Shown here: piece by piece, positions 1-64,000 of the stretch
Layout of the letters: each line of letters opens with the position of its first letter
Numbering within the stretch: the first letter of the stretch is position 1
DNA from: Halanaerobiales bacterium
Lineage (GTDB): Bacteria; Bacillota; Halanaerobiia; Halanaerobiales; Halanaerobiaceae
Reading direction: 5' to 3'
NCBI GenBank assembly: GCA_016278485.1
Contig: JADQBT010000018.1
Coordinates: forward strand, 1 to 64,000
Length of the DNA stretch: 64,000 nt
The notes under the pieces: generated by a model
Told to the model about the DNA's origin: nothing
The model's input: the letters and a program-made list of their open reading frames with translations, nothing else
Databases searched by the model: none
Translations under genes and position numbers: made by a program

Positions 1-55
1 TTAATAATTACAAAAAGGGAGTCTTCTCTAAATCCAAAGGTAACTTGACACTATC
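1..55. repeat. 55-bp dispersed repeat, copy 1
   Basis: These bases match 38162-38216 at 54 of 55 positions (the only difference is G at 39 versus A in the other copy). The copy starts at the window edge, so it may extend further left. It ends 6 bases before the -35 element of the hydrogenase promoter. No open reading frame lies in it. It may be one end of a mobile element or a small repeat family; its identity is unknown. Confidence 0.85.
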
Positions 56-61
56 ATTTAC

Positions 62-90
62 TGGACATAATTTGTAAACTTAAGTATATT
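62..90 (+). promoter_or_regulatory. Promoter of the hydrogenase operon
   Basis: A -35 element TGGACA (62-67), a 17-base spacer and a -10 element TATATT (85-90) fit a sigma-A type promoter. The first gene starts 50 bases downstream. The bases TTTACTGGACA and ATTTGTAAA around the -35 region recur at the transketolase promoter near 25900. Confidence 0.6.
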
Positions 91-139
91 TTAATATAAT
101 GAAGTTAGCGTAGTAGTTTATCTTGAAGGAGGGTAACTG

Positions 140-382
140 ATGTTTTCAGTAGAAATTTGTGTTGGTAGCCATTGTTCACTAGTCGGTGCTTTAAGCATTC
201 TTGATGCACTGGAAAATTTAGCTGAAGAAAATCCAGGTAAATTTGAAATAAAGAAAATAAGTTGTACTGATAATTGTAAAGGAAATATTAATAATGTTCC
301 GGTTGTAAAAGTTGAAGATGAATTAATTCTTTCTGCAAAAAATCAAGTTGTACTCAGTAAGGTAATGGAGAGGCTAAAATGA
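140..382 (+). CDS. NuoE-like thioredoxin-fold [2Fe-2S] ferredoxin, hydrogenase partner
   Basis: This 80-residue protein has cysteines at 7, 12, 42 and 46, the C-x4-C ... C-x3-C pattern that binds a [2Fe-2S] cluster in the NuoE/HydC family. It is only the thioredoxin-like domain, without the N-terminal helical part of full NuoE. It overlaps the [FeFe]-hydrogenase gene by four bases (ATGA), so the two are probably translated together and the protein probably passes electrons to or from the hydrogenase. A strong GGAGGG ribosome site precedes the ATG. The family assignment rests on the cysteine pattern and context; the exact electron partner is inference. Confidence 0.8.
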   Translation: MFSVEICVGSHCSLVGALSILDALENLAEENPGKFEIKKISCTDNCKGNINNVPVVKVEDELILSAKNQVVLSKVMERLK

Positions 383-1875
383 GTCTAAAAGGTATTTATA
401 CAGATATAGTCAAAATTAGACGGATGGTTTTCGCTGAAGTTGCCAAATTAGCTTTATCAGATCAAGAAGAGGATGAATTTGATCAGATACCTTATAAAAT
501 TATAGATACGGAAGAGCCTACATATAGATCAAGTATTTTCAAAGAAAGAGCTATTGTAGCAGCTAGAGTTAGAATGGCTTTGGGTATGGACTATCAAGCT
601 CATCAAGAGCATAAATTATTATCTTCAAGTATTAGAGAATTTTTAGATAATGAAGATACCTTGAATACAAAGTTAGTGAATGTTATTCGTTTTGCTTGTG
701 AAAAATGTCCAACTAAAGCTCATTATGTAACAGATAATTGTCGTAAATGTCTTGCTCACCCTTGTAGTATAGTCTGCCCTGTAGATGCAATTACAATTGC
801 GGAGAAGAGAGCAATTATTGATCAAGAAAAATGCATTAATTGCGGTAAGTGTAAAGAAGCATGCCCCTATAGTGCAATAGTTAAGTATGAACGACCTTGT
901 GCGGCAGCATGTGGGGTTGATGCTATTGAAAGTGATGAATATGATCGGGCGAAAATAAATCATGCTAAATGTGTTAGCTGTGGCCAATGTATTATTAGTT
1001 GCCCATTTGGAGCAATTGCAGACAAGTCTATGATTTATCAATTGCTTAAAGATATTAAGAAGGGTTTAGATTTAAGGGCAGTGATAGCCCCTTCTTTTGT
1101 TGGACAATTTGGACCATTAGTTACACCAGAAAAAATCATTACTGCTTTGAAAAAAATTGGAATAACTGAAGTAAGAGAAGTGAGTCTGGGTGCAGATGCA
1201 GCCTCACTCCATGAAGCTGAGTTATTTAAGAATTGCATACCAGAAAAACAGCCTTATCTAGGTACATCTTGTTGTCCTTCCTGGACCTATATTTCTGATA
1301 AGCATCTACCAGAAACTAGAGAATATATTTCAGAATCTTATTCACCAATGGTTGTATCAGCAGAATCGGTTAAAGAAGGTAATTCAGATAGTAAAGTTGT
1401 TTTTATTGGACCATGTGTTTCTAAAAAATTGGAAGCTCTTTCTGATGAGGTAAAAGACCATGTTGATTATGTCATTACATTTGAAGAATTGGCAGCAATC
1501 TTTGTTGCAGCAGATATTGAGTTAACTCAGATTGATGAAGAAGAGGGAATCTATGATGCCTCAAAATTTGGACGAGGTTATGCCAATGCAGGCGGAGTAG
1601 CTGCTGCTATTCAAGAGAATATGCAAAAAATATATGATCAAAAAATTGATTATGTGAAAGCAGATGGATTAGCAGAATGCAAGAAAATGCTAATTAAAGC
1701 TAAGCATGGTCAACTTGATGGTTACTTATTAGAAGGTATGGCTTGTCCAGGTGGATGTGTAGGTGGACCAGGAACATTATTAGCGACCAGAAAGGGAGCT
1801 AGAAATGTAGCTGAATTTGCGAAACGGGCTCCTTATAGATTTGCTGGTGAGAATGAAAAATTAGGTGATAAATAG
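379..1875 (+). CDS. Monomeric [FeFe]-hydrogenase, group B type
   Basis: Cytoplasmic enzyme that interconverts protons plus reduced ferredoxin with H2. The N-terminal half carries several CxxCxxCxxxC clusters (for example [12 protein letters not shown] and [12 protein letters not shown], roughly residues 150-215). The H-cluster motifs follow: TSCCPSW near residue 296, [10 protein letters not shown] near 344, and [14 protein letters not shown] near 452. The 498-residue length and these motif variants resemble the group B1/B3 monomeric family, not the NAD-linked trimeric enzymes. It sits between a NuoE-like ferredoxin (4-base overlap) and a ZIP transporter (1-base overlap). Maturases HydEFG are not in this window. 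The subgroup is inferred from motif form. Confidence 0.92.
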
Positions 1876-2681
1876 TGGATAATGTGTTAATTGCATTTGC
1901 TTTAACTCTTTTTGCTGGTTTGTCAACAGGTATAGGTAGTGCATTAGCTTTTTTTACAAAAAAAACGAATACTTCTTTTCTCTCGGTAGCACTAGGTTTT
2001 TCAGCCGGTGTAATGATCTATGTATCATTTGTAGAAATCATTGTAAAGGCAAGAGAATCTCTAACTACTGCTTTAGGAGCTACTGGAGGAGAATGGGCTA
2101 CGGTGGGTTCATTCTTTTTAGGTGTCATTATTATTGGTATTATCGATAGATTTGTACCAGAATTTGAAAATCCCCATTCAGTTAGGGATCCTAATGAAAT
2201 AAAGGAATTAGAAGCAAATGAAGTAGAAGATTCTAATTTACTAAGAATGGGTATGTTTTCAGCACTTGCGATAGCTATTCATAACTTTCCAGAAGGACTA
2301 GCAACATTTGCTTCTGCGCTATCTGACCCTACTCTAGGTCTATCAATTGCTATTGCAGTAGCTATTCACAATATCCCTGAGGGTATATCTGTTTCAGTGC
2401 CAATCTATCACGCAACAGGTGATAAGAAGAAAGCCTTCTTATATTCTTTTCTTTCTGGTCTGGCAGAGCCATTAGGGGCTGTGATGGGATATTTTGTTTT
2501 TAGATCTTTTTTTAATGATTTAACCTTTGGTATTTTATTTGGGAGTGTTGCAGGAATTATGGTCTTTATTTCCATTGATGAACTGCTGCCTACCTCTAGA
2601 AAATATGGTAAGGGACATCAGATGATCTATGGTTTTATGGCTGGTATGGCTGTGATGGCCTTAAGCTTACTTTTGTTTTAA
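1875..2681 (+). CDS. ZIP family divalent metal transporter (ZupT-like)
   Basis: Membrane importer for zinc, iron or similar divalent metals. The 268 residues contain about eight hydrophobic segments and the two family metal-site motifs [10 protein letters not shown] (about residue 136) and [10 protein letters not shown] (about 165). A short charged loop before the first motif is typical. It starts with GTG inside the hydrogenase stop codon (TAGTG), so it is probably translationally coupled. The genetic link suggests metal supply for the iron-rich hydrogenase, but the substrate cannot be read from sequence. Confidence 0.88.
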
Positions 2682-2792
2682 GATTAATTGGTCTAAATTG
2701 AAACTAAGTTTAAAAAATAAGTTTAAATAATAAACTTGAATTAAATGGCTAATTAGCAGGAATTTCTAATTATGTATAGAATATAAATAATA

Positions 2793-2900
2793 TACCTCTG
2801 AAGTTCTGTCACCTAAGGACCATTACCCTGGTTTATGGAGTCAGGACCACTGGGTTCAGACGAGAAATTGCTGGGCCTCCCATGTTTGGAAAGGAGATTA
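2793..2900 (+). ncRNA. Moco/Tuco-type (molybdenum or tungsten cofactor) riboswitch
   Basis: The leader of the AOR gene contains GTCAGGACCACTGGGTTC and GCTGGGCCTCCCATG, which resemble the conserved core of the Moco RNA motif as I remember it. A hairpin ACCA-ttaccc-TGGT and a CCTG...CAGG pairing lie on the 5' side. The compact linker between the core halves could indicate the tungsten (Tuco) variant. ACCTC at 2794-2798 can pair with GAGGT at 2910-2914, inside the ribosome binding site, suggesting control of translation. Placement before a tungsten-pterin enzyme is typical. A covariance-model search was not possible here. Confidence 0.7.
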
Positions 2901-2921
2901 AATTTAAAGGAGGTATTTATA

Positions 2922-4730
2922 ATGGGTAAAATTTACGAATATTCAGTTTTACGTGTTAATTTAACTAATGGTGAAATTTCTAGAGAAAATATTGCTGATG
3001 AGAGGGTTAAGAAGTTTTTGGGTGGTAGAGGTCTGGGCTCAAAGATTCTTGCTGATGAAATTGACCCAACGATTGACCCCCTTAGCCCTGAAAACAAACT
3101 TATATATGCATCAGGTCTTTTAACTGGTACTGCTGCATCAACCGGTGGACGTTATATGGTAATTACCAAAGGTCCATTAACTGGTACTATTGCAAGTAGT
3201 AATTCTGGTGGCTTTTTTGGAGCAGAGATGAGATTTAGTGGAAATGATATTATCATTTTTGAAGGCAAATCAGAAAAACCAGTTTATTTATCTATTAAAG
3301 GTGAAAAAGTAGAGCTTAAGGATGCGACAAATCTTTGGGGTAAAAAAGTAAATGAAACAACTGATCAACTTCAGGCAGAGTTTGGTAATGATCAAGCCCG
3401 AGTTAGTTGTATCGGTCCTGCTGGTGAAAATCAGGTTCTTTTTGCCTCGATTATGAATGAAAAGCATCGTGCTGCGGGAAGATCAGGAGTTGGAGCAGTA
3501 ATGGGTTCTAAGAATCTTAAAGCAGTTATTATTAAAGCAGATGAAAAACAAGTTGAATATTATAAAGATGAAATGATGAAGGTTGTTAAAAAGCAGACCA
3601 AGATGTTAAAAGAAGATGGAGTAACAGGAGAAGGTCTGCCAGCTCTTGGTACAAAAGTATTAGATAATATTGTTAATTCAACAGGATTATATCCTTCAAG
3701 AAACTTTCAAAAGTCAACTTTTGATGCAGTTGATGAAGTTTCTGGAGAAGCACTTGTTGAAAAAGGTTATCTACAGAGTAATAAAGGTTGTTATGGGTGT
3801 CCAATTCGTTGTGGTCGGGATGTAAAATTACCTAATGGTCGTAGTGGAGAAGGACCAGAGTATGAATCAGGTTGGGCATATGGTGCTGATTGTGGAGTAG
3901 ATGATTTAAATGCTGTTACAGAGGCTAATTTTATTTGTAATGAGCTAGGATTAGATACTATTACTGCAGGTACTACAATTGCATGTGCAATGGAACTTTA
4001 TGAAAAGGGATATATTGATAAAGAAGAGTTAGAAAATGGTCCTGAGTTGAAATTCGGATCCTCAGAAGCAATTCTTTATTATACAAGACAGATGGCATAT
4101 CGTGAAGGAATTGGTGACAAATTAGCAGAGGGCTCATACAGATTAGCTGATTCTAAAGGTCATCCAGAACTTTCAATGAGTGTGAAAAAACAAGAATTAC
4201 CTGCTTATGATCCACGCGGTGTGCAGGGACAAGGACTGAACTATGTTACTTCTAATCGTGGCGGTTGTCACGTACGTGGTTATATGATTTCTCCAGAAGT
4301 ACTAGGAGTACCTGAAAAACTTGATCCACAAGAATTAAAAGGCAAACCAGAGTGGGTTAAAATATTCCAGGATCTAACTGCGGTAATTGATGGTATTGGC
4401 ATGTGCCTCTTTACTTCTTTTGCGCTTGGTGCAGATGACTATAATGAAATAGTAAATGCGGGTACAGGATTTAACTATACAACTGAAGAATTACTTCAGG
4501 CAGGTGAAAGAATTTATACCTTAGAAAGACAATTTAACTTAGATGCAGGCATTGAACCTGTAGAAGATATATTACCAGCTAGATTCACAGAAGAAGCTAT
4601 TTCTGACGGTCCACAGAAGGGTGTTGTTTCACACTACAAAGAACTTCTTCCTGAATATTATCAATTGCGCGGTTGGGGTGAAGACGGTAGACCTACTGCC
4701 GAAAAACTTCAGGAACTAGGCCTGAAATAA
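2922..4730 (+). CDS. aor: Tungsten-containing aldehyde:ferredoxin oxidoreductase
   Basis: Oxidises aldehydes to acids, or the reverse, with ferredoxin as electron carrier, using a bis-pterin tungsten centre and one [4Fe-4S] cluster. Cluster cysteines appear at residues 290, 293 and 297 (CYGCPIRC) and about 495 (GMCLF), close to positions known in archaeal AOR. The DPRGVQGQG and SNRGGCHVRG segments are family landmarks. The length of 602 residues is normal. The ATG at 2922 follows AAAGGAGG; an upstream in-frame ATG at 2835 lies in the riboswitch and is rejected. MoaD-like and MoeB-like genes follow at once, and control is likely by the leader RNA. Confidence 0.93.
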   Translation: MGKIYEYSVLRVNLTNGEISRENIADERVKKFLGGRGLGSKILADEIDPTIDPLSPENKLIYASGLLTGTAASTGGRYMVITKGPLTGTIASSNSGGFFGAEMRFSGNDIIIFEGKSEKPVYLSIKGEKVELKDATNLWGKKVNETTDQLQAEFGNDQARVSCIGPAGENQVLFASIMNEKHRAAGRSGVGAVMGSKNLKAVIIKADEKQVEYYKDEMMKVVKKQTKMLKEDGVTGEGLPALGTKVLDNIVNSTGLYPSRNFQKSTFDAVDEVSGEALVEKGYLQSNKGCYGCPIRCGRDVKLPNGRSGEGPEYESGWAYGADCGVDDLNAVTEANFICNELGLDTITAGTTIACAMELYEKGYIDKEELENGPELKFGSSEAILYYTRQMAYREGIGDKLAEGSYRLADSKGHPELSMSVKKQELPAYDPRGVQGQGLNYVTSNRGGCHVRGYMISPEVLGVPEKLDPQELKGKPEWVKIFQDLTAVIDGIGMCLFTSFALGADDYNEIVNAGTGFNYTTEELLQAGERIYTLERQFNLDAGIEPVEDILPARFTEEAISDGPQKGVVSHYKELLPEYYQLRGWGEDGRPTAEKLQELGLK

Positions 4731-4733
4731 ATA

Positions 4734-5015
4734 ATGTCTATCAAAGTCAAGTTTTATTCTTTATTCCGTATCAATTTAAAATCAGCTGGGACTGAATTTG
4801 AAGTTGAACAACCAGTAGTTATTTCTCAAATAATCAAATGGCTTGATGAGGGTTATGAAGGATATTTTAGTAAAAAACTGTTAGATAAAAATGAAATTCG
4901 GCCTGGCTCAATCATACTGGTTAATGGGAAAAATGTACTTCATTTAAATCATCTGCAGACAAGAGTAAATGATGGGGATACTGTCACACTTTTTCCGCCT
5001 TCAGCAGGGGGTTAA
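4734..5015 (+). CDS. MoaD/ThiS-family sulfur-carrier protein
   Basis: A 93-residue beta-grasp protein ending in AGG, the C-terminal Gly-Gly that is adenylated and thiocarboxylated in MoaD and ThiS. It lies 3 bases after AOR and 3 bases before a ThiF/MoeB-type activating enzyme, so it is most likely the sulfur carrier for pterin dithiolene formation for AOR. Its core (IKWLDEGYEG, LVNGKNVLHL, GDTVTLFPPSAGG) fits MoaD better than ThiS. MoaE, the usual partner in molybdopterin synthase, is not in this window. Confidence 0.85.
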   Translation: MSIKVKFYSLFRINLKSAGTEFEVEQPVVISQIIKWLDEGYEGYFSKKLLDKNEIRPGSIILVNGKNVLHLNHLQTRVNDGDTVTLFPPSAGG

Positions 5016-5018
5016 ATA

Positions 5019-5690
5019 GTGGATATATTTCAAAGACAAAAACCATTATTCTCAAAGTCAGAATCAGACAAATTGCGCCAGATGTGTGTTTTAATAGCTG
5101 GTGCAGGTGGTCTGGGCACTCATCAAGCCCAACAATTACAGCGTATTGGTGTAAAGAAAATTTATCTTTACGATTTTGATACGATTGAACCTGGAAATCT
5201 GAACAGACAGATTTTTTATGGACGTAATGATTTGGGAAAAAGCAAAAGCGAGGTTGCCGGCCAGAGATTAAAGGAGTTTAATCTGGAAACTGAAATAGAA
5301 GTAATTAATGAAAGAATAGAAGTTGATCTTAAACTGCCAGGAGAGATAGATTTAATCTTCGATGCACTTGATAATTTTCCAGCCCGTTTCAAGCTGGAAG
5401 AAATAGCCTGGCGAGAAAGTATTCCTTTAATTCATGGTGGAGTTGAAGGCTGGTTTGGCCAATTAACTACTATAATAGCTGGTAAGACAATGAAACTTGT
5501 AGATATTTTTGCAGGTGGCCAAAAAGAAACTAAAGCAGCAGTCTTTTCGCCAGTGGTTTCAACTATTGCCTCAATGCAGGTGCTGGAAGGTGTTAAAGTA
5601 TATTTAGATAAAAACCCGCAATTACTTAATAAAATTATGTCAGTAGATCTATTTAATAATCAGATAGATTTAATTGACTTAAAAAATTAA
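5019..5690 (+). CDS. ThiF/MoeB/HesA-family adenylyltransferase
   Basis: An E1-like enzyme that adenylates the C-terminus of a ubiquitin-like sulfur carrier, here probably the adjacent MoaD-like protein. The nucleotide-binding GAGGLG loop is at residues 28-33 and the substrate-binding DFDTIEPGNLNRQ stretch is around 52-65. The usual pair of zinc-binding CxxC motifs is absent; only Cys23 is visible. At 223 residues it is a short form. It starts at GTG, 3 bases after the MoaD-like gene. It is the last gene before a strong terminator. MoeB versus ThiF cannot be settled by motif alone; context favours MoeB. Confidence 0.83.
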   Translation: MDIFQRQKPLFSKSESDKLRQMCVLIAGAGGLGTHQAQQLQRIGVKKIYLYDFDTIEPGNLNRQIFYGRNDLGKSKSEVAGQRLKEFNLETEIEVINERIEVDLKLPGEIDLIFDALDNFPARFKLEEIAWRESIPLIHGGVEGWFGQLTTIIAGKTMKLVDIFAGGQKETKAAVFSPVVSTIASMQVLEGVKVYLDKNPQLLNKIMSVDLFNNQIDLIDLKN

Positions 5691-5730
5691 AGGAAATGCG
5701 GTTTACAAGTTTAATAAAGTAATTAAGTGA

Positions 5731-5765
5731 AAAAGCTAGTGCATGAAAATAAGCACTGGCTTTTT
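5731..5765 (+). terminator. Rho-independent terminator after the AOR operon
   Basis: AAAAGCTAGTGC (5731-5742) pairs with GCACTGGCTTTTT (5753-5765) with one G-T wobble and a ten-base loop, followed by a T run. It closes the aor-moaD-moeB unit. Confidence 0.88.
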
Positions 5766-5799
5766 ACTTGATTAATAATAGTCTAGGGAGGTTAATTTT

Positions 5800-6399
5800 A
5801 TGGAAATTATTGGTGTGTCAGGTTCAGCAAGTAAATCTGGCAAAACAACATTTATTAGTAAATTATTGAAAAATACTAAATACTATACTGGTGTAATTAA
5901 AACTTCAGTTAATGAAAATTTAGCTGATTATCTGGTTACAACCGATCAGAAGCTAATAAATAAGGCTGGTACTGATACTGCTCGCTTGAAAGAAAATGGG
6001 GCAGACCGAGTTGTTCTATTAAAAAGTTCACCGTCTGATCTACCACAAGCATATCAAATGGCCCGGGAATTAATTGGCGAAGTAGAGCGACTCTATATAG
6101 AAGGAAACAGTTTACTTAGTTATTTAAATCCTGATTTAATTTTTTATTTAAAAAATGGTGAAACTGAAAAAAAGTCGGCTCAGATAATTAAAAAAAGAGC
6201 CCAAATTTGGATTGAAACTACTAATTTATTTCAAAATAAGGAATTAAGTAATTTACTATTTAAATTTAATGTGAAAGCTTTAACTTGTTACCAGGCTCAC
6301 TTGCTAGCAGATTTGTTAACAAGACCGATTCCAGAAATTGGGCTGTTAATTGATAAATCAGATATTAAAGTGAAAAAATGCCAGTTAGGATTGTTTTAA
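5800..6399 (+). CDS. MobB-like P-loop protein, pterin cofactor biosynthesis
   Basis: A 199-residue protein with an N-terminal nucleotide-binding loop GVSGSASKSGKTT (about residues 5-17). The loop is two residues longer than a standard MobB loop, and the position that is usually Gly or Ala is Ser. The rest (IKTSVNENLADYLVTT, LLKSSPSDLPQAYQMARELI, LYIEGNSLLSYLNPDLIFYL) follows the MobB layout, but the usual metal and GTP motifs are poorly kept. It lies 12 bases before moeA, supporting a role in cofactor maturation or delivery. It could also be a more distant P-loop GTPase-fold protein. Confidence 0.6.
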   Translation: MEIIGVSGSASKSGKTTFISKLLKNTKYYTGVIKTSVNENLADYLVTTDQKLINKAGTDTARLKENGADRVVLLKSSPSDLPQAYQMARELIGEVERLYIEGNSLLSYLNPDLIFYLKNGETEKKSAQIIKKRAQIWIETTNLFQNKELSNLLFKFNVKALTCYQAHLLADLLTRPIPEIGLLIDKSDIKVKKCQLGLF

Positions 6400-6411
6400 G
6401 GAGGAGATTTA

Positions 6412-7656
6412 ATGGGAGAATTTCTTGATTTAATAGATACGGATGAATTTTCAGCATTAATTAAAGATAAAATAGCAATTAGAGAAAAAAAGACAGAGAT
6501 AGTACCATTTATAAAGAGTCGAGGCAGAATTTTAGCAGAGAATCTTAATTCACCTGAAGATTTACCTCCTTTTAGCCGTTCCTCGGTTGATGGATATGCA
6601 GTCAAGTCAACAGATGTAGCAGGAGCTTCTGAGTCTATGCCGGTTTTTTTAGAAAAAAATGGGGAAGTTGCTATGGGAAAGGAAGCTAATTGTGAGGTAG
6701 AAACAGGCACGGCAGTCTCAATACCCACTGGAGGAATGCTACCTGAAGGTGCTGATGCAATTGTAATGGTAGAGTATACAGAAATGATTGATGATCAGTT
6801 AATCTCGATTAATGGTCAAGTAGCACCAGGTGAGAATGTTATTAAACAGGGAGAAGATATTAAGGTTGGTCAACCTGTATTAAAAAAAGGGTGTAAAATT
6901 TCAGCTAGACATATTGGTGCAATGGCAGCTCTGGGAATTTGTGAAGTAGAGGTCTATAAACGTCCCCAGGTCGCTGTGATTTCAACAGGTGATGAATTGA
7001 TAGATCCAAGAAAAAAACCTGCTCATGGTGAAATAAGGGATATTAATAGTTATACATTAAAAGCAATGTTGGAAGAGATTGGAGCAGAAGTTTATGTGGC
7101 AGGCATTGTTAAAGATCAGCCTGCGGAACTAGTAGCAATGTTAAAAGAATTGCAAGAATATGATTTAATTCTTATTTCAGGTGGTAGTTCTGTTGGTCTT
7201 AAAGATATGACAATAGATGTGTTAAACAGTCTGGCTAATCCTGGAGTGTTAGTACACGGAGTTGCGATAAAACCAGGTAAACCTACGATCTTTGCTATGT
7301 TGGATAATCAACCTGTTTTTGGATTGCCAGGTCATCCTGCTTCAAGTTGGAATGTAAGTTATCGTTTTGTAAGAGAAGCAGTAGATATACTTTTGGCAAA
7401 AAAAGAATTTGACTTGAGTTTGCAGGTTAACTATCGGAGTGCAATTTTAACCAGAAATATTGAATCTGATCGGGGCAGGGAAGAGTATATACCAGTTTCA
7501 CTAAATAAAGATGGAGAAAAATTACGAGCAACTCCCATTCCGGGCAAATCAAGTTTAATTACTATTTTGGCTGAAGCGGATGGCTATCTAGTTGCAGAGC
7601 GCTATCAGGAAGGTTTTAATGAAGGTGAAAGAGTTAAAATTATAGTCTATAATTAG
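6412..7656 (+). CDS. moeA: Molybdopterin molybdenumtransferase MoeA
   Basis: Inserts molybdate or tungstate into adenylated molybdopterin. The 414 residues show the ordered MoeA domains: N-terminal PPFSRSSVDGYAVKS (about residues 58-72), the MPT-binding core with VISTGDEL (about 188-195) and ISGGSSVG (about 258-265), GLPGHPAS (about 303-310), and a C-terminal beta domain. No MoaB or periplasmic-binding domain is fused. The gene follows a clear GGAGG site and the MobB-like gene. Metal choice (Mo or W) cannot be predicted; both AOR and a Mo-hydroxylase are near. Confidence 0.95.
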   Translation: MGEFLDLIDTDEFSALIKDKIAIREKKTEIVPFIKSRGRILAENLNSPEDLPPFSRSSVDGYAVKSTDVAGASESMPVFLEKNGEVAMGKEANCEVETGTAVSIPTGGMLPEGADAIVMVEYTEMIDDQLISINGQVAPGENVIKQGEDIKVGQPVLKKGCKISARHIGAMAALGICEVEVYKRPQVAVISTGDELIDPRKKPAHGEIRDINSYTLKAMLEEIGAEVYVAGIVKDQPAELVAMLKELQEYDLILISGGSSVGLKDMTIDVLNSLANPGVLVHGVAIKPGKPTIFAMLDNQPVFGLPGHPASSWNVSYRFVREAVDILLAKKEFDLSLQVNYRSAILTRNIESDRGREEYIPVSLNKDGEKLRATPIPGKSSLITILAEADGYLVAERYQEGFNEGERVKIIVYN

Positions 7657-7688
7657 CAATAATATTGTGAAATTAATTTTGAGAAAAC

Positions 7689-7717
7689 TTGACTAATGGT
7701 CGAAAATTTGATATAAA
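7689..7717 (+). promoter_or_regulatory. Promoter of the fab operon
   Basis: TTGACT (7689-7694), 17-base spacer, TATAAA (7712-7717). The -35 region forms an imperfect inverted repeat, TTGAC-taatg-GTCGAA, that could be an operator. It does not match the FapR consensus well. Confidence 0.6.
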
Positions 7718-7750
7718 TTATTTATATAAGGAAAAAGGAAGGTGAAGATA

Positions 7751-8743
7751 TTGCGTAGAGCAACAATTACTGGCAATGGTAAATACTTACCGCCAGAGGT
7801 AATGACAAATAAAGATATTGAAAAAATAGTTGATACATCAGATGAGTGGATTAGAAGTAGGACAGGCATTGAAAAGCGGAGAATAGCTGCTGATGATATG
7901 ACAACTTCCCAGATGGGATATTTGGCAGCAAAGGAAGCTTTGGAAGATGCTGACTTAGCTCCAGAGGATCTTGATCTTATCATTGTGGCTACCGTTACAC
8001 CTGATATGATCTTTCCAGCTACTTCCTGTATAATTCAGGAAAAGCTAGGAGCAAAGAATGCTGCTGCTTTTGATTTGGAAGCTGGTTGTTCTGGTTTTGT
8101 CTATGGTGTAAGCGTGGCTGGTCAATTTATTAGTTCAGGTATGTATGATAATGTACTTGTAATTGGAGTTGAGACTTTATCGAGAATCACTGATTGGGAA
8201 GATAGAGATACAGCAGTACTTTTTGGTGATGGTGCTGGAGCAGCTGTTATGCAGTCTACAGAAAAAGGTGGATTTTTGGCCTATGATCTTGGTGCTGATG
8301 GTGCTGGTCAAGATGCATTACATGTCCCAGCCGGTGGTACAATAAAACCAGCTTCGGAAGAGACTGTTAAAGACAAATTACATTTTATCCGGATGGAAGG
8401 CAATACGGTATATAAATTTGCTGTGAAGAGAATGGGTAAAGCTTCTTTGGAAGTTATTAAGAAAGCTGGACTGAAAAGAGAAGATATTGATCTTTTAATT
8501 CCCCATCAAGCTAATACACGTATTATTGATGCAGCGGCACGTCGTTTGAAGCTTTCATCTGATAAGGTTTATGTCAATTTACCAGAATACGGTAACACTT
8601 CAAGTGCTTCGGTACCGATTGCACTAGCAGAAGCAAAAGAGAAAGGCTTAATTAAAAAAGGCGATATAGTAGTTTTAGTTGCCTTTGGTGCTGGTCTAAC
8701 TTGGGCTTCAGCAGTAATTGAATGGAACGAGGAACGGGGGTAA
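7751..8743 (+). CDS. fabH: 3-oxoacyl-ACP synthase III (FabH)
   Basis: Starts fatty acid synthesis by condensing an acyl-CoA with malonyl-ACP. The catalytic Cys (EAGCSGFVYG), His (PHQANTRII) and Asn (EYGNTSSASVP) are all present in order. The N-terminal TSDEWIRSRTGIEKRR is the family CoA-binding region. I choose TTG at 7751 because AAGGTGA ends five bases before it; the in-frame GTG at 7742 overlaps that site. The protein is 330 residues, the usual size. It heads a fabH-fabD-fabF unit with an 8-base gap to fabD. Chain-length preference cannot be read. Confidence 0.95.
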   Translation: MRRATITGNGKYLPPEVMTNKDIEKIVDTSDEWIRSRTGIEKRRIAADDMTTSQMGYLAAKEALEDADLAPEDLDLIIVATVTPDMIFPATSCIIQEKLGAKNAAAFDLEAGCSGFVYGVSVAGQFISSGMYDNVLVIGVETLSRITDWEDRDTAVLFGDGAGAAVMQSTEKGGFLAYDLGADGAGQDALHVPAGGTIKPASEETVKDKLHFIRMEGNTVYKFAVKRMGKASLEVIKKAGLKREDIDLLIPHQANTRIIDAAARRLKLSSDKVYVNLPEYGNTSSASVPIALAEAKEKGLIKKGDIVVLVAFGAGLTWASAVIEWNEERG

Positions 8744-8750
8744 TAATTAA

Positions 8751-9680
8751 ATGTCTGAAAAAATAGCTTTTATGTTTTCTGGGCAAGGCTCTCAATATGT
8801 TGGCATGGGAGCAGAATTACTGGAAGAATATGAGGTAGCAAAGGATATTATGCAAGAGGCAAATTCAATATTGGGATTTGATCTAGAACATATGATTTTA
8901 GAAGGGCCAGAGGCTGATTTGAATAATACTAAAAACACCCAGCCGGCCATTTATACAATGAGTGCTATGGTAAGAAAGGTTCTGGCAGAAAAGGGTATTG
9001 AGCCGTCTGCTGTTGCCGGGCATAGCTTGGGAGAATATAGTGCATTGGCCGCAGCAGGTGTTATTTCTTTTGCTGATGGTCTCAAGCTTGTCCGACGCCG
9101 GGGAGAGTTAATGGATGAAGCACTTCCAGAAGGACAGGGTACTATGGCAGCAATAATTGGTCTGAATAAGGAAGAAATCTTGGAAATATGCGAAAAGACA
9201 GATGGAGTTTGTGAAGTTGCAAATTATAATTCTCCAGCTCAAATTGTAATCTCAGGTGAAGTTGCAGCTATTGCGAAAGCAGTGGAACTGGCTGAAGAAG
9301 CTGGAGCAAAGAAAGTAATTCCACTTTCAGTAAGTGGTGCTTTTCATTCAAAACTAATGGCGCCAGCCAAAAAAGAGCTTACAGAAGTAATTAATGAGAT
9401 TGAATTTAATAAACCTAAATTACCATTTGTGGCTAATGTCACTGCAGGTTATCTAACAGACCCAGCTGAAATCAAAGCTGCTTTAATTGACCAGCTTGAT
9501 CATAGTGTCCGCTGGGTAGAATCGATTGAGGTCTTGAGAGAAGATGGTTATCAGACTTTTATTGAAGTTGGACCTGGAAGAGTTTTAAAAGGTTTAATGC
9601 GTCGTATTGATCGCAAAGCCGATGCATATAATGTAGAGGATGCAAAGAGTTTAAAGAAAACAATGAGTAAGATTGATTAA
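8751..9680 (+). CDS. fabD: Malonyl-CoA:ACP transacylase (FabD)
   Basis: Loads malonyl groups on acyl carrier protein. The 309-residue protein begins with the family signature MFSGQGSQYVGMG and has the nucleophile motif GHSLGEYSALAA (Ser about residue 87), followed by the conserved GAFHSKLM histidine region (about residues 194-201). It lies between fabH and fabF, as in many Bacillota fab clusters, but fabG and acpP, which commonly follow fabD, are not here. Confidence 0.96.
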   Translation: MSEKIAFMFSGQGSQYVGMGAELLEEYEVAKDIMQEANSILGFDLEHMILEGPEADLNNTKNTQPAIYTMSAMVRKVLAEKGIEPSAVAGHSLGEYSALAAAGVISFADGLKLVRRRGELMDEALPEGQGTMAAIIGLNKEEILEICEKTDGVCEVANYNSPAQIVISGEVAAIAKAVELAEEAGAKKVIPLSVSGAFHSKLMAPAKKELTEVINEIEFNKPKLPFVANVTAGYLTDPAEIKAALIDQLDHSVRWVESIEVLREDGYQTFIEVGPGRVLKGLMRRIDRKADAYNVEDAKSLKKTMSKID

Positions 9681-9719
9681 CTAATTTTTTAAATGGTGAA
9701 AGGAAAGGTGAACTCGTAA

Positions 9720-10961
9720 ATGGGTAATAGAGTTGTTATCACTGGAGCTGGTGTCTTACATGCACTAGGTGATGATTTAAATAAATTTTGGGATAACTTA
9801 GTTGCTGGTAAATCAGGTGTCAAAGCAATTGAAGGTTTTGATACTGAAGAATATTCAAGTAAAATTGGCGCTGAGATAGTGGATTTTGATCCTGGTGATT
9901 ATATTGATCGTAAAGAAGCAAAAAGAATGGCTATGTTTAGTCAGTATGCAATTGTAACAGCATTACGTGCACTTGAAAATGCAGGTTTGGAAATTACTGA
10001 TGATATTGCTGAGCAGACAGGTATAATTATTGGTTCTGGTATTGGTGGTCTAGAGGTCATGGAAGATCAGATGAAAAAACTAATCAAAAGAGGTCCAAGA
10101 AGGGTAAGTCCTTTCTTTATTCCCATGATGATTTCTAATATGGCAGCAGGTCATGTTGCTATTTATACAGGTGCAAAAGGTCCGAATAGTAATACAGTAA
10201 CAGCCTGTGCTTCTGGTACTACTGCTATTGGTGAAGCTGCAGAAGCGATTCGCCGTGGAGATGCAAAAGTTATGATTGCGGGGGGAGCAGAAGCATCAAT
10301 TACTCCTTCTGGTGTAGCTGGTTTTGCTTCTATGAAAGCTTTAAGCACAAGAAATGATGAGCCACAAAGAGCAAGTCGCCCTTTTGATAAAGATCGGGAT
10401 GGCTTTGTAATTGGTGAAGGTAGTGGAGTTGTAATTTTAGAAGATCTTGAACATGCAAAAGCACGTGGGGCTAATATTATTGCTGAAGTAGCTGGTTATG
10501 GAGCAACTGCTGACGCATATCATATTACGGCACCGTCTCCAGATGGTGATGGGGCTACTCGTGTTATGGCAATGGCGGTAAGAAAGTCAGGCATAAATAA
10601 AGAGGAAGTTGGCTATATTAATGCACATGGTACTTCCACACCACTTAATGATGAGCTTGAAACTAAAGCAATTAAAAGAGTGTTTGGCGACCATGCTCAT
10701 GAGTTAGCTATTAGTTCAACTAAATCAATGACAGGTCATCTACTTGGTGCTGCAGGTGGAGTTGAAGCATTAATTACGGCTTTGGCAATTAATAAAGGGG
10801 TAATACCACCTACAATTAATCTTGATAATCCTGATCCTGCATGTGACTTAGACTATGTTCCCCATACTGCCAGAGAAAATGTTGAGATAAAAGCTGCATT
10901 AAGTAATTCCTTTGGTTTTGGTGGACAAAATGCATCTTTGTTATTAAAAAAATATGAATAA
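9720..10961 (+). CDS. fabF: 3-oxoacyl-ACP synthase II (FabF)
   Basis: Elongating condensing enzyme of fatty acid synthesis. The 413 residues carry the catalytic Cys in [13 protein letters not shown] (about residue 163), and the two His in [12 protein letters not shown] (about 303) and [10 protein letters not shown] (about 340), plus the C-terminal [18 protein letters not shown] ribosome site lies about ten bases before the ATG. It is the last gene of the fab unit and is closed by a terminator at 11006-11042. Confidence 0.96.
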
Positions 10962-11005
10962 TATTATTTTAATAGCTTAATTATAATAAAATACTGAGAG
11001 TTGCC

Positions 11006-11042
11006 AAAAAGGCTATCTTTTTTTGAGGATAGTCTTTTTTTC
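11006..11042 (+). terminator. Rho-independent terminator after fabF
   Basis: GGCTATC (11011-11017) pairs with GATAGTC (11028-11034), flanked by an A run and a T run. The extended -10 element of the next gene (TGTTATACT, 11054-11062) begins just downstream. Confidence 0.85.
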
Positions 11043-11107
11043 TTTTTCAAATATGTTATACTTTAATTAAATGTAAATATTAGTAAAAAAATAAGGTGGT
11101 GTGAAAA

Positions 11108-12016
11108 CTGTTAAAACCTATTTTAGAAGTAAAAGATATCTGTAAAAGTTTTGACAAAGTTCAGGCAGCCAGCAATATTTCTTTTGCAGTACTTCCAGGA
11201 GAAATATTAGGTCTCCTGGGACCGAATGGAGCAGGTAAGACTACTGTAATCCGAATGATCATGGGGATTTTTGCTCCTGATTCGGGTGAAATATTATTTC
11301 AGACAGGCCATCAGATTAATAAAAAGAAAATAGGTTATCTGCCTGAAGAAAGAGGTATCTATGACAATACTCCTGTGCTGGATACAATTCTATATTTCGC
11401 TAATTTAAAGGGCATGGAGATGAGCTTAGCTAGAACAAAGGCAGAAAATTGGTTGAAAAAATTAGGTTTAGAAAACTTTGCCCAAAATAAGATTGAAGAT
11501 CTATCCAAAGGTATGCAACAGAAGGTACAGTTTATAATTTCAATTTTACATAACCCTAAATTAATAGTGCTTGATGAGGTTTTTTCGGGATTGGACCCGG
11601 TAAATCAGGATCTATTTAAAGAGGTAATCAAAGAACTGGCAGCAGGTGGAACAACAATTCTCCTATCATCACATCGGATGAGCATGGTGGAAGAGTTATG
11701 TGATCGCATTTTTATGATAAATCAGGGACGTCAGGTTCTCTATGGCGATTTAGAAAAGATAAAAGATGAGTTTGGTGTCAGAAAGGTGAGACTCTTGACT
11801 GATAAACCAGCTTACTTTAGAAATAAAAATAAATTTTATGAAAGTGAAATTGACGGTCTTAAAGTAAGTTTTAATCTTCCGGTAGAGATCAGCCCTGCTG
11901 AGTTTATAAAAAGTTTACCAGCTGATCTTAATATTGAAGAAGTCTCCATTTTGAGGCCTCCTTTACATGAAATTTTTGTAGCTGAGGTAAAGGGAGGTAC
12001 AGAAGATGCAGGATAG
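11108..12016 (+). CDS. ABC transporter ATP-binding protein (NatA-like), CTG start
   Basis: Cytoplasmic ATPase of an ABC-2 type exporter. It shows Walker A GPNGAGKTT (about residues 39-47), signature LSKGMQQKVQ (about 133-142), Walker B LIVLDEVFSGLDP, the H-loop LSSHRM, and a C-terminal regulatory domain; 302 residues is usual. The frame is open only from just after TGA at 11102, and between there and the Walker A no ATG, GTG or TTG occurs. CTG at 11108, six bases after AAGGTGGTG, is therefore the likely start. An ATG start at 11255 would delete the Walker A. It overlaps the permease gene by 11 bases. Confidence 0.88.
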   Translation: MLKPILEVKDICKSFDKVQAASNISFAVLPGEILGLLGPNGAGKTTVIRMIMGIFAPDSGEILFQTGHQINKKKIGYLPEERGIYDNTPVLDTILYFANLKGMEMSLARTKAENWLKKLGLENFAQNKIEDLSKGMQQKVQFIISILHNPKLIVLDEVFSGLDPVNQDLFKEVIKELAAGGTTILLSSHRMSMVEELCDRIFMINQGRQVLYGDLEKIKDEFGVRKVRLLTDKPAYFRNKNKFYESEIDGLKVSFNLPVEISPAEFIKSLPADLNIEEVSILRPPLHEIFVAEVKGGTEDAG

Positions 12017-13223
12017 TTTAAAAGTAGCACGCTGGGAATTTAAAAAGATGATCAAAAGTAAAACATTTATTATTTTGACTTTCTTTCTTCCTTTAGTAAT
12101 TTTACTGATTGGAGGAGTAGTTGGCTATTTCTCAACTCGGGATGGTAGAACAGAACATTTAAAAATTGGAATTATTGATCAGACCAATCAATTAGAGTTA
12201 AGGATAAAGCATAGTTTAGAAGCAGAAGGTTATGAAGTTGAAATTTACGATCATACTCAGACTGAGATTAACAAAGCATTCATGAATAGAAAACAGCTTG
12301 ATGGATTGTTGGTAATCCCGGCTGATGTACTTAGAGATAATGAGGTAAGTTATTATTTTAATGATTTACAGGCTTTAGAAGAAAACTTATTACAAAATGT
12401 GGTTAGTAGTGCAGTCAATAATCAAAGGCTGCAGGCGCATGGTTATGAACCAATTGAAATTAATAAGCTTATCAAAGATGTCAGAATCGAGGCAACAACA
12501 TTACAAAATAATGATAACAGAGGAAATAATACAATTGTAAATATGTTTTTACCTTTTGGTCTGGCCATGATGATGGTTTTTGCCTCTATGTTTTCAGGTG
12601 GGGCCTTATTGCAGAGTATTATCAAGGAAAAGGGTAATCGAATTGTAGAATTAATTTTATCTTCTATATCTGCCAGAAGTTTAATGACCGGGAAAGTAAT
12701 TGGTTACGGCCTACTTGGAATTATTCAGGTGCTAATCTGGTCAGTTGCTGGACTTTTTGCAGTTAAATATTTTCTTGGAGTAAATATTTACACATTGTTG
12801 AACTTAAAAACATTCTATATGTTAATCTATTTTGCACTGGGATTTGTAATGGTTGCCAGCATCAATGCCATTGTTGGTTCAGGTATGAAAGAGGCTCAGT
12901 CAGGTTCGCAATCAACCGGAATTTTAATCTTGATTCCTATTATACCGATCTATTTTTCAGGAGCTATTATCAAAAGTCCAGCTGGCATAGTAAGCAAAAT
13001 ATTATCATATATTCCTTTTACTTCGCCTACAACTATGTTGATTAGACTTGGTTTTAGTTCTCCATCAATTATAGAAATTATCGGAACAGTGCTACTGTTA
13101 CTTGTTGCAAATTATTTTATGATCAGATTGGCGGCCAAGATCTTTCGGGTCGGGATGTTGATGTATGGCAAAAATGCCAATTTTAAAGAGTTGATAAGAT
13201 GGGCCAAGAGTAAAGATTATTAA
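12006..13223 (+). CDS. ABC-2 type transporter permease (NatB-like)
   Basis: Membrane subunit of the exporter formed with the preceding ATPase. The 405 residues show one N-terminal membrane segment (about residues 20-42), a long extracytoplasmic domain (about 45-180) and five or six C-terminal membrane segments, the ABC2_membrane_3 layout also seen in sodium exporter NatB. The loop contains the family sequence IIKEKGNRIVELILSS before the second segment block. Substrate is unknown: Na+, a peptide or a drug are all possible. Confidence 0.88.
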   Translation: MQDSLKVARWEFKKMIKSKTFIILTFFLPLVILLIGGVVGYFSTRDGRTEHLKIGIIDQTNQLELRIKHSLEAEGYEVEIYDHTQTEINKAFMNRKQLDGLLVIPADVLRDNEVSYYFNDLQALEENLLQNVVSSAVNNQRLQAHGYEPIEINKLIKDVRIEATTLQNNDNRGNNTIVNMFLPFGLAMMMVFASMFSGGALLQSIIKEKGNRIVELILSSISARSLMTGKVIGYGLLGIIQVLIWSVAGLFAVKYFLGVNIYTLLNLKTFYMLIYFALGFVMVASINAIVGSGMKEAQSGSQSTGILILIPIIPIYFSGAIIKSPAGIVSKILSYIPFTSPTTMLIRLGFSSPSIIEIIGTVLLLLVANYFMIRLAAKIFRVGMLMYGKNANFKELIRWAKSKDY

Positions 13224-13266
13224 AATATAAAATAATAAATTATGGTAGTTTTATAGCTGACTTAAC

Positions 13267-13295
13267 TTGACAGGATTACTAGGTTTAGTTAAAAT
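13267..13295 (+). promoter_or_regulatory. Promoter of the molybdenum hydroxylase operon
   Basis: TTGACA (13267-13272), 17-base spacer, TAAAAT (13290-13295): an almost ideal sigma-A promoter, 78 bases before the coding start. Confidence 0.7.
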
Positions 13296-13372
13296 TAAGA
13301 TAGGAATTGTCGATTTTTCTGATTTTTTTGATTTAAATATTTTTATTATTTTTTGAGGGAGTGTGAAAAATA

Positions 13373-15715
13373 TTGAGTGAATTTAAACAGATTGGTCGTT
13401 CTTTTTCGAGAACCGATGGCTTGGATAAAGTTCATGGTAAGCAGGAATATGTAAACGATTATCAACCAACAGGCTTACTGCATGCTGCTTTAAAGATTAG
13501 TACCCATGCCCATGCCAAGATTAAATCAATTGATACTGCTGAGGCGGAAGCTGCTTCAGGTGTTCAGGCTGTTATTACTGGAGATGACTTTCCTGTTACA
13601 CTGGGGCTTTATATGGGTGATCATCCACCACTTGCTTTACATAAAGTTAGACATTATGGAGAACCAGTTGCAGCTGTAATTGCCAATACTGAACATCAGG
13701 CTAAAAATGCTGTTGAATTAATAAAAGTTAAATATGAAGATTTGGAGGTTATTAGTAGTCCAACTGATGGCTTAAAAGCTAATGCACCTTTATTACATGA
13801 GAATATGGATGAATATACCCATATAGATGCTGTTCATCCTGAACCAGGCAGTAATGTTGCTAATCACACGAAGATTAGAAAGGGTGAAGCTGCTCAAGCA
13901 ATTGCAGATGCTGAGATTGTAATAGAAGATACTTTTTCTTTTCCACCTTGTGATCATGTGGCAATGGAAACACGAGCTGTAATATCAGAGATAAAGGCTA
14001 ATGGAAATGTGGTTATCCATTCGACAACTCAGGCGCCCTTTACTGTAAAAGAATTATTAAGCTTTAATTTTGATATTCCGGTCGGTAAAATTAAAATCAT
14101 AGCTCCACCTATTGGCGGTGGGTTTGGAGGCAAGGCTGGTATTCAATTGGAAGGATTAGGTTATTTGCTAACAAAAGCAGCTGATGGTCGGCCTGTAAAA
14201 CTGGTCAATGATAGAGAAGAAGATATGCTTAGTTCGCCTGGGCATATTGGTATGGAGGCTAAAGTTAGATTAGGGGCTACAGCAGATGGAAAATTAATAG
14301 CAGCTGAGCTTGATTATCATTTTGATGCAGGCGCATATGCAGATTATGCGGTAAATGTAAGTAATGCAGCTGCAATTTCTTGTACAGGACCATATGATAT
14401 TCCGAATGTACGCTGTGATTCTTTATGTGTTTATACAAACCACCCATTTGCAACAGCATTCCGTGGATTTGGACATGTTGAACTTGCATTCCCAATTGAA
14501 AGAAGTATGGATCTATTGGCTGAAAAAGCAGGTATTGATCCGGTTGAAATAAGAATGAAAAATGCAATTAAAGAAGGAGATACTTCTCCTACACAGAGTT
14601 TGATGGATGCAAATACTGGTGATCTACGCGAATGTATTAAGAGAGCTGCTAAAATGATTAATTGGGATCAAGGTTCTTTTATAAAAAAAGATGAAAATAA
14701 AGTAATAGCAAAAGGTTTTGGACTGCTCTGGAAATCACCTGCAATGCCACCTAATACGGGGGCAGGAGCGATTATTACCTTTAATAAGGATGGTAGTCTC
14801 AATCTGCATACTGGCATTATGGAGATTGGACAAGGAAGTAAAACTGGACTTGCGCAAATTGTTGCTGAACGTTTTGGTACTAGTCCTGAAAACATTCATC
14901 TCGTTCAAGAAGTTAATACTGAAACAGCGCCACATGATTGGTCAACAGCTGCCAGTCGTAGTTTAATGATGGCCGGTAGAGCGGCACTAGAAGCTGCTGA
15001 TGATGCAATAGACCAGATCTGTCGGACGGCGGCTATTCCTTTGCGTTGTCCACCTGAAGATCTAATTGTTGAGGGAGGTCGTGTCTTCTTAGAAGATGAA
15101 CCATCAATTGGGCTGCCACTTGATGATGTGGTACATGGATATGTATATGAAAATGGCAATGCGATCGAAGGACAGGTTATTGGTCGGGGCAATTATATAG
15201 CACGTCGCTTGTCCGGAATTGACCCTGAGACTGGCAAAGGTCGTCCTAGTCTTGAATATACATTGGGTGCTCAGGCAGTTGAAATAGAGTTAGATTTAAA
15301 TGATTATTCATATCAGATCAAGAAGGCTGTTTCGTGTATGGATGTAGGTAAAGTAATTAATCCGAATCTGGCCCGGGGCCAGGTTGTTGGTGCTATCTCA
15401 ATGGGAATTGGTCTGGCCAGGAGTGAAGGGTTTGTTTTTAATAGTAGAGAACAAGTAGTTAATGGTGTGCTGAGAGATTATAAAGTTCTTCGGTATGGTG
15501 AGGAACCTGAATATGAAATTGATTTTGTTGAGACTCCTCAGGGAGATGGGCCATTTGGTTTACGTGGTCTAGGCGAACAAGGAATCATCGGTATCCCTGG
15601 AGCTATTGCAAATGCATTATCTAGAGCTACTGGTGTTAAACTGAATTACATTCCATTATTGCCAGAAGATATTTGGCAATCTGTAAAGGAGGCAAGTCAT
15701 AATGATTCCATTTAA
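13373..15715 (+). CDS. Xanthine dehydrogenase-family hydroxylase, molybdopterin-binding subunit
   Basis: Large catalytic subunit that hydroxylates a heterocycle, aldehyde or related substrate at a molybdenum centre. The 780 residues have the N-terminal hammerhead domain (about 20-130), the pterin-binding segment PPIGGGFGGKAG (about 244-255), FRGFGHVE (about 364), and the catalytic glutamate in GLRGLGEQG near residue 730. It starts at TTG, nine bases after GAGGGAGTG. The FAD and FeS subunits follow with overlap. No purine gene is near, so the substrate is open; a typical CoxL AYRCSFR loop is absent, arguing against CO dehydrogenase. Confidence 0.9.
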   Translation: MSEFKQIGRSFSRTDGLDKVHGKQEYVNDYQPTGLLHAALKISTHAHAKIKSIDTAEAEAASGVQAVITGDDFPVTLGLYMGDHPPLALHKVRHYGEPVAAVIANTEHQAKNAVELIKVKYEDLEVISSPTDGLKANAPLLHENMDEYTHIDAVHPEPGSNVANHTKIRKGEAAQAIADAEIVIEDTFSFPPCDHVAMETRAVISEIKANGNVVIHSTTQAPFTVKELLSFNFDIPVGKIKIIAPPIGGGFGGKAGIQLEGLGYLLTKAADGRPVKLVNDREEDMLSSPGHIGMEAKVRLGATADGKLIAAELDYHFDAGAYADYAVNVSNAAAISCTGPYDIPNVRCDSLCVYTNHPFATAFRGFGHVELAFPIERSMDLLAEKAGIDPVEIRMKNAIKEGDTSPTQSLMDANTGDLRECIKRAAKMINWDQGSFIKKDENKVIAKGFGLLWKSPAMPPNTGAGAIITFNKDGSLNLHTGIMEIGQGSKTGLAQIVAERFGTSPENIHLVQEVNTETAPHDWSTAASRSLMMAGRAALEAADDAIDQICRTAAIPLRCPPEDLIVEGGRVFLEDEPSIGLPLDDVVHGYVYENGNAIEGQVIGRGNYIARRLSGIDPETGKGRPSLEYTLGAQAVEIELDLNDYSYQIKKAVSCMDVGKVINPNLARGQVVGAISMGIGLARSEGFVFNSREQVVNGVLRDYKVLRYGEEPEYEIDFVETPQGDGPFGLRGLGEQGIIGIPGAIANALSRATGVKLNYIPLLPEDIWQSVKEASHNDSI

Positions 15716-16541
15716 TTTTAAATACTATCGTCCAGCTAATATTGAAGAAGCTGTAGAACTATATCAACAGCTCAAAGCAGATGGTGAAAAGTCAATTTAT
15801 TATGCTGGCGGAACTGAAATTGTAACTAATGCACGTGATGGACAAAAAAAATACGATGCTTTAATTGATTTGAAAGATATTAATGAGTGCTTAGAGCACG
15901 GTGAAAAAAATGATGAATATGTTTTTGGCGCTTGCCTTACATTAAATGAAATAGTAGAAAAAGATTATTTTCCTCTGTTCAGCCTTGCCTGTCGACCTGT
16001 AGCTGATCATACAACAAGAAATCAATTAACTATGGGAGGAAATATTTGCGGGAAACTTCCTTATCGAGAAGTAATTTTGCCTTTGATGTTAGTAGAAGCT
16101 AATTTTGTTTTTGCTGGACCAGAGGGAATGAGGACAGTTGCTGCTGCGGAAGCTTATGATAAAAGAATGCTTCTTAATGAAGGAGAGTTTCTAGTGCAAG
16201 TGAAGGTTCCTAAAAAATTTGCTGAATTAGATTATCATGATGTTAGAAAAGTAAAGCAGTCTGAAGTAGATTATCCCTTATTACATCTAGCTGCTTTAAA
16301 AGATGAAGCAGATCAGATTAGAATTGCGTTTAGTAGTATCTGTGCTTTTCCATTCCGGCTAGAAGATATTGAAGCAATATTTAATGATAGCCAATTAGAG
16401 ATGGAAGAGAAGGTAGAGCAGATAGTTGCTAAATTCCCGATTCCAATTAAAGATGATAAACGAGGTTCAGCTGATTATAGACGCCTACTGCTTGGGCAGA
16501 GTTTAGCTGAAATATGGCATAAATTAGGAGGAGATGCTTAA
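15702..16541 (+). CDS. Xanthine dehydrogenase-family FAD-binding subunit
   Basis: Passes electrons from the iron-sulfur subunit to the final acceptor through FAD. The 279-residue protein has the FAD loops YYAGGTEI (about residues 33-40) and TMGGNICG (about 108-115), and a C-terminal CO-dehydrogenase-type domain. It lacks the extra loop with a [4Fe-4S] cluster found in 4-hydroxybenzoyl-CoA reductase. It overlaps the large subunit by 14 bases and the FeS subunit by one base, so the three are one translation unit. Confidence 0.9.
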   Translation: MIPFNFKYYRPANIEEAVELYQQLKADGEKSIYYAGGTEIVTNARDGQKKYDALIDLKDINECLEHGEKNDEYVFGACLTLNEIVEKDYFPLFSLACRPVADHTTRNQLTMGGNICGKLPYREVILPLMLVEANFVFAGPEGMRTVAAAEAYDKRMLLNEGEFLVQVKVPKKFAELDYHDVRKVKQSEVDYPLLHLAALKDEADQIRIAFSSICAFPFRLEDIEAIFNDSQLEMEEKVEQIVAKFPIPIKDDKRGSADYRRLLLGQSLAEIWHKLGGDA

Positions 16542-17014
16542 TGAAAGCATATGAAAATATCTCTCTGGTAAAATTAAAGGTTAATGGTGAGACTAGAGAT
16601 GTGGCCATCAGACCAGCAGATACTTTGCTGCGTGTATTAAGAGAAAAACTTGGTCTGACTGCAGCTAAACCTGGTTGTGAAAATGGTGATTGTGGTGCCT
16701 GTACAGTTTTGATTAATGAGAAACCTGTCAAATCATGTATGAAGCTGGCAGTAGAAGTAGATGCAGGAGCAGAAATTATTACATTGGAAGGTATAAAAAA
16801 TTCTATAATTCAAGAAACATTCTTAGAAGAAGATGGTTTCCAGTGTGGTTATTGTACACCAGGATTTTTGGTAAACGCCTATGCGCTATTGAAAGAACAT
16901 CCAGATGCAGATGACAAGTTAGCTAAAGAATGGCTTGAAAGCAATATTTGTCGCTGCACAGGCTATGAAGGTATTAGAAACGCACTTAAATTAGCCCAAG
17001 AAAAACTAAAATAA
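16541..17014 (+). CDS. Xanthine dehydrogenase-family [2Fe-2S] subunit
   Basis: Small electron-transfer subunit. The 157 residues hold both conserved clusters: the plant-type ferredoxin set CENGDCGACTVL...C (about residues 47-67) and the helical-domain set CGYCTPG ... CRCTGY (about 106-143). It is the last gene of the operon and is followed by a terminator at 17022. Confidence 0.94.
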   Translation: MKAYENISLVKLKVNGETRDVAIRPADTLLRVLREKLGLTAAKPGCENGDCGACTVLINEKPVKSCMKLAVEVDAGAEIITLEGIKNSIIQETFLEEDGFQCGYCTPGFLVNAYALLKEHPDADDKLAKEWLESNICRCTGYEGIRNALKLAQEKLK

Positions 17015-17021
17015 GCTATTT

Positions 17022-17060
17022 AAAGCTCCTGTGCCAATTAGTTTGGTAGAGGGGCTTTTT
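17022..17060 (+). terminator. Rho-independent terminator after the Mo-hydroxylase operon
   Basis: AAAGCTCCT (17022-17030) pairs with AGGGGCTTT around 17049-17057 (one G-T pair), with an inner CCAATTAGTTTGG hairpin and a trailing T run. Confidence 0.8.
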
Positions 17061-17092
17061 GTAATTTAATTGCCATCCTGTTACCCATTAAC

Positions 17093-17121
17093 TTTACAAG
17101 CTAAAGCTCTGAATGTATAAT
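17093..17121 (+). promoter_or_regulatory. Promoter of the MFS transporter
   Basis: TTTACA (17093-17098), 17-base spacer, TATAAT (17116-17121), 57 bases before the start codon. Confidence 0.7.
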
Positions 17122-17177
17122 AAAATGAGTTGTAAATTAAATAAGGTAATAAGTAATATAAGGGAGGATTTTTTTAA

Positions 17178-18323
17178 ATGCCATTTAAGATTTTTAATTT
17201 ATTTTTCTACATGACTATGGCTGCTAAGTCATTTTTTAATATTTATTTTAGTAAAATGGGACTTTCTTCACAGGAAATCGGTATTATAAATTCTGTTGCT
17301 AGAGGTGTGGCAATGTTTGCTCTGCCTTTTTGGGGAATAATAGCAGATAATGCTTCAAAAAATAAACGTGTATTGCAGTTTGCTTTAATGGGAGTTATTA
17401 CAGTCTCCTTATTGCTAAGAACCACGTCTAGTTTTTATATAATCATGCTTCTAATGGTTTTTTATTCTATTTTTTCTAATCCGATTAGGCCACTTTATGA
17501 TAGTATGCTTTTTAATTATCTTGGGAATAAAGGAAATGAATACGGAAGATTTCGTCTCTGGGGCACGATTGGCTATACAGCACTTGTACCTTTTTTGGGA
17601 TTTTTCTTTGAAAATACCACAACTGCGTATTCTTTCTTTGTCTTAGCTGGATTAATGTTCATTTCACTAATTGTTAGTAATAAATTACCTTCAACTGCTT
17701 CATCTGGTTTAGATACCGGGGGTAAGAAATTTGCTAATTTTAAAGAGATATTAAATAATCGTGATTTTGTGGTTTTTTTGGTTTTTGTATTGGCAATGCA
17801 GGTAACGATGAATGCAAATCTTACATATTTTCCACTCTATGTCTTAGCGAATGGAGGGAAAGAAGGACTATTTGGTCTAACAAAAATGGTAGGTTCAATC
17901 AGTGAGATAATAATCTTATTACTTTCAGGTAAAATTTTAGCTCGTTTTAAGTTGAAAAATATTTTTGTTGTTTCAGCCCTTTCTTTTGCTCTGCGTTGGT
18001 TAATATTAGGTTTATATCCAAGTAAGGTTATCTTTCTTGCTTCACAGGTATTACATAGTTTATCTTTTGGTCTATTTTATGTGATCTGTGTTAATTATGT
18101 AAATGAAGTTACTTCAGATAAATTTCGGGCAACTGCACAGAATTTATTTACGGCTACCTATATTGGTTTAGGAAGTATTATTGGTAATTTAGTTGGTGGT
18201 TGGATGTTTGATAATATTGGTGGAGATAAAATGTATCTTATCTGGTCAATAGTCGCCTTTGTGGCTGGGATTAGTTATTTTATATATTTAAAGAAGATGG
18301 AAATGCATGAAGTGGCTGCTTAA
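17178..18323 (+). CDS. MFS transporter (PPP/nucleoside-proton symporter-like)
   Basis: A 381-residue membrane protein with about twelve hydrophobic segments. The loop between segments 2 and 3 reads WGIIADNASKNKRVL, the major-facilitator motif A region, and segment layout resembles the MFS_1_like group that includes 3-phenylpropionate and nucleoside carriers. It has its own promoter and no operon partner of known substrate; the adjacent molybdenum hydroxylase hints at a shared aromatic or heterocyclic substrate, which is only inference. Confidence 0.82.
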   Translation: MPFKIFNLFFYMTMAAKSFFNIYFSKMGLSSQEIGIINSVARGVAMFALPFWGIIADNASKNKRVLQFALMGVITVSLLLRTTSSFYIIMLLMVFYSIFSNPIRPLYDSMLFNYLGNKGNEYGRFRLWGTIGYTALVPFLGFFFENTTTAYSFFVLAGLMFISLIVSNKLPSTASSGLDTGGKKFANFKEILNNRDFVVFLVFVLAMQVTMNANLTYFPLYVLANGGKEGLFGLTKMVGSISEIIILLLSGKILARFKLKNIFVVSALSFALRWLILGLYPSKVIFLASQVLHSLSFGLFYVICVNYVNEVTSDKFRATAQNLFTATYIGLGSIIGNLVGGWMFDNIGGDKMYLIWSIVAFVAGISYFIYLKKMEMHEVAA

Positions 18324-18352
18324 TTGCAGATTTTCCCTGGGTTGTATATAAT
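18324..18352 (+). promoter_or_regulatory. Promoter of the P-loop/Asp23-like gene and moaA cluster
   Basis: TTGCAG (18324-18329), 17-base spacer, TATAAT (18347-18352). It begins right after the stop codon of the MFS gene. Confidence 0.6.
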
Positions 18353-18379
18353 AGATATGTAGGGAAAGGGAGAATTAAA

Positions 18380-19195
18380 ATGGAAATTTATGCTCTGGTT
18401 GGTCCCAGTGGAAGTGGAAAAAGCCACCGGGCTGGTTTATTAACAAGCAAATATAATATACCTTTAATAATTGATGATGGATTATTAATAAAAGGCAGAA
18501 AAATATTGGCTGGTTCTTCTGCTAAAAAAGAAGAAAGTAAAATGGCTGCAATTAGAAGAGCTTTATTTTATGATAGACTCCAGGTAAGTGAGGTTAAAGA
18601 GGCGCTTCGGAACTACCCAGATGAAAAGCTTTTGATTATAGGTACTTCAAAAGGAATGATTGAAAAAATTATTGAACATCTGGACTTGCCTGAGATTGAT
18701 AACTATATTGATATTCGAGAGATCGCCACTGAAGATGAAATTGAACGGGCGAAAACTATTAGGAAAAATGAAGGTAAACATGTTATACCAGTGCCATTGA
18801 TTGAAGTGGAGCCACAGTTTCCCGGTTATTTACTCAATTCTCTGGATTTGTTTTTTAAAAGAGGAGAAGAGACTGTGCGCCATGAAAAAAGTATTGTTAG
18901 GCCTAGATTTAGTTTCTATGGGAATTTGATTATAAGTAATCGTGTCTTAATTGATTTAATAAATTACTTTCTGAACCATGCTTCTGTATTAGTAAATTGG
19001 AAAAAAGTAAAGGTTAATAAAGAAGATGGTGCCTTAAAGATAAGTTTCTCTTTATCTTTAGCATACGGAGGCAATCTGCATAAAATTGCAAAAAGATTAC
19101 AGAGAGATTTAAAGTTATATTTAGAAGAAATGACCGGCTTGACTATAGAAAACATTAATATTGAAATATATACTTTAGATTATACAGTAGATTAG
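18380..19195 (+). CDS. P-loop ATPase with C-terminal Asp23-like domain
   Basis: A 271-residue two-domain protein. Residues 1-150 start with a Walker A loop GPSGSGKS (about 8-15) and look like a small ATP/GTP-binding kinase or ATPase. Residues about 185-271 resemble the Asp23/Gls24 (DUF322) fold: a strand-rich LKISFSLSLAYGGNLHKIA, then a helix and EEMTGLTIENINIEIY, close to the family pattern in which a helix leads into EEMTGL. Asp23 proteins act in envelope stress or membrane association. The gene sits 10 bases before moaA, but a role in cofactor synthesis is not shown. The combination is unusual and the function is unknown. Confidence 0.7.
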   Translation: MEIYALVGPSGSGKSHRAGLLTSKYNIPLIIDDGLLIKGRKILAGSSAKKEESKMAAIRRALFYDRLQVSEVKEALRNYPDEKLLIIGTSKGMIEKIIEHLDLPEIDNYIDIREIATEDEIERAKTIRKNEGKHVIPVPLIEVEPQFPGYLLNSLDLFFKRGEETVRHEKSIVRPRFSFYGNLIISNRVLIDLINYFLNHASVLVNWKKVKVNKEDGALKISFSLSLAYGGNLHKIAKRLQRDLKLYLEEMTGLTIENINIEIYTLDYTVD

Positions 19196-19205
19196 GAGTG
19201 GAAAA

Positions 19206-20192
19206 ATGGGACAGATAACTGACCGATATCAACGAAAAATTGATTATTTGCGTATTTCTATAACTGACCGCTGTAATCTTCGTTGTAGGTATTGTATGCC
19301 CGACCAGGGAGTTGAAGCAAAATCTCATCAGCAAATTTTAAGTTATGAAGAAATATTAGAGATAGTCAAAGTGGGTATGGAACTTGGTATTGAAAAAGTG
19401 AGAATTACCGGGGGAGAACCATTGGTAAGATTAGAAGTTATAGATTTTGTTAAGAGTTTAAAGAAACTTGGTTTAAAAGATATTGCTATGACAACAAATG
19501 CCGTTTTGTTGGATCAATTTGCATTTGATCTGGCAGAAGCTGGCCTAGATAGAGTAAATATCAGTTTAGATACTTTAAATCCTGCCAAATATAGAGATAT
19601 AACCCGTAACGGTGAATTAGTTGATGTAAAAAATGGTATTGATGCAGCGTTTAAAGCAGATCTAACCCCTGTTAAAATTAATGTTGTCGTAATTGATGGA
19701 TTTAACGATAATGAGATACTAGATTTTGTCAAACTAACAGAAGAAGAAGCTCTCCATGTGAGGTTTATTGAATATATGCCGATTGGTACAGATGGTGGTT
19801 ATTTTGAGAATGGCTATTTACCATTGAATAAGATAGAAGAGATAGTTAGAGACCAGCATAAGTTAATTCCATTTAAAATTCGGGGAAGTGGCCCAGCTCA
19901 ACAATTTAAATTGGTCGATGGTGAAGGCAGTGTTGGTTTTATTGCGGCAGTAAGTCATAAATTTTGTGATAATTGCAACCGCTTTCGCTTAACAGCAGAT
20001 GGAAATTTGCGACCTTGTCTGGCCAGTAATTTAGAATTTTCATTTAAAGATAAATCAGGTAGTTTGCTGGAGAGGGAAGGAATATTAGAGGTATTTAAAA
20101 AGGCAATTATCAAAAAACCAGAAGGACATAATTTTTTGGAAGAGAATAATTTTACTGATGGAAATAGAAATATGTTTCAGATTGGAGGTTAA
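19206..20192 (+). CDS. moaA: GTP 3',8-cyclase MoaA
   Basis: Radical SAM enzyme that starts molybdopterin synthesis from GTP. The SAM-cluster cysteines are Cys23, Cys27 and Cys30 (CNLRCRYC); the second cluster is formed by [18 protein letters not shown] near residues 258-275. The C-terminus ends in IGG, the conserved GG tail. The 328-residue length is normal. It is followed by moaC one base after its stop and lies in a moaA-moaC-MOSC-mogA series. Confidence 0.96.
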
Positions 20193-20193
20193 A

Positions 20194-20676
20194 ATGTCTA
20201 AGCTGAGTCATGTAAATGAAGATGGTAAAGCTAGTATGGTTGATGTTACAGCAAAAAATGAGACTGAAAGAGTAGCTCTTGCGGCTGGAACAGTAAGCAT
20301 GAAACCTACTACTTTAAAGATGATTAGAGATGGAGATATAGAAAAAGGAGCAGTTTTAGAAACAGCTCGTATCGCTGGTATACTTGGTGTTAAAGAAACA
20401 CCTAATCTAATACCAATGTGTCATAATCTTTTAATTACTGGAATTGATATAGAATTTTCTTTTCAAGATAAATCTACATTAGAGATCAAAGCTACTGCCA
20501 AAACCACAGGCAAGACAGGTGTGGAGATGGAGGCATTGACAGGTGTTTCAATTGCAGGCCTTACAGTTTATGATATGTGTAAAGCTGTAGATAAAGAGAT
20601 GGTAATTGGTGAGATTAGATTATTGAAAAAAACTGGTGGGAAGAGTGGAACATTTATTAGAGAGGAGTCTTGCTGA
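20194..20676 (+). CDS. moaC: Cyclic pyranopterin monophosphate synthase MoaC
   Basis: Converts the MoaA product to cyclic pyranopterin monophosphate. The 160 residues include [14 protein letters not shown] at the start, [11 protein letters not shown] (about residue 75), and [23 protein letters not shown] (about 110-132), all MoaC signatures. ATG at 20194 follows TTGGAGG; an upstream in-frame ATG at 20158 lies inside moaA and is rejected because the family starts near here. Confidence 0.96.
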
Positions 20677-21137
20677 TGAAGGGGAAAGTATTAGCAATTA
20701 ATATTAGTATAGAAAAGGGTACTATGAAAGAACCTATTCGTGTAGGGAAGATTATTCCGGATTTTGGCATAGAAAATGATGCCCATGGTGGTGATTGGCA
20801 CCGTCAGATTAGTCTGCTTGATATGAAAAGCATAAAAAAAATGGAGGCAAAAGGTCTTGACCTTGATTATGGTGATTTCGCTGAAAATATAACAACTGAA
20901 GGACTTGTACTTCATGAATTGCCAATTGGTACTCAGATGAAGATTGGTGAAAATGTAGTCTTAGAAGTTACTCAGATTGGTAAAGAGTGTCACCATGGCT
21001 GTGAAATTGCCCAGAAGGTGGGTAGTTGTGTGATGCCCTTAGAAGGTATTTTCGCAAAAGTAATTTCTGGTGGAGAGATAGAACCGAATGATACTATTGA
21101 TATTATTTTTGAAAAAGAAAATGGAGTTGATAAATAA
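20676..21137 (+). CDS. MOSC domain protein
   Basis: A 153-residue stand-alone MOSC protein, a fold related to the C-terminal domain of molybdenum cofactor sulfurase. It keeps the family pattern GGDWHRQISLLD (about residues 31-42), GDFAENITTEGL (about 65-76) and the cysteine in IGKECHHGCEI (about 103-113). In similar operons such proteins sit beside MogA and are thought to carry sulfur or bind the cofactor. I choose ATG 20676 over TTG 20670 because the GAGGAG site is better spaced. It overlaps the moaC stop by one base. Confidence 0.88.
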   Translation: MKGKVLAINISIEKGTMKEPIRVGKIIPDFGIENDAHGGDWHRQISLLDMKSIKKMEAKGLDLDYGDFAENITTEGLVLHELPIGTQMKIGENVVLEVTQIGKECHHGCEIAQKVGSCVMPLEGIFAKVISGGEIEPNDTIDIIFEKENGVDK

Positions 21138-21139
21138 TT

Positions 21140-21634
21140 ATGATCAGAACTGCGGTGATTACCATTAGTGATAAAGGGTCGCGTGGAGAGAGAGAGGATC
21201 TCAGTGGCCCAGTCATCACAGAAATGTTAGCTGATTTTTCAGCTGAACGTGTTTATTATAAAATCATACCAGATGAGAGAGAAGTTATTAGTAGTGAATT
21301 AGTAAATCTTTCCCATTCCGGTGATGTGGATTTGATTTTGACTACAGGTGGTACAGGCTTTGCACCTCGTGATATTACACCAGAAGCAACTATGGATGTT
21401 ATTGAAAAAGAAGTTCCAGGTTTACCTGAATTGATGCGCCACGAAACTATAGAAATTACGCGAAGAGCAGCTCTTTCACGGGCCAGAGCAGGTATCATAA
21501 AGGATACATTAATTATCAACTTACCTGGTAGTTCAAAAGCAGTTAAAGAATGCCTGGAAACGATAGTAGACGTCATTCCACATGGAATTGATATTTTGAA
21601 AAAAACTATTACTGAACATAAAAAAGAAGAGTAA
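21140..21634 (+). CDS. Molybdopterin adenylyltransferase (MogA/MoaB family)
   Basis: Adenylates molybdopterin before metal insertion by MoeA. The 164-residue protein has ISDKGSRGEREDLSGP (about residues 8-23), the TTGGTGFAPRDITPEAT (about 71-87) core and INLPGSSKAVKE (about 135-146). It starts two bases after the MOSC gene. MogA and MoaB are hard to tell apart by sequence; either gives the same reaction here. Confidence 0.92.
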   Translation: MIRTAVITISDKGSRGEREDLSGPVITEMLADFSAERVYYKIIPDEREVISSELVNLSHSGDVDLILTTGGTGFAPRDITPEATMDVIEKEVPGLPELMRHETIEITRRAALSRARAGIIKDTLIINLPGSSKAVKECLETIVDVIPHGIDILKKTITEHKKEE

Positions 21635-21680
21635 TTAAATACTTTACTAAGATTTATTTTTAAATTATGGGGGGTCAGAT

Positions 21681-24014
21681 TTGCGAAAATATCATGCTGA
21701 AAAGATGAATAAAGAGTCTGCTTATCCTTATCAACCTTGGCAAATTAGTGAAAATGAATTTTTAGTTGAAAATAATCATCACAATGAAGCAATTTTTTCT
21801 TTGGGAAATGGTTATATGGGATTACGAGGTACACTTGAAGAAGATTATGCTGGTAGTGCGGAAACAACAACTCCAGGTTTTTATATTAATGGTGTATATG
21901 CTTCAGAAGAAATTATTTATGGAGAAGAAGCCCCGTCTTTACCACGGCGGGGTCAAACTATGATTAATTTAGCAGACTGGAGTGAAATTAATTTATATAT
22001 AAACGAAGAGAAGTTTAACATGTTGCAGGGACATTTAACTGATTACATACGTAAGCTTGACCTTAAAAAAGGTGTTATTACCCGTTCTCTTATCTGGGAA
22101 GACAGGCAAGGCAGGAAAGTAAAGATAAAAATTGAAAGGTTAATTTCCTTTACAAGAGAAAATATTGCTGCAATAAATTATAGCGTTCAACCACTTAACT
22201 TTTCTGGTAAAATCAGTATTCAGTCAGCTGTTAATGGTGATGTTAGTAATTTCTATCATTTACGTAATAAAAAGAACGCTCAGGTATTGCAGGGTAAGGT
22301 AGAGGGGAAAAATGGGATTTTACTTCAAAAAGTAAAAAGTACTGGTTTTGAAATCGGCTTTGCTGTTGAACATATCCTCAAAAAAATGGGGGGAGCAGAG
22401 TGGAAGTTAGAAAGTAGGGAATCAAGTAATAGGATTGATTGGATATTTAATCTAAACGCAATAGAGGGTGAAGAGTATAGTATAAGTAAGATTGTTGCAG
22501 TAAATTATGCTGAACGCAATGGTGAAAAACCGCTTGAAAAGGCCCGGGCTGAGTTGGCTAAAGCTGCTATTATTGGTTATGATGGACTTAGTAGTGAACA
22601 GACTAAATTTATGCAAGGATACTGGGAAGATGTTGATATCGAAATAAAGGGAGATCCTGCTTTACAGCAAGCATTTCGTTTTAATTCATTTCATATTCTG
22701 CAATCTACAGGTAGGAATGGAAGAACAAGTGTAGCGGCAAAAGGTTTGACAGGAGAGTATTATGAGGGGCACTACTTCTGGGATACCGAAACATATATTT
22801 TACCCTTTTATATTTTTCAACGCCCAGAAGTTGCTAAGAATTTGCTCCTTTATAGATACTACACACTTGACAAGGCAAAGATTAATGCCAGAAGAATGCG
22901 CCTGGATGGAGCGCTCTATCCCTGGAGGACAATTAATGGAAATGAAGCTTCCGGTTTTTTTATGGGTTCAACTGTCCAATATCATATTGATGCAGATATT
23001 GCTTATGCAATTTATCTATATTACCAAGTAACAGGAGATCAAGATTTTATAGATAATTATGGTTTAGAAATTTTTGTAGAAACTGCTCGCATGTGGGCTA
23101 GTCGGGGTAGTTATATTGAAAAAAGAAATAACAAATTTTGTTTTAATGTTGTCTGTGGACCAGATGAATATAAACCAGGGGTTAATAATAATGCCTTTAC
23201 AAATTATATGGCGAAATTCAATCTGGAAATAGCTGCTAAGATGGCTAGAGAAGTAAAAAATAGGTCTGGTGATAAGTATGCAAAGATGGCAGAACGGGTA
23301 AATTTAGATGAAGATGAAGTTGCCAATTGGAAACAATTGGCTGAAGATGTTTATTTGCCTTTTGATGAGGAGTTAAATATAATTCCTCAGGATGATTCAT
23401 TTCTTTATAAAGATCCAATCCATGTTGATAGTATTCCTGTAAATGAACTACCTTTAGTTAAAAATTGGCATCCTCTGATTATTTGGCGTTACCAGGTTAT
23501 TAAACAAGCTGATGTTATTTTGCTAATGTTACTTTTAGGTGCTAAGTTTTCTCAAAAGCTTAAAAAAGCCAATTATGATTTTTATGAACCTAAAACTACT
23601 CATGATTCCTCATTGTCACCAGCTATTTATAGTATTATTGCTAATGAAATAGGTTATGCTGAACAATCATTTAATTACTTTATGCAAACCGCAAGACTAG
23701 ACTTAGATGATTATAACGAAAATGCATATCAAGGAGTACATACAGCTTGTATGGGTGGCACCTGGCTTGCTCTAATACAGGGTTTTGGTGGTATGAGAGT
23801 TGAAAATGGAAATTTATATTTTAATCCCACTATACCTAAAAAATGGGATAGTTATAAGTTTAGAATTAGATATAAAAAAAGCCAGTTAGAAGTTGAAGTC
23901 AATAATAAAGAGGTTAGTTATTTATTATTAGGGGGAGAGAAGATAAACTTTACGCACAGAGATCAGACGATAAATCTTTCCTGCAGTAAATTAAGTAAAA
24001 AAATAAAAATATAA
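21681..24014 (+). CDS. Glycoside hydrolase family 65 disaccharide phosphorylase
   Basis: Inverting phosphorylase that splits an alpha-glucosyl disaccharide with phosphate to give beta-glucose 1-phosphate. The 777 residues cover the N-terminal beta-sandwich (about 15-270), the (alpha/alpha)6 barrel with catalytic acid Glu in GPDEY (about residue 495) and NNNAFTNYM, and the C-terminal beta domain. HDSSLSPAI and the GEYYEGHYFWDTETYILP segment are typical. Maltose, trehalose, kojibiose or nigerose phosphorylase cannot be separated by eye. No beta-phosphoglucomutase is adjacent. It starts at TTG after a GGGGGGT site. Confidence 0.9.
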   Translation: MRKYHAEKMNKESAYPYQPWQISENEFLVENNHHNEAIFSLGNGYMGLRGTLEEDYAGSAETTTPGFYINGVYASEEIIYGEEAPSLPRRGQTMINLADWSEINLYINEEKFNMLQGHLTDYIRKLDLKKGVITRSLIWEDRQGRKVKIKIERLISFTRENIAAINYSVQPLNFSGKISIQSAVNGDVSNFYHLRNKKNAQVLQGKVEGKNGILLQKVKSTGFEIGFAVEHILKKMGGAEWKLESRESSNRIDWIFNLNAIEGEEYSISKIVAVNYAERNGEKPLEKARAELAKAAIIGYDGLSSEQTKFMQGYWEDVDIEIKGDPALQQAFRFNSFHILQSTGRNGRTSVAAKGLTGEYYEGHYFWDTETYILPFYIFQRPEVAKNLLLYRYYTLDKAKINARRMRLDGALYPWRTINGNEASGFFMGSTVQYHIDADIAYAIYLYYQVTGDQDFIDNYGLEIFVETARMWASRGSYIEKRNNKFCFNVVCGPDEYKPGVNNNAFTNYMAKFNLEIAAKMAREVKNRSGDKYAKMAERVNLDEDEVANWKQLAEDVYLPFDEELNIIPQDDSFLYKDPIHVDSIPVNELPLVKNWHPLIIWRYQVIKQADVILLMLLLGAKFSQKLKKANYDFYEPKTTHDSSLSPAIYSIIANEIGYAEQSFNYFMQTARLDLDDYNENAYQGVHTACMGGTWLALIQGFGGMRVENGNLYFNPTIPKKWDSYKFRIRYKKSQLEVEVNNKEVSYLLLGGEKINFTHRDQTINLSCSKLSKKIKI

Positions 24015-24032
24015 AATAGGTGGGGTGAGTCC

Positions 24033-24944
24033 GTGGTAAAAGATAAGAAACAGATTTATTTATTATTATTTATAGGAGTATTTGTTATCTCTTTTTCTGG
24101 GATATTGATTAAAGTCTCTACAGCCCCCCCTTTAATTATCGCATTTTTTCGTATGCTTTACAGTATCTTAATTTTGACACCTTTTTTTCTATTCAAAAAG
24201 AAAAGTCAACTAAAATATTTTTTGGATTTTCGTCCTGCCTTAGTTGGATTTTTACTTGCTATTCATTTTTTTCTCTGGTTTACAGCCTTTAAATATACTA
24301 GTGTTGCAAATTCAGTAATTTTTATTGCTATGCAGCCGCTTTTTTCCGTCATACTTGAGTATTTCTTTGCCCGTGAGGATCTTAATAAAAGTGTTATACG
24401 TGGGATACTGTTGGCCTTAGTTGGTAGCCTTGTGATTAGTATTGGAGATATTCATTTTCTTTTTACTAGACTTTTTGGAGATCTTTTAGCCTTAACAGCC
24501 GCGTTTTTTGCTGCATCTTATTTATTTGTTGGTAGAACTTTGCGAGACGAAATTGATTATTTTCCTTATTTATATATAGTTTATTGTTATACGACATTAT
24601 TTCTAGGCTTGACAGTATTGATTAGAGGTATAGATTTTACAGTCTATGGATCAGTCAACCATTATATCTTTTTGGCTCTGGCTTTAGGTCCTACTTTAAT
24701 TGGGCACTCAGTCTTAAATTATTCAGTAAGATATATTCCATCTTCACTTGTTTCAATAACTATTTTAGGTGAACCAATTTTGACTACCTTTTTGGCCTGG
24801 ATTCTGCTCGGAGATGTAATTAGTTTCTATTCAACGCTGGGGGGATTATTCATTATTTATGGAATCTATGCAGCAACAGTTAAACCTGTATTAAAATCAA
24901 AGTTACAGAAAAGAATAAGTGAGGAGAACAGACATGCAAATTAA
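24033..24944 (+). CDS. EamA/DMT family transporter
   Basis: Ten-segment membrane protein of the drug/metabolite transporter group, built of two EamA repeats (about residues 8-140 and 150-285). Repeat ends ...LLALVGSLVISIGDIHFLFTRLFG and ILGEPILTTFLAWILLGD are characteristic. It starts at GTG and overlaps the next EamA gene by 11 bases, so the two may work as a pair or heterodimer. Substrate unknown. Confidence 0.85.
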   Translation: MVKDKKQIYLLLFIGVFVISFSGILIKVSTAPPLIIAFFRMLYSILILTPFFLFKKKSQLKYFLDFRPALVGFLLAIHFFLWFTAFKYTSVANSVIFIAMQPLFSVILEYFFAREDLNKSVIRGILLALVGSLVISIGDIHFLFTRLFGDLLALTAAFFAASYLFVGRTLRDEIDYFPYLYIVYCYTTLFLGLTVLIRGIDFTVYGSVNHYIFLALALGPTLIGHSVLNYSVRYIPSSLVSITILGEPILTTFLAWILLGDVISFYSTLGGLFIIYGIYAATVKPVLKSKLQKRISEENRHAN

Positions 24945-25884
24945 GAAGATTTTTACTGGAAAATGGCAGGTGCCTTTACTGGCTATTACAGCTTGCATAT
25001 TATGGGGAACAGCATTTCCATCCTTGAAAATTAGTTATAAGATAATTATGCCATTAGATGTGAACTCATTTGACCGGATGCTTTTTGCTTCTTTAAGGTT
25101 TTTGCTGGCTTCTCTGCTATTATTCTCTCCTCTTATTTTTTCAAAAGAGAGAAAAATAATCTTTAATATTAAGGATTATTTAATACCCCTTATTATGCTT
25201 GGTATTTTACAGACTGGCCTACAGTATTTTTTCTTTTATAATGGTCTGGCCAGGACAACTGGTGTGAAAAGTTCAATCATCATGACAAGTGGTATATTTA
25301 TGACAGTAATTGCATCACATTTTGTTTATGATAATGACAAATTATCAATTAAAAGATGGTTAGGCCTTCTGGCAGGATTTTCGGGTGTAGTGTTAGTTAA
25401 TTTAAGTAGAGGTGAATTTAGTTTTACTTTTGATCTACAAGGAGAAGGTTTTTTATTGCTAGCTGCTGTAGTTTCAACTGCTGGAAGTTTTTTAGCTAAA
25501 AAACTATCCGGTCAGCTGAATGCGATGTTAATTACAGCTTGGCAGATGTTTTTTGGTTCAATGCTATTATTATTATTTTCTTTGCAAAAAAGTAGTCTAG
25601 ATCGTCTTTCTTTTACTCCTGTAGCAGGTGTATTATTATTTTATCTTGCTTTTGTTTCAGCAGCGGCATTTGCAATCTGGTATACACTTATTAAATATAA
25701 TCCACTTGGTTATATTACAAGTTTTAAATTTATGACGCCAGTGAGTGGTGTACTGTTATCTGCCCTTTTCTTAGCAGGAGAGTCTGTAACTTTTATGATC
25801 TTTGTTGCATTATTACTTGTTTCAATTGGTATTATAATTATTAATTATAAACCTGTTAGGTTCAAAGAAAAATATAGTAAATAA
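24934..25884 (+). CDS. EamA/DMT family transporter
   Basis: Second EamA-repeat transporter, 316 residues with about ten hydrophobic segments (ILWGTAFPSLKISYK at the first, AAFAIWYTLIKYNPLGY near the end). ATG at 24934 is preceded by GAGGAG at the right distance; an in-frame GTG at 24919 overlaps that site. The sequences of the two neighbours differ clearly, so this is an old duplication or an acquired partner. Substrate unknown. Confidence 0.85.
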   Translation: MQIKKIFTGKWQVPLLAITACILWGTAFPSLKISYKIIMPLDVNSFDRMLFASLRFLLASLLLFSPLIFSKERKIIFNIKDYLIPLIMLGILQTGLQYFFFYNGLARTTGVKSSIIMTSGIFMTVIASHFVYDNDKLSIKRWLGLLAGFSGVVLVNLSRGEFSFTFDLQGEGFLLLAAVVSTAGSFLAKKLSGQLNAMLITAWQMFFGSMLLLLFSLQKSSLDRLSFTPVAGVLLFYLAFVSAAAFAIWYTLIKYNPLGYITSFKFMTPVSGVLLSALFLAGESVTFMIFVALLLVSIGIIIINYKPVRFKEKYSK

Positions 25885-25904
25885 GATTTTGTCTACTGGT
25901 TTAC

Positions 25905-25933
25905 TGGACAATTTGTAAAATTATAGTTAAAAT
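25905..25933 (+). promoter_or_regulatory. Promoter of the transketolase gene
   Basis: TGGACA (25905-25910), 17-base spacer, TAAAAT (25928-25933). TTTACTGGACA (25900-25910) and ATTTGTAAA (25911-25919) are shared with the hydrogenase promoter, where they are two bases further apart. Confidence 0.6.
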
Positions 25934-25974
25934 ATACTTAAAATGAAGTAGGAAAACTTAAAGGAGGAATTTTC

Positions 25975-27936
25975 TTGTTAAAAAAAGTTGCAAATATTGT
26001 GCGAGGACTTGCTGCAGATGGTGTAGAAGAAGCTAATTCGGGTCATCCGGGCATGCCAATTGGTTGTGCGGATATTGGTGCTTTGCTTTTTGGTGAATTA
26101 ATGAACTTTGATGCCTCAGCCCCAAAATGGCCTGATAGAGATCGTTTTGCATTATCTGCTGGCCATGGATCAATGTTTCTTTATTCATTCTTACATCTGG
26201 CTGGCTATGATCTTTCCATTGATGATTTAAAGAATTTTCGTCAATTAGATTCTCCAACACCTGGTCATCCCGAATACAGGGAAACAGATGGAGTTGAAAC
26301 AACGACTGGCCCACTTGGGCAGGGATTTGCTAACGCGGTTGGTATGGCATTATCCGAAAGAATGATGGCTGCCCGTTTTAATACAGAAGAAATTGATATT
26401 GTTGATCACTATACATATACCATTCTTGGTGATGGTTGTATGATGGAAGGTATTTCTAGTGAAGCAGCTTCACTTGCTGGTCATTTAGGGCTTGGTAAAT
26501 TGATAGCTATTTATGATGATAATGAAATATCTATTGCAGGTAAGACTGATTTAGCTTTTACTGAATCAGTTGCAGATCGTTTTAGAGCTTTTAACTGGCA
26601 TGTTATAAAAGTTGATGGACATGATATAGACTCTCTTCGTAAAGCGATTGAGGCAGCAAAAGAAGATGCTAATAGACCAAGTTTAATCGTTGCTAACACT
26701 CATATTGCTTATGGTGCTCCCAAAAAACAAGATACAAGTGATGCTCATGGTGCCCCCCTTGGAGAAGATGAAATTAAGGGTTTAAAAGAAAAGTTTGGTC
26801 TACCTGTAGATAAAAAGTTTTATGTCTCAGCTGAAGTTAGAGAGTTTTTTAAAACAAGAAAAGCAAAATTGCAGGAAAAACGATTGGCCTGGGAAGAAAA
26901 GTTTGAGAAATGGTCAGCTGCAAATCCAGAACTTAAAGTAAAATGGGATAATGGTAACGGTCTTATTCTACCGGAAAATTTCCGAGATGATATTATGAAC
27001 CTAGAAATTAGTGCACCGGAAGCTACCAGAAAAGCCTCTGGTAAGGCTTTAACAAAAGTTGCAGACCTGGTTGATTATCTTGTAGGTGGTTCAGCAGATT
27101 TAGCTCCATCTACTAAGACATACCTTGATAAATATGGTGAAATTCAAAAAGATGATTATAGTGGTCGCAATATTAGATTTGGTGTAAGAGAATTTTCCAT
27201 GGCGGCAATTGCAAATGGAATGGTTTTACATGGAGGCTTACGCCCATTTGTAGCTACTTTTCTTGTCTTTTCCGATTATATGAGATCTGCGATAAGATTA
27301 TCAGCCTTGATGAAACAACCAGTAATTTATGTATTTACTCATGATTCTATTTATATTGGGGAAGATGGGCCAACCCATCAGCCGGTTGAACAAGTTGAAT
27401 CTCTTCGTTTAATTCCTGGTCTGAAAGTCTTAAGACCTGCTGATGAAGAGGAGACAAAGGCAGCTTGGGTTCAGGCTATGGAAAGAACTGATGGTCCAAC
27501 AGCATTGATATTAACAAGACAGGGATTACCTCATCTGGAGAAAGAGGCTGGTCAGGCAGCAATTTTCCAGGGTGGTTATACTGTAGAGTCAGAAGCAGAC
27601 CCAGAGCTACTCTTTTTAGCAAGTGGTAGTGAAGTAGCCTTGGCTGTAGAAACAGCTGCCTTAATGAGAGAAAAAGGTCATTCTTGTCAGGTGGTTTCAT
27701 TACCAGATATTGAACAATATATCGAGGAAGGGCATGCCACAGAGTTACCAGATGCCAAATTAAGAATTGCTTTGGAAGCAGGAAAAGGTCGAGGTTGGTA
27801 TCGTTTGATTAATCATGATGATCTTTTAATAAGTGTTGAGACATTCGGTAAATCAGCTCCTGGTGAACAAGTGGCAGCAGATTTTGGTTTTACACCAGCT
27901 AAAGTAGCTGAAAAGATATTAAAGAAACTGTCTTAA
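25975..27936 (+). CDS. tkt: Transketolase
   Basis: Thiamine-diphosphate enzyme moving two-carbon units in the non-oxidative pentose phosphate pathway. The 653-residue chain has all three domains in one piece: the N-terminal ThDP domain with GHPGMPIGCADIG (about 23-35), GHG in LSAGHGSMFLY, GDGCMMEG (about 151-158) and the middle domain with FTHDSIYIGEDGPTHQPVEQ (about 455-474). It starts at TTG after AAAGGAGG. It stands alone between the EamA genes and a terminator. The TPP-riboswitch-controlled thiT in this window supplies its cofactor. Confidence 0.96.
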   Translation: MLKKVANIVRGLAADGVEEANSGHPGMPIGCADIGALLFGELMNFDASAPKWPDRDRFALSAGHGSMFLYSFLHLAGYDLSIDDLKNFRQLDSPTPGHPEYRETDGVETTTGPLGQGFANAVGMALSERMMAARFNTEEIDIVDHYTYTILGDGCMMEGISSEAASLAGHLGLGKLIAIYDDNEISIAGKTDLAFTESVADRFRAFNWHVIKVDGHDIDSLRKAIEAAKEDANRPSLIVANTHIAYGAPKKQDTSDAHGAPLGEDEIKGLKEKFGLPVDKKFYVSAEVREFFKTRKAKLQEKRLAWEEKFEKWSAANPELKVKWDNGNGLILPENFRDDIMNLEISAPEATRKASGKALTKVADLVDYLVGGSADLAPSTKTYLDKYGEIQKDDYSGRNIRFGVREFSMAAIANGMVLHGGLRPFVATFLVFSDYMRSAIRLSALMKQPVIYVFTHDSIYIGEDGPTHQPVEQVESLRLIPGLKVLRPADEEETKAAWVQAMERTDGPTALILTRQGLPHLEKEAGQAAIFQGGYTVESEADPELLFLASGSEVALAVETAALMREKGHSCQVVSLPDIEQYIEEGHATELPDAKLRIALEAGKGRGWYRLINHDDLLISVETFGKSAPGEQVAADFGFTPAKVAEKILKKLS

Positions 27937-27974
27937 ATTGACATTCTTAAAGTGAAAATAAGGAAAATTGTCTT

Positions 27975-28003
27975 AACAGGGTGATTAATCTGCCCTGTTT
28001 TTT
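27975..28003 (+). terminator. Rho-independent terminator after transketolase
   Basis: AACAGGG (27975-27981) pairs with CCCTGTT (27993-27999), followed by a T run. Confidence 0.88.
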
Positions 28004-28082
28004 CATTTTTTGCAGGTAATGAGCAAAAATTATCGAATTATATAATCAGCAATAAGAGAATTTATTACAGGGGGTTCAAACT

Positions 28083-30287
28083 GTGAATAGCCAGGATGAC
28101 TTAATATTTGCGCTTGATATCGGAACTCGAACAGTGATAGGAGTTTTGCTAGACTTTCAGGATGATAGCTACCAAGTGGTAGATGCGGAAGTTATTGAAC
28201 ATGAGAAAAGAGCAATGCTTGATGGTCAAATTCATAATGTTAGAGAAGTAGCAAAACAGGTAGCTCGCATCAAAACTCGTCTGGAAGAAAGAAATAAGGT
28301 TACTTTAGAAAAAGTCGCCATTGCAGCCGCTGGTCGTGCTTTAAAAACAATCAGAACAGAACATCATATTGATCTGGCAAATAAAAAATATCTTAGCAGA
28401 GAAGATGTTCAGACACTTGAATTTTCTGCTGTGCAAAAAGCTCAAGAAAATCTGGCCACAGTTGCAGGAGAAGAACGTCCTTCAGATTATCATTTTGTTG
28501 GCTATAGTGTGGTTGAGTACCGGCTTGATGATATATTTTTGGCTGATCTAATTGGTCAACGTGGCAAAAAAATGGAAGTTGAAATGATTGTAACTTTTTT
28601 ACCTAGGATTGTAGTTGATTCATTGTTATCAGTTATTAATAGAGTTGGACTTTCTGTTGACTATTTAACACTTGAACCAATTGCTGCTTCTTTGCTTGTT
28701 ATTCCACCAGAAATGTATAATTTTAATTTAGCATTAATTGATATTGGAGCGGGAACAGCTGATATTGCTGTGACCAGGAGTGGATCAATTATTGGTTATG
28801 CTATGGTTCCATTTGCAGGTGATGAAATAACAGAAGCCATTGCAGAAAACTATTTAATAGACTATCAATCAGCTGAAAGTATTAAGCGATCTCTATTAGA
28901 TGAAGCTGAATTAAGCTGTAAAAATGTATTAGGAATGGAAGTGAAAATTTCTAGTAAAGAAGGTTTACAAGCAATTGAACCTCAAGTGGAAAAACTTTCT
29001 GAGCTGATAAAAGAAGAAATCATTAAAATAAATCAGAAAACCCCTCAGGCTATTATTTGTATTGGAGGAGGAAGTTTGACTCCAGAATTACAAAATAAAT
29101 TGGCAAATGTACTTGAACTTCCAGAAGCAAGAGTTGGGATTAGAGATGCAACTGATCTTAAAAATATTAGTGGAAATATTGCAGGTGTTAATGGGACGCA
29201 AACTTTAACACCACTGGGGATAGCTGTTAGTTATCATCAGAGTGAACAGCAGGCTGTATTTATGGAAGTGGTTGTTAATGGAGAACAGCAACAGCTTTTC
29301 TCCCTAACCAGACCAACAATTTCTGATGCATTACTTGCTGCAGAAGTTGATATTAAACTACTATCACCTCGGCCTGGCAGAGGTATTACTTATACAATTA
29401 ATGATGAACTTAAATCTATTAAAGGTTCTTTAGGTCAGCCAGGAATAATTAAGTTAAATGGAGAAGAAGCTGATTTGCAGGCACGTATAAATACTGGTGA
29501 TGAAATTGATTTTATACCTGCAGAGTCAGGTGAAGATGCTAAGGTGCTTATTAGAGATGTTCTGCCAGGAAAAATGCAACAGAGTTTTCAGTTACGAGTA
29601 GATGGTAATCCTATTGAACTCAAAACTAAAATATACCAGAATGGTAATTTAGTTAATCCAGAGCAAAAACTAAAAGATGGAGCAGAAATTAGATGTAGGC
29701 CTTTAGAAACAATCAGAGAAGGTGTTGCTGACCTATTAGAAATATCACCTGAGAATTTGGTCTGTACTAGAAAATCATATACTTTTAATGGGCAACAAAA
29801 GCACTTTTATATGGGAAATTATCTGGTAAAAAATAAGAATGAACCGATTGACCTAGATAGCAAATTAAAAGATCAGCTTTCATTAAAAATAGAAAAAATA
29901 AGTAATGAACCCCCTTGTCTAACTGATATCTGCGAACCTGGCACAGCGGAAGAGATTAGGTTCTTTTTTAATAATAGTGAGTTGAAATTACCAGCTGCTG
30001 GCAATAAGATCATCTGTAATGGAGAGGTAGTAAATTTTGACTATAGAATCAAAGCTGGAGATGAAATAAAATTTCAAAAAAAGAAGCTGACAATCAATCG
30101 AGTCTTAAAGTTAATTAACTATAATTTATCTGATTCACTAAAAGAAGAAGTACGTATTTTGATTAATGATAAAGAAAGTTCTTTTTCGGACAAAATAAAT
30201 GCAGGAGATAAATTGAAAATTTTATTTAATAAAAAATCCACCAGTTCAAAAGAGCAAGTAGAATTCCTAAACAAATACCAAAAATAA
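28083..30287 (+). CDS. FtsA/PilM-like actin-fold protein with four C-terminal repeats
   Basis: A 734-residue protein. The first 390 or so residues form an actin-like ATPase: phosphate-1 loop ALDIGTRTVIGV (about 10-21), phosphate-2 LIDIGAGTADIAV (about 219-231), adenosine-binding ICIGGGSLTPEL (about 322-333). This matches FtsA/PilM-type proteins. The C-terminal half is not in standard FtsA: four copies of a short unit, each with a turn like NGE and then [RK][IL]xxGDEIxF, end near residues 475, 535, 660 and 710. They look like small beta-grasp or SLBB-like modules. No amphipathic FtsA membrane tail is seen. Its role is unknown; division, pili or an activating factor are possible. Confidence 0.75.
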   Translation: MNSQDDLIFALDIGTRTVIGVLLDFQDDSYQVVDAEVIEHEKRAMLDGQIHNVREVAKQVARIKTRLEERNKVTLEKVAIAAAGRALKTIRTEHHIDLANKKYLSREDVQTLEFSAVQKAQENLATVAGEERPSDYHFVGYSVVEYRLDDIFLADLIGQRGKKMEVEMIVTFLPRIVVDSLLSVINRVGLSVDYLTLEPIAASLLVIPPEMYNFNLALIDIGAGTADIAVTRSGSIIGYAMVPFAGDEITEAIAENYLIDYQSAESIKRSLLDEAELSCKNVLGMEVKISSKEGLQAIEPQVEKLSELIKEEIIKINQKTPQAIICIGGGSLTPELQNKLANVLELPEARVGIRDATDLKNISGNIAGVNGTQTLTPLGIAVSYHQSEQQAVFMEVVVNGEQQQLFSLTRPTISDALLAAEVDIKLLSPRPGRGITYTINDELKSIKGSLGQPGIIKLNGEEADLQARINTGDEIDFIPAESGEDAKVLIRDVLPGKMQQSFQLRVDGNPIELKTKIYQNGNLVNPEQKLKDGAEIRCRPLETIREGVADLLEISPENLVCTRKSYTFNGQQKHFYMGNYLVKNKNEPIDLDSKLKDQLSLKIEKISNEPPCLTDICEPGTAEEIRFFFNNSELKLPAAGNKIICNGEVVNFDYRIKAGDEIKFQKKKLTINRVLKLINYNLSDSLKEEVRILINDKESSFSDKINAGDKLKILFNKKSTSSKEQVEFLNKYQK

Positions 30288-30663
30288 CTTCTACAGGAGT
30301 ATGACCGATTAATTCTTTAAGATCTTCTTTTATAATTTGACGGCCTTTTTCTTTTTCAATTTTTTTAATATCAAGGTGTTTAATTAATCGATTAATAACA
30401 TTTGCTTGTTCTCCTACAGCTCGCCTTACACCACTGGCATCATAGGTTACAATTAAAGAAAAGACTGCAACAATGGCAAATATATCAGATTTAAATCCAT
30501 ATTTTAGACTAACTGTAGTAGCTAAACTTGAAACAAAAGCTGAGTGGGAACTAGGCATGCCGCCTGATTCAAATGCGCGGCCAAGATTATGAGGATGTGA
30601 AGTGAATATTTTAAGAAATTGAGCAAAGAAAAGTGAAAAAAATGATATAGCTAATAATGACAT
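30226..30663 (-). CDS. Divergent PAP2 family membrane protein (DUF212)
   Basis: A 145-residue membrane protein of the family related to acid phosphatase/vanadium haloperoxidase (YuiD-like). The landmark GGMPSSHSAFVSSLAT is at about residues 35-50 and YDASGVRRAVGEQANVIN at about 81-98. It is one of only two genes on the minus strand here. Its 3' end overlaps the end of the FtsA-like gene by 62 bases, tail to tail. The start ATG has a good GGAGG site. The reaction in bacteria is not established. Confidence 0.88.
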   Translation of the reverse strand: MSLLAISFFSLFFAQFLKIFTSHPHNLGRAFESGGMPSSHSAFVSSLATTVSLKYGFKSDIFAIVAVFSLIVTYDASGVRRAVGEQANVINRLIKHLDIKKIEKEKGRQIIKEDLKELIGHTPVEVIFGICLGILLALLNWWIFY

Positions 30664-30762
30664 GATATAACCTCCGCAAGATTCTTAGTAGTTATATTTT
30701 ACCTTATTTAACAAGTGGCTTGCAAGTGATAATTTATTAAAGATGAAAGATAGGTGTCAAAA

Positions 30763-32082
30763 ATGAATCCTTATAAATATCTTAATAGTCTTGACAAATT
30801 TGGAAGTAAAGGTGGATATAAGCCAGGACTCGAAAGAATTAATACACTTTTAGAACGACTTGGTAATCCGCAAAATAATTTATCAGTAGTCCATGTAGGT
30901 GGAACCAATGGCAAAGGCTCTACCGTCTCATTTTTGGAGAGCATTTACCAGGCTGCTGGGTATCGCACGGGCAGTTATATTTCACCTCATCTCTATCATT
31001 TTAATGAGCGAATTAAAGTTCAACAAAAAACTATTTCCCGCACTGAAATAGAACGCTTACTGGAAGAAATTAAACCAATAGTTAAAGATATGGAGATGGC
31101 AAATAAATTTAATAAGCCTAGTTATTTTGAAGTTATTACTGCACTGGCTTTTCTATATTTTTCTCGTCAGAAACTTGATCTTGTGTTTCTAGAAGTGGGT
31201 CTTGGCGGCCGGTTTGATGCCACAAATGTAATAAAACCATTGGTTAGTGTAATTACAAGTATTGATCTTGAACATACTGAATTGCTTGGCAGAACAACAG
31301 CAAAAATTGCTTTTGAAAAAGCAGGTATTATTAAAAATGAAGTGCCAATTGTTTCTTCAGTACTTGATTTTGATGCCAGGCAGGTCATAAAAGAACAAGC
31401 AAATCTCAAAAATAGTAAACTGTATGAAACTGACTATTATCTTAAGAAAATTAGTGGGTCTAATTCTATTAATAATAATTATTTAAGATTTGAAGAAAGT
31501 AATCAAATTCACGCATATCGTTTAGGATTAAATGGAGAACATCAGGCTAGAAATGCAGCAGCAGCTTTACTTGTGACTAGAATTTTGGAAAAAGAATTTC
31601 CTCTGGTAGAAGAAGAAATTAGGCATGGATTAGCTTCAGTTAAGTGGCCTGGCAGATTAGAAGTAATCTGTACACAGCCTCAGGTAATTATTGATGGTGC
31701 GCATAATCCATCCGGAATGGCTAGTCTAACTGATTTTTTATTGGCTAATTATAAAGATTATCAAAAGATTATTTTTATTTTCTCCATGCTTAATGATAAA
31801 GATTTACCAGGTGTGTTAAATGAATTAAAAAGGATTGAAAAGCATACAATTTTTATGTTAGCGGAAAATAATAGTTCTCGTTCAATTTCAATTTGTGAGT
31901 TGGAGAAATATTTTGCTAATACTGGATTTGCAAAACAAATTTATCCTGATTTGGATCAAGCAGTAGAAGCAGCTTTTGCCAAAAATAAGCAGTTGGGAAA
32001 GACCTTGATCGTAATAGCAGGCTCTTTTTTTACAGTAGTTGAAGCAGGAATGGCAGCAAAAAGATTTTGTTCTCAGGTATAA
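30763..32082 (+). CDS. folC: Folylpolyglutamate synthase / dihydrofolate synthase
   Basis: Adds glutamate to folates and, in many bacteria, also joins glutamate to dihydropteroate. The 439 residues show the ATP loop GGTNGKGST (about 46-54), SPHLYHFNERI (about 74-84), LEVGLGGRFDATN (about 143-155) and IDGAHNPSG (about 311-319). ATG at 30763 is best spaced from GATAGGTG; GTG 30754 is part of that site. The gene is followed after 47 bases by a SPOR protein gene and both end at the terminator near 32620. Confidence 0.94.
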   Translation: MNPYKYLNSLDKFGSKGGYKPGLERINTLLERLGNPQNNLSVVHVGGTNGKGSTVSFLESIYQAAGYRTGSYISPHLYHFNERIKVQQKTISRTEIERLLEEIKPIVKDMEMANKFNKPSYFEVITALAFLYFSRQKLDLVFLEVGLGGRFDATNVIKPLVSVITSIDLEHTELLGRTTAKIAFEKAGIIKNEVPIVSSVLDFDARQVIKEQANLKNSKLYETDYYLKKISGSNSINNNYLRFEESNQIHAYRLGLNGEHQARNAAAALLVTRILEKEFPLVEEEIRHGLASVKWPGRLEVICTQPQVIIDGAHNPSGMASLTDFLLANYKDYQKIIFIFSMLNDKDLPGVLNELKRIEKHTIFMLAENNSSRSISICELEKYFANTGFAKQIYPDLDQAVEAAFAKNKQLGKTLIVIAGSFFTVVEAGMAAKRFCSQV

Positions 32083-32129
32083 TTAAAAAAAATATATCAT
32101 AATAGTAGTAAAGAAAGGAGTGTGCCAGA

Positions 32130-32627
32130 ATGAATAGAGAAAGTAATTTTTCTTTAACAATGATGATTATCATTATGGCCCTATTGGCAGTATTTATAGG
32201 ATATTTATTAGGAAACTGGTTAATTCAAGTGGTGACAGGGGATACGGGGACACAACAGGTTGTACAACAAGAAATTATTGAAGAAGAAATTATAACAGAT
32301 AATCCAGCAACTGATGAATCTAATCAGGTTCAGGAGTCAAGTTCTATAAAAAGAGATAATCAGCCAACTCCTCTACCAGAAGAAGATACAGAGGATGTAC
32401 AAGAACAGATTAGCGGTCAAGTTTTTGCGGTTCAGGTAGGAGCTTTTGCTAATTATAATAATGCGGTTGCACTTAAAAATGAGTTAGAAGCAAAAGGATT
32501 TCAGGTTGTAGTTACAAATAATTCACCTCACAAAGTGCAAATTGAAGCTACTACTAACAGAGATACGGCCGAAGAAATTGAAAAAGATGTAGAGGCATTA
32601 GGTTACAATGCTTTTATTGCCCACTAA
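32130..32627 (+). CDS. SPOR domain protein with N-terminal membrane anchor
   Basis: A 165-residue protein with a membrane segment at about 9-35, an acidic, proline-containing linker, and a C-terminal SPOR domain (about 92-165; VFAVQVGAFANYNNAVALK). SPOR domains bind peptidoglycan stripped of stem peptides, usually at division septa or during sporulation. The orientation puts the SPOR domain outside the membrane. It follows folC as in other clostridia, without an obvious functional link. Confidence 0.9.
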   Translation: MNRESNFSLTMMIIIMALLAVFIGYLLGNWLIQVVTGDTGTQQVVQQEIIEEEIITDNPATDESNQVQESSSIKRDNQPTPLPEEDTEDVQEQISGQVFAVQVGAFANYNNAVALKNELEAKGFQVVVTNNSPHKVQIEATTNRDTAEEIEKDVEALGYNAFIAH

Positions 32628-32646
32628 TAAAGTGGGATTTTTTTTT
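32620..32646 (+). terminator. Rho-independent terminator overlapping the SPOR gene stop
   Basis: CCCACT (32620-32625) pairs with AGTGGG (32631-32636) and is followed by nine T. The left arm lies in the last codons of the gene. Confidence 0.85.
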
Positions 32647-32668
32647 AGTTATTTTTAAGATAATACTA

Positions 32669-32697
32669 TTGTTCTTCAAGAACATTTAAGATACAAT
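32669..32697 (+). promoter_or_regulatory. Candidate rnf promoter with internal palindrome
   Basis: TTGTTC (32669-32674), 17-base spacer, TACAAT (32692-32697). The perfect palindrome TGTTCTTCAAGAACA (32670-32684) overlaps the -35 element and spacer, a place where a repressor would block polymerase. It does not match the Rex consensus. The remaining 160 bases up to rnfC hold another TATAAT (32727) but no strong -35. Confidence 0.5.
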
Positions 32698-32865
32698 AAA
32701 CATGTTAAAGAATTAAATAAAAATTTTATAATATGACAAAATATTTAATCTTTTTATGTTTTTGCAGGAGTTATTTCATCTATCCAGAACAGAATAATTG
32801 TGTTAAATAGATTACAAAAAGATTATTGATTTGTCATTTAAAAACATTAAGGGGTGAAACATATC

Positions 32866-34191
32866 GTGAGTATCTTGTCTTTCAAACAGGGTGTCCATCC
32901 AGATTATAATAAAGAATTGACAGCAGACAAGCCCCTGAAAAAGGCGAAAAGACCTGAACAGGTGGTAATTCCCCTCCAACAACATATTGGAGCTCCTTTG
33001 GAGCCACTGGTTAAAAAAGGTGACCATGTGGAAATGGGACAAAAAATTGGGGATAGTGAAAGTTTTGTATCTGCACCTGTTCATGCATCTGTTTCAGGAA
33101 AAGTCAAAGATATTAAAAAAGTTATGACACCAGGAGGTAGTAAAGCACAAGCAATTGTAATAGCAGCTGACGCTGAAGATAATTTTGTGAGTGATTTGCA
33201 ATCACATGCTGATCTAGAGCAACTTTCTGGAGATGAAATCAGAAATATTGTTAGAAATGCTGGTATTGTAGGTATGGGAGGCGCCATGTTCCCGACTCAT
33301 GTTAAATTATCTATTCCTAAAGAAAAAAATGTGGAATATGTAATTTTAAATGGGGCAGAATGCGAACCTTACCTTACAATAGACAATCGGATTATGATTG
33401 AAAGACCAGAAGATGTTTTGTTTGGTCTGAAGGCAATTATGAAAGCGGTTGGAGTTGAAAAAGGCTTTATTGGTATTGAGGTAAATAAACCAGAAGCAAT
33501 TGCAGCCATGGAAAAGGTAACTTCTAATGAAGGTAATATAGAAGTTAAAATTTTAGAAACTAAATACCCTCAAGGTGGCGAAAAAATGTTAGTCGAAGCT
33601 ATTTTGGGTAGAGAGGTTCCTGCTGGTGGCTTACCACTTGATGTGGGTGTAGTAGTTAATAATACTTCTACGTCTGTCGCAATTGCTGATGCAATTCAAA
33701 AGGGTATCCCTCTAATTGAGCGTGCTGTTTCAATTACAGGCCATGGTATTGCTGAGCCGCAAAACTTAATTTTTCGAGTTGGCACGCTGGTTAATGAATT
33801 AATCGAGCAGGCCGGAGGATTTGCAGGTAAACCAGGTAAGGTTATTTTGGGTGGTCCAATGATGGGCTTTGCCCAGAAACAACTGGATATACCAATGGTT
33901 AAAGGTAGTTCAGGTATTCTTGTATTAACAAAGGAAGAAGTAGATGACTATGAACCATCTCCCTGCATCAAGTGTGCTCGCTGTGTGGATGCTTGTCCTG
34001 TATTTTTGATGCCAACACAGCTGATGAATTATAGTAAAAATGAAATGTTAGATGAACTTGAAGATTATCAAATTATGAGCTGTATTGAATGTGGCTCCTG
34101 TTCTTATGTTTGTCCAGCAAAGATTCCACTTGTACATCATTTGCGGATGGGTAAAGCACAGGTTCAGGCCAGACAGCGAGAAGAACGGTAA
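32866..34191 (+). CDS. rnfC: Rnf complex subunit RnfC
   Basis: Peripheral subunit that reduces NAD+ using FMN and iron-sulfur clusters. The 441 residues begin MSILSFKQGVHPDYNKEL, the usual RnfC N-terminus, which supports GTG at 32866 over GTG 32854; AAGGGGTGA lies eight bases before it. The NADH/FMN loop GMGGAMFPTHVK is at about residues 137-148, and two clusters follow: CIKCARCVDACP (about 366-377) and CIECGSCSYVCP (about 405-416). It leads the rnfCDGEAB operon. Confidence 0.95.
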   Translation: MSILSFKQGVHPDYNKELTADKPLKKAKRPEQVVIPLQQHIGAPLEPLVKKGDHVEMGQKIGDSESFVSAPVHASVSGKVKDIKKVMTPGGSKAQAIVIAADAEDNFVSDLQSHADLEQLSGDEIRNIVRNAGIVGMGGAMFPTHVKLSIPKEKNVEYVILNGAECEPYLTIDNRIMIERPEDVLFGLKAIMKAVGVEKGFIGIEVNKPEAIAAMEKVTSNEGNIEVKILETKYPQGGEKMLVEAILGREVPAGGLPLDVGVVVNNTSTSVAIADAIQKGIPLIERAVSITGHGIAEPQNLIFRVGTLVNELIEQAGGFAGKPGKVILGGPMMGFAQKQLDIPMVKGSSGILVLTKEEVDDYEPSPCIKCARCVDACPVFLMPTQLMNYSKNEMLDELEDYQIMSCIECGSCSYVCPAKIPLVHHLRMGKAQVQARQREER

Positions 34192-34202
34192 GGAGGAGCA
34201 AT

Positions 34203-35114
34203 ATGAATAATGAGCAACTGATAGTAACATCTTCACCACATGTCAGGGCAACAGATTCTGTCAGCAAGATCATGTGGACGGTAGTAATCTCATTACTTCC
34301 GGCTGTCCTGGCAGCAGTATATTATTTTAGTTTTCGTGCCGTAGCAATTATTTTGGTCAGTGTGCTCGGTGCAGTGGCTACCGAATATATTTTTCAAAAT
34401 GTAAGAGGAAAAGAAGTAACAATTGCTGATGGGAGTGCTGTTGTAACTGGTGTATTACTAGCTTTGACACTTCCACCAACTATACCTCTCTGGACTGTAT
34501 TAGTAGGTAGTGCCGTCGCCATTGGTCTTGGTAAGCAGGTTTTTGGTGGCTTAGGGCATAATCCATTTAATCCAGCTTTAGTAGGTAGAGCTTTTTTAAT
34601 GGCTGCTTATCCAGTACTGATGACAACTTGGCAATTAGACGGACAGACAACAGCAACTCCACTTAACTTATTTAAGATGCAAGGTATAATGACAGATGTC
34701 TGGCAGTTATTTGTCGGTCATATAGGTGGTTCATTGGGTGAAACATCAGCTTTTGCCCTGTTGATTGGTTTTGCCTATTTATTATATAAAGGTTATGTCA
34801 ATTGGCGAATTCCGGCCGGAATGATTGGGACAGTCTTTCTTTTAACTCTTGTATTTGGTCAGAATCCTATTTTTCATCTTTTTGCAGGTAGTTTGATGCT
34901 GGGTGCCTTATATATGGCAACAGATATGGTTTCATCTCCTGTTACTAAAAGTGGACGTTGGCTATTTGGTTTTGGTGCTGGTTTAATAGTTGTTGTAATT
35001 AGGCTTTGGGGTGGTTATCCTGAAGGAGTTATGTATGGAATATTACTAATGAATACAGCGGTACCACTTATTAATAGATATACAAGACCTCGTTCACTGG
35101 GAGAGGTGAAATAG
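34203..35114 (+). CDS. rnfD: Rnf complex subunit RnfD
   Basis: Integral membrane flavoprotein subunit of the ion-pumping ferredoxin:NAD oxidoreductase. The 303 residues form about nine to ten hydrophobic segments. FMN is expected on the threonine of SPVTKSG near residue 242, after YMATDMVS. Segments GLGHNPFNPALVGRAFL and IPAGMIGT are typical. It ends one base before rnfG begins. Confidence 0.95.
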   Translation: MNNEQLIVTSSPHVRATDSVSKIMWTVVISLLPAVLAAVYYFSFRAVAIILVSVLGAVATEYIFQNVRGKEVTIADGSAVVTGVLLALTLPPTIPLWTVLVGSAVAIGLGKQVFGGLGHNPFNPALVGRAFLMAAYPVLMTTWQLDGQTTATPLNLFKMQGIMTDVWQLFVGHIGGSLGETSAFALLIGFAYLLYKGYVNWRIPAGMIGTVFLLTLVFGQNPIFHLFAGSLMLGALYMATDMVSSPVTKSGRWLFGFGAGLIVVVIRLWGGYPEGVMYGILLMNTAVPLINRYTRPRSLGEVK

Positions 35115-35672
35115 ATGAATAATAAAACAAGTGGTTTAATTATAACTCTGACAGTGATTGGTATTGTTTCTGCCATATTATTGGCTTTTGTTTATCAATG
35201 GACGACACCTTATATCGAAAAACATCAAGCAAAAGCACAAGAAGCAGCTGTATTTACGGTGCTGCCAGAGGCAGAAAGATATCAAGAAGTTACAAAAGAT
35301 GGTATGACATTTTTTGAAGGTTATGATAGTGCTAATAGTCGTGTTGGTGTGGCAATGGTTGTTACTGGTGGTGGCTTTCAGGGTAATATTGAATTGATGG
35401 TTGGTGTTGATTTGTCTAAACAGCAAATAAATACGATTAGTATTTTAAATCATCAGGAAACACCTGGACTTGGTGCTCGCATAACCGAGAAAGCTTATCG
35501 CAACAATTTTGCGAATAAACCTTTTGGAGAGTATCAAGTAGTCAAAAGAGAACCAACTGATCCAATGCAGGTTGAAGCTATTTCAGGTGCAACAATTTCA
35601 TCTGAAAAAGTAACTATCATTGTTGAAAATGCTATTCAGAAAATCCAGCAGGCATATGGAGGTGGAGCCTAA
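35115..35672 (+). CDS. rnfG: Rnf complex subunit RnfG
   Basis: Membrane-anchored subunit with a covalently bound FMN on its outer domain. One N-terminal segment (about residues 8-28) is followed by the FMN-binding domain with HQETPGLGARI (about 112-122) and the flavinylation motif SGATISSEKVT (about 157-167). The ATG starts the base after rnfD ends. It overlaps rnfE by one base. ApbE, needed for the FMN link, is at 38698. Confidence 0.95.
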   Translation: MNNKTSGLIITLTVIGIVSAILLAFVYQWTTPYIEKHQAKAQEAAVFTVLPEAERYQEVTKDGMTFFEGYDSANSRVGVAMVVTGGGFQGNIELMVGVDLSKQQINTISILNHQETPGLGARITEKAYRNNFANKPFGEYQVVKREPTDPMQVEAISGATISSEKVTIIVENAIQKIQQAYGGGA

Positions 35673-36268
35673 TGGCCGGTCAACTTATCAATGATTTTAA
35701 GAATGGACTCTGGCAAGAAAACCCTATATTTCGTTTAGTTATAGGTATGTGTCCAACTCTGGCAGTAACGAATACAACTGAAAATGGGCTGGCAATGGGG
35801 ATTGCTACTTTATTTGTATTGCTTTCTTCTGAGATTGTTATTTCTACTATCAAGAAGTTAATTCCAAGTAATGTGAGAATTCCTAGTTATATATTGATTA
35901 TTGCAACATTTGTAACATTTGTAGATTATTTTCTCAAAGCATTTTTTCCAAGCATTGCAGCTTCTTTAAGTCTTTTTGTACCATTAATTGTAGTAAACTG
36001 TTTAATTTTAGGTCGTCAGGAAGCTTTTGCTTCTAAGAATCCTGTGCATCGTTCAATAGCAGATGCATTGGGGATGGGCCTTGGTTTTACTTGGGCTCTT
36101 ACTCTGTTAGGTGCCATTCGTGAGTTCTTGGGAATGGGTTCAATCTTTGGTCTTCAAATTCTAGGTGCCTGGTATAAACCGATGATTATTATGGTTCTAC
36201 CTGCCGGTGCTTTTATCAGTCTTGGGATACTGGTTGGAATTATGAATATCATCAGCAGGGAGGGTTAA
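35672..36268 (+). CDS. rnfE: Rnf complex subunit RnfE
   Basis: Hydrophobic subunit with about six membrane segments; paralogue of RnfA. Landmark ENPIFRLVIGMCPTLAVTNTTENG is at about residues 16-39, containing the conserved membrane cysteine (Cys27) that can take part in a shared iron-sulfur centre with RnfA. 198 residues. Confidence 0.95.
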   Translation: MAGQLINDFKNGLWQENPIFRLVIGMCPTLAVTNTTENGLAMGIATLFVLLSSEIVISTIKKLIPSNVRIPSYILIIATFVTFVDYFLKAFFPSIAASLSLFVPLIVVNCLILGRQEAFASKNPVHRSIADALGMGLGFTWALTLLGAIREFLGMGSIFGLQILGAWYKPMIIMVLPAGAFISLGILVGIMNIISREG

Positions 36269-36271
36269 TCA

Positions 36272-36862
36272 ATGGAACAATTTTCTCAAGTTTTATTACT
36301 TTTTGTCAGTACAGTATTAATAAATAACTTTATTCTGGTTAGATTTCTAGGAATATGTCCTTTCCTTGGGGTATCTAAACAGGTAGAAACTGCTTTTAGT
36401 ATGGGATTAGCAACAACTTTTGTTATGACTCTAACTGCTGCTTCCACTTGGTTGATTAATACTTTTATTCTGGAAGCTTTTAATCTGCCATTTTTGCAAT
36501 ATGTTTCTTTCATAATAGTTATTGCTTCTCTAGTACAATTTGTAGAAATGTTTATCAGAAAGACTAGTCCAGTTTTATATAAAGCACTTGGTATCTTTTT
36601 ACCTTTAATTACAACTAACTGTGCTATTTTAGGTTTAGCTCTTTTAATACCATTAAATGGGTATAACTTTATTTCTAGTGTGGTCTTTGGTTTTGGTGCA
36701 GGTGTCGGTTTTACACTGGCAATTGTATTGATGGCAGGTCTAAGAGAAGGCCTCCAGTTTGGTGATGTGCCAGAATCATTAAAGGGCGTACCAATTACAC
36801 TGATTATTGCTGGTATTATGGCCATGGCTTTTATGGGCTTCTCTGGCCTAATCTCAATGTAA
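36272..36862 (+). CDS. rnfA: Rnf complex subunit RnfA
   Basis: Six-segment membrane subunit, paralogue of Rnf[21 protein letters not shown] (about residues 16-35) and [10 protein letters not shown] are family markers, with conserved cysteines at about 29 and 112. 196 residues. It lies 3 bases after rnfE. Confidence 0.95.
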
Positions 36863-36882
36863 GTGAGGTGTGATAATAATAA

Positions 36883-37866
36883 ATGGATTCTATATATATA
36901 TATTCTTTAATTAGTATGGGAGGTCTGGCTGCATTACTAGCAGCAGGATTGGGTTTTGCGGCTACAAAGTTTCAGGTTGAGCAAGATCCACGCATAGATC
37001 AAGTAGAAGAGGTATTACCAAGTGCAAATTGTGGTGCTTGTGGTTATGCAGGCTGTGCCAGTTTTGCTGAAGCTGTAGTTAAAGGTGATGCTCCGGTTAA
37101 CGGATGCCCAGTTGGCGGTGAGACAGTTGCAAAAAATGTTGCTGATATCCTTGGCACAGAAGCTGGTAAATCAGATCAAGAAGTTGCCCAACTACTTTGT
37201 GGTGGAGGCAATAAAGAGACAAGACAGAAGGGAAAATACCAGGGGATTAAAACTTGTAATGCGGCAAATACTGTCAATGGTGGAACAAAGTTATGCGAAT
37301 ATAGCTGTATGGGTTTTGGTGATTGTGAGGCTGTCTGTCCTTTTGATGCAATAACTATGAGTGAAAATGGTCTACCTATCATTGATCCAGAAAAATGTAC
37401 AGCTTGTGGAAAATGTGTGACTGAATGTCCTAAAAACATTATTTTACTTGCTCCATTATCAGCGCAAAATCATATTCGTTGTTCTTCACATAGTCCTGGC
37501 AAAGAGGTTAGGAAAATTTGTGAAGTAGGTTGTATAGGCTGTGGTATCTGTGTTAGAACCTGCCCAGTTGATGCAATTGAAATGCAAGATAATTTAGCGG
37601 TTATTGATTATGATAAGTGTGTTAATTGTGGTCTCTGTGCTGAAAAATGTCCTACTGGTACAATCGAGTTTAATGGTAAATTGATTGAACATGTTGAAAT
37701 TAATGATAAATGTGTAGGCTGTACATTATGTGCTAAAGCTTGTCCTGTGGATGCTATTTCTGGTGAACTTAAAGAACAACATGAGATTGACCAGGAAAAA
37801 TGTATTCAATGTGGACTTTGTTACGAAGCTTGTAATGTAGATGCAGTTGATCTTGAGTATAAATAA
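36883..37866 (+). CDS. rnfB: Rnf complex subunit RnfB
   Basis: Ferredoxin-accepting subunit. One N-terminal membrane segment (about residues 5-25) is followed by the NCGACGYAGCASFAEAV cluster domain (about 49-65) and then six ferredoxin-type cysteine sets (for example CTACGKCVTECP, CIGCGICVRTCP, CVNCGLCAEKCP, CVGCTLCAKACP, CIQCGLCYEACN), the long clostridial form. 327 residues. It is last in the operon, with a strong terminator after it. The ribosome site is 12 bases before the ATG, rather far. Confidence 0.95.
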   Translation: MDSIYIYSLISMGGLAALLAAGLGFAATKFQVEQDPRIDQVEEVLPSANCGACGYAGCASFAEAVVKGDAPVNGCPVGGETVAKNVADILGTEAGKSDQEVAQLLCGGGNKETRQKGKYQGIKTCNAANTVNGGTKLCEYSCMGFGDCEAVCPFDAITMSENGLPIIDPEKCTACGKCVTECPKNIILLAPLSAQNHIRCSSHSPGKEVRKICEVGCIGCGICVRTCPVDAIEMQDNLAVIDYDKCVNCGLCAEKCPTGTIEFNGKLIEHVEINDKCVGCTLCAKACPVDAISGELKEQHEIDQEKCIQCGLCYEACNVDAVDLEYK

Positions 37867-37879
37867 AATATTTTAAATA

Positions 37880-37917
37880 AAAGCCCGGTTTTCTTTTTCT
37901 AGAAAACCGGGCTTTTT
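37880..37917 (+). terminator. Rho-independent terminator after the rnf operon
   Basis: AAGCCCGGTTTTCT pairs perfectly with AGAAAACCGGGCTT over 14 bases with a short T-rich loop, followed by T run. One of the strongest terminators in the window. Confidence 0.95.
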
Positions 37918-38161
37918 AATGTTATATAGCTAAGGTTACTGAACTATTTAGAGCAATGAAATCATTGGTTTATTAATTATATTAAGAAACTGCTTAATAA
38001 TTGTGATGGGAGTTTTAATAATGAGCAAGTATGGAGTAAGTGAGTGAATGAATAGGGTGTATTTTGTCTGAGCAAAGCGAGTTTAATACACCCCATGAGC
38101 GAGCTAAACGGAATACTGAGTGAATTATTTGCGACTGAACAAATTCATTAAGGCAGTTTAT
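37918..38161. other. Non-coding region with inverted repeats
   Basis: No gene is visible in this stretch. Two inverted repeats stand out: GGGTGTATT (38055-38063) with AATACACCC (38085-38093), and TGAATT (38121-38126) with AATTCA (38142-38147). Repeated GAGCGAG/GAGTGA-like words lie between. It leads straight into the second copy of the 55-bp repeat and may be a small mobile or repetitive element, or its remnant. Confidence 0.5.
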
Positions 38162-38216
38162 TTAATAATTACAAAAAGGGAGTCTTCTCTAAATCCAAAA
38201 GTAACTTGACACTATC
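38162..38216. repeat. 55-bp dispersed repeat, copy 2
   Basis: Matches 1-55 at 54 of 55 bases (A instead of G at 38200). It lies 16 bases before the -35 element of the next promoter and after a hairpin-rich non-coding stretch. No transposase is near. Confidence 0.85.
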
Positions 38217-38232
38217 GTGCCTGCACCTATGA

Positions 38233-38261
38233 TGGACATCAGACAAAAAAGATGTTAAAAT
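38233..38261 (+). promoter_or_regulatory. Promoter of the NusG-II/apbE unit
   Basis: TGGACA (38233-38238), 17-base spacer, TAAAAT (38256-38261), 30 bases before the coding start. The same -35 sequence is used at 62 and 25905. Confidence 0.6.
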
Positions 38262-38291
38262 GATATTTGATAGACAAAATCAAGTTTATAA

Positions 38292-38714
38292 GTGGTGAAT
38301 ACAGTGAAAATATTGGATTATTTTACCTTTTATGATAAAATACTTATAGCTGGAATTGTTTTATTTAGTCTAATTATTATTTTTGCTCCACTTGGATTTA
38401 TGGCTGAAAATTATGATGAAGATGAATTAATAATTGTCATTAAATCTGGGTCGAAGACTGTAAAAAGAATTCCAATGGTTAAAACTTATGAAAAAACTCA
38501 ATTAGTTGAAGCTGCAGGTCCGCTTGGTATAAGTATAATTGAGGCAGAACAAGGTCGTGTCAGGTTATTGGAAGCACCTGAGGAAGATCCACAAAAAATC
38601 TGTGAAAAGACTGGTTGGATTTCAGAACCAGGCCCAGTTATTATTTGTGTACCAAATCAGATTAGCATCTGGATAGAGACTAGTGAAGGAGATCTAGATG
38701 GAATTACCTGGTAG
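38292..38714 (+). CDS. NusG domain II-containing protein
   Basis: A 140-residue protein with one N-terminal membrane segment (about residues 16-36) and an outer domain of the NusG_II type (about 45-140), with VVKSGS-like start IIVIKSGSKT and a conserved pair of cysteines (CEKTGWISEPGPVIIC, about 106-121). Such proteins often sit beside ApbE, Gx transporter and Rnf genes in clostridia; their role is unknown. It starts at GTG and overlaps apbE by 17 bases. Confidence 0.82.
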   Translation: MVNTVKILDYFTFYDKILIAGIVLFSLIIIFAPLGFMAENYDEDELIIVIKSGSKTVKRIPMVKTYEKTQLVEAAGPLGISIIEAEQGRVRLLEAPEEDPQKICEKTGWISEPGPVIICVPNQISIWIETSEGDLDGITW

Positions 38715-39732
38715 ATGGAAGAAAATTATTATATTAATATTTTTAGTTGTTTTAATCCTGATAAGCAGTTTATATTATAATCAAGTTAGTAAATCTGATT
38801 ATTATGAAGTAACAACTTATTTTATGAATACTGTTGTCCAAATTAAAGTGGAATATCGATCTGAAGTAAAGGCTGAACTTAACCAGATAATTAATATTTT
38901 GAAAAATCAAGCAGAACAGTTTGACAGATACCAGGCTTTTAGTTTGGTTAGTAAGATTAATCAGGCCGAGGGTAAAAAAGTAGAGATAAATAAAAGTTTA
39001 GCTGAAATAATATTAACAACCAAACAATATTATTATCTTTTAAATGGATCTTTTGATATTACTATTGCTCCTTTATTAGATCTTTGGGGCTTTGGAAAAG
39101 ATAGTAGAAATACAGTGCCAAGTCAAGCAGAAATTAGATCTGTTTTAGAATTAGTAAATTTTGAACAGGTTGAAATTACTAAAGAAAACAAAAAGTATTT
39201 TTTAAAGCTTGCTCCCGGGCAAAAGATTGATCTAGGTGGAATTGCAAAAGGATTTATTGTTGATCAGGCAGTTCAGCTTTTAGAAGAAGCAGGATATCAG
39301 CATGTTTTTGTTAATGCAGGCGGTAATATTAAAGTTTCTGGCAAAAAAATAGATGGAACTTCCTGGCAGATTGGGATAAGGTTACCTAAAGGGGAACAGC
39401 CTTTGACTAGTCAACCCGTTCTAAAATTAACAAGAGGAGCAGTGGCCACTTCTGGTGATTATGAGCGTTATTTTGAAGTAGATGGCAAAAAGTATTCGCA
39501 TTTAATTAATCCGAAAACTGGCTATCCAGCCGATGAATTAAGGTCTGTAACAGTCTATGCTGAACAGGCTTTGATAGCTGATCTTTTATCAACTGCTCTT
39601 TTTATGTTAGAACCTGCAAGAGCGATAGAGATAGTAAGTAAGATTGAAGGAGTAGAAGTATTTATAATTGGGAAAGACCGGTTTTGGAAAAGTAACAAAT
39701 TTGATTATTTTTCGGCAAAGAAAAGGGAATAA
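38698..39732 (+). CDS. apbE: FAD:protein FMN transferase ApbE
   Basis: Attaches FMN from FAD to threonine in target proteins such as RnfD and RnfG. The 344 residues carry an N-terminal membrane or signal segment (about 10-26), GGIAKGFIVDQAV (about 181-193), NAGGNIKVSG (about 206-215) and HLINPKTGYP (about 268-277), the family FAD/Mg sites. It is placed right after the rnf operon in its own unit, which fits flavinylation of Rnf outside the membrane. Confidence 0.93.
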   Translation: MELPGRWKKIIILIFLVVLILISSLYYNQVSKSDYYEVTTYFMNTVVQIKVEYRSEVKAELNQIINILKNQAEQFDRYQAFSLVSKINQAEGKKVEINKSLAEIILTTKQYYYLLNGSFDITIAPLLDLWGFGKDSRNTVPSQAEIRSVLELVNFEQVEITKENKKYFLKLAPGQKIDLGGIAKGFIVDQAVQLLEEAGYQHVFVNAGGNIKVSGKKIDGTSWQIGIRLPKGEQPLTSQPVLKLTRGAVATSGDYERYFEVDGKKYSHLINPKTGYPADELRSVTVYAEQALIADLLSTALFMLEPARAIEIVSKIEGVEVFIIGKDRFWKSNKFDYFSAKKRE

Positions 39733-39756
39733 TTAGTGCAAACTGATTAAAGGATT

Positions 39757-39785
39757 TTAACTCCTTATCTTGAATTTTATATAAT
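39757..39785 (+). promoter_or_regulatory. Candidate promoter before the Gx transporter
   Basis: TTAACT (39757-39762), 17-base spacer, TATAAT (39780-39785), 29 bases before the start codon. The -35 is weak. Confidence 0.45.
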
Positions 39786-39814
39786 ACGGCATCTATTGTA
39801 AAGAAGGGCTTTTT

Positions 39815-40333
39815 ATGAATAAAACTCGAAAAATTGTAATCGTTGGTTTATTAGTATCATTAGGTTTGATTTTACATTTTGTAGAAACAATGCTTCCTAT
39901 GACAGCAATTGTTCCGGGAGCAAAGCTGGGGTTGGCTAATATTGTTAGCTTACTAGGTATTGTATTTTTTGGTTTTAGCGGTGGGTTGCAGATTGTTTTA
40001 TTAAGAATTATCCTGGGCTCACTACTGGCCGGGACTTTTATGACAATTAATTTTTATCTGAGTTTTTCTGGTGGATTGTTAAGCTTTCTAGTTATGTATG
40101 TTGCTTATCGTTATGCAAGCAACAAGTTTAGTTTAATTGGAGTTAGCGTGTTAGGAGCATTTTTTCATAATACAGGACAGATTATAGTGGCTGCATATGT
40201 CATTTCGAATTCGGCTATATTTTATTATTTACCTTTCTTAACTTTACTTGCAATACCCACTGGTATCGGAGTAGGTTTAGTAAGTTATTTTACTGCTGAT
40301 TATCTGCCCAAAGAGATTTCAGGAGGTGTTTAG
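39815..40333 (+). CDS. Gx transporter family protein (HepS-like)
   Basis: A 172-residue membrane protein with five or six hydrophobic segments, of the family annotated as Gx transporter or heptaprenyl diphosphate synthase component I. PGAKLGLANIVSLLGIVFFG (about 30-49) and GAFFHNTGQI (about 112-121) are its markers. The family resembles the substrate-binding part of ECF transporters. It often lies by NusG-II and ApbE genes; substrate unknown. Confidence 0.85.
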   Translation: MNKTRKIVIVGLLVSLGLILHFVETMLPMTAIVPGAKLGLANIVSLLGIVFFGFSGGLQIVLLRIILGSLLAGTFMTINFYLSFSGGLLSFLVMYVAYRYASNKFSLIGVSVLGAFFHNTGQIIVAAYVISNSAIFYYLPFLTLLAIPTGIGVGLVSYFTADYLPKEISGGV

Positions 40334-40335
40334 GC

Positions 40336-40911
40336 ATGTCAAAGTTAGTTTTGGCATCAGCTTCACCCAGGAGAGAAGAATTATTAAAGCAGTTAAAACT
40401 AAAATTTACTGTTGTACCAGGTAGGATTGATGAATCTTTAGATGATGGTCTTTTGCCTGTTGAAATGGTTGAAAAATTAGCTCAGAAAAAAATACTTAAA
40501 GTAGCTAATTTGGTTGAAGATGCAGTAATTATTGCAGCTGATACAATAGTAGTTTTCAATAATAAGATATTAGGAAAACCAGCCGATCATAATGAAGCTA
40601 AGAAGATGTTAGAGATGTTACAAGGGAAAGAACATCAAGTTTTTACTAGTATAGCAATTTATCAGACAAATGATAAAAAAATGTTAGTAAAGCATGATCA
40701 GACAACAGTTAAAATGATAGAAATAGAATTAGAAGATATTGAAAAATATATAAAAACAGGTGAACCAATGGATAAAGCAGGTGCTTATGGTATCCAGGGG
40801 ATTGGTGGAATTTTCGTAGAAGAAATAAGAGGTTCATATTATACTGTTATGGGTTTACCAATTCATCTACTGACTAAGATGTTAAAAGAGTTTGCTATTG
40901 GAGTTCTATAA
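40336..40911 (+). CDS. maf: Maf family nucleotide pyrophosphatase
   Basis: Hydrolyses non-standard or excess nucleoside triphosphates (dTTP/UTP type) to monophosphates. The 191 residues have SASPRREELL at the start (about 7-16), the catalytic AADTIVVFNNKILGKP (about 67-82) and GKEHQVFTS (about 94-102). It sits just before radC and mreB, as in Bacillus. Confidence 0.94.
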   Translation: MSKLVLASASPRREELLKQLKLKFTVVPGRIDESLDDGLLPVEMVEKLAQKKILKVANLVEDAVIIAADTIVVFNNKILGKPADHNEAKKMLEMLQGKEHQVFTSIAIYQTNDKKMLVKHDQTTVKMIEIELEDIEKYIKTGEPMDKAGAYGIQGIGGIFVEEIRGSYYTVMGLPIHLLTKMLKEFAIGVL

Positions 40912-40931
40912 GAGAAAGGAGCTAAAATTTG

Positions 40932-41627
40932 ATGGGAGCCGTGGAATATAGGTTCACTATCAAAGAATTACCTGTTGAAGAGAGACCGCGCGAAAAATTA
41001 ATGCTGGATGGTGCTGTCTATTTATCAAATGCAGAATTGTTGGGCCTGATTATTGGGACGGGCAGCCGGAAGAGAACAGCTGTAGAATTAGCTCAAGATT
41101 TGATTAATTATGCAGGTGGTCTTGTAGATTTGATCGGTTTAAGTTGTGAAGAGTTAATGCAGGTTAAAGGAATTGGTCCAGCTAAGGCAGCTCAGATTAA
41201 AGCTTTACTTGAATTAAGTAATCGTTTGGTCGTTAAAAATGTTGAAGAAAAAGAGATAATACATAATCCTTCTCATGTGGCCCAACTGGTCATGAATGAG
41301 ATGCGTTATCTTGGCCAGGAGGTTTTTAAGATTATTTTACTTGATGTAAAAAATCAAGTAATTGCTATTCCAGAGATTAGTCGTGGTGGACTGGCCAGTT
41401 CCATTGTTCATCCCAGAGAAGTTTTTAAAGAAGCGATTAGAAGAAGTAGTGCGGCTATGATTTTGATTCATAATCATCCTAGTGGTATACCTGAACCGAG
41501 TAGAGATGATTTACAGATAACAAATAAATTGATTAAAACCGGTGAATTAATTGGTATTCCAGTACTAGACCATTTAATCATTGGAGATGGAATATTTTTT
41601 AGTATGAAAGAAAAAGGTATTATATGA
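40932..41627 (+). CDS. radC: RadC/JAB domain protein
   Basis: A 231-residue member of the RadC family (UPF0758). It has a helix-hairpin-helix part ([17 protein letters not shown], about residues 75-91) and a JAB/MPN metalloprotease-like domain with HNHPSG (about 180-185) and D in PSRDD. The name comes from an old claim of DNA repair, and the true role is unsettled. ATG 40932 is preferred over TTG 40929; both are plausible. It leads to mreB 19 bases later. Confidence 0.93.
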
Positions 41628-41646
41628 AAGGGGAATTATATTAAAG

Positions 41647-42687
41647 ATGGTATTTAAGTTCTTAAGTGCACCTTTCTCTCGCGATATGGGAGTAGATCTC
41701 GGTACAGCGAATACACTTGTATATATTAAGGGAAAAGGGATATTAATTAGAGAACCTTCTGTTGTTGCTTTACGTGAAAATAGAACAGAAGTGCTTGCTG
41801 TTGGTGATGAGGCGAAAAAGATGATTGGTAGGACTCCGGGTAATATTATTGCCGTGCGCCCTATGAAAGATGGTGTAATAGCTGATTTTGATGTAACAGA
41901 AACAATGTTAAGATATTTCATTACTAAAGCACATAAACGTAGTCGAATGGTTCGGCCACGAATTATAATTTGCGTTCCTTCTGGAGTTACTGAAGTAGAA
42001 AAGAGAGCTGTTATTGATGCGGCCTTACATGCTGGTGCTAGAGAAGCTTATTTAATAGAAGAACCAATGGCTGCTGCAATCGGTGCAGATTTACCTGTGC
42101 ATGAGCCAACTGGTAATATGATTGTTGATATTGGTGGAGGAACAACTGAGGTAGCAGTTATCTCACTGGGAGGTATTGTTACGAGTCGTTCTATCCGAAT
42201 CGGCGGTGACGAAATGGATGCCTCGATTGTGCAATATATAAAAAGAAAATATAATTTAATGATTGGCGAAAGAACAGCTGAAGAGATAAAAATAGATATT
42301 GGTGCAGCTTATGCAGAAGAACCACAGGGTACAAAAGAAATTAGAGGAAGAGATTTAGTTAGTGGATTACCTAAGACTATTGAAATAACTGGTGAAGAGA
42401 TACAGAAAGCGCTTGAAGAACCGGTTCTTAGTATTATTGATGCTGTGAAAATGACCTTGGAAAAAACTCCGCCAGAACTTGCTTCAGACGTGATGGATCG
42501 TGGTATTATTTTGACTGGTGGTGGCGCATTATTGAAAGGTCTTGATAAATTACTGATTGCAGAAACACAGATGCCTGTTCATATTGCTGATGAACCACTT
42601 GATTGTGTTGCTAAAGGTACAGGCATTGCCCTTGAAGAGATTGATTCTCTCAAGAAGATACTGCTTACCCCTAAGAAAATTTCATAA
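41647..42687 (+). CDS. mreB: Cell-shape protein MreB
   Basis: Actin-like filament protein that guides side-wall peptidoglycan synthesis. The 346 residues show phosphate-1 [13 protein letters not shown] (about residues 14-26), phosphate-2 [13 protein letters not shown] (about 159-171) and adenosine loop [14 protein letters not shown] (about 285-298). It begins the mreB-mreC-mreD-PBP2 order and is preceded by radC. Confidence 0.96.
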
Positions 42688-42702
42688 CTGGAGGCGTCGT
42701 TG

Positions 42703-43533
42703 ATGCCTAATTACAATCGATCGGGAGTTATTTTAATTGTTTTACTGGTTTTGGTAGTTGCAGCATATGGTATTGTCAGTTTAACTGATTATAATATTCC
42801 TTATTTTAATATAGTTGAAAAAGGTATATATAATTTGGTATCTCCATTAATAAATTTGACAACAGGCATTTACAATACAATCAGTGATTATTGGCAGGGG
42901 ATTTTCCAATTGAATAAAATATTGGCTGAAAATGAAGAGTTGGAAAAAGATTTAGCTGCTGCTGAAAGAAAAATAAACCGTTTACAAATGCAAGCAAGGG
43001 AAAATAAAAGGTTACGCGAATTATTGGCTTTTAAAGAATTAGTTCCTTACCAAACAATGGGAGCTCGTGTTATTGGCTATGCTCCTTCACCCTGGCAAAA
43101 AAAAATGACGATTAACAAGGGAAGAGAACATGGCATTAAATTAAGAATGCCAGTTATTAGTTATAATGGTTTACTTGTGGGTAGGATTGATTATGTTGGT
43201 TCAGACTCATCGCAAATAAAACTTGTCAATGATCCAGGCTTTGTGGTGGGAGGTATCATAGAGAGTAACAATTCTCGTACAATTGGTCTTGTTAAAGGTC
43301 AACTGCAAGAAGAAAGATATAATACATTTAATAATGTTAATTGGGATGCGAAAATGGAAATAGGTGATTTAATTTTAACTTCTGGTTTATCTGATAATTA
43401 TCCAAAAGGTCTGCCAATTGGAAAAGTAAAAGAAGTTAAACAGGCTAATTATGGACTATCTCAAAAAGCTATTTTGGAATTATTTTTCGCAAATCGTACT
43501 ATTGAAGAAGTGCTTGTTATTACAGAATTTTAA
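42703..43533 (+). CDS. mreC: Cell-shape protein MreC
   Basis: Membrane-anchored partner of MreB, PBP2 and RodA. The 276 residues show one membrane segment (about 7-25), a coiled-coil (about 65-105; NEELEKDLAAAERKINRLQM) and a beta-rich outer domain (about 110-276). ATG at 42703 lies eight bases after GGAGG; TTG 42700 is less likely. Confidence 0.94.
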   Translation: MPNYNRSGVILIVLLVLVVAAYGIVSLTDYNIPYFNIVEKGIYNLVSPLINLTTGIYNTISDYWQGIFQLNKILAENEELEKDLAAAERKINRLQMQARENKRLRELLAFKELVPYQTMGARVIGYAPSPWQKKMTINKGREHGIKLRMPVISYNGLLVGRIDYVGSDSSQIKLVNDPGFVVGGIIESNNSRTIGLVKGQLQEERYNTFNNVNWDAKMEIGDLILTSGLSDNYPKGLPIGKVKEVKQANYGLSQKAILELFFANRTIEEVLVITEF

Positions 43534-43547
43534 ATGGGGAGATAGTG

Positions 43548-44039
43548 GTGAAAAGAGAGCTCCTTTATAGTATTTTAATAATTTTTTTAATTATATTACA
43601 GTTAACAATTAAGGTTTTATTACCTGATATTGGATTAGTACCTGATTTTCTCCTAATTATTACTATTATTAGTGCTATTGTTGGTGGGAGAAAACAGGGT
43701 ATGATAGCTGGTTTTTTTACTGGTATTATTCAGGATGTATTTAGCTTTGGTTCATTTGGTGTTTATACTCTTTTAAAATTATTGCTGGGTTTTGTTTTTG
43801 GTTTTATGGAAACTCACTTTTTTAGGGAGAATTTTGTCATACCACCGTTAACTGTTTTTCTTGGTACACTAATTCAAGAATTCTTAGTGATACTTTTAAA
43901 TGAAAATTTGATTTTTGCTGTCAATTATTTTTCTGTACTTATAGAAGTGATTTTACCTCTAGCTGGTATTAATGCTTTGGTGGGTTTTATCTTTTATGTG
44001 TTTTATTATTATTACGACCGGGCTGGAGGGCAGGTATAG
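43548..44039 (+). CDS. mreD: Cell-shape membrane protein MreD
   Basis: Small integral membrane protein of the elongasome, 163 residues with five or six hydrophobic segments; PDFLLIITIISAIVGGRKQGM and GFFTGIIQDVFSFGSFG are typical. GTG 43548 is chosen because GTG 43545 is only a few bases from the GGGGAG site; either is possible. It overlaps the PBP2 gene by one base (TAGTG). Confidence 0.9.
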   Translation: MKRELLYSILIIFLIILQLTIKVLLPDIGLVPDFLLIITIISAIVGGRKQGMIAGFFTGIIQDVFSFGSFGVYTLLKLLLGFVFGFMETHFFRENFVIPPLTVFLGTLIQEFLVILLNENLIFAVNYFSVLIEVILPLAGINALVGFIFYVFYYYYDRAGGQV

Positions 44040-45994
44040 TGGATAGATTCAAAGTTATTAGGATTGCTTTAGTTATTATTTTTATTTTGCTGCTTGGACG
44101 AGCAGCACAATTACAGTTGGTGCGAGGAGATTATTATCAAGAATTATCTGAGGGTAATCGAATTTCCCTTAGACCGATTAATGCACCACGTGGAAAGATA
44201 ATGGATAAAAACGGCAAAGTACTTGTGTCAAATAAACTATCCTATAATTTATACATGCTGCCAAATGAAATTCCACCGAACTTTTCACCTGATCGGCTTT
44301 TGCATACCTTAGCTAGCTTAAGTGAATTAAAGGAAACTGATCTGGTCAAAACTTACAATAAAGTAAGCAGCGGAAAAAAACTTGAACCAATTTTATTAAA
44401 AAGGCATATGACGTCAGAGCTTTTGGTTAAGGTTGAAGAAAATAAAGATTTGCTGCCAGGTATTATTGTGAAAGAAGCTAGTGTTAGAGATTATGTTTAT
44501 CCAGAGACACTATCACATGTAATAGGCTATACAGGTGAAATTAGCGAACGAGAATTAAAAGATTTAAGTGCAGCAGGATATGATTATAGTGGTGGAGATA
44601 TGATCGGTAAAACTGGTCTAGAGCGAGAATATGACCTTTATTTGGATGGCATTGAAGGTGTAGAACAGATTGAAATAAATAGTATCGGAGAAAAGGTTCA
44701 GACACTGGGTATAAAAAAACCTCGACCTGGTTATAACTTATTTTTAAATCTTGATTTTACTTTGCAAAAAGCAGTAGAAGAATTTTTAGAAAGAAGTGTC
44801 TTACAGTTAAGAGAAATGGCTGTTAAAGACGAAGATATGGCAAGTCCAACTGGAGCAGCGGCAATATTAATGGATGTTAACACAGGGTCTATCCTGGCAA
44901 TGGCAAGTGTTCCTGATTTTAGTTTAAATCTTTTTGCGAAAGGATTAAGTCAAAAGGATTATCAAAATTTAATCAATAATCCCTTTAATCCTTTATTAAA
45001 CAGAGCAACTATGGCTGCTGTACCGCCAGGTTCAATTTTTAAATTAGTTACAGGCACAGCAGCTATCGAGGAACTTGGTGTGAGAGCAGATACCAACTTT
45101 TATGATTCTTCTGGTCAATATTATCTACCAGGCTGGTCTCGGCCTTTCAATAACTGGCATTCTGGTGGAGAGGGTAACTTAGATTTCACTAAAGCAATTG
45201 CCAGATCTAATAATATTGTTTTTTATCAATTGGGATATGACCTTTATAAAAAATATGGTGGAGATAAACTACAGGAATATGCTCGTCTTTATGGTTTGGG
45301 AAGTGAAACAGGTATTGACTTACCGGGAGAAAAATCAGGGCTTGTTCCTGATGAAAAATGGAAAGAAGAAGTTTTTAACCAAGGTTGGTATCCAGGAGAT
45401 TCAGTTAATCTTTCTATAGGTCAAGGGGGATTATTGACAACCCCAATCCAATTGATTGAAATTATTGCTGCAATTGCTAATCAAGGTAAAGTTTATCGAC
45501 CTCGAATTGTGGATAAAGTGGTTAATCAAGCTGGTGATTTAATAGTAGATTTCAAGCCGGAATTGATGCATGATTTTTCGTTTGATAATAATACCCTGCA
45601 AATCTTAAAACAAGGAATGATTGAAGTAACTAATGCCAGCTATGGTACAGCATCAAGTCATTTTAATGATTTTCCCATCAAAGTTGCTGGTAAAACTGGT
45701 ACTGCACAGACTGGTACGTTTACTGCAAATCACGGTTGGTTTGGTGGTTTTGCTCCAGCAGACAATCCAGAAGTAGCTGTTTTGATTTTTCTTGAAAATG
45801 GAGGGTCAAGTTCCTACACTGTCCCCATTGCTAGAGGTATTTTCGAATATTATTTTGGGTTGGTAAATAAAAAAACTGATCGACCTCATATTTATTATCA
45901 TGCCCGACCAAATGCATCAGAAAATAAATCTGCGATGATGAAATTATTCCATGAAGTATTTAGAATCCCATTTCAGGAAGGAAATTCTAATTAA
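44039..45994 (+). CDS. mrdA: Penicillin-binding protein 2 (elongation transpeptidase)
   Basis: Cross-links side-wall peptidoglycan. One N-terminal membrane segment, a dimerisation domain (about residues 50-220) and the transpeptidase domain with active-site SIFK (Ser about 331), SNN (about 385) and KTG (about 549). The 651-residue length is normal. The start GTG overlaps the mreD stop. With RodA (47741) and MreBCD it forms the elongasome. Confidence 0.95.
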   Translation: MDRFKVIRIALVIIFILLLGRAAQLQLVRGDYYQELSEGNRISLRPINAPRGKIMDKNGKVLVSNKLSYNLYMLPNEIPPNFSPDRLLHTLASLSELKETDLVKTYNKVSSGKKLEPILLKRHMTSELLVKVEENKDLLPGIIVKEASVRDYVYPETLSHVIGYTGEISERELKDLSAAGYDYSGGDMIGKTGLEREYDLYLDGIEGVEQIEINSIGEKVQTLGIKKPRPGYNLFLNLDFTLQKAVEEFLERSVLQLREMAVKDEDMASPTGAAAILMDVNTGSILAMASVPDFSLNLFAKGLSQKDYQNLINNPFNPLLNRATMAAVPPGSIFKLVTGTAAIEELGVRADTNFYDSSGQYYLPGWSRPFNNWHSGGEGNLDFTKAIARSNNIVFYQLGYDLYKKYGGDKLQEYARLYGLGSETGIDLPGEKSGLVPDEKWKEEVFNQGWYPGDSVNLSIGQGGLLTTPIQLIEIIAAIANQGKVYRPRIVDKVVNQAGDLIVDFKPELMHDFSFDNNTLQILKQGMIEVTNASYGTASSHFNDFPIKVAGKTGTAQTGTFTANHGWFGGFAPADNPEVAVLIFLENGGSSSYTVPIARGIFEYYFGLVNKKTDRPHIYYHARPNASENKSAMMKLFHEVFRIPFQEGNSN

Positions 45995-46033
45995 ACAGAG
46001 AATATATAACTATTGAAGAGGGTGAATAAACTA

Positions 46034-46639
46034 ATGGTTTCAGCATTTTCGTTCCAGGTAACAACAAAAGGAGTAATAATGAATTTTCGCCCTGGCTTAG
46101 ATTTTGAAGAAGTGAAGACATCTTTAGAGCAGCATGTACAAGATGCAAGGGATTTTTTCACAGGGGTCGATATCTATCTAAATTTGGCCGGTAGAGATCT
46201 GACAATTAATGAGATGAGTGATTTAATGGAAGTTGTCAGAAAATATGAAAATGTAAACCAAATTTATTTTACTGCAAAAGAGAATAAAAAAAAGCGTCAT
46301 GATAAAAACCAGGATACGATACTTATTAGACGTACTCTTCGCTCAGGGCAACGAATTAAGTATCATACCAATATTGTAGTTATTGGTGATGTTAATCCAG
46401 GTGCAGAAGTAATCGCTGGTGGTGATATCATTGTGCTGGGCAAACTGCGAGGTGTTGTGCATGCTGGTGCAGGTGGACGAGAAGAAGCGCAAGTAGTTGC
46501 ACTATCTCTGCAGCCTACCCAACTTCGGATAGCTAGTATTATCTCCAGACCACCTGATGAGGGTCAGGGGGATAACCTAGCACCTGAAAGAGCATATATT
46601 AAGAAAAGTCAAATTGTAGTTGATAAATTAAGAAATTAG
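46034..46639 (+). CDS. minC: Septum-site determining protein MinC
   Basis: Inhibitor of FtsZ ring formation away from mid-cell. The 201 residues have an N-terminal domain (about 1-90) and the C-terminal beta-helix with ILIRRTLRSGQRIKYHTNIVVIGDVNPGAEVIAGGDI-type repeats (about 95-195; key GDVNPGAEV and GGDIIVLGKLRGVVHAG). ATG 46034 follows GAGGGTGA; TTG 46013 upstream is rejected. Confidence 0.93.
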   Translation: MVSAFSFQVTTKGVIMNFRPGLDFEEVKTSLEQHVQDARDFFTGVDIYLNLAGRDLTINEMSDLMEVVRKYENVNQIYFTAKENKKKRHDKNQDTILIRRTLRSGQRIKYHTNIVVIGDVNPGAEVIAGGDIIVLGKLRGVVHAGAGGREEAQVVALSLQPTQLRIASIISRPPDEGQGDNLAPERAYIKKSQIVVDKLRN

Positions 46640-46655
46640 AAAGTGGGGGATTGAA

Positions 46656-47450
46656 TTGTCTGGAAAAACTATTGTAATTACTTCTGGTAAAGGAGGAGTT
46701 GGTAAGACAACTTCTACAGCAAATATTGGTACTGCATTAGCTATGCAGGAACAGCGAGTTTGTTTAATAGATGCTGATATTGGTCTTAGAAATTTAGATG
46801 TTGTTATGGGGTTGGAGAACAGAATTGTTTATGATATTGTTGATGTAGTTGAGGGTAATTGTCGTCTAGAACAGGCTCTTATTAGAGATAAGCGTTACGA
46901 AAATCTCTTTTTATTGCCAGCTGCTCAAACAAGAGATAAATCAGCTGTTAATCCGGCTCAGATGCGAAATGTGATTGATCGTTTAAAAGAAGAAATGGAT
47001 TATGTTATAGTTGATTCTCCGGCAGGCATTGAACAAGGTTTTAAAAATGCGATTGCAGGTGCAGATAGGGCTATTATAGTAACAACTCCTGAGGTTTCAG
47101 CTGTTAGGGATGCGGATCGGATTATTGGTCTTTTAGAGGCCGAGGGTTTACATAAACCGGAAGTAGTAGTTAATAGAATTAGAATTGAAATGGTTAAAAA
47201 AGGCGATATGATGGATATTAAAGATATGATTGAAATTCTTGCTATTGAATTACTGGGAGTAGTACCTGATGATGAGGGGATTGTTGTTTCCACAAATAGG
47301 GGTGAACCAGTAGCTCTCAATGAAAATTCACAAGCTGGACAGGCTTTCAGAAATATTGCCAGACGAATTATGGGAGAAGAGTTACCTTTAATGAGTTTAG
47401 AAAAAGCTACATTTTTTTCTAAATTAAAGAAAATAGTTGGTCTATCTTAA
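46656..47450 (+). CDS. minD: Septum-site ATPase MinD
   Basis: Membrane-cycling ATPase that recruits MinC. The deviant Walker A GKGGVGKTT is at about residues 11-19, DADIGLRNLDVVMG at about 40-53, and an amphipathic C-terminal tail (FFSKLKKIVGLS) can bind membrane. 264 residues, TTG start after GTGGGGG. Confidence 0.96.
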   Translation: MSGKTIVITSGKGGVGKTTSTANIGTALAMQEQRVCLIDADIGLRNLDVVMGLENRIVYDIVDVVEGNCRLEQALIRDKRYENLFLLPAAQTRDKSAVNPAQMRNVIDRLKEEMDYVIVDSPAGIEQGFKNAIAGADRAIIVTTPEVSAVRDADRIIGLLEAEGLHKPEVVVNRIRIEMVKKGDMMDIKDMIEILAIELLGVVPDDEGIVVSTNRGEPVALNENSQAGQAFRNIARRIMGEELPLMSLEKATFFSKLKKIVGLS

Positions 47451-47468
47451 TATAAGGGGGGAACTACA

Positions 47469-47729
47469 ATCGATCTTCTAAAATTACTGGGATTAAGAAA
47501 TAGTAAAGACAAATCAAGTAAAAGTGTTGCTAAAGAGAGATTGCAATTTGTACTTGTTCAAGACAGAATAAAGCTTACTCCTGAACAAATGGAGGCAATG
47601 AAGGGTGAGTTAATTGATGTATTAACAAAATACATTGATGTGGACCCTCAAAAGATAGAAATGGATGTAAAAAGGGAAGAGGAAATGACGGCACTTGTTG
47701 CCAATTTCCCCCTCAAAGGAAGTAAGTAG
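47469..47729 (+). CDS. minE: Topological specificity factor MinE, apparent ATC start
   Basis: Stimulates MinD ATPase and drives Min oscillation. The reading frame gives the usual N-terminus IDLLKLLGLRNSKDKSSKSV, then AKERLQFVLVQDR (anti-MinCD helix region) and the dimer domain MKGELIDVLTKYIDVDP; 86 residues is full length. In this frame the only codons after the minD stop (47448) are TAT AAG GGG GGA ACT ACA ATC, with no ATG, GTG or TTG. ATC at 47469 lies seven bases after AAGGGGGG and aligns with the usual Met. A start at TTG 47541 would lose the MinD-binding helix. Confidence 0.88.
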   Translation: MDLLKLLGLRNSKDKSSKSVAKERLQFVLVQDRIKLTPEQMEAMKGELIDVLTKYIDVDPQKIEMDVKREEEMTALVANFPLKGSK

Positions 47730-47740
47730 AGGAGTTTTCA

Positions 47741-48880
47741 ATGAACTGGAACAGAAAATTTTTGCGCTATCTGAATGTAAGCATACCGTTAATTGTTATT
47801 TTATTGATTATGATTGGGTTATTAATTATCAGTAGTGCAGTAGAGGTTAATCAACATAGTGATAACAGTATGCTCTATCTACAAAAACAGGCAATTGCAG
47901 CTATATTGGGAATATTATTAATTATTATAATCCAATTCTTTGATTATCGTATTTTTAAAGAATATTCCTGGGTTATCTATATTTGCACAATTATATTACT
48001 GGGTGTGATTCTGGGAATTGGGCAGACAATTTCTGGGGGAAGAAGATGGATTGACCTGGGTCTTGTAAGTTTTCAACCTTCTGAGCTTGCAAAAATATTG
48101 GTTATTTTAGTACTGGCGGCAGTAATTGATGATAATGCCGATGATTTAGGTTATTTAACAGTGATGTTTAAACCATCTCTGGTTGCATTTATTCCTTTTA
48201 TATTGATTTTGTTACAGAATGATCTGGGGACTTCATTAGTAATTTTATTTATTTATATTGTGATGATGTTCGCTGGTGGTGGGAATGTTAAATTTATGGC
48301 CTTTTTCTTTGGCGGTGGTTTTATAATGGTAGTTTTAATGATTGTCTCACATTTTTTTATTGGGACACCACTTCCGTTTTTAAAGGAATATCAGTTAAAT
48401 CGATTAATTGTCTTCATCAATCCAAATGTTGATCCATATGGGATCGGTTATAACATTATTCAGTCCAAAATAGCTTTAGGTTCTGGTGAACTATTTGGTA
48501 AGGGTCTTTTTGCTGGCACCCAAAATCAGTTGAATTTTCTACCAGAGAAACATACAGATTTTATTTTTTCTGTGATTGGTGAGGAGTTTGGATTTATTGG
48601 TGTAGCAGTAGTCTTAATTTTGTTTTTATTTTTATTATGGCAGTTTTTAAATGTTGCTAGAAATGCTAAAGATCAATATGGTTATCTGGTAGTAGTTGGT
48701 ATTACTGCTATGTTTTTGTTTCACATTCTTGAAAATGTTGGTATGACAATGGGGATGATGCCAATTACTGGTATCCCATTACCTTTTATTAGCTATGGTG
48801 GGACATTTATGGTTAGTTCTTTGATTGCGGTCGGTATTGTAATTAATATTAATCTTCGAAAAAATAAGATTATGTTCTAA
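47741..48880 (+). CDS. rodA: Peptidoglycan glycosyltransferase RodA (SEDS family)
   Basis: Polymerises glycan strands with PBP2. The 379 residues form about ten membrane segments; GGRRWIDLGLVSFQPSELAKI (split across the catalytic loop) and GIPLPFISYGGTFM near the C-terminus are SEDS signatures. The context after PBP2 and minCDE favours RodA over FtsW or SpoVE, though a SpoVE role cannot be excluded. Confidence 0.92.
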   Translation: MNWNRKFLRYLNVSIPLIVILLIMIGLLIISSAVEVNQHSDNSMLYLQKQAIAAILGILLIIIIQFFDYRIFKEYSWVIYICTIILLGVILGIGQTISGGRRWIDLGLVSFQPSELAKILVILVLAAVIDDNADDLGYLTVMFKPSLVAFIPFILILLQNDLGTSLVILFIYIVMMFAGGGNVKFMAFFFGGGFIMVVLMIVSHFFIGTPLPFLKEYQLNRLIVFINPNVDPYGIGYNIIQSKIALGSGELFGKGLFAGTQNQLNFLPEKHTDFIFSVIGEEFGFIGVAVVLILFLFLLWQFLNVARNAKDQYGYLVVVGITAMFLFHILENVGMTMGMMPITGIPLPFISYGGTFMVSSLIAVGIVININLRKNKIMF

Positions 48881-48936
48881 AGTTATAATCCACTCTGTAG
48901 ATTAATAAGATATACTTTGAAGGGAGTGGGTTATTT

Positions 48937-49803
48937 ATGGGGGAACAGGGGTTTGATTTTCGAATTAACCCTGTTTTTTTATTAGTAGTCTTCCTTTTTA
49001 TCTTAGGTGGACAGCTTAACAAAATATTAATTTGTTTTACGCTTGTATTTTTGCATGAAAGTGTACATTTATTGGTGGCCTATTTTTTAGGATTTGAGCC
49101 GTTAGCCGTTGAATTATTTCCCTTTGGAGGTATGGCTGAATATGGAGGCTTAATATCTATGTCACCTGTAAAGGAAATTCTGATTGCTCTGGCTGGTCCT
49201 TTATTCAATTTAGCATTTGCTCTATTGATTTATTATTTAATAAATTTGCGCTTATTAGCAGAATCTAAAATTTTACTTGATCTTTTTAGATATAATATAA
49301 TAATAGGGACTTTTAATTTGCTGCCAGCTCTGCCTTTGGATGGAGGACGTGTTTTAAGAGCCTGGTTGGTTAAAATGAAGGGTTTTCCGGAAGGAACTGT
49401 TTTAGCTTTAAAAATTGCTCGTGTTTTTGCTTTGTTATTGGCTCTGTTAAGTATTATCTTGCTTGTAAAGAGTATAAGTGGTATCTGGGTTCTTTTATTA
49501 TCATTTTTCATTTATGGAGCAACATTTAAGGAAGATAAGCAAAAAATTTATTTATTTTTAAGATATTTAAGTAGCCGAAGAGATTCGATTGCGGAAATAG
49601 ATCAACAAGCAATTCACTGGCAAGTTATAAGTAGTGATTTTCGTGTAAAAGACCTAATCAAGAAAATATTACCAGGGAAGTTTAATATGTTTTATGTACT
49701 TAATGATAGCGGTCAACAATTAGGATTAATAACAGAAATGGATTTAATTGATCATTATTTTATCGGAGAAAATGAAAAACTATTAGTCAAAGAAATTATG
49801 TGA
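48937..49803 (+). CDS. Site-2 protease, SpoIVFB-like (M50 family)
   Basis: Membrane metalloprotease; SpoIVFB cleaves pro-sigma-K in the mother cell. The zinc site HESVH is in membrane segment 2 (about residues 36-40) and the second ligand in LPALPLDGGRVLRAW (about 128-142). A CBS-like half domain is at the C-terminus (about 230-288). SpoIVFA, the usual upstream partner, is absent. An inverted repeat (48887-48895 with 48924-48932) pairs part of the ribosome site, which could slow translation. The gene precedes rng-rplU-obg as in Bacillus. Confidence 0.88.
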   Translation: MGEQGFDFRINPVFLLVVFLFILGGQLNKILICFTLVFLHESVHLLVAYFLGFEPLAVELFPFGGMAEYGGLISMSPVKEILIALAGPLFNLAFALLIYYLINLRLLAESKILLDLFRYNIIIGTFNLLPALPLDGGRVLRAWLVKMKGFPEGTVLALKIARVFALLLALLSIILLVKSISGIWVLLLSFFIYGATFKEDKQKIYLFLRYLSSRRDSIAEIDQQAIHWQVISSDFRVKDLIKKILPGKFNMFYVLNDSGQQLGLITEMDLIDHYFIGENEKLLVKEIM

Positions 49804-49816
49804 GGTGAAAGAAAGT

Positions 49817-51697
49817 TTGATTTATGCAGATAAATTGAAGGAAAATTTATATAAAATTTCAAGTCCAGAAAGATATACAGGTAATGAATGGAATCAGATT
49901 AATAAAGAGTGGTTTCCCGACAGATTGAAGATTGGATTAGCTTTTCCAGATGTGTATGAGATAAGCATGTCACATCTAGGTCTAAAAATTTTATATCATC
50001 TTTTAAACAAACAAAATAATTTATTGGCGGAAAGAGTATACGCTCCCTGGACTGATATGGAGAAAATGATGCGTGAAAATAATATTCCTCTCTTTAGTCT
50101 TGAATCAAAGCACGAGATCAAGGATTTTGATGTTTTTGGTTTTACTTTACAGTATGAAATGAGCTATACTACTATTTTAAATATGTTGGATCTGGCTGGC
50201 CTGCCATTGCGAAGTAAAGATCGTGGTGAAGAATATCCACTGGTCATTGCTGGAGGAGCAACTGTCTTTAATCCAGAACCACTGACTCCATTTATTGATT
50301 TGTTTTTTATTGGCGAAGCTGAGACTGGTATTTCGGAATTAATGGAAAGATATCGTGAATATCGATTACATGGTCTACCTCGGGATCAAATATTAAGAAA
50401 TTTAAGTAAAATCCCTGGTGTTTATGTGCCTAGATTTTACGATGTGCAGTATGATGAGGCAGGTATTCTTAAAGAGATTAAGCCTAATTTAGATGGTATA
50501 AAAACTAAGATTAAAAGACAGGTTGTAAAAAATCTCAATGAAGCTTTTTATCCTACTGATTTTTTGGTTCCTTATCGAGATATTGTCCATGATCGAGTTG
50601 TTATAGAAATTGCCAGAGGTTGTACGAGAAGTTGTCGTTTCTGTGCAGCTGGAATGGTTTATCGCCCTGTCAGAGAAAGAAGCAAAGAAAAAATTATTGA
50701 AATAGCCGACCAAGCTCTGGCTAGTACAGGTTATGATGAAATTTCAATTAGTTCTTTGAGTACAGTTGATTATACTCAAATAGAAGATTTAACTAGTGAG
50801 ATGGCGGATAGGTATCAAGCTGATAAGGTAAGTATTTCTTTGTCATCTCTACGAGTAGATCAGTTCTCAGTTGATCTAGCAAAAGAAGTACAGAAAGTTC
50901 GCAAAACAGGACTTACTTTTGCGCCTGAAGCGGGTACCCAACGTTTACGTGACGTCATTAATAAAGGTGTTAATGAAAAAGATATGTTGGCAGCTGCTCG
51001 CTCTGCTTTTGAAAATGGTTGGTCACGTTTGAAATTGTATTTTATGATTGGTCTTCCAACAGAAACTGAAGAAGATTTACAAGGAATTGTTGACCTGGTC
51101 TATCGGGTACTCGATTTAGGAAAAGAAATAAGGAAGAATACTAAAAAGAATATGAAGAGAATTCAAATTTCTGTAGGGGTTTCTACCTTTGTTCCGAAGC
51201 CTTTTACTCCTTTTCAATGGGTTAAGATGGCCAATAAGTCAGAAATAGAGACTAAACAGCAATTTTTAAGAGATAATTTAAAAGGACGGGGTATTAAATT
51301 TAGCTGGAATGATCCGCAACTAAGCTTGCTCGAGGGGCTTTTGGCCCGCGGGGATCGTAGACTGGCTCCTCTGCTGGAAACTGTTTGGAAAAAAGGAAGT
51401 AATCTAGAAGGTTGGGGAGAGCATTCTAATCCTGATATTTGGTTCGAAGCATTAGAAGAGCACAATATTTCGATTGATAGTTATTTGCGTGAAAGAGATC
51501 TTGCAGAGGTTTTACCCTGGGAACAATTTGATGTAGGTGTGGATCGGAAGTTTTTAGCAAAAGAATATCGAAAATCTATGTCAGGGGAACTTACAGTTGA
51601 TTGTCGTTTTGATGACTGTACAGGTTGTGCAATTTGTGGCAATTTTGAGATTGATTTGGAGCTTGTAGGAGCTGATAAAAATGTTATTCAGGATTAA
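49817..51697 (+). CDS. B12-binding-domain radical SAM protein (TIGR03960 family)
   Basis: Radical SAM protein with an N-terminal cobalamin-like domain (about residues 30-200) and the cluster motif CTRSCRFCAAG (about 268-278), as in the family found upstream of DUF2344 genes. The function is unknown, thought to involve RNA or cofactor methylthiolation-like chemistry. A C-terminal cysteine group (CRFDDCTGCAICG) may bind another cluster. TTG 49817 is chosen since GAGGTGA is its ribosome site; GTG 49805 lies inside it. It overlaps the next gene by 17 bases. Confidence 0.88.
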   Translation: MIYADKLKENLYKISSPERYTGNEWNQINKEWFPDRLKIGLAFPDVYEISMSHLGLKILYHLLNKQNNLLAERVYAPWTDMEKMMRENNIPLFSLESKHEIKDFDVFGFTLQYEMSYTTILNMLDLAGLPLRSKDRGEEYPLVIAGGATVFNPEPLTPFIDLFFIGEAETGISELMERYREYRLHGLPRDQILRNLSKIPGVYVPRFYDVQYDEAGILKEIKPNLDGIKTKIKRQVVKNLNEAFYPTDFLVPYRDIVHDRVVIEIARGCTRSCRFCAAGMVYRPVRERSKEKIIEIADQALASTGYDEISISSLSTVDYTQIEDLTSEMADRYQADKVSISLSSLRVDQFSVDLAKEVQKVRKTGLTFAPEAGTQRLRDVINKGVNEKDMLAAARSAFENGWSRLKLYFMIGLPTETEEDLQGIVDLVYRVLDLGKEIRKNTKKNMKRIQISVGVSTFVPKPFTPFQWVKMANKSEIETKQQFLRDNLKGRGIKFSWNDPQLSLLEGLLARGDRRLAPLLETVWKKGSNLEGWGEHSNPDIWFEALEEHNISIDSYLRERDLAEVLPWEQFDVGVDRKFLAKEYRKSMSGELTVDCRFDDCTGCAICGNFEIDLELVGADKNVIQD

Positions 51698-52382
51698 ATT
51701 TGCGAAAAGAGAAGGAGTTCGTTATATTTCTCATTTACAATTGATGAATACAATCAGACGAATTGCCAGACGTGCCCAATTGCCAGTTGCTTTTTCGGAA
51801 GGCTTTAATCCTCATATTAAGATTGCGATGGGGCCTCCGCTAGCAGTAGGTTTGGTCAGTGAGGGAGAATATCTTGATCTTGAGTTAGTTGAAGAGATGG
51901 AGATAGATGAGTTGCTATCTGCTTTAAATAATAGTTCACCTGATGCAATCTGTTTTCTACAGGCAAAGATTATACCAGAAGGAATCAAATCTCTTTCTGC
52001 GTTGGTGGACACAGCAGTTTATCTATTGTATTTAGAATTCTCTTCGGAAATTACTAAAAATAAAGAACAACAGATGTTAGATGAGTTTATTAGTGAAGAA
52101 AGCATTAAAATTATTAGACATAGACGGAGAAAAAAAGACCGTGAAATTGATTTAAAACCTCGTATTTATGGGGCAGAGTTAAGTGCTCCTGGTATTTGGC
52201 GGTTTTCTGTTATGACAGGAAGTAGAGGGAATGTTAGGCCAGAAGAGATTGGCAGAGCTCTTTCGGATAAATATAGTTGTATTCGTGAACTTTCCCCACT
52301 TGAAGTTTTACGTGAAGGTCTTTTTGTTCGTCAGGATAATAAAATTTATCCTCCGTATGCAGAAAAAATAATCAGGGGTTGA
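51681..52382 (+). CDS. TIGR03936/DUF2344 family protein, partner of the radical SAM protein
   Basis: A 233-residue protein starting MLFRIKFAKREGVRYISHLQ and containing RAQLPVAFSEGFNPHIKIAMGP-like sequence (about 31-52), both diagnostic of this family. It is nearly always found next to, or fused to, the upstream radical SAM gene; here it overlaps by 17 bases. The reaction is unknown. RNase G follows 4 bases later. Confidence 0.9.
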   Translation: MLFRIKFAKREGVRYISHLQLMNTIRRIARRAQLPVAFSEGFNPHIKIAMGPPLAVGLVSEGEYLDLELVEEMEIDELLSALNNSSPDAICFLQAKIIPEGIKSLSALVDTAVYLLYLEFSSEITKNKEQQMLDEFISEESIKIIRHRRRKKDREIDLKPRIYGAELSAPGIWRFSVMTGSRGNVRPEEIGRALSDKYSCIRELSPLEVLREGLFVRQDNKIYPPYAEKIIRG

Positions 52383-52386
52383 GAAG

Positions 52387-54075
52387 ATGAGTAGGCAGAT
52401 AATTATAAATTCAAGTTTTCGAGAGGTTAGAGCTTCTTTATTAGAAGATAATAATCTCCAAGAGATATTTTTTGAAAGAGATACTTATCATAAAATTGCC
52501 GGTAATGTTTATCGGGGTCGTGTGCATGATGTTTTACCTGGAATGCAAGCAGCTTTTATTGACATAGGTATTCAAAAGAATGCATTTATTCATATTAATG
52601 ATTTATATCCAATTTTATCAGGAGAACAAAAGACTAAATTAAAACAGAAAGAATTAAATATTAAACATGTTTTACAACCGGGACAATGGTTATTGGTCCA
52701 AGTTGTAAAAGAGCCGATTGGTACAAAAGGTGCTAAAGTAACTACCAAAGTTTCCCTACCTGGCAGATTTTTTGTTTATTTACCTTCTGAGAAAAAAATT
52801 GGAATTTCAAGAAGGATTAGTGAAAGAGATGAACGTGATCGTCTAAAAAATATTGCTAATGAATTACACCAAGGGCGAGGTGGTTTGATTATTAGAACTA
52901 ATGCTCTTAATAAAGAAAAACAAGAATTAGTGGAAGATTATCATTATTTATATAAAACGTGGCAAAATATTTGGAACAACTATCATCGCATCAATAAAAT
53001 TAAATTACTTTACAAAGAAGAAGATTTATTGAAAAAGTTAATTAGAGATTATTTAGATGATAGAGTAGATAAGATAGTTATTGATGATCGCAATGATTAT
53101 CAGAGATTACTTGATTTAGCTGCAAACTTTGCGCCAGAATTAAAAAATAGAATCTCACTTTATGAAAGAAGAATTCCTATCTTTTCTGCTTATAATATTG
53201 AAAAAGAGATCTCCAGTCTTTTAAAAAGAAGAGTTTGGTTAAAATCTGGCGGATATATTATAATAGACAAAACAGAAGCATTAGTGTCAATTGATGTTAA
53301 TACAGGTAAGTTTACAGGACGTAAAAATCTACAGCATACTATTGTAAAGACAAATAAGGAAGCAGCTGTGGAAATTGCTAGACAGTTAAGATTGCGAGAT
53401 ATTGGTGGAATTATCATTATTGATTTTATAGATATGAAAAGCAAGTCTGATCAAAACGAAGTAATCTCTATGTTTGATGAAGAATTAGCAAAAGATAGAA
53501 CAAGAACTTCAATTTTAGGTCTAACAGGACTTGGTCTATTGGAAATGACTAGAAAAAAAGTCCGTGAAGGATATGGTAGTTTAATGCAAAAGGATTGTCC
53601 TTATTGTGAAGGTACTGGTTCAGTTCTTTCAGAGTCAACTGTAGCTATGCAGATAATTAGAAAACTTAATGAATCTACTGCCAGAGAAAATTTCTCTGCT
53701 GTAGCGTTAGAACTACATCCAGAAGTTGCGGCTGTTTTAATTGGTGCAGGTGGCGAAAAATTAGCTGAACTAGAAGATGAATTTGGTCTAGATATTTATA
53801 TCTCCGGTAACGCTGAATTAAAACATGAAGATATAAATATGAATAAGGGGACAAGAGAAGAAGTAGCCCCACCAGGTGCATTAGTTAAACAGGATGACGT
53901 TTTTCAGGTAAAAATTGAAGAAGAACACGCTAGTAATCCTAATGCTGGAATTGCTAGAATGGATGGTTTTATTATTATTGTTAATGGTGCTGGCCATTTA
54001 GTTGGTGAAGAAATAAAAATAAAAATTGATGATACACATCGAACTTATGCAACAGCACATTTGGAAACAAGTTGA
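52387..54075 (+). CDS. rng: Ribonuclease G/E family, with KH-like and TRAM-like C-terminal domains
   Basis: Endoribonuclease for RNA processing and decay. The S1 domain is at about residues 35-125, the RNase H-like and DNase I-like core at about 130-400 with catalytic IDVNTG (about 300) and IIDFIDM (about 343), and the zinc-link CPYCEGTG at about 402. Residues about 435-470 (IGAGGEKLAELEDEFGLDIYI) resemble a KH domain and the last 65 (KIEEEHASNPNAGIARMDG) a TRAM domain, both RNA-binding. This tail is longer than in E. coli RNase G. Confidence 0.9.
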   Translation: MSRQIIINSSFREVRASLLEDNNLQEIFFERDTYHKIAGNVYRGRVHDVLPGMQAAFIDIGIQKNAFIHINDLYPILSGEQKTKLKQKELNIKHVLQPGQWLLVQVVKEPIGTKGAKVTTKVSLPGRFFVYLPSEKKIGISRRISERDERDRLKNIANELHQGRGGLIIRTNALNKEKQELVEDYHYLYKTWQNIWNNYHRINKIKLLYKEEDLLKKLIRDYLDDRVDKIVIDDRNDYQRLLDLAANFAPELKNRISLYERRIPIFSAYNIEKEISSLLKRRVWLKSGGYIIIDKTEALVSIDVNTGKFTGRKNLQHTIVKTNKEAAVEIARQLRLRDIGGIIIIDFIDMKSKSDQNEVISMFDEELAKDRTRTSILGLTGLGLLEMTRKKVREGYGSLMQKDCPYCEGTGSVLSESTVAMQIIRKLNESTARENFSAVALELHPEVAAVLIGAGGEKLAELEDEFGLDIYISGNAELKHEDINMNKGTREEVAPPGALVKQDDVFQVKIEEEHASNPNAGIARMDGFIIIVNGAGHLVGEEIKIKIDDTHRTYATAHLETS

Positions 54076-54121
54076 AGCTTTGATTAATCTAGTGCATAAA
54101 ACAGTAATCTAGAGCAAAAAC

Positions 54122-54150
54122 TTGACGATATAATTAAGATATGCTAAAAT
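54122..54150 (+). promoter_or_regulatory. Promoter of the rplU-rpmA-obg unit
   Basis: TTGACG (54122-54127), 17-base spacer, TAAAAT (54145-54150), directly upstream of a structured leader. Confidence 0.65.
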
Positions 54151-54158
54151 TAATATCT

Positions 54159-54279
54159 GGAGAATAGTGATTTTCTCCTATTGCCTGAATAATTCAGGCA
54201 GCCTGAACCGCTCGAAATGGGTTTGAAATCTCTGAAAAAGGGTACCTTTTTTCGGCGAGTCTATGGTGAGGAGGTGTAA
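54159..54279 (+). ncRNA. Ribosomal protein L21 leader RNA (candidate)
   Basis: The leader of rplU can form a GGAGAA/TTCTCC hairpin (54159-54178), a strong TGCCTGAATAATTCAGGCA hairpin (54182-54200) and an AAAAGG/CCTTTT hairpin (around 54237-54252), with CTCG/CGAG pairing around the last. Position and hairpin order fit the L21 leader seen in low-GC Bacillota, where L21 is thought to control its own synthesis. The assignment is by position and shape only. Confidence 0.7.
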
Positions 54280-54285
54280 ATTTTT

Positions 54286-54597
54286 ATGTATGCAATTATT
54301 AAAACTGGTGGTAAACAATATCGTGTAGAAGAAGATCAAATTCTTAAGGTTGAAAAATTACCTGTTGTTGAAGGTGATGCAGTTGAATTTGATCATGTAC
54401 TGGCTGTTTCAAATGATGATGGTTTTAAAGTAGGTTCCCCTATTGTTGAAGGTGCTAAGGTGAAAGCCAAAGTAATTGAACAGGGTAAGAATAAAAAGGT
54501 TATTGTTTTTAAATACAAGCCTAAAATTAGATACCGCAAAAAAACTGGTCATCGTCAGCCATATACAAAAGTCTTGATTGAAAGTATTGAAGCATAG
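54286..54597 (+). CDS. rplU: Ribosomal protein L21
   Basis: Large-subunit protein. The 103 residues begin [18 protein letters not shown] and end with [17 protein letters not shown], both conserved. No Prp protease gene lies between rplU and rpmA, unlike in most Bacillota. Confidence 0.97.
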
Positions 54598-54644
54598 ACA
54601 ATATTTAAAACTATATTATAAATTCTATAAGGGAGGTGGAGTCT

Positions 54645-54923
54645 ATGTCCCAGAAAAAGGGTGTTGGTAGTTCCCGTAATGGTCGCGATAGTGAATCGAA
54701 ACGACTGGGAGTAAAAGAATTTGATGGCGAATTCGTTTCTGCTGGCAGTATTCTGGTTCGTCAGCGTGGTACTAAATTTAGAGCCGGTCTGAACGTTGGA
54801 CGTGGCAATGATGATACACTTTTCTCCAAAGTAGATGGTTTTGTTAAATTTGAGAGAAAAGGAAGAAAAGGACGTCAAATCAGTGTATATACTGAGCAAC
54901 AAGTAGAAAGTTTAGTAAGCTAA
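54645..54923 (+). CDS. rpmA: Ribosomal protein L27 without N-terminal extension
   Basis: Large-subunit protein reaching the peptidyl-transferase centre. The 92 residues begin [20 protein letters not shown], so the short N-terminal leader that most Bacillota carry and that Prp removes is absent. GGGAGGTGGA precedes ATG 54645; the in-frame GTG at 54636 overlaps that site. The lack of prp next door agrees with this. Confidence 0.96.
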
Positions 54924-54931
54924 TGAAAGTA

Positions 54932-54967
54932 ACCTCCCTCAGTGCTAACAAGTGCTGGGGGTTTTTA
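54932..54967 (+). terminator. Rho-independent terminator after rpmA
   Basis: CCCTCAG (54936-54942) pairs with CTGGGGG (54955-54961) with one wobble and is followed by a T run. Partial read-through into obgE is likely as no clear new promoter follows. Confidence 0.75.
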
Positions 54968-54995
54968 TTTGGTGTTATAAAGTGAGGTGAAAAAG

Positions 54996-56276
54996 ATGTT
55001 TATAGACGAAGTAGAATTTAAGATAAAAGGCGGAGACGGCGGGAATGGAGTTGTTAGTTTTCGTCGGGAAAAATATATTGATATGGGTGGACCTGATGGC
55101 GGTGATGGCGGTGATGGTGGAGATATAATTTTTAAAGTTGATGAAGGAATGACAACACTGGCTGATTTTCGCTATCATAATCGTTACGAAGCTGACAGTG
55201 GCAAACATGGTAAGGGAAAAAACCAGCATGGTAGACAAGGTGATGATCTAGTCCTAAAGGTTCCTCCAGGCACGATCATTTATGATCAAGAAGATGATTA
55301 TCTCATTGCTGACCTGACTGATACGGAAGATGAAGTAGTTGCAGCTAAAGGTGGATCGGGGGGTAAAGGTAATGCACGTTTTAAAAAGGCAACTCGCAAA
55401 GCCCCAAAGTTTGCTGAAAATGGAGCAAAAGGTGAAGAGAAAACAGTACGCCTTGAACTGAAAGTATTGGCTGATGTTGGTTTAGTAGGTTACCCAAATG
55501 TGGGAAAATCGACTCTAATTTCTCGAGTATCTCAGGCAAAACCCAAGATTGCCTCATATCATTTTACAACTCTGCAGCCAAATCTAGGTGTAGTATCTTA
55601 TGACCAATATAAATCATTTGTCATGGCAGATATTCCTGGATTAATTGAGGGAGCACATACTGGCGTTGGGCTTGGTGATGAATTTTTACGTCATCTTGAA
55701 AGAACAAGATTGCTTGTTCATGTGTTAGATGTATCAGGTCTTGAAGGTCGTGATCCACTGGATGATTTTGAGAAAATCAACTATGAACTAAAGCAATTTA
55801 ATGAGCGTTTAGCTGGGTTAGAACAGATAATTGTTTTAAATAAAATAGATCTGCCGGTGGCACGTCAAAATATTGATCGGGTTAAAACTGAACTGCAAGA
55901 AAGAGGTTATAGTGTATTTCCTATCTCAGCTGTTTCTGGTGAAGGGGTACAACTCTTAAAATATCAGATTGGGCAAAAGTTAGAAGAACTACCAGAACCA
56001 GAGCAGGAGTTAGAGAAAGAAGAGGTTTTAATCAAACCAGACTTCACCGAAAAAGAGCAAATGTTTATTAAAAAAATTGGACCAAATCTTTATCAAGTTA
56101 AAGGTGAGCTAGTTGATAACAGATTGGAGAAAACTGATTTAAATAATGATGCTGCTGTTAAAAGATTAATTAGGGTTTTAAAACATGAAGGTATGTATGA
56201 TAAATTAAGGGACAAAGGGGTTAAGGATCATGATACAGTCCAAATTGGACCACTTGAATTTGAGTTTATTAACTAG
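54996..56276 (+). CDS. obgE: GTPase ObgE/CgtA
   Basis: Essential ribosome-assembly and stress GTPase. The 426 residues include the glycine-rich Obg fold (about 1-158), G1 GYPNVGKST (about 165-173), G3 DIPGLIEGAH (about 212-221), G4 NKID (about 283) and an OCT domain (about 345-426). ATG 54996 is chosen because GTG 54987 lies in the GAGGTG site. The DNA repeats (GGTGATGGC) around 55098 encode the normal Gly-rich loop. Confidence 0.96.
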   Translation: MFIDEVEFKIKGGDGGNGVVSFRREKYIDMGGPDGGDGGDGGDIIFKVDEGMTTLADFRYHNRYEADSGKHGKGKNQHGRQGDDLVLKVPPGTIIYDQEDDYLIADLTDTEDEVVAAKGGSGGKGNARFKKATRKAPKFAENGAKGEEKTVRLELKVLADVGLVGYPNVGKSTLISRVSQAKPKIASYHFTTLQPNLGVVSYDQYKSFVMADIPGLIEGAHTGVGLGDEFLRHLERTRLLVHVLDVSGLEGRDPLDDFEKINYELKQFNERLAGLEQIIVLNKIDLPVARQNIDRVKTELQERGYSVFPISAVSGEGVQLLKYQIGQKLEELPEPEQELEKEEVLIKPDFTEKEQMFIKKIGPNLYQVKGELVDNRLEKTDLNNDAAVKRLIRVLKHEGMYDKLRDKGVKDHDTVQIGPLEFEFIN

Positions 56277-56291
56277 GGGGTATAAATATTT

Positions 56292-56582
56292 ATGTTGGAT
56301 GGAAAACAAAGAAGTTATTTAAGAAGTAAAGCAAATAAATTAGACACTTTAGTTCATGTAGGTAAAGAAGGTATTAATCAAGCAGTTATTAAGCAGGTTA
56401 ATGAAACACTGGCTGACCATGAGTTGATTAAAGTAAAAATTTTAGAATCTGTAGGACGAACCACCAGATCTTGTGCAGAAGAGTTAGCAACAGTTACAGA
56501 ATCTCAGGTAGTTCAGACAATTGGTGGAGTAGCAGTTCTGTTTCGTCAAGACGATGAAGATTCTAAATATCGTTTACCTTAA
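56292..56582 (+). CDS. yhbY: YhbY family RNA-binding protein (CRM domain)
   Basis: A 96-residue CRS1-YhbY protein that associates with the pre-50S ribosome. GKQRSYLRSKANKLDTLVHVGKEG at the start is family-typical, with the GxxG loop as VGKEG. It follows obgE by 15 bases and probably shares its transcript. Confidence 0.93.
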   Translation: MLDGKQRSYLRSKANKLDTLVHVGKEGINQAVIKQVNETLADHELIKVKILESVGRTTRSCAEELATVTESQVVQTIGGVAVLFRQDDEDSKYRLP

Positions 56583-56666
56583 TTTTATTGATCTCAAGCA
56601 GGAATTAACTGCATATATCTGTAACTATTATAAAAGGGGATTATTTCAGAAAGGATGTGCAGTTAT

Positions 56667-57542
56667 ATGCAAAATATTAAAATAATTACTGATAGTTGTT
56701 CAGATTTATCACCAGAGATGGTTAATAAATATGATATTGAAGTTATACCGACACCAGTTACTATTGGGAAAGATAAATATTATGATCGTGAAGATATTTC
56801 ACCTGAAGAATTTTATCGCAAAATTACTGAAAATGAATTTAAACCACTTACTTCAAGGATTAATCCAGTTACCTATCAAAAGGCATATAATAAATATTTA
56901 TCAGAATATGATCATTTATTGGTAATCTGTTTTTCATCTGCTTTAAGTGGAATTTTCGAGTCAGCTGTATTGGCTAAAAATATGCAAAAGGCTAAAGAGC
57001 GAATTACGGTGATTGATAGTAAAGCAGCTTCATTTGGACTTGGCCTATCAGTAATTAAAGCTGCTCGTATGATTGAATCGGGAGATTCGTTAGCGGAGAT
57101 TCTTGAGCAGATTAAGTATTCCTGTAGCCATATGCAGCATATATTTGCGGTGGGCTCTCTAGAAATGTTAAAACGGGGAGGGAGAATCTCTTCTGGGCAA
57201 GCTTTTATTGGTAATATATTAAATATAAAACCAATTTTACATATCCAGGATGGAGAGATTTTACCATTAGATAAAGTACGTGGTAAAACAAAAATGTATA
57301 AGTATTTACTTGAACTGATGCAAAAAAGAGGAATTGAAATGAATAATCAGTTAATAGGCCTTAGTTATGCAGGCGATCTATCAGAAACTAAAAATATGAT
57401 AAATATGATTTTTAATGAGTTTGATATTGCTGAACTTCTTTCAACAAAAATTGGTGCTGCCGTGGGATCACATGTTGGTTCAGGAACAATAGCAATTTAT
57501 TTTGTTGGAAAAGAGAAGATAGCAGATATAGTTATAAAATAG
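56667..57542 (+). CDS. DegV family fatty acid-binding protein (FakB-like)
   Basis: Binds a fatty acid, probably for phosphorylation by FakA. The 291 residues have ITDSCSDLSPEM (about 6-17), TSRINPVTY (about 62-70), GRISSGQAFIGNILNIKPIL (about 171-190) and a C-terminal HVGSGTIAIYF. ATG 56667 is preferred to ATG 56655, which touches the ribosome site. FakA is not in this window. Confidence 0.9.
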   Translation: MQNIKIITDSCSDLSPEMVNKYDIEVIPTPVTIGKDKYYDREDISPEEFYRKITENEFKPLTSRINPVTYQKAYNKYLSEYDHLLVICFSSALSGIFESAVLAKNMQKAKERITVIDSKAASFGLGLSVIKAARMIESGDSLAEILEQIKYSCSHMQHIFAVGSLEMLKRGGRISSGQAFIGNILNIKPILHIQDGEILPLDKVRGKTKMYKYLLELMQKRGIEMNNQLIGLSYAGDLSETKNMINMIFNEFDIAELLSTKIGAAVGSHVGSGTIAIYFVGKEKIADIVIK

Positions 57543-57574
57543 GGTCTATTAAATTTTAAAAATGGGTGAACTAA

Positions 57575-59515
57575 ATGGTACTAATAAATTTAGATAATAT
57601 ATATAAAAGTTATGGATTAGAGGAGATATTAAAAGGTTTTTCTTTATCACTAAATCAAGGTGAAAGAGTAGGTCTGATTGGACCTAATGGTTCCGGAAAA
57701 ACTACCTTATTTAAAATTATTGCTGATATAGAAGAATATCAAGCAGGTGTTATTTCTATGCGACGTAATAAAGAAGTAGGTTATTTGAGCCAAATGCCTG
57801 ATTTTGATCCCGATAATACCCTTTATGAAGAATTAGAAGAAGTATTTGCTGATATTATTCTATTACAAAAAGAATTAGCTGACTTAGAAAAGGAGATAGC
57901 AAACCTGGGTAAGGCTGTCAAGAATGATAATGTTGCCAAAGATCAGCTACAAGATTTGATGTCTTTTTATAGTGAAAAACAGGAAATTTTTGAACAAGGA
58001 ATTGGTTATGAATATCAGAGTAAAATAAGACAGGTAGCTGCTGGTCTTGGTTTTGACGAAGAAGATCTTAGTAATTTACTTGTTAAAAATTTAAGTGGTG
58101 GCGAAAAAACTAGACTCGGTCTGGCCCGACTTCTTTTAAAAGAACCTGATCTCTTATTATTGGATGAACCAACTAATCATCTCGATTTAGCTGCAATTCA
58201 ATGGTTAGAAAGTTATTTGAATAATTATCAGGGGACAATTTTGATTATTTCTCATGATAGATATTTTCTTGACAGAGTGATTACTAGACTAGTAGAAATT
58301 AAAAATGGGAGAGCAGAAGAGTATGCAGGAAATTATTCTTTTTATTTAAAGGAAAGAAAAAATAGATATGAACAAAAACTTAAAGCATATAAAAATCAAC
58401 AAAAGAAAATTAAGGAATTAGAAGATGCGATTGAGCAACTCTTTATCTGGGGACGCTCTCGTGATAGTGAAAAAATGTTTAAACGGGCTAAAGCAATGCA
58501 GAAAAGACTGGATAGAATTGAAAGATTAGATAAACCTACTTTAAGTGGGCAAAAGATGAATCTTTCGTTAGATATTGATAGATTAGGTGGCCAGGAAGTA
58601 CTGCAGGTAGAAAACCTTACTAAAGGTTTTGCTGATGAAGACAATTTGCTTGCTGGTCTTGATTTAAAGCTTTATCGTGGTGAGAAAGCTGCAATCATCG
58701 GTGGAAATGGTACTGGAAAAACAACACTATTAAAGATGATTATGGGTTATTGCCCAGCAGATAAAGGAAAGATAAAAATTGGGGCAAATATTCGAGTTGG
58801 TTATTATAGTCAGGAATTTAGTGGGTTTAACCCAGATGATGATCTGATTACTGCTATTAGAAGTGAAATTATAGTAAGTGAAGTTGAAGCCAGGAATTTA
58901 TTAGCATCTTTTCTTTTTACTGGTGAAGATGTTTTTAAAAAAATTGGAAATTTAAGTGGTGGAGAAAAAAGCAGACTACGCTTATTACAATTAATGTATG
59001 GTGATTATAATTTTTTGATTCTTGATGAGCCAACTAATCATCTTGATCTACCTTCTCGTGAAGTTTTGGAGAGTGCTATCCAAAATTATGCTGGCACAGT
59101 ATTGGTTGTTTCTCATGATCGTTATTTTTTGAATAAAGTAGTAGATTTCATTTATGACCTTGAAGCTAAACAGCTTACAAAGTATTATGGTGATTATGAT
59201 TATTATAAAGAAAAAAAAGAAGATTTGAGTAAGATTAAAAAGAATGGGGAAGATTTAAATCAGGCTAATCAGGGTAAAATTGCTTATGAAAGACAGAAAA
59301 AAGCCCGCAGGAAAAAAAGCAAGCAGAAGAAAACGATTAAGCTTTTGGAAGAGGAAATTATAGAACTTGAGGCAAAGCAAGAAAAAATCGAAAAAGAAAT
59401 GACTATTGAGGCTAATACGGATGATTATAATAAATTGCAGGATTTAGAAGCTAAATACCATAAAATAAGTGAACAACTTGAAAAGTCATATCAAGAATGG
59501 GAAAATTATATATAA
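57575..59515 (+). CDS. ABC-F family ATPase
   Basis: Cytoplasmic translation factor with two ABC domains and no membrane part. Domain 1: Walker A GPNGSGKTT (about 37-45), signature LSGGEKTRLG (about 178-187); linker with coiled-coil P-site motif (about 245-320); domain 2: Walker A GGNGTGKTT (about 378-386), signature LSGGEKSRLR (about 468-477). A charged C-terminal coiled coil (about 555-646) is like Uup. Ribosome rescue or antibiotic-protection roles are possible. Confidence 0.93.
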   Translation: MVLINLDNIYKSYGLEEILKGFSLSLNQGERVGLIGPNGSGKTTLFKIIADIEEYQAGVISMRRNKEVGYLSQMPDFDPDNTLYEELEEVFADIILLQKELADLEKEIANLGKAVKNDNVAKDQLQDLMSFYSEKQEIFEQGIGYEYQSKIRQVAAGLGFDEEDLSNLLVKNLSGGEKTRLGLARLLLKEPDLLLLDEPTNHLDLAAIQWLESYLNNYQGTILIISHDRYFLDRVITRLVEIKNGRAEEYAGNYSFYLKERKNRYEQKLKAYKNQQKKIKELEDAIEQLFIWGRSRDSEKMFKRAKAMQKRLDRIERLDKPTLSGQKMNLSLDIDRLGGQEVLQVENLTKGFADEDNLLAGLDLKLYRGEKAAIIGGNGTGKTTLLKMIMGYCPADKGKIKIGANIRVGYYSQEFSGFNPDDDLITAIRSEIIVSEVEARNLLASFLFTGEDVFKKIGNLSGGEKSRLRLLQLMYGDYNFLILDEPTNHLDLPSREVLESAIQNYAGTVLVVSHDRYFLNKVVDFIYDLEAKQLTKYYGDYDYYKEKKEDLSKIKKNGEDLNQANQGKIAYERQKKARRKKSKQKKTIKLLEEEIIELEAKQEKIEKEMTIEANTDDYNKLQDLEAKYHKISEQLEKSYQEWENYI

Positions 59516-59526
59516 TTAATATGAGT

Positions 59527-59553
59527 CCGGGATAGTGAAACTCACTATCCCGG
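59527..59553. terminator. Bidirectional hairpin between convergent genes
   Basis: CCGGGATAGTG (59527-59537) pairs perfectly with CACTATCCCGG (59543-59553) with a five-base loop. The T runs on either side are weak, but the position between convergent genes suggests termination for both. Confidence 0.7.
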
Positions 59554-59562
59554 TTCTGTCAT

Positions 59563-60018
59563 TTAATAAGATGTTCTTCCAGGTTGTTCTACACTTGTGT
59601 AACGTGGTGTCTGTCCACCTTGATATTGACTTACTGGATAGCCAGCACTACCCGAATGGTTCATATTGTAATATCCGCTGCCAACATCTTCGTCACGTTG
59701 ATTCAGACTCGTATAAGCTGCGCCTGAACCTACGCCACCAGTAGCCATGGACTGGCTTGTTTGAAACTGTTTATTATAGCCAGTTCCCTGAGAATAGCCA
59801 GTTCCCTGGAAAGGGGATGTTGCATAATAACTACCAGTGGTGTTTCCTGCTGTACCAGAGACACTCATTCTTGACTGATTAACCTGACTAGAAATTGTTT
59901 GAGTAAGCCTTTCACTATTATCTAGCTGTTGATTAATCTGGTTCAGAGTTGAATTGAGATTGTTAATGTTTTGCCTAACCTGACGTAAATTGTTTTGTAG
60001 CTGGTTAAATTGATCCAA
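59563..60018 (-). CDS. Unrecognised coiled-coil / Gly-Ser-Tyr-Gln-rich protein
   Basis: I do not recognise this 151-residue protein. Residues 1-50 are rich in Gln, Asn and Leu in a heptad-like pattern (FNQLQNNLRQVRQNINNLN) and should form a coiled coil. Residues 51-151 are low complexity, rich in Gly, Ser, Thr, Tyr and Gln, with a tandem QGTGY. There is no signal peptide, cysteine or membrane segment. It starts at TTG about ten bases after AAGGAG. The neighbours include a Spo0E-like gene and germination genes, so a coat or spore-surface protein is possible, but that is inference. Confidence 0.72.
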   Translation of the reverse strand: MDQFNQLQNNLRQVRQNINNLNSTLNQINQQLDNSERLTQTISSQVNQSRMSVSGTAGNTTGSYYATSPFQGTGYSQGTGYNKQFQTSQSMATGGVGSGAAYTSLNQRDEDVGSGYYNMNHSGSAGYPVSQYQGGQTPRYTSVEQPGRTSY

Positions 60019-60042
60019 AATACCAACTCCTTTTCATGAATT

Positions 60043-60056
60043 TGCAGTATACTGCA
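60043..60056. promoter_or_regulatory. Perfect 14-bp palindrome upstream of the minus-strand gene
   Basis: TGCAGTATACTGCA is a perfect palindrome 25 bases upstream of the minus-strand gene. On the minus strand it contains TATACT, which could be a -10 element with TTGGTT 16 bases before it. It may be an operator or promoter part. The rest of 60019-60229 is AT-rich with no further gene. Confidence 0.4.
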
Positions 60057-60229
60057 CTAATTATTATAACCAATACCTTATAATATATTATTGATTTTAA
60101 TAAATTTTTAACTTATAAAAAATAAATTAGGATAATTGCTTGATAATCTTTGATATTTGTCTAAATTTATGTTATTATAATAAAGGTAAATATTTGTAGA
60201 TAATTACAAAAGGAGTGGTAAAATCTAAA

Positions 60230-60367
60230 ATGAAATTTAAAATAGAAAAAACTAGAAGAGAGTTAATTAAGATAGTTAAAAATAGTGATTTGCAGGATAA
60301 ATATGTAATTCGGAAAAGTCAGGAACTGGACAAGCTATTATGTGATTATATCAAGGGTAAAAATTAA
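60230..60367 (+). CDS. Spo0E-like aspartyl-phosphate phosphatase
   Basis: A 45-residue protein ending RKSQELDKLLCDYIKGKN. The SQELD signature and following DxxIxxY-like helix identify the Spo0E family, which removes phosphate from Spo0A and so delays sporulation. The family is often only 45-90 residues long, so it is easily missed. The ATG lies 14 bases from GGAG, somewhat far; in-frame GTG 60215 overlaps that site and is less likely. Confidence 0.8.
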   Translation: MKFKIEKTRRELIKIVKNSDLQDKYVIRKSQELDKLLCDYIKGKN

Positions 60368-60401
60368 GCGATATTTTTTTTGCTTTTAATACAAACATAT
60401 G

Positions 60402-60428
60402 TTCGACACGAGTCGCTAAAATTCGACT
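60402..60428. promoter_or_regulatory. Two Spo0A-box-like sites
   Basis: TTCGACA (60402-60408) is the exact reverse complement of the Spo0A core TGTCGAA, and TTCGACT (60422-60428) differs at one base, 20 bases further on, about two helical turns. They lie between the Spo0E-like gene and the thiT riboswitch. Whether Spo0A binds here is not known. Confidence 0.35.
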
Positions 60429-60530
60429 TATGGACTATACCATTATAAAAATAATACGAAATTTTAATTTTATGCAGGATTATTATTATAAATAAAGAAT
60501 ATAAATAAAGATAGAAATAATAAAAATTTA

Positions 60531-60611
60531 AAGGGGAGTCTCGACTGAGGCTGAGAGGATGTAAGACATCGACCCATAACCTGATCCTGATCATGCAGGC
60601 GTAGGTAAATA
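60531..60611 (+). ncRNA. TPP (thiamine diphosphate) riboswitch
   Basis: The Thi-box core is clear: CTGAGAGG (60551-60558), GACCCATAACCTGATC (60571-60586) and the closing GCAGGCGTAGG (60595-60605). It precedes the thiamine transporter ThiT. CGACTGAGG (60542-60550), in the aptamer, is also perfectly complementary to CCTCAGTCG (60631-60639), giving a likely switch between antiterminator and terminator. Confidence 0.95.
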
Positions 60612-60622
60612 ATAAATTTCTC

Positions 60623-60660
60623 TTTTACCTCCTCAGTCGTATTCTAAAAAGGAGGTTTTT
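60623..60660 (+). terminator. Riboswitch-controlled terminator that also hides the thiT ribosome site
   Basis: ACCTCCT (60627-60633) pairs with AGGAGGT (60650-60656), followed by seven T. AAGGAGG in the right arm is the ribosome site for thiT. The left arm overlaps the sequence that pairs with the aptamer in the alternative fold, so TPP binding should free it to form this terminator. Confidence 0.75.
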
Positions 60661-60663
60661 TTA

Positions 60664-61209
60664 GTGGAAAAAAACAGAGTTAAAATTATGACAGAGGTTG
60701 GATTAGCGGTGTCTTTAGCTGCAGTATTAAACTTTATGCCGCTTTGGAAAATGCCGCAAGGTGGTTCAGTTAGCCTTGAAATGTTGCCTATCTTACTTGT
60801 GACTTTACGCTGGGATTGGAAGACAGGTATGCTTGCAGGTGCTGTCTATGGATTTTTACAGCTTATTATTAATCCATATATAATTCATCCCGCCCAATTA
60901 TTATTGGATTATCCTGTTCCTTATCTAATGCTTGGATTAGCTGGTTTTATAATTTTGCAAAAAAAGGATTCGCTTAAAGCCAATTCTTTGAGATTGTTTT
61001 TATCAATTTCATTAGGTGGGGCTGGTAGATTTTTAAGTCATTTATTTTCTGGGGCTATCTTCTTTGGTCAATATGCACCTGAAGGACAAAATCCCTGGAT
61101 ATATTCAGCAATTTATAATTTAAGTTACCTCATTCCTTCCTTGATATTGTGTTACATTTTGTTATTAACATTATTAAATAGATTTGTATTTGATAAGGAA
61201 AGCAGATAA
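60664..61209 (+). CDS. thiT: Energy-coupled thiamine transporter ThiT
   Basis: Substrate-binding S component of an ECF transporter for thiamine. The 181 residues form six hydrophobic segments with MPQGGSVSLEMLPILLVTLRW (about 31-51) and the family loop GFLQLIINP (about 68-76) and HLFSGAIFFGQYAPEG (about 125-140). The EcfA/EcfT module is not in this window and is probably shared. It is controlled by the TPP riboswitch upstream. Confidence 0.93.
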   Translation: MEKNRVKIMTEVGLAVSLAAVLNFMPLWKMPQGGSVSLEMLPILLVTLRWDWKTGMLAGAVYGFLQLIINPYIIHPAQLLLDYPVPYLMLGLAGFIILQKKDSLKANSLRLFLSISLGGAGRFLSHLFSGAIFFGQYAPEGQNPWIYSAIYNLSYLIPSLILCYILLLTLLNRFVFDKESR

Positions 61210-61300
61210 TTTCCCGCTTATAATAGTAAAATTTCAATTGTATAATGTTTATTATTTTGTAAATAATAAATTTAAGATTGGTTTTACTGGGGGATTCAAT

Positions 61301-62944
61301 ATGAACATAATCAAAAGGATTTTTAAACACGGTAATAAAAAAGAAGAAGAAAAGAGTAGTTTTCAGGAAAAAAATAATATTCCAGAATATTTCACTAAAT
61401 CGTTAGAAAAAAACAAAAAAATTATGCAAGCAGTCTTTAATAAAGTGGAGGATGTTAAATTTAGGGATATATATTTATCTGGTGAGCATAACCAGCAGAT
61501 TAATATACAGTTAATATATGTAGAAAATATAGTTTCAACCAAAGTAATTAATGAAGATATCATTAAGCAGTTAATGACATTTCAGAATGATGACCATAAA
61601 GGTCTCTCAAAAAAAGAGAGGCTTTCTTTTTTAGCTAATAAGATTATCAATGTCAAGGATTACACTGAAACTAAAGAAACACAGAAGGCTATAAATGAAA
61701 TATTAAAAGGTAAAACTATTTTATTAGTAGATGGTATTGATAAAGTTCTTTCACTTGATACCCAGGGTAGGAATGAAAGAGCGGTTACTAATCCAAATGT
61801 AGAAATAACAGTACGCGGTCCTCAGGAAGCCTTTATGGAAAATGTACAGGTGAATCTGGGTTTGTTGCGGCGCAGAATCGTAAGTAAAGATTTAAAAGTA
61901 ATTAATTTTGTTAAAGGAAAACATTCACAGACAAGTATTATTGTTGTTTATCTTGATGGGGTTGCTAATGAAAAGATTGTTCAGGAAGTAATCAGTAGAA
62001 TTGAACGAATTAATGTTGCTCAGATAAATGGTTGTTCTCAGGTAGCAGAATTAATAGAAGATAATCCCCTTTCTTTATTTAATACAATTTATGATACAGA
62101 ACGACCGGATGTAGCGGCAGCAGGTATCCTGGAGGGTAGGGTAGGAGTTTTTACTGATGGTTGTCCAACTGGACTATTGGCTCCAAAATTGTTTGTTGAA
62201 AATTTTATTAGTCCAGAAGATTATTATTATCGATTCTGGATTACTTTTGCTCTAAGAATTCTGAGATTTATGGCATATTTTGTTAGTACCTTTTTACCCA
62301 GTATTTATGTAGCAGTTCTTTCTTTCCATCAGGAGTTAATTCCTACAACTCTGGCTAGAACTATTTATGCAGCCAGGGAAGGTGTTCCTTTTCCAATTTT
62401 TATTGAAATGTTAATATTTTTGTTGTTTTTTCAAATTATCAAGGAATCCGGAGCAACAGTACCGGTAGCGTTAAGTACTTCAACTTCCATTGTAGGAACA
62501 TTGATTTTGGGTCAGACAGCTATCACGGCCGGATTTTTAAGTGCAGATGGTGTCATCATTGGTTCTATTACCGGTATTGCCCTTTTTTTACTGCCAGTGA
62601 TAGAATTGAGCCATGCTTTATTTTATTTAAGATTTATTCTTTTGTTTGTTAGTTCTTTTGGTGGATTATTGGGTATTGTAATTGTTTCCTTATTAATTTT
62701 GGTCCATATGAATAGTTTAAGGTCTTTTGGTGTTCCCTATTTGAGCCCACTGGCTCCTTTTCATCTACAGGATTTAAAAGATTTTTTCATAAGAGTACCT
62801 TACATTTTTATGAATACTCGGCCAGCTTCACTCGAAGCGGAAGACCAAATTAGACAGGGCAACTATCCGCTTAAAAGATATTTCTTTAAGTATAAGATTA
62901 AACCTTTTGCTAATGTTGATGAGGAGGAGCAAAATGAAGACTAG
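61301..62944 (+). CDS. Spore germination receptor subunit A (GerA family)
   Basis: Nutrient-receptor subunit in the inner spore membrane. The 547-residue protein has a large N-terminal soluble part (about 30-280), with GRNERAVTNPNVEITVRGPQ (about 160) and GVFTDGCPTGLLAP-like sequence, then five membrane segments with the PFP-containing region (EGVPFPIFIEM). ATG 61301 after TGGGGGATT is chosen; an upstream ATG at 61184 lies in the previous gene. It overlaps the next gene by 11 bases. Confidence 0.93.
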   Translation: MNIIKRIFKHGNKKEEEKSSFQEKNNIPEYFTKSLEKNKKIMQAVFNKVEDVKFRDIYLSGEHNQQINIQLIYVENIVSTKVINEDIIKQLMTFQNDDHKGLSKKERLSFLANKIINVKDYTETKETQKAINEILKGKTILLVDGIDKVLSLDTQGRNERAVTNPNVEITVRGPQEAFMENVQVNLGLLRRRIVSKDLKVINFVKGKHSQTSIIVVYLDGVANEKIVQEVISRIERINVAQINGCSQVAELIEDNPLSLFNTIYDTERPDVAAAGILEGRVGVFTDGCPTGLLAPKLFVENFISPEDYYYRFWITFALRILRFMAYFVSTFLPSIYVAVLSFHQELIPTTLARTIYAAREGVPFPIFIEMLIFLLFFQIIKESGATVPVALSTSTSIVGTLILGQTAITAGFLSADGVIIGSITGIALFLLPVIELSHALFYLRFILLFVSSFGGLLGIVIVSLLILVHMNSLRSFGVPYLSPLAPFHLQDLKDFFIRVPYIFMNTRPASLEAEDQIRQGNYPLKRYFFKYKIKPFANVDEEEQNED

Positions 62945-64000
62945 AATTTCGCCTTATGAGATGATAGTATTATTGTTTTTTGGTGTGGCCCCTACCGCGG
63001 GGATGTTTGTGCCTCCATTAATCTTTAAACAGGCCGGGAGAGATAGCTGGATTTCTTTGTTGATTTTAATTGGTTTTTCAATATTGCTTGCTATTAACCA
63101 TAGTATACTAGGGGAAAAAATGAAACGAACAGATCTGGTTAATTATACTAAAAAAGTTCTTTCAAGGCCTATCGCTGTGCCGATAATCGTGGCTGTAATT
63201 TTTATGTTTGTTTTCTTTTCAGGAGTAATTACCCGTGAATCTTCTGAAACAATAAAAGCTGTCTATTATTCACAGAGTTCTCTCTGGCTTTTAAATTTAG
63301 TTATGATTTTAACTTCTGGAATTATTGCTTATTATGGTCTTGAAGTAATGGGGAGATCAGCAATTCTTATGATATATCCTTATTTATTCATATTTTTTAT
63401 TTTATTTTTATTAACTATTAATGAAATGTCAATAACCAGATTACAGCCAATTATGGCTCAAGGTTTAAAACCTATTTTGCGGGGAGTAATTCCAGGTCTC
63501 ACCTACTTTTCAGAGTTATTTTTAGTGCTTATTATAGCGCCACATCTAACTCAAAGGGGAAAGATATTCAAATCTACTTTGATAGTAATACTGATCATTA
63601 GTGTATTTATGCTGATTTCTGTCATTACCCCGATTGCTATTTTTGGAGAAGAATTTAGTACTAAGATGGAATTTCCTATAATTACTTCTTTTAGCTATAT
63701 TGAAAGATATACAATTATTGAAAGGATGGACCCATTTTTTGTATTTTTTTGGGTGGCCGGTTCAATTGGTAAAGCAGCCATCTATATTTATGCTGGTGCT
63801 TATGTAACCCAGAAATTATTCAATATTACTAGTTACTACGTATTTATTCCCTTTTATGTGGTATTGGCTTATTTGTCAGCTAATTATTTTCCCTCAATCT
63901 ATGATTTAAAAGATTTTCTTAGTTCAGGTGTAATATATTTTTTAGTAATCCTGGTGCTTTACCCTTGCTTATTAAACTTAGTCAGTTTGTTTAGGGGTGA
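62934..64000 (+). CDS. Spore germination receptor subunit B (GerAB family, partial)
   Basis: Integral membrane subunit of the germinant receptor, related to APC-type transporters, and the likely nutrient-binding part. The 355 residues present begin MKTRISPYEMIVLLFFG and contain about ten hydrophobic segments, with the family region around residues 20-45 (GMFVPPLIFKQAGRDSW). The reading frame is still open at 64000, so only a few residues are missing. It shares an 11-base overlap with the A subunit; a GerC-type lipoprotein gene would be expected next. Confidence 0.9.
   Translation, partial: MKTRISPYEMIVLLFFGVAPTAGMFVPPLIFKQAGRDSWISLLILIGFSILLAINHSILGEKMKRTDLVNYTKKVLSRPIAVPIIVAVIFMFVFFSGVITRESSETIKAVYYSQSSLWLLNLVMILTSGIIAYYGLEVMGRSAILMIYPYLFIFFILFLLTINEMSITRLQPIMAQGLKPILRGVIPGLTYFSELFLVLIIAPHLTQRGKIFKSTLIVILIISVFMLISVITPIAIFGEEFSTKMEFPIITSFSYIERYTIIERMDPFFVFFWVAGSIGKAAIYIYAGAYVTQKLFNITSYYVFIPFYVVLAYLSANYFPSIYDLKDFLSSGVIYFLVILVLYPCLLNLVSLFRG

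Follow-up and report, generated by a model that had tools for sequence, protein, structure and literature searches.

What does a P-loop do in front of an Asp23-like domain? The question is raised by one gene in a 64,000-nucleotide stretch of contig JADQBT010000018.1 from a Halanaerobiales bacterium, the whole of which is called the window here. An earlier note, made from the letters alone, had read its product as a fusion of a nucleotide-binding domain with an envelope-stress domain. The gene is complete, and length-matched orthologues of its product were found in both a 61-genome and a 299-genome search. The features of the gene, with its downstream neighbour, are as follows:

18380..19195, + strand: complete P-loop/Asp23 gene (ORF list, ATG start, 271 aa)
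18401..18424, + strand: Walker A/P-loop, residues 8-15, GPSGSGKS (homologue alignment)
18380..18772, + strand: predicted kinase-type P-loop domain, residues 1-131 (AlphaFold2 models, fold comparison)
18773..18928, + strand: connector, residues 132-183, conserved, of low model confidence (AlphaFold2, alignment)
18929..19192, + strand: short Asp23 domain, residues 184-271, Pfam core 208-263 (Pfam, AlphaFold2, profile alignment)
19206..20192, + strand: moaA-like gene, a local neighbour outside the conserved unit, starting 10 nt past the focal stop

Promoter-like sites did not rise above the shuffled-sequence level, and an own promoter of the focal gene was not retained.

The clear Walker A that the note had seen at the N-terminus is intact. 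Residue conservation was counted over 81 homologues, window protein included, and G8, G11, G13, K14, S15, D32, D33, G34, K49, S90, M93, A124, R128, H134, P137, and G181 are invariant (81/81). The pattern GxxxxGK[ST] is matched by G8, G13, K14, and S15 in every homologue. AlphaFold2, run with 55 and with 73 homologues, models residues 1-131 confidently (pLDDT block means 80-97) in the order strand, P-loop, helix, DDG after strand 2, strand 3 without an acid, strand 4, and a LID-like helix with R128. A Walker B of the type hhhhD was not found on the strand beside the P-loop, positions 84-90 being free of acidic residues in 81/81 rows. The Walker B acid is absent from some P-loop kinases too, and an acid pair after strand 2 together with an acid-free strand 3 is, we presume, reminiscent of shikimate kinase. 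Since active-site-like residues are fixed in all 81 homologues, nucleotide binding is supported; K14, S15, D32, D33, S90, R128, H134, and P137, fixed throughout, fit a working nucleotide site. From this conservation we infer that the N-terminal half binds nucleotide.

The affinity of this half is harder to name. No curated Pfam or NCBIfam family, kinase profiles among them, scored above its cut-off for residues 1-180 of the window protein, and an ABC-type ATPase (PF00005) was set aside at 23 bits against a cut-off of 25 (residues 2-107). The fold search with the P-loop domain gave a best Foldseek E of 4.4e-3 and a best VIA-align Z of 7.0 (rmsd 3.8, 128 aligned), values that a widespread arrangement alone could give. 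Its best fold neighbours are P-loop kinases (adenylate, gluconate, shikimate, and polynucleotide kinase, Clp1), which have the Walker A and the LID-like helix in common with the model, whereas the window family has the acid-free strand 3 and a GKHVIPVP motif of its own, with Z at most 7.0. For the whole model, an Era-like GTPase-KH protein ranked first in Foldseek (E 1.2e-5) and was rejected at rmsd 18.0 and TM 0.23. As modelled, this half is a kinase-type P-loop domain that has diverged, the likeness being loose and low-scoring. The connector behind it carries GKHVIPVP and E-K-(T/S)-I-V-R-P-x-F; it is mostly modelled at pLDDT <50, and the pTM of the two-domain model is 0.50. In the model, this low-confidence stretch (132-183) would suit a loop that becomes ordered on ligand binding.

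The likeness of the C-terminus to Asp23, which the note had proposed, held up in profile searches. Pfam Asp23 (PF03780) matches residues 208-263 with E=9.9e-9, its 36 bits exceeding the cut-off of 28. The region of about residues 180-271, singled out for checking, gave the same answer: residues 179-271 searched alone reach 39.1 bits, and AlphaFold2 models an Asp23 domain at 184-271. An Asp23 match at E≤1 was also present in 55/55 aligned homologues (best 1.2e-16), and with the above-cut-off Pfam match this rules out a chance resemblance. The match spans positions 48-104 of the 108 in the profile, less than a full-length domain, and the insertion of YqhY and YloU is absent; the protein is therefore said to have an Asp23-type domain, not to be a canonical Asp23 protein. 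Compared with the Asp23/Gls24 family (PF03780; B. subtilis YqhY and YloU, S. aureus Asp23), whose Pfam profile it matches at the C-terminus above cut-off, it lacks this insertion of 17-20 residues and has a P-loop domain in front. Indeed, a profile made from the C-terminal part could be aligned to YqhY-like and YloU-like proteins only across a break of 17-20 residues, and runs unbroken into most AmaP-like proteins of the relatives. Its bit score is highest against the YqhY-like proteins, so that the likeness to AmaP concerns domain length and not score. Judged by these alignments, the Asp23 part is of a short, AmaP-like form. The AmaP equivalog model itself (NF033218) matches residues 181-263 with 21.1 bits, below its cut-off of 55. 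The Asp23 part also matches the fold of the C-terminal domain of cation diffusion facilitators well (Z 11.0, rmsd 2.9, 82 aligned), which we take to reflect a small alpha/beta fold in common rather than kinship. A sequence search of solved structures had no Asp23 chain among the matches listed.

AmaP is a protein with an N-terminal membrane segment. As the membrane anchor of Asp23, it likewise places a short C-terminal Asp23-type domain behind a different N-terminal part, and the idea that Asp23 members normally stand alone does not always hold for this reason. In contrast to AmaP, the window protein does not begin with a hydrophobic segment (maximum 19-residue hydropathy 1.12, against 2.95 in the AmaP-like protein of its own genome), and no transmembrane segment was found anywhere in it; the maximum exceeds 1.6 in 5 of 81 homologues, with a top value of 2.01. 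Of the nucleotide-controlled membrane attachment or scaffolding suggested in the note, nucleotide control thus keeps a putative basis in the conserved residues and scaffolding is plausible by analogy with AmaP, while membrane attachment is left without direct support. S. aureus Asp23 polymerises, and AmaP keeps it at the membrane (PMC6954212); B. subtilis YqhY affects acetyl-CoA carboxylase (PMC5437119). A P-loop/Asp23 protein is not described in the passages covered of these two papers, nor in those of PMC5204125 and PMC12548448. In addition, the open-access literature, covered as titles and starts of abstracts and reaching subscription journals only in small part, held no paper on such a protein, in line with the note, which knew of no described function for the fusion.

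The domain pair is real; it is not a local fusion. A full-length match was found in 34 of 61 genomes (the window's own and 60 relatives), with identity down to 39%, and in 127 of 299 evenly sampled Bacillota genomes. By family, the latter sample divides into 46 all-positive, 67 all-negative, and 9 mixed, a nearly all-or-none pattern that indicates vertical inheritance. Among GTDB species genomes there are at least 576 relatives, the best 80 of which are all Bacillota-named, including Halanaerobium, Sporomusa, Selenomonas, Mitsuokella, and Pelotomaculum. The P-loop half on its own was not seen among the matches listed for the 299 genomes (E=4.0e-56 to 4.2e-13). A recent or local gene fusion was rejected on this count, the architecture being fixed across a large family. 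Similarly, a mobile or phage origin was discarded, since the window protein as query found no relative in viral contigs; a homologue occurred in 1 of 72,556 plasmid records, a 286-kb Monoglobus record. A role in anti-phage defence was dismissed as well (PADLOC, 0 families at E≤0.1 among 5027 models). The family is an old, widespread, chromosomal, and vertically inherited two-domain protein of Bacillota.

The explanation that we tentatively prefer, as possible and still short of probable, is that this two-domain family acts as an adaptor, switched by nucleotide and docking by means of its Asp23 domain. Binding or turnover of NTP would order the H134-P139 loop and the connector, and the ordered loop and connector would in turn alter the docking of the Asp23 domain onto a partner. 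This partner could be a stand-alone Asp23-family protein of the YqhY or YloU type, or another client. The pairing of AmaP with Asp23 offers a plausible precedent for such docking; the switching and the identity of the client are conjectural. Potential partners are present, since four or five Asp23 regions were counted in 12 of the 13 genomes of the window's group (three in the remaining one, and four in most). The window genome has a YqhY-like gene, an adjacent AmaP-like gene, a separate YloU-like gene, and the focal gene (L222, L223, L225), the names being assigned from size, score, and position. Against an adaptor stand the connector that would transmit the switch, modelled with the low confidence given above, and the fixed residues, which would be just as fitting in a true small-molecule kinase. 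The neighbours also vary, with PHP in Negativicutes, cmk in some Clostridia, and moa or GH65 in the window and in Halanaerobium.

One neighbour does recur. We surveyed 80 chosen loci from 53 families (77 of the 127 carriers and 3 from the 61-genome search), and DnaD was counted on six-frame segments, the ORF caller having returned no focal gene in 6 of the 80 loci. In 26 loci (15/53 families) the fetched stretch includes a DnaD-type gene, and in 23 loci a DnaC-type gene. The identity of these neighbours is backed by profiles: all 6 DnaD-type proteins scanned contain DnaB_2 and two of these also DnaD_N, and all 3 DnaC-type proteins scanned contain the IstB/DnaC-type ATPase. DnaD is codirectional and downstream in 8 loci of 5 families (gap 8-46 bp in 7/8; for example L050, a Peptococcaceae MAG, and L092, a Clostridia MAG), divergent and upstream in 16 loci of 9 families, and convergent in 2 loci of 1 family (Pelotomaculum, L078 and L081). 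In several of the divergent loci (L153, L154, L168, L189), genes for DUF4015, a putative glycosyl hydrolase, recur downstream on the opposite strand. The neighbourhood and domain-pair survey that the note had proposed thus found a constant domain pair and a recurrent link to dnaD-dnaC, but otherwise neighbours specific to each lineage. This recurrent linkage to DnaD-type primosome genes is new here, and it makes replication a possible client process.

Among the 127 carriers, 43 have a DnaD-type gene within 12 kb of the focal gene, often an adjoining dnaD-dnaC pair. The linked share depends on the DnaD threshold: 39 of 49 genomes at E≤1e-40 alone, the other 10 having the two genes on different contigs; 43 of 53 when four genomes with weaker DnaD rows (G307, G172, G096, G137) are included; and 43 of 73 with any match at E≤1e-12, where positions are listed for only some of the 20 extra unlinked genomes. 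Mapped onto a tree of 81 proteins, linkage requires at least 5 changes, and the codirectional order appears in three separate clades. RecA served as a control. Among the rows listed, 64 genomes have RecA and DnaD and 18 have both on one contig; RecA lies within 12 kb of DnaD in 0 of these 18, and the focal gene does so in 30/30 same-contig pairs of the RecA-listed subset.

These observations speak for a DnaD-DnaC helicase loader that is regulated or tethered by the family, its assembly or position being controlled by nucleotide state, a reading that we hold to be possible and on balance doubtful. In B. subtilis, a membrane-attached DnaB controls the assembly or position of the helicase loader. 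C. difficile has no DnaB, and a DnaD-like protein is proposed to fill both roles there (PMC5204125, PMC12548448). Linkage was not shown in 84 of the 127 carriers, however, and the window genome is one of them, with dnaD-dnaC on contig C13 and the focal gene on C17. There, 8 nt separate a dnaD-type gene coding for 357 aa, with two DnaB_2 matches, from a dnaC-type gene coding for 339 aa (L259:3492-5593). The DnaD search profile was moreover built from linked copies, and the same block repeatedly holds genes for AlaT, AsnC, RNase J, and MTHFR. RecA is 53-158 kb from the focal gene or from DnaD in several genomes, and old regional synteny may therefore explain part of the DnaD pattern. The DnaD/DnaB and DnaC/DnaI proteins, neighbours in 15/53 families, showed no homology to the focal protein in the searches run, and the tie is one of gene order alone. 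In its full form, an Asp23-domain scaffold that would tether or gate the DnaD-DnaC loader under nucleotide control in Bacillota without a B. subtilis-type DnaB, the proposal is unlikely, and the helicase loader is the boldest of the client candidates.

Another doubtful candidate is a small-molecule or nucleoside/sugar-type P-loop kinase in which localisation or oligomerisation would be the sole task of the Asp23 domain. Kinases (adenylate, gluconate, polynucleotide) are numerous among the fold neighbours, the weak Pfam matches among the homologues are to IPT, AAA_33, and Cytidylate_kin, and the placement of the acids is presumably shikimate-kinase-like. The structural scores reported above are low, however, the window protein exceeds the cut-off of no curated kinase family, and no metabolic partner gene recurs across lineages. 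Finally, an envelope-stress protein proper, Asp23/AmaP-like and acting in cell-envelope homeostasis, is very unlikely: it has in its favour the Asp23 domain and the NCBI name of the plasmid-borne homologue ("Asp23/Gls24 family envelope stress response protein"), but this name seems to derive from the C-terminal half, most of the recurrent neighbours identified in the sampled loci serve replication, RNA decay, or metabolism, and the window protein has no membrane segment.

The annotation matters because the protein occurs in about two in five of the sampled Bacillota genomes, and a homologue is annotated by its C-terminal half as an envelope-stress protein. On sequence grounds, the family is a conserved variation on the Asp23 theme, with a putative nucleotide site that is fixed and with helicase-loader genes as recurrent neighbours. 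Naming it, with K14, D32, D33, R128, and H134 as testable residues, would correct this annotation and provide a handle on the role of the Asp23 domain and on helicase loading in clostridia without DnaB. If the loader were indeed the client, a family of envelope-scaffold domains would be tied to the initiation of DNA replication.

The other neighbourhoods differ by lineage, and genomic context thus names no single client everywhere. In Negativicutes, the focal gene is preceded by genes for RecA, a RecX-like protein, RNase Y, YmdB, SpoVS, PepA, and PHP. The PHP/RNase Y/YmdB block is strong in this lineage and was rejected as a general partner, PHP being present in 4 of 80 loci and 2 families of the spread sample. 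Between the RNase Y and YmdB genes of Negativicutes lies a gene for a 174-aa protein (L110:4661-5185, a cluster found in 19 loci) with no Pfam match at E≤0.001. In some Clostridia, the focal gene is followed by cmk-plsC-bipA. In the window, it is followed by a moaA-moaC-MOSC-mog run (19206-21634, first gap 10 nt). A molybdenum-cofactor role was discarded, as moa genes adjoin in 3 mapped loci only (the window, L219, and L145) and GH65 takes this place in Halanaerobium. At L219, moaA-moaC follow the focal gene; at L145, from another family, the moa genes come just before it. A GH65 gene is directly downstream in relatives (L032-L034), as it is in the Halanaerobium relatives, and in the window it is found at 21681-24014, with the moa run between it and the focal gene. 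Just upstream of an MFS transporter gene and the focal gene, and near these cofactor genes, the window encodes a xanthine-dehydrogenase-type molybdoenzyme of three subunits (13373-17014).
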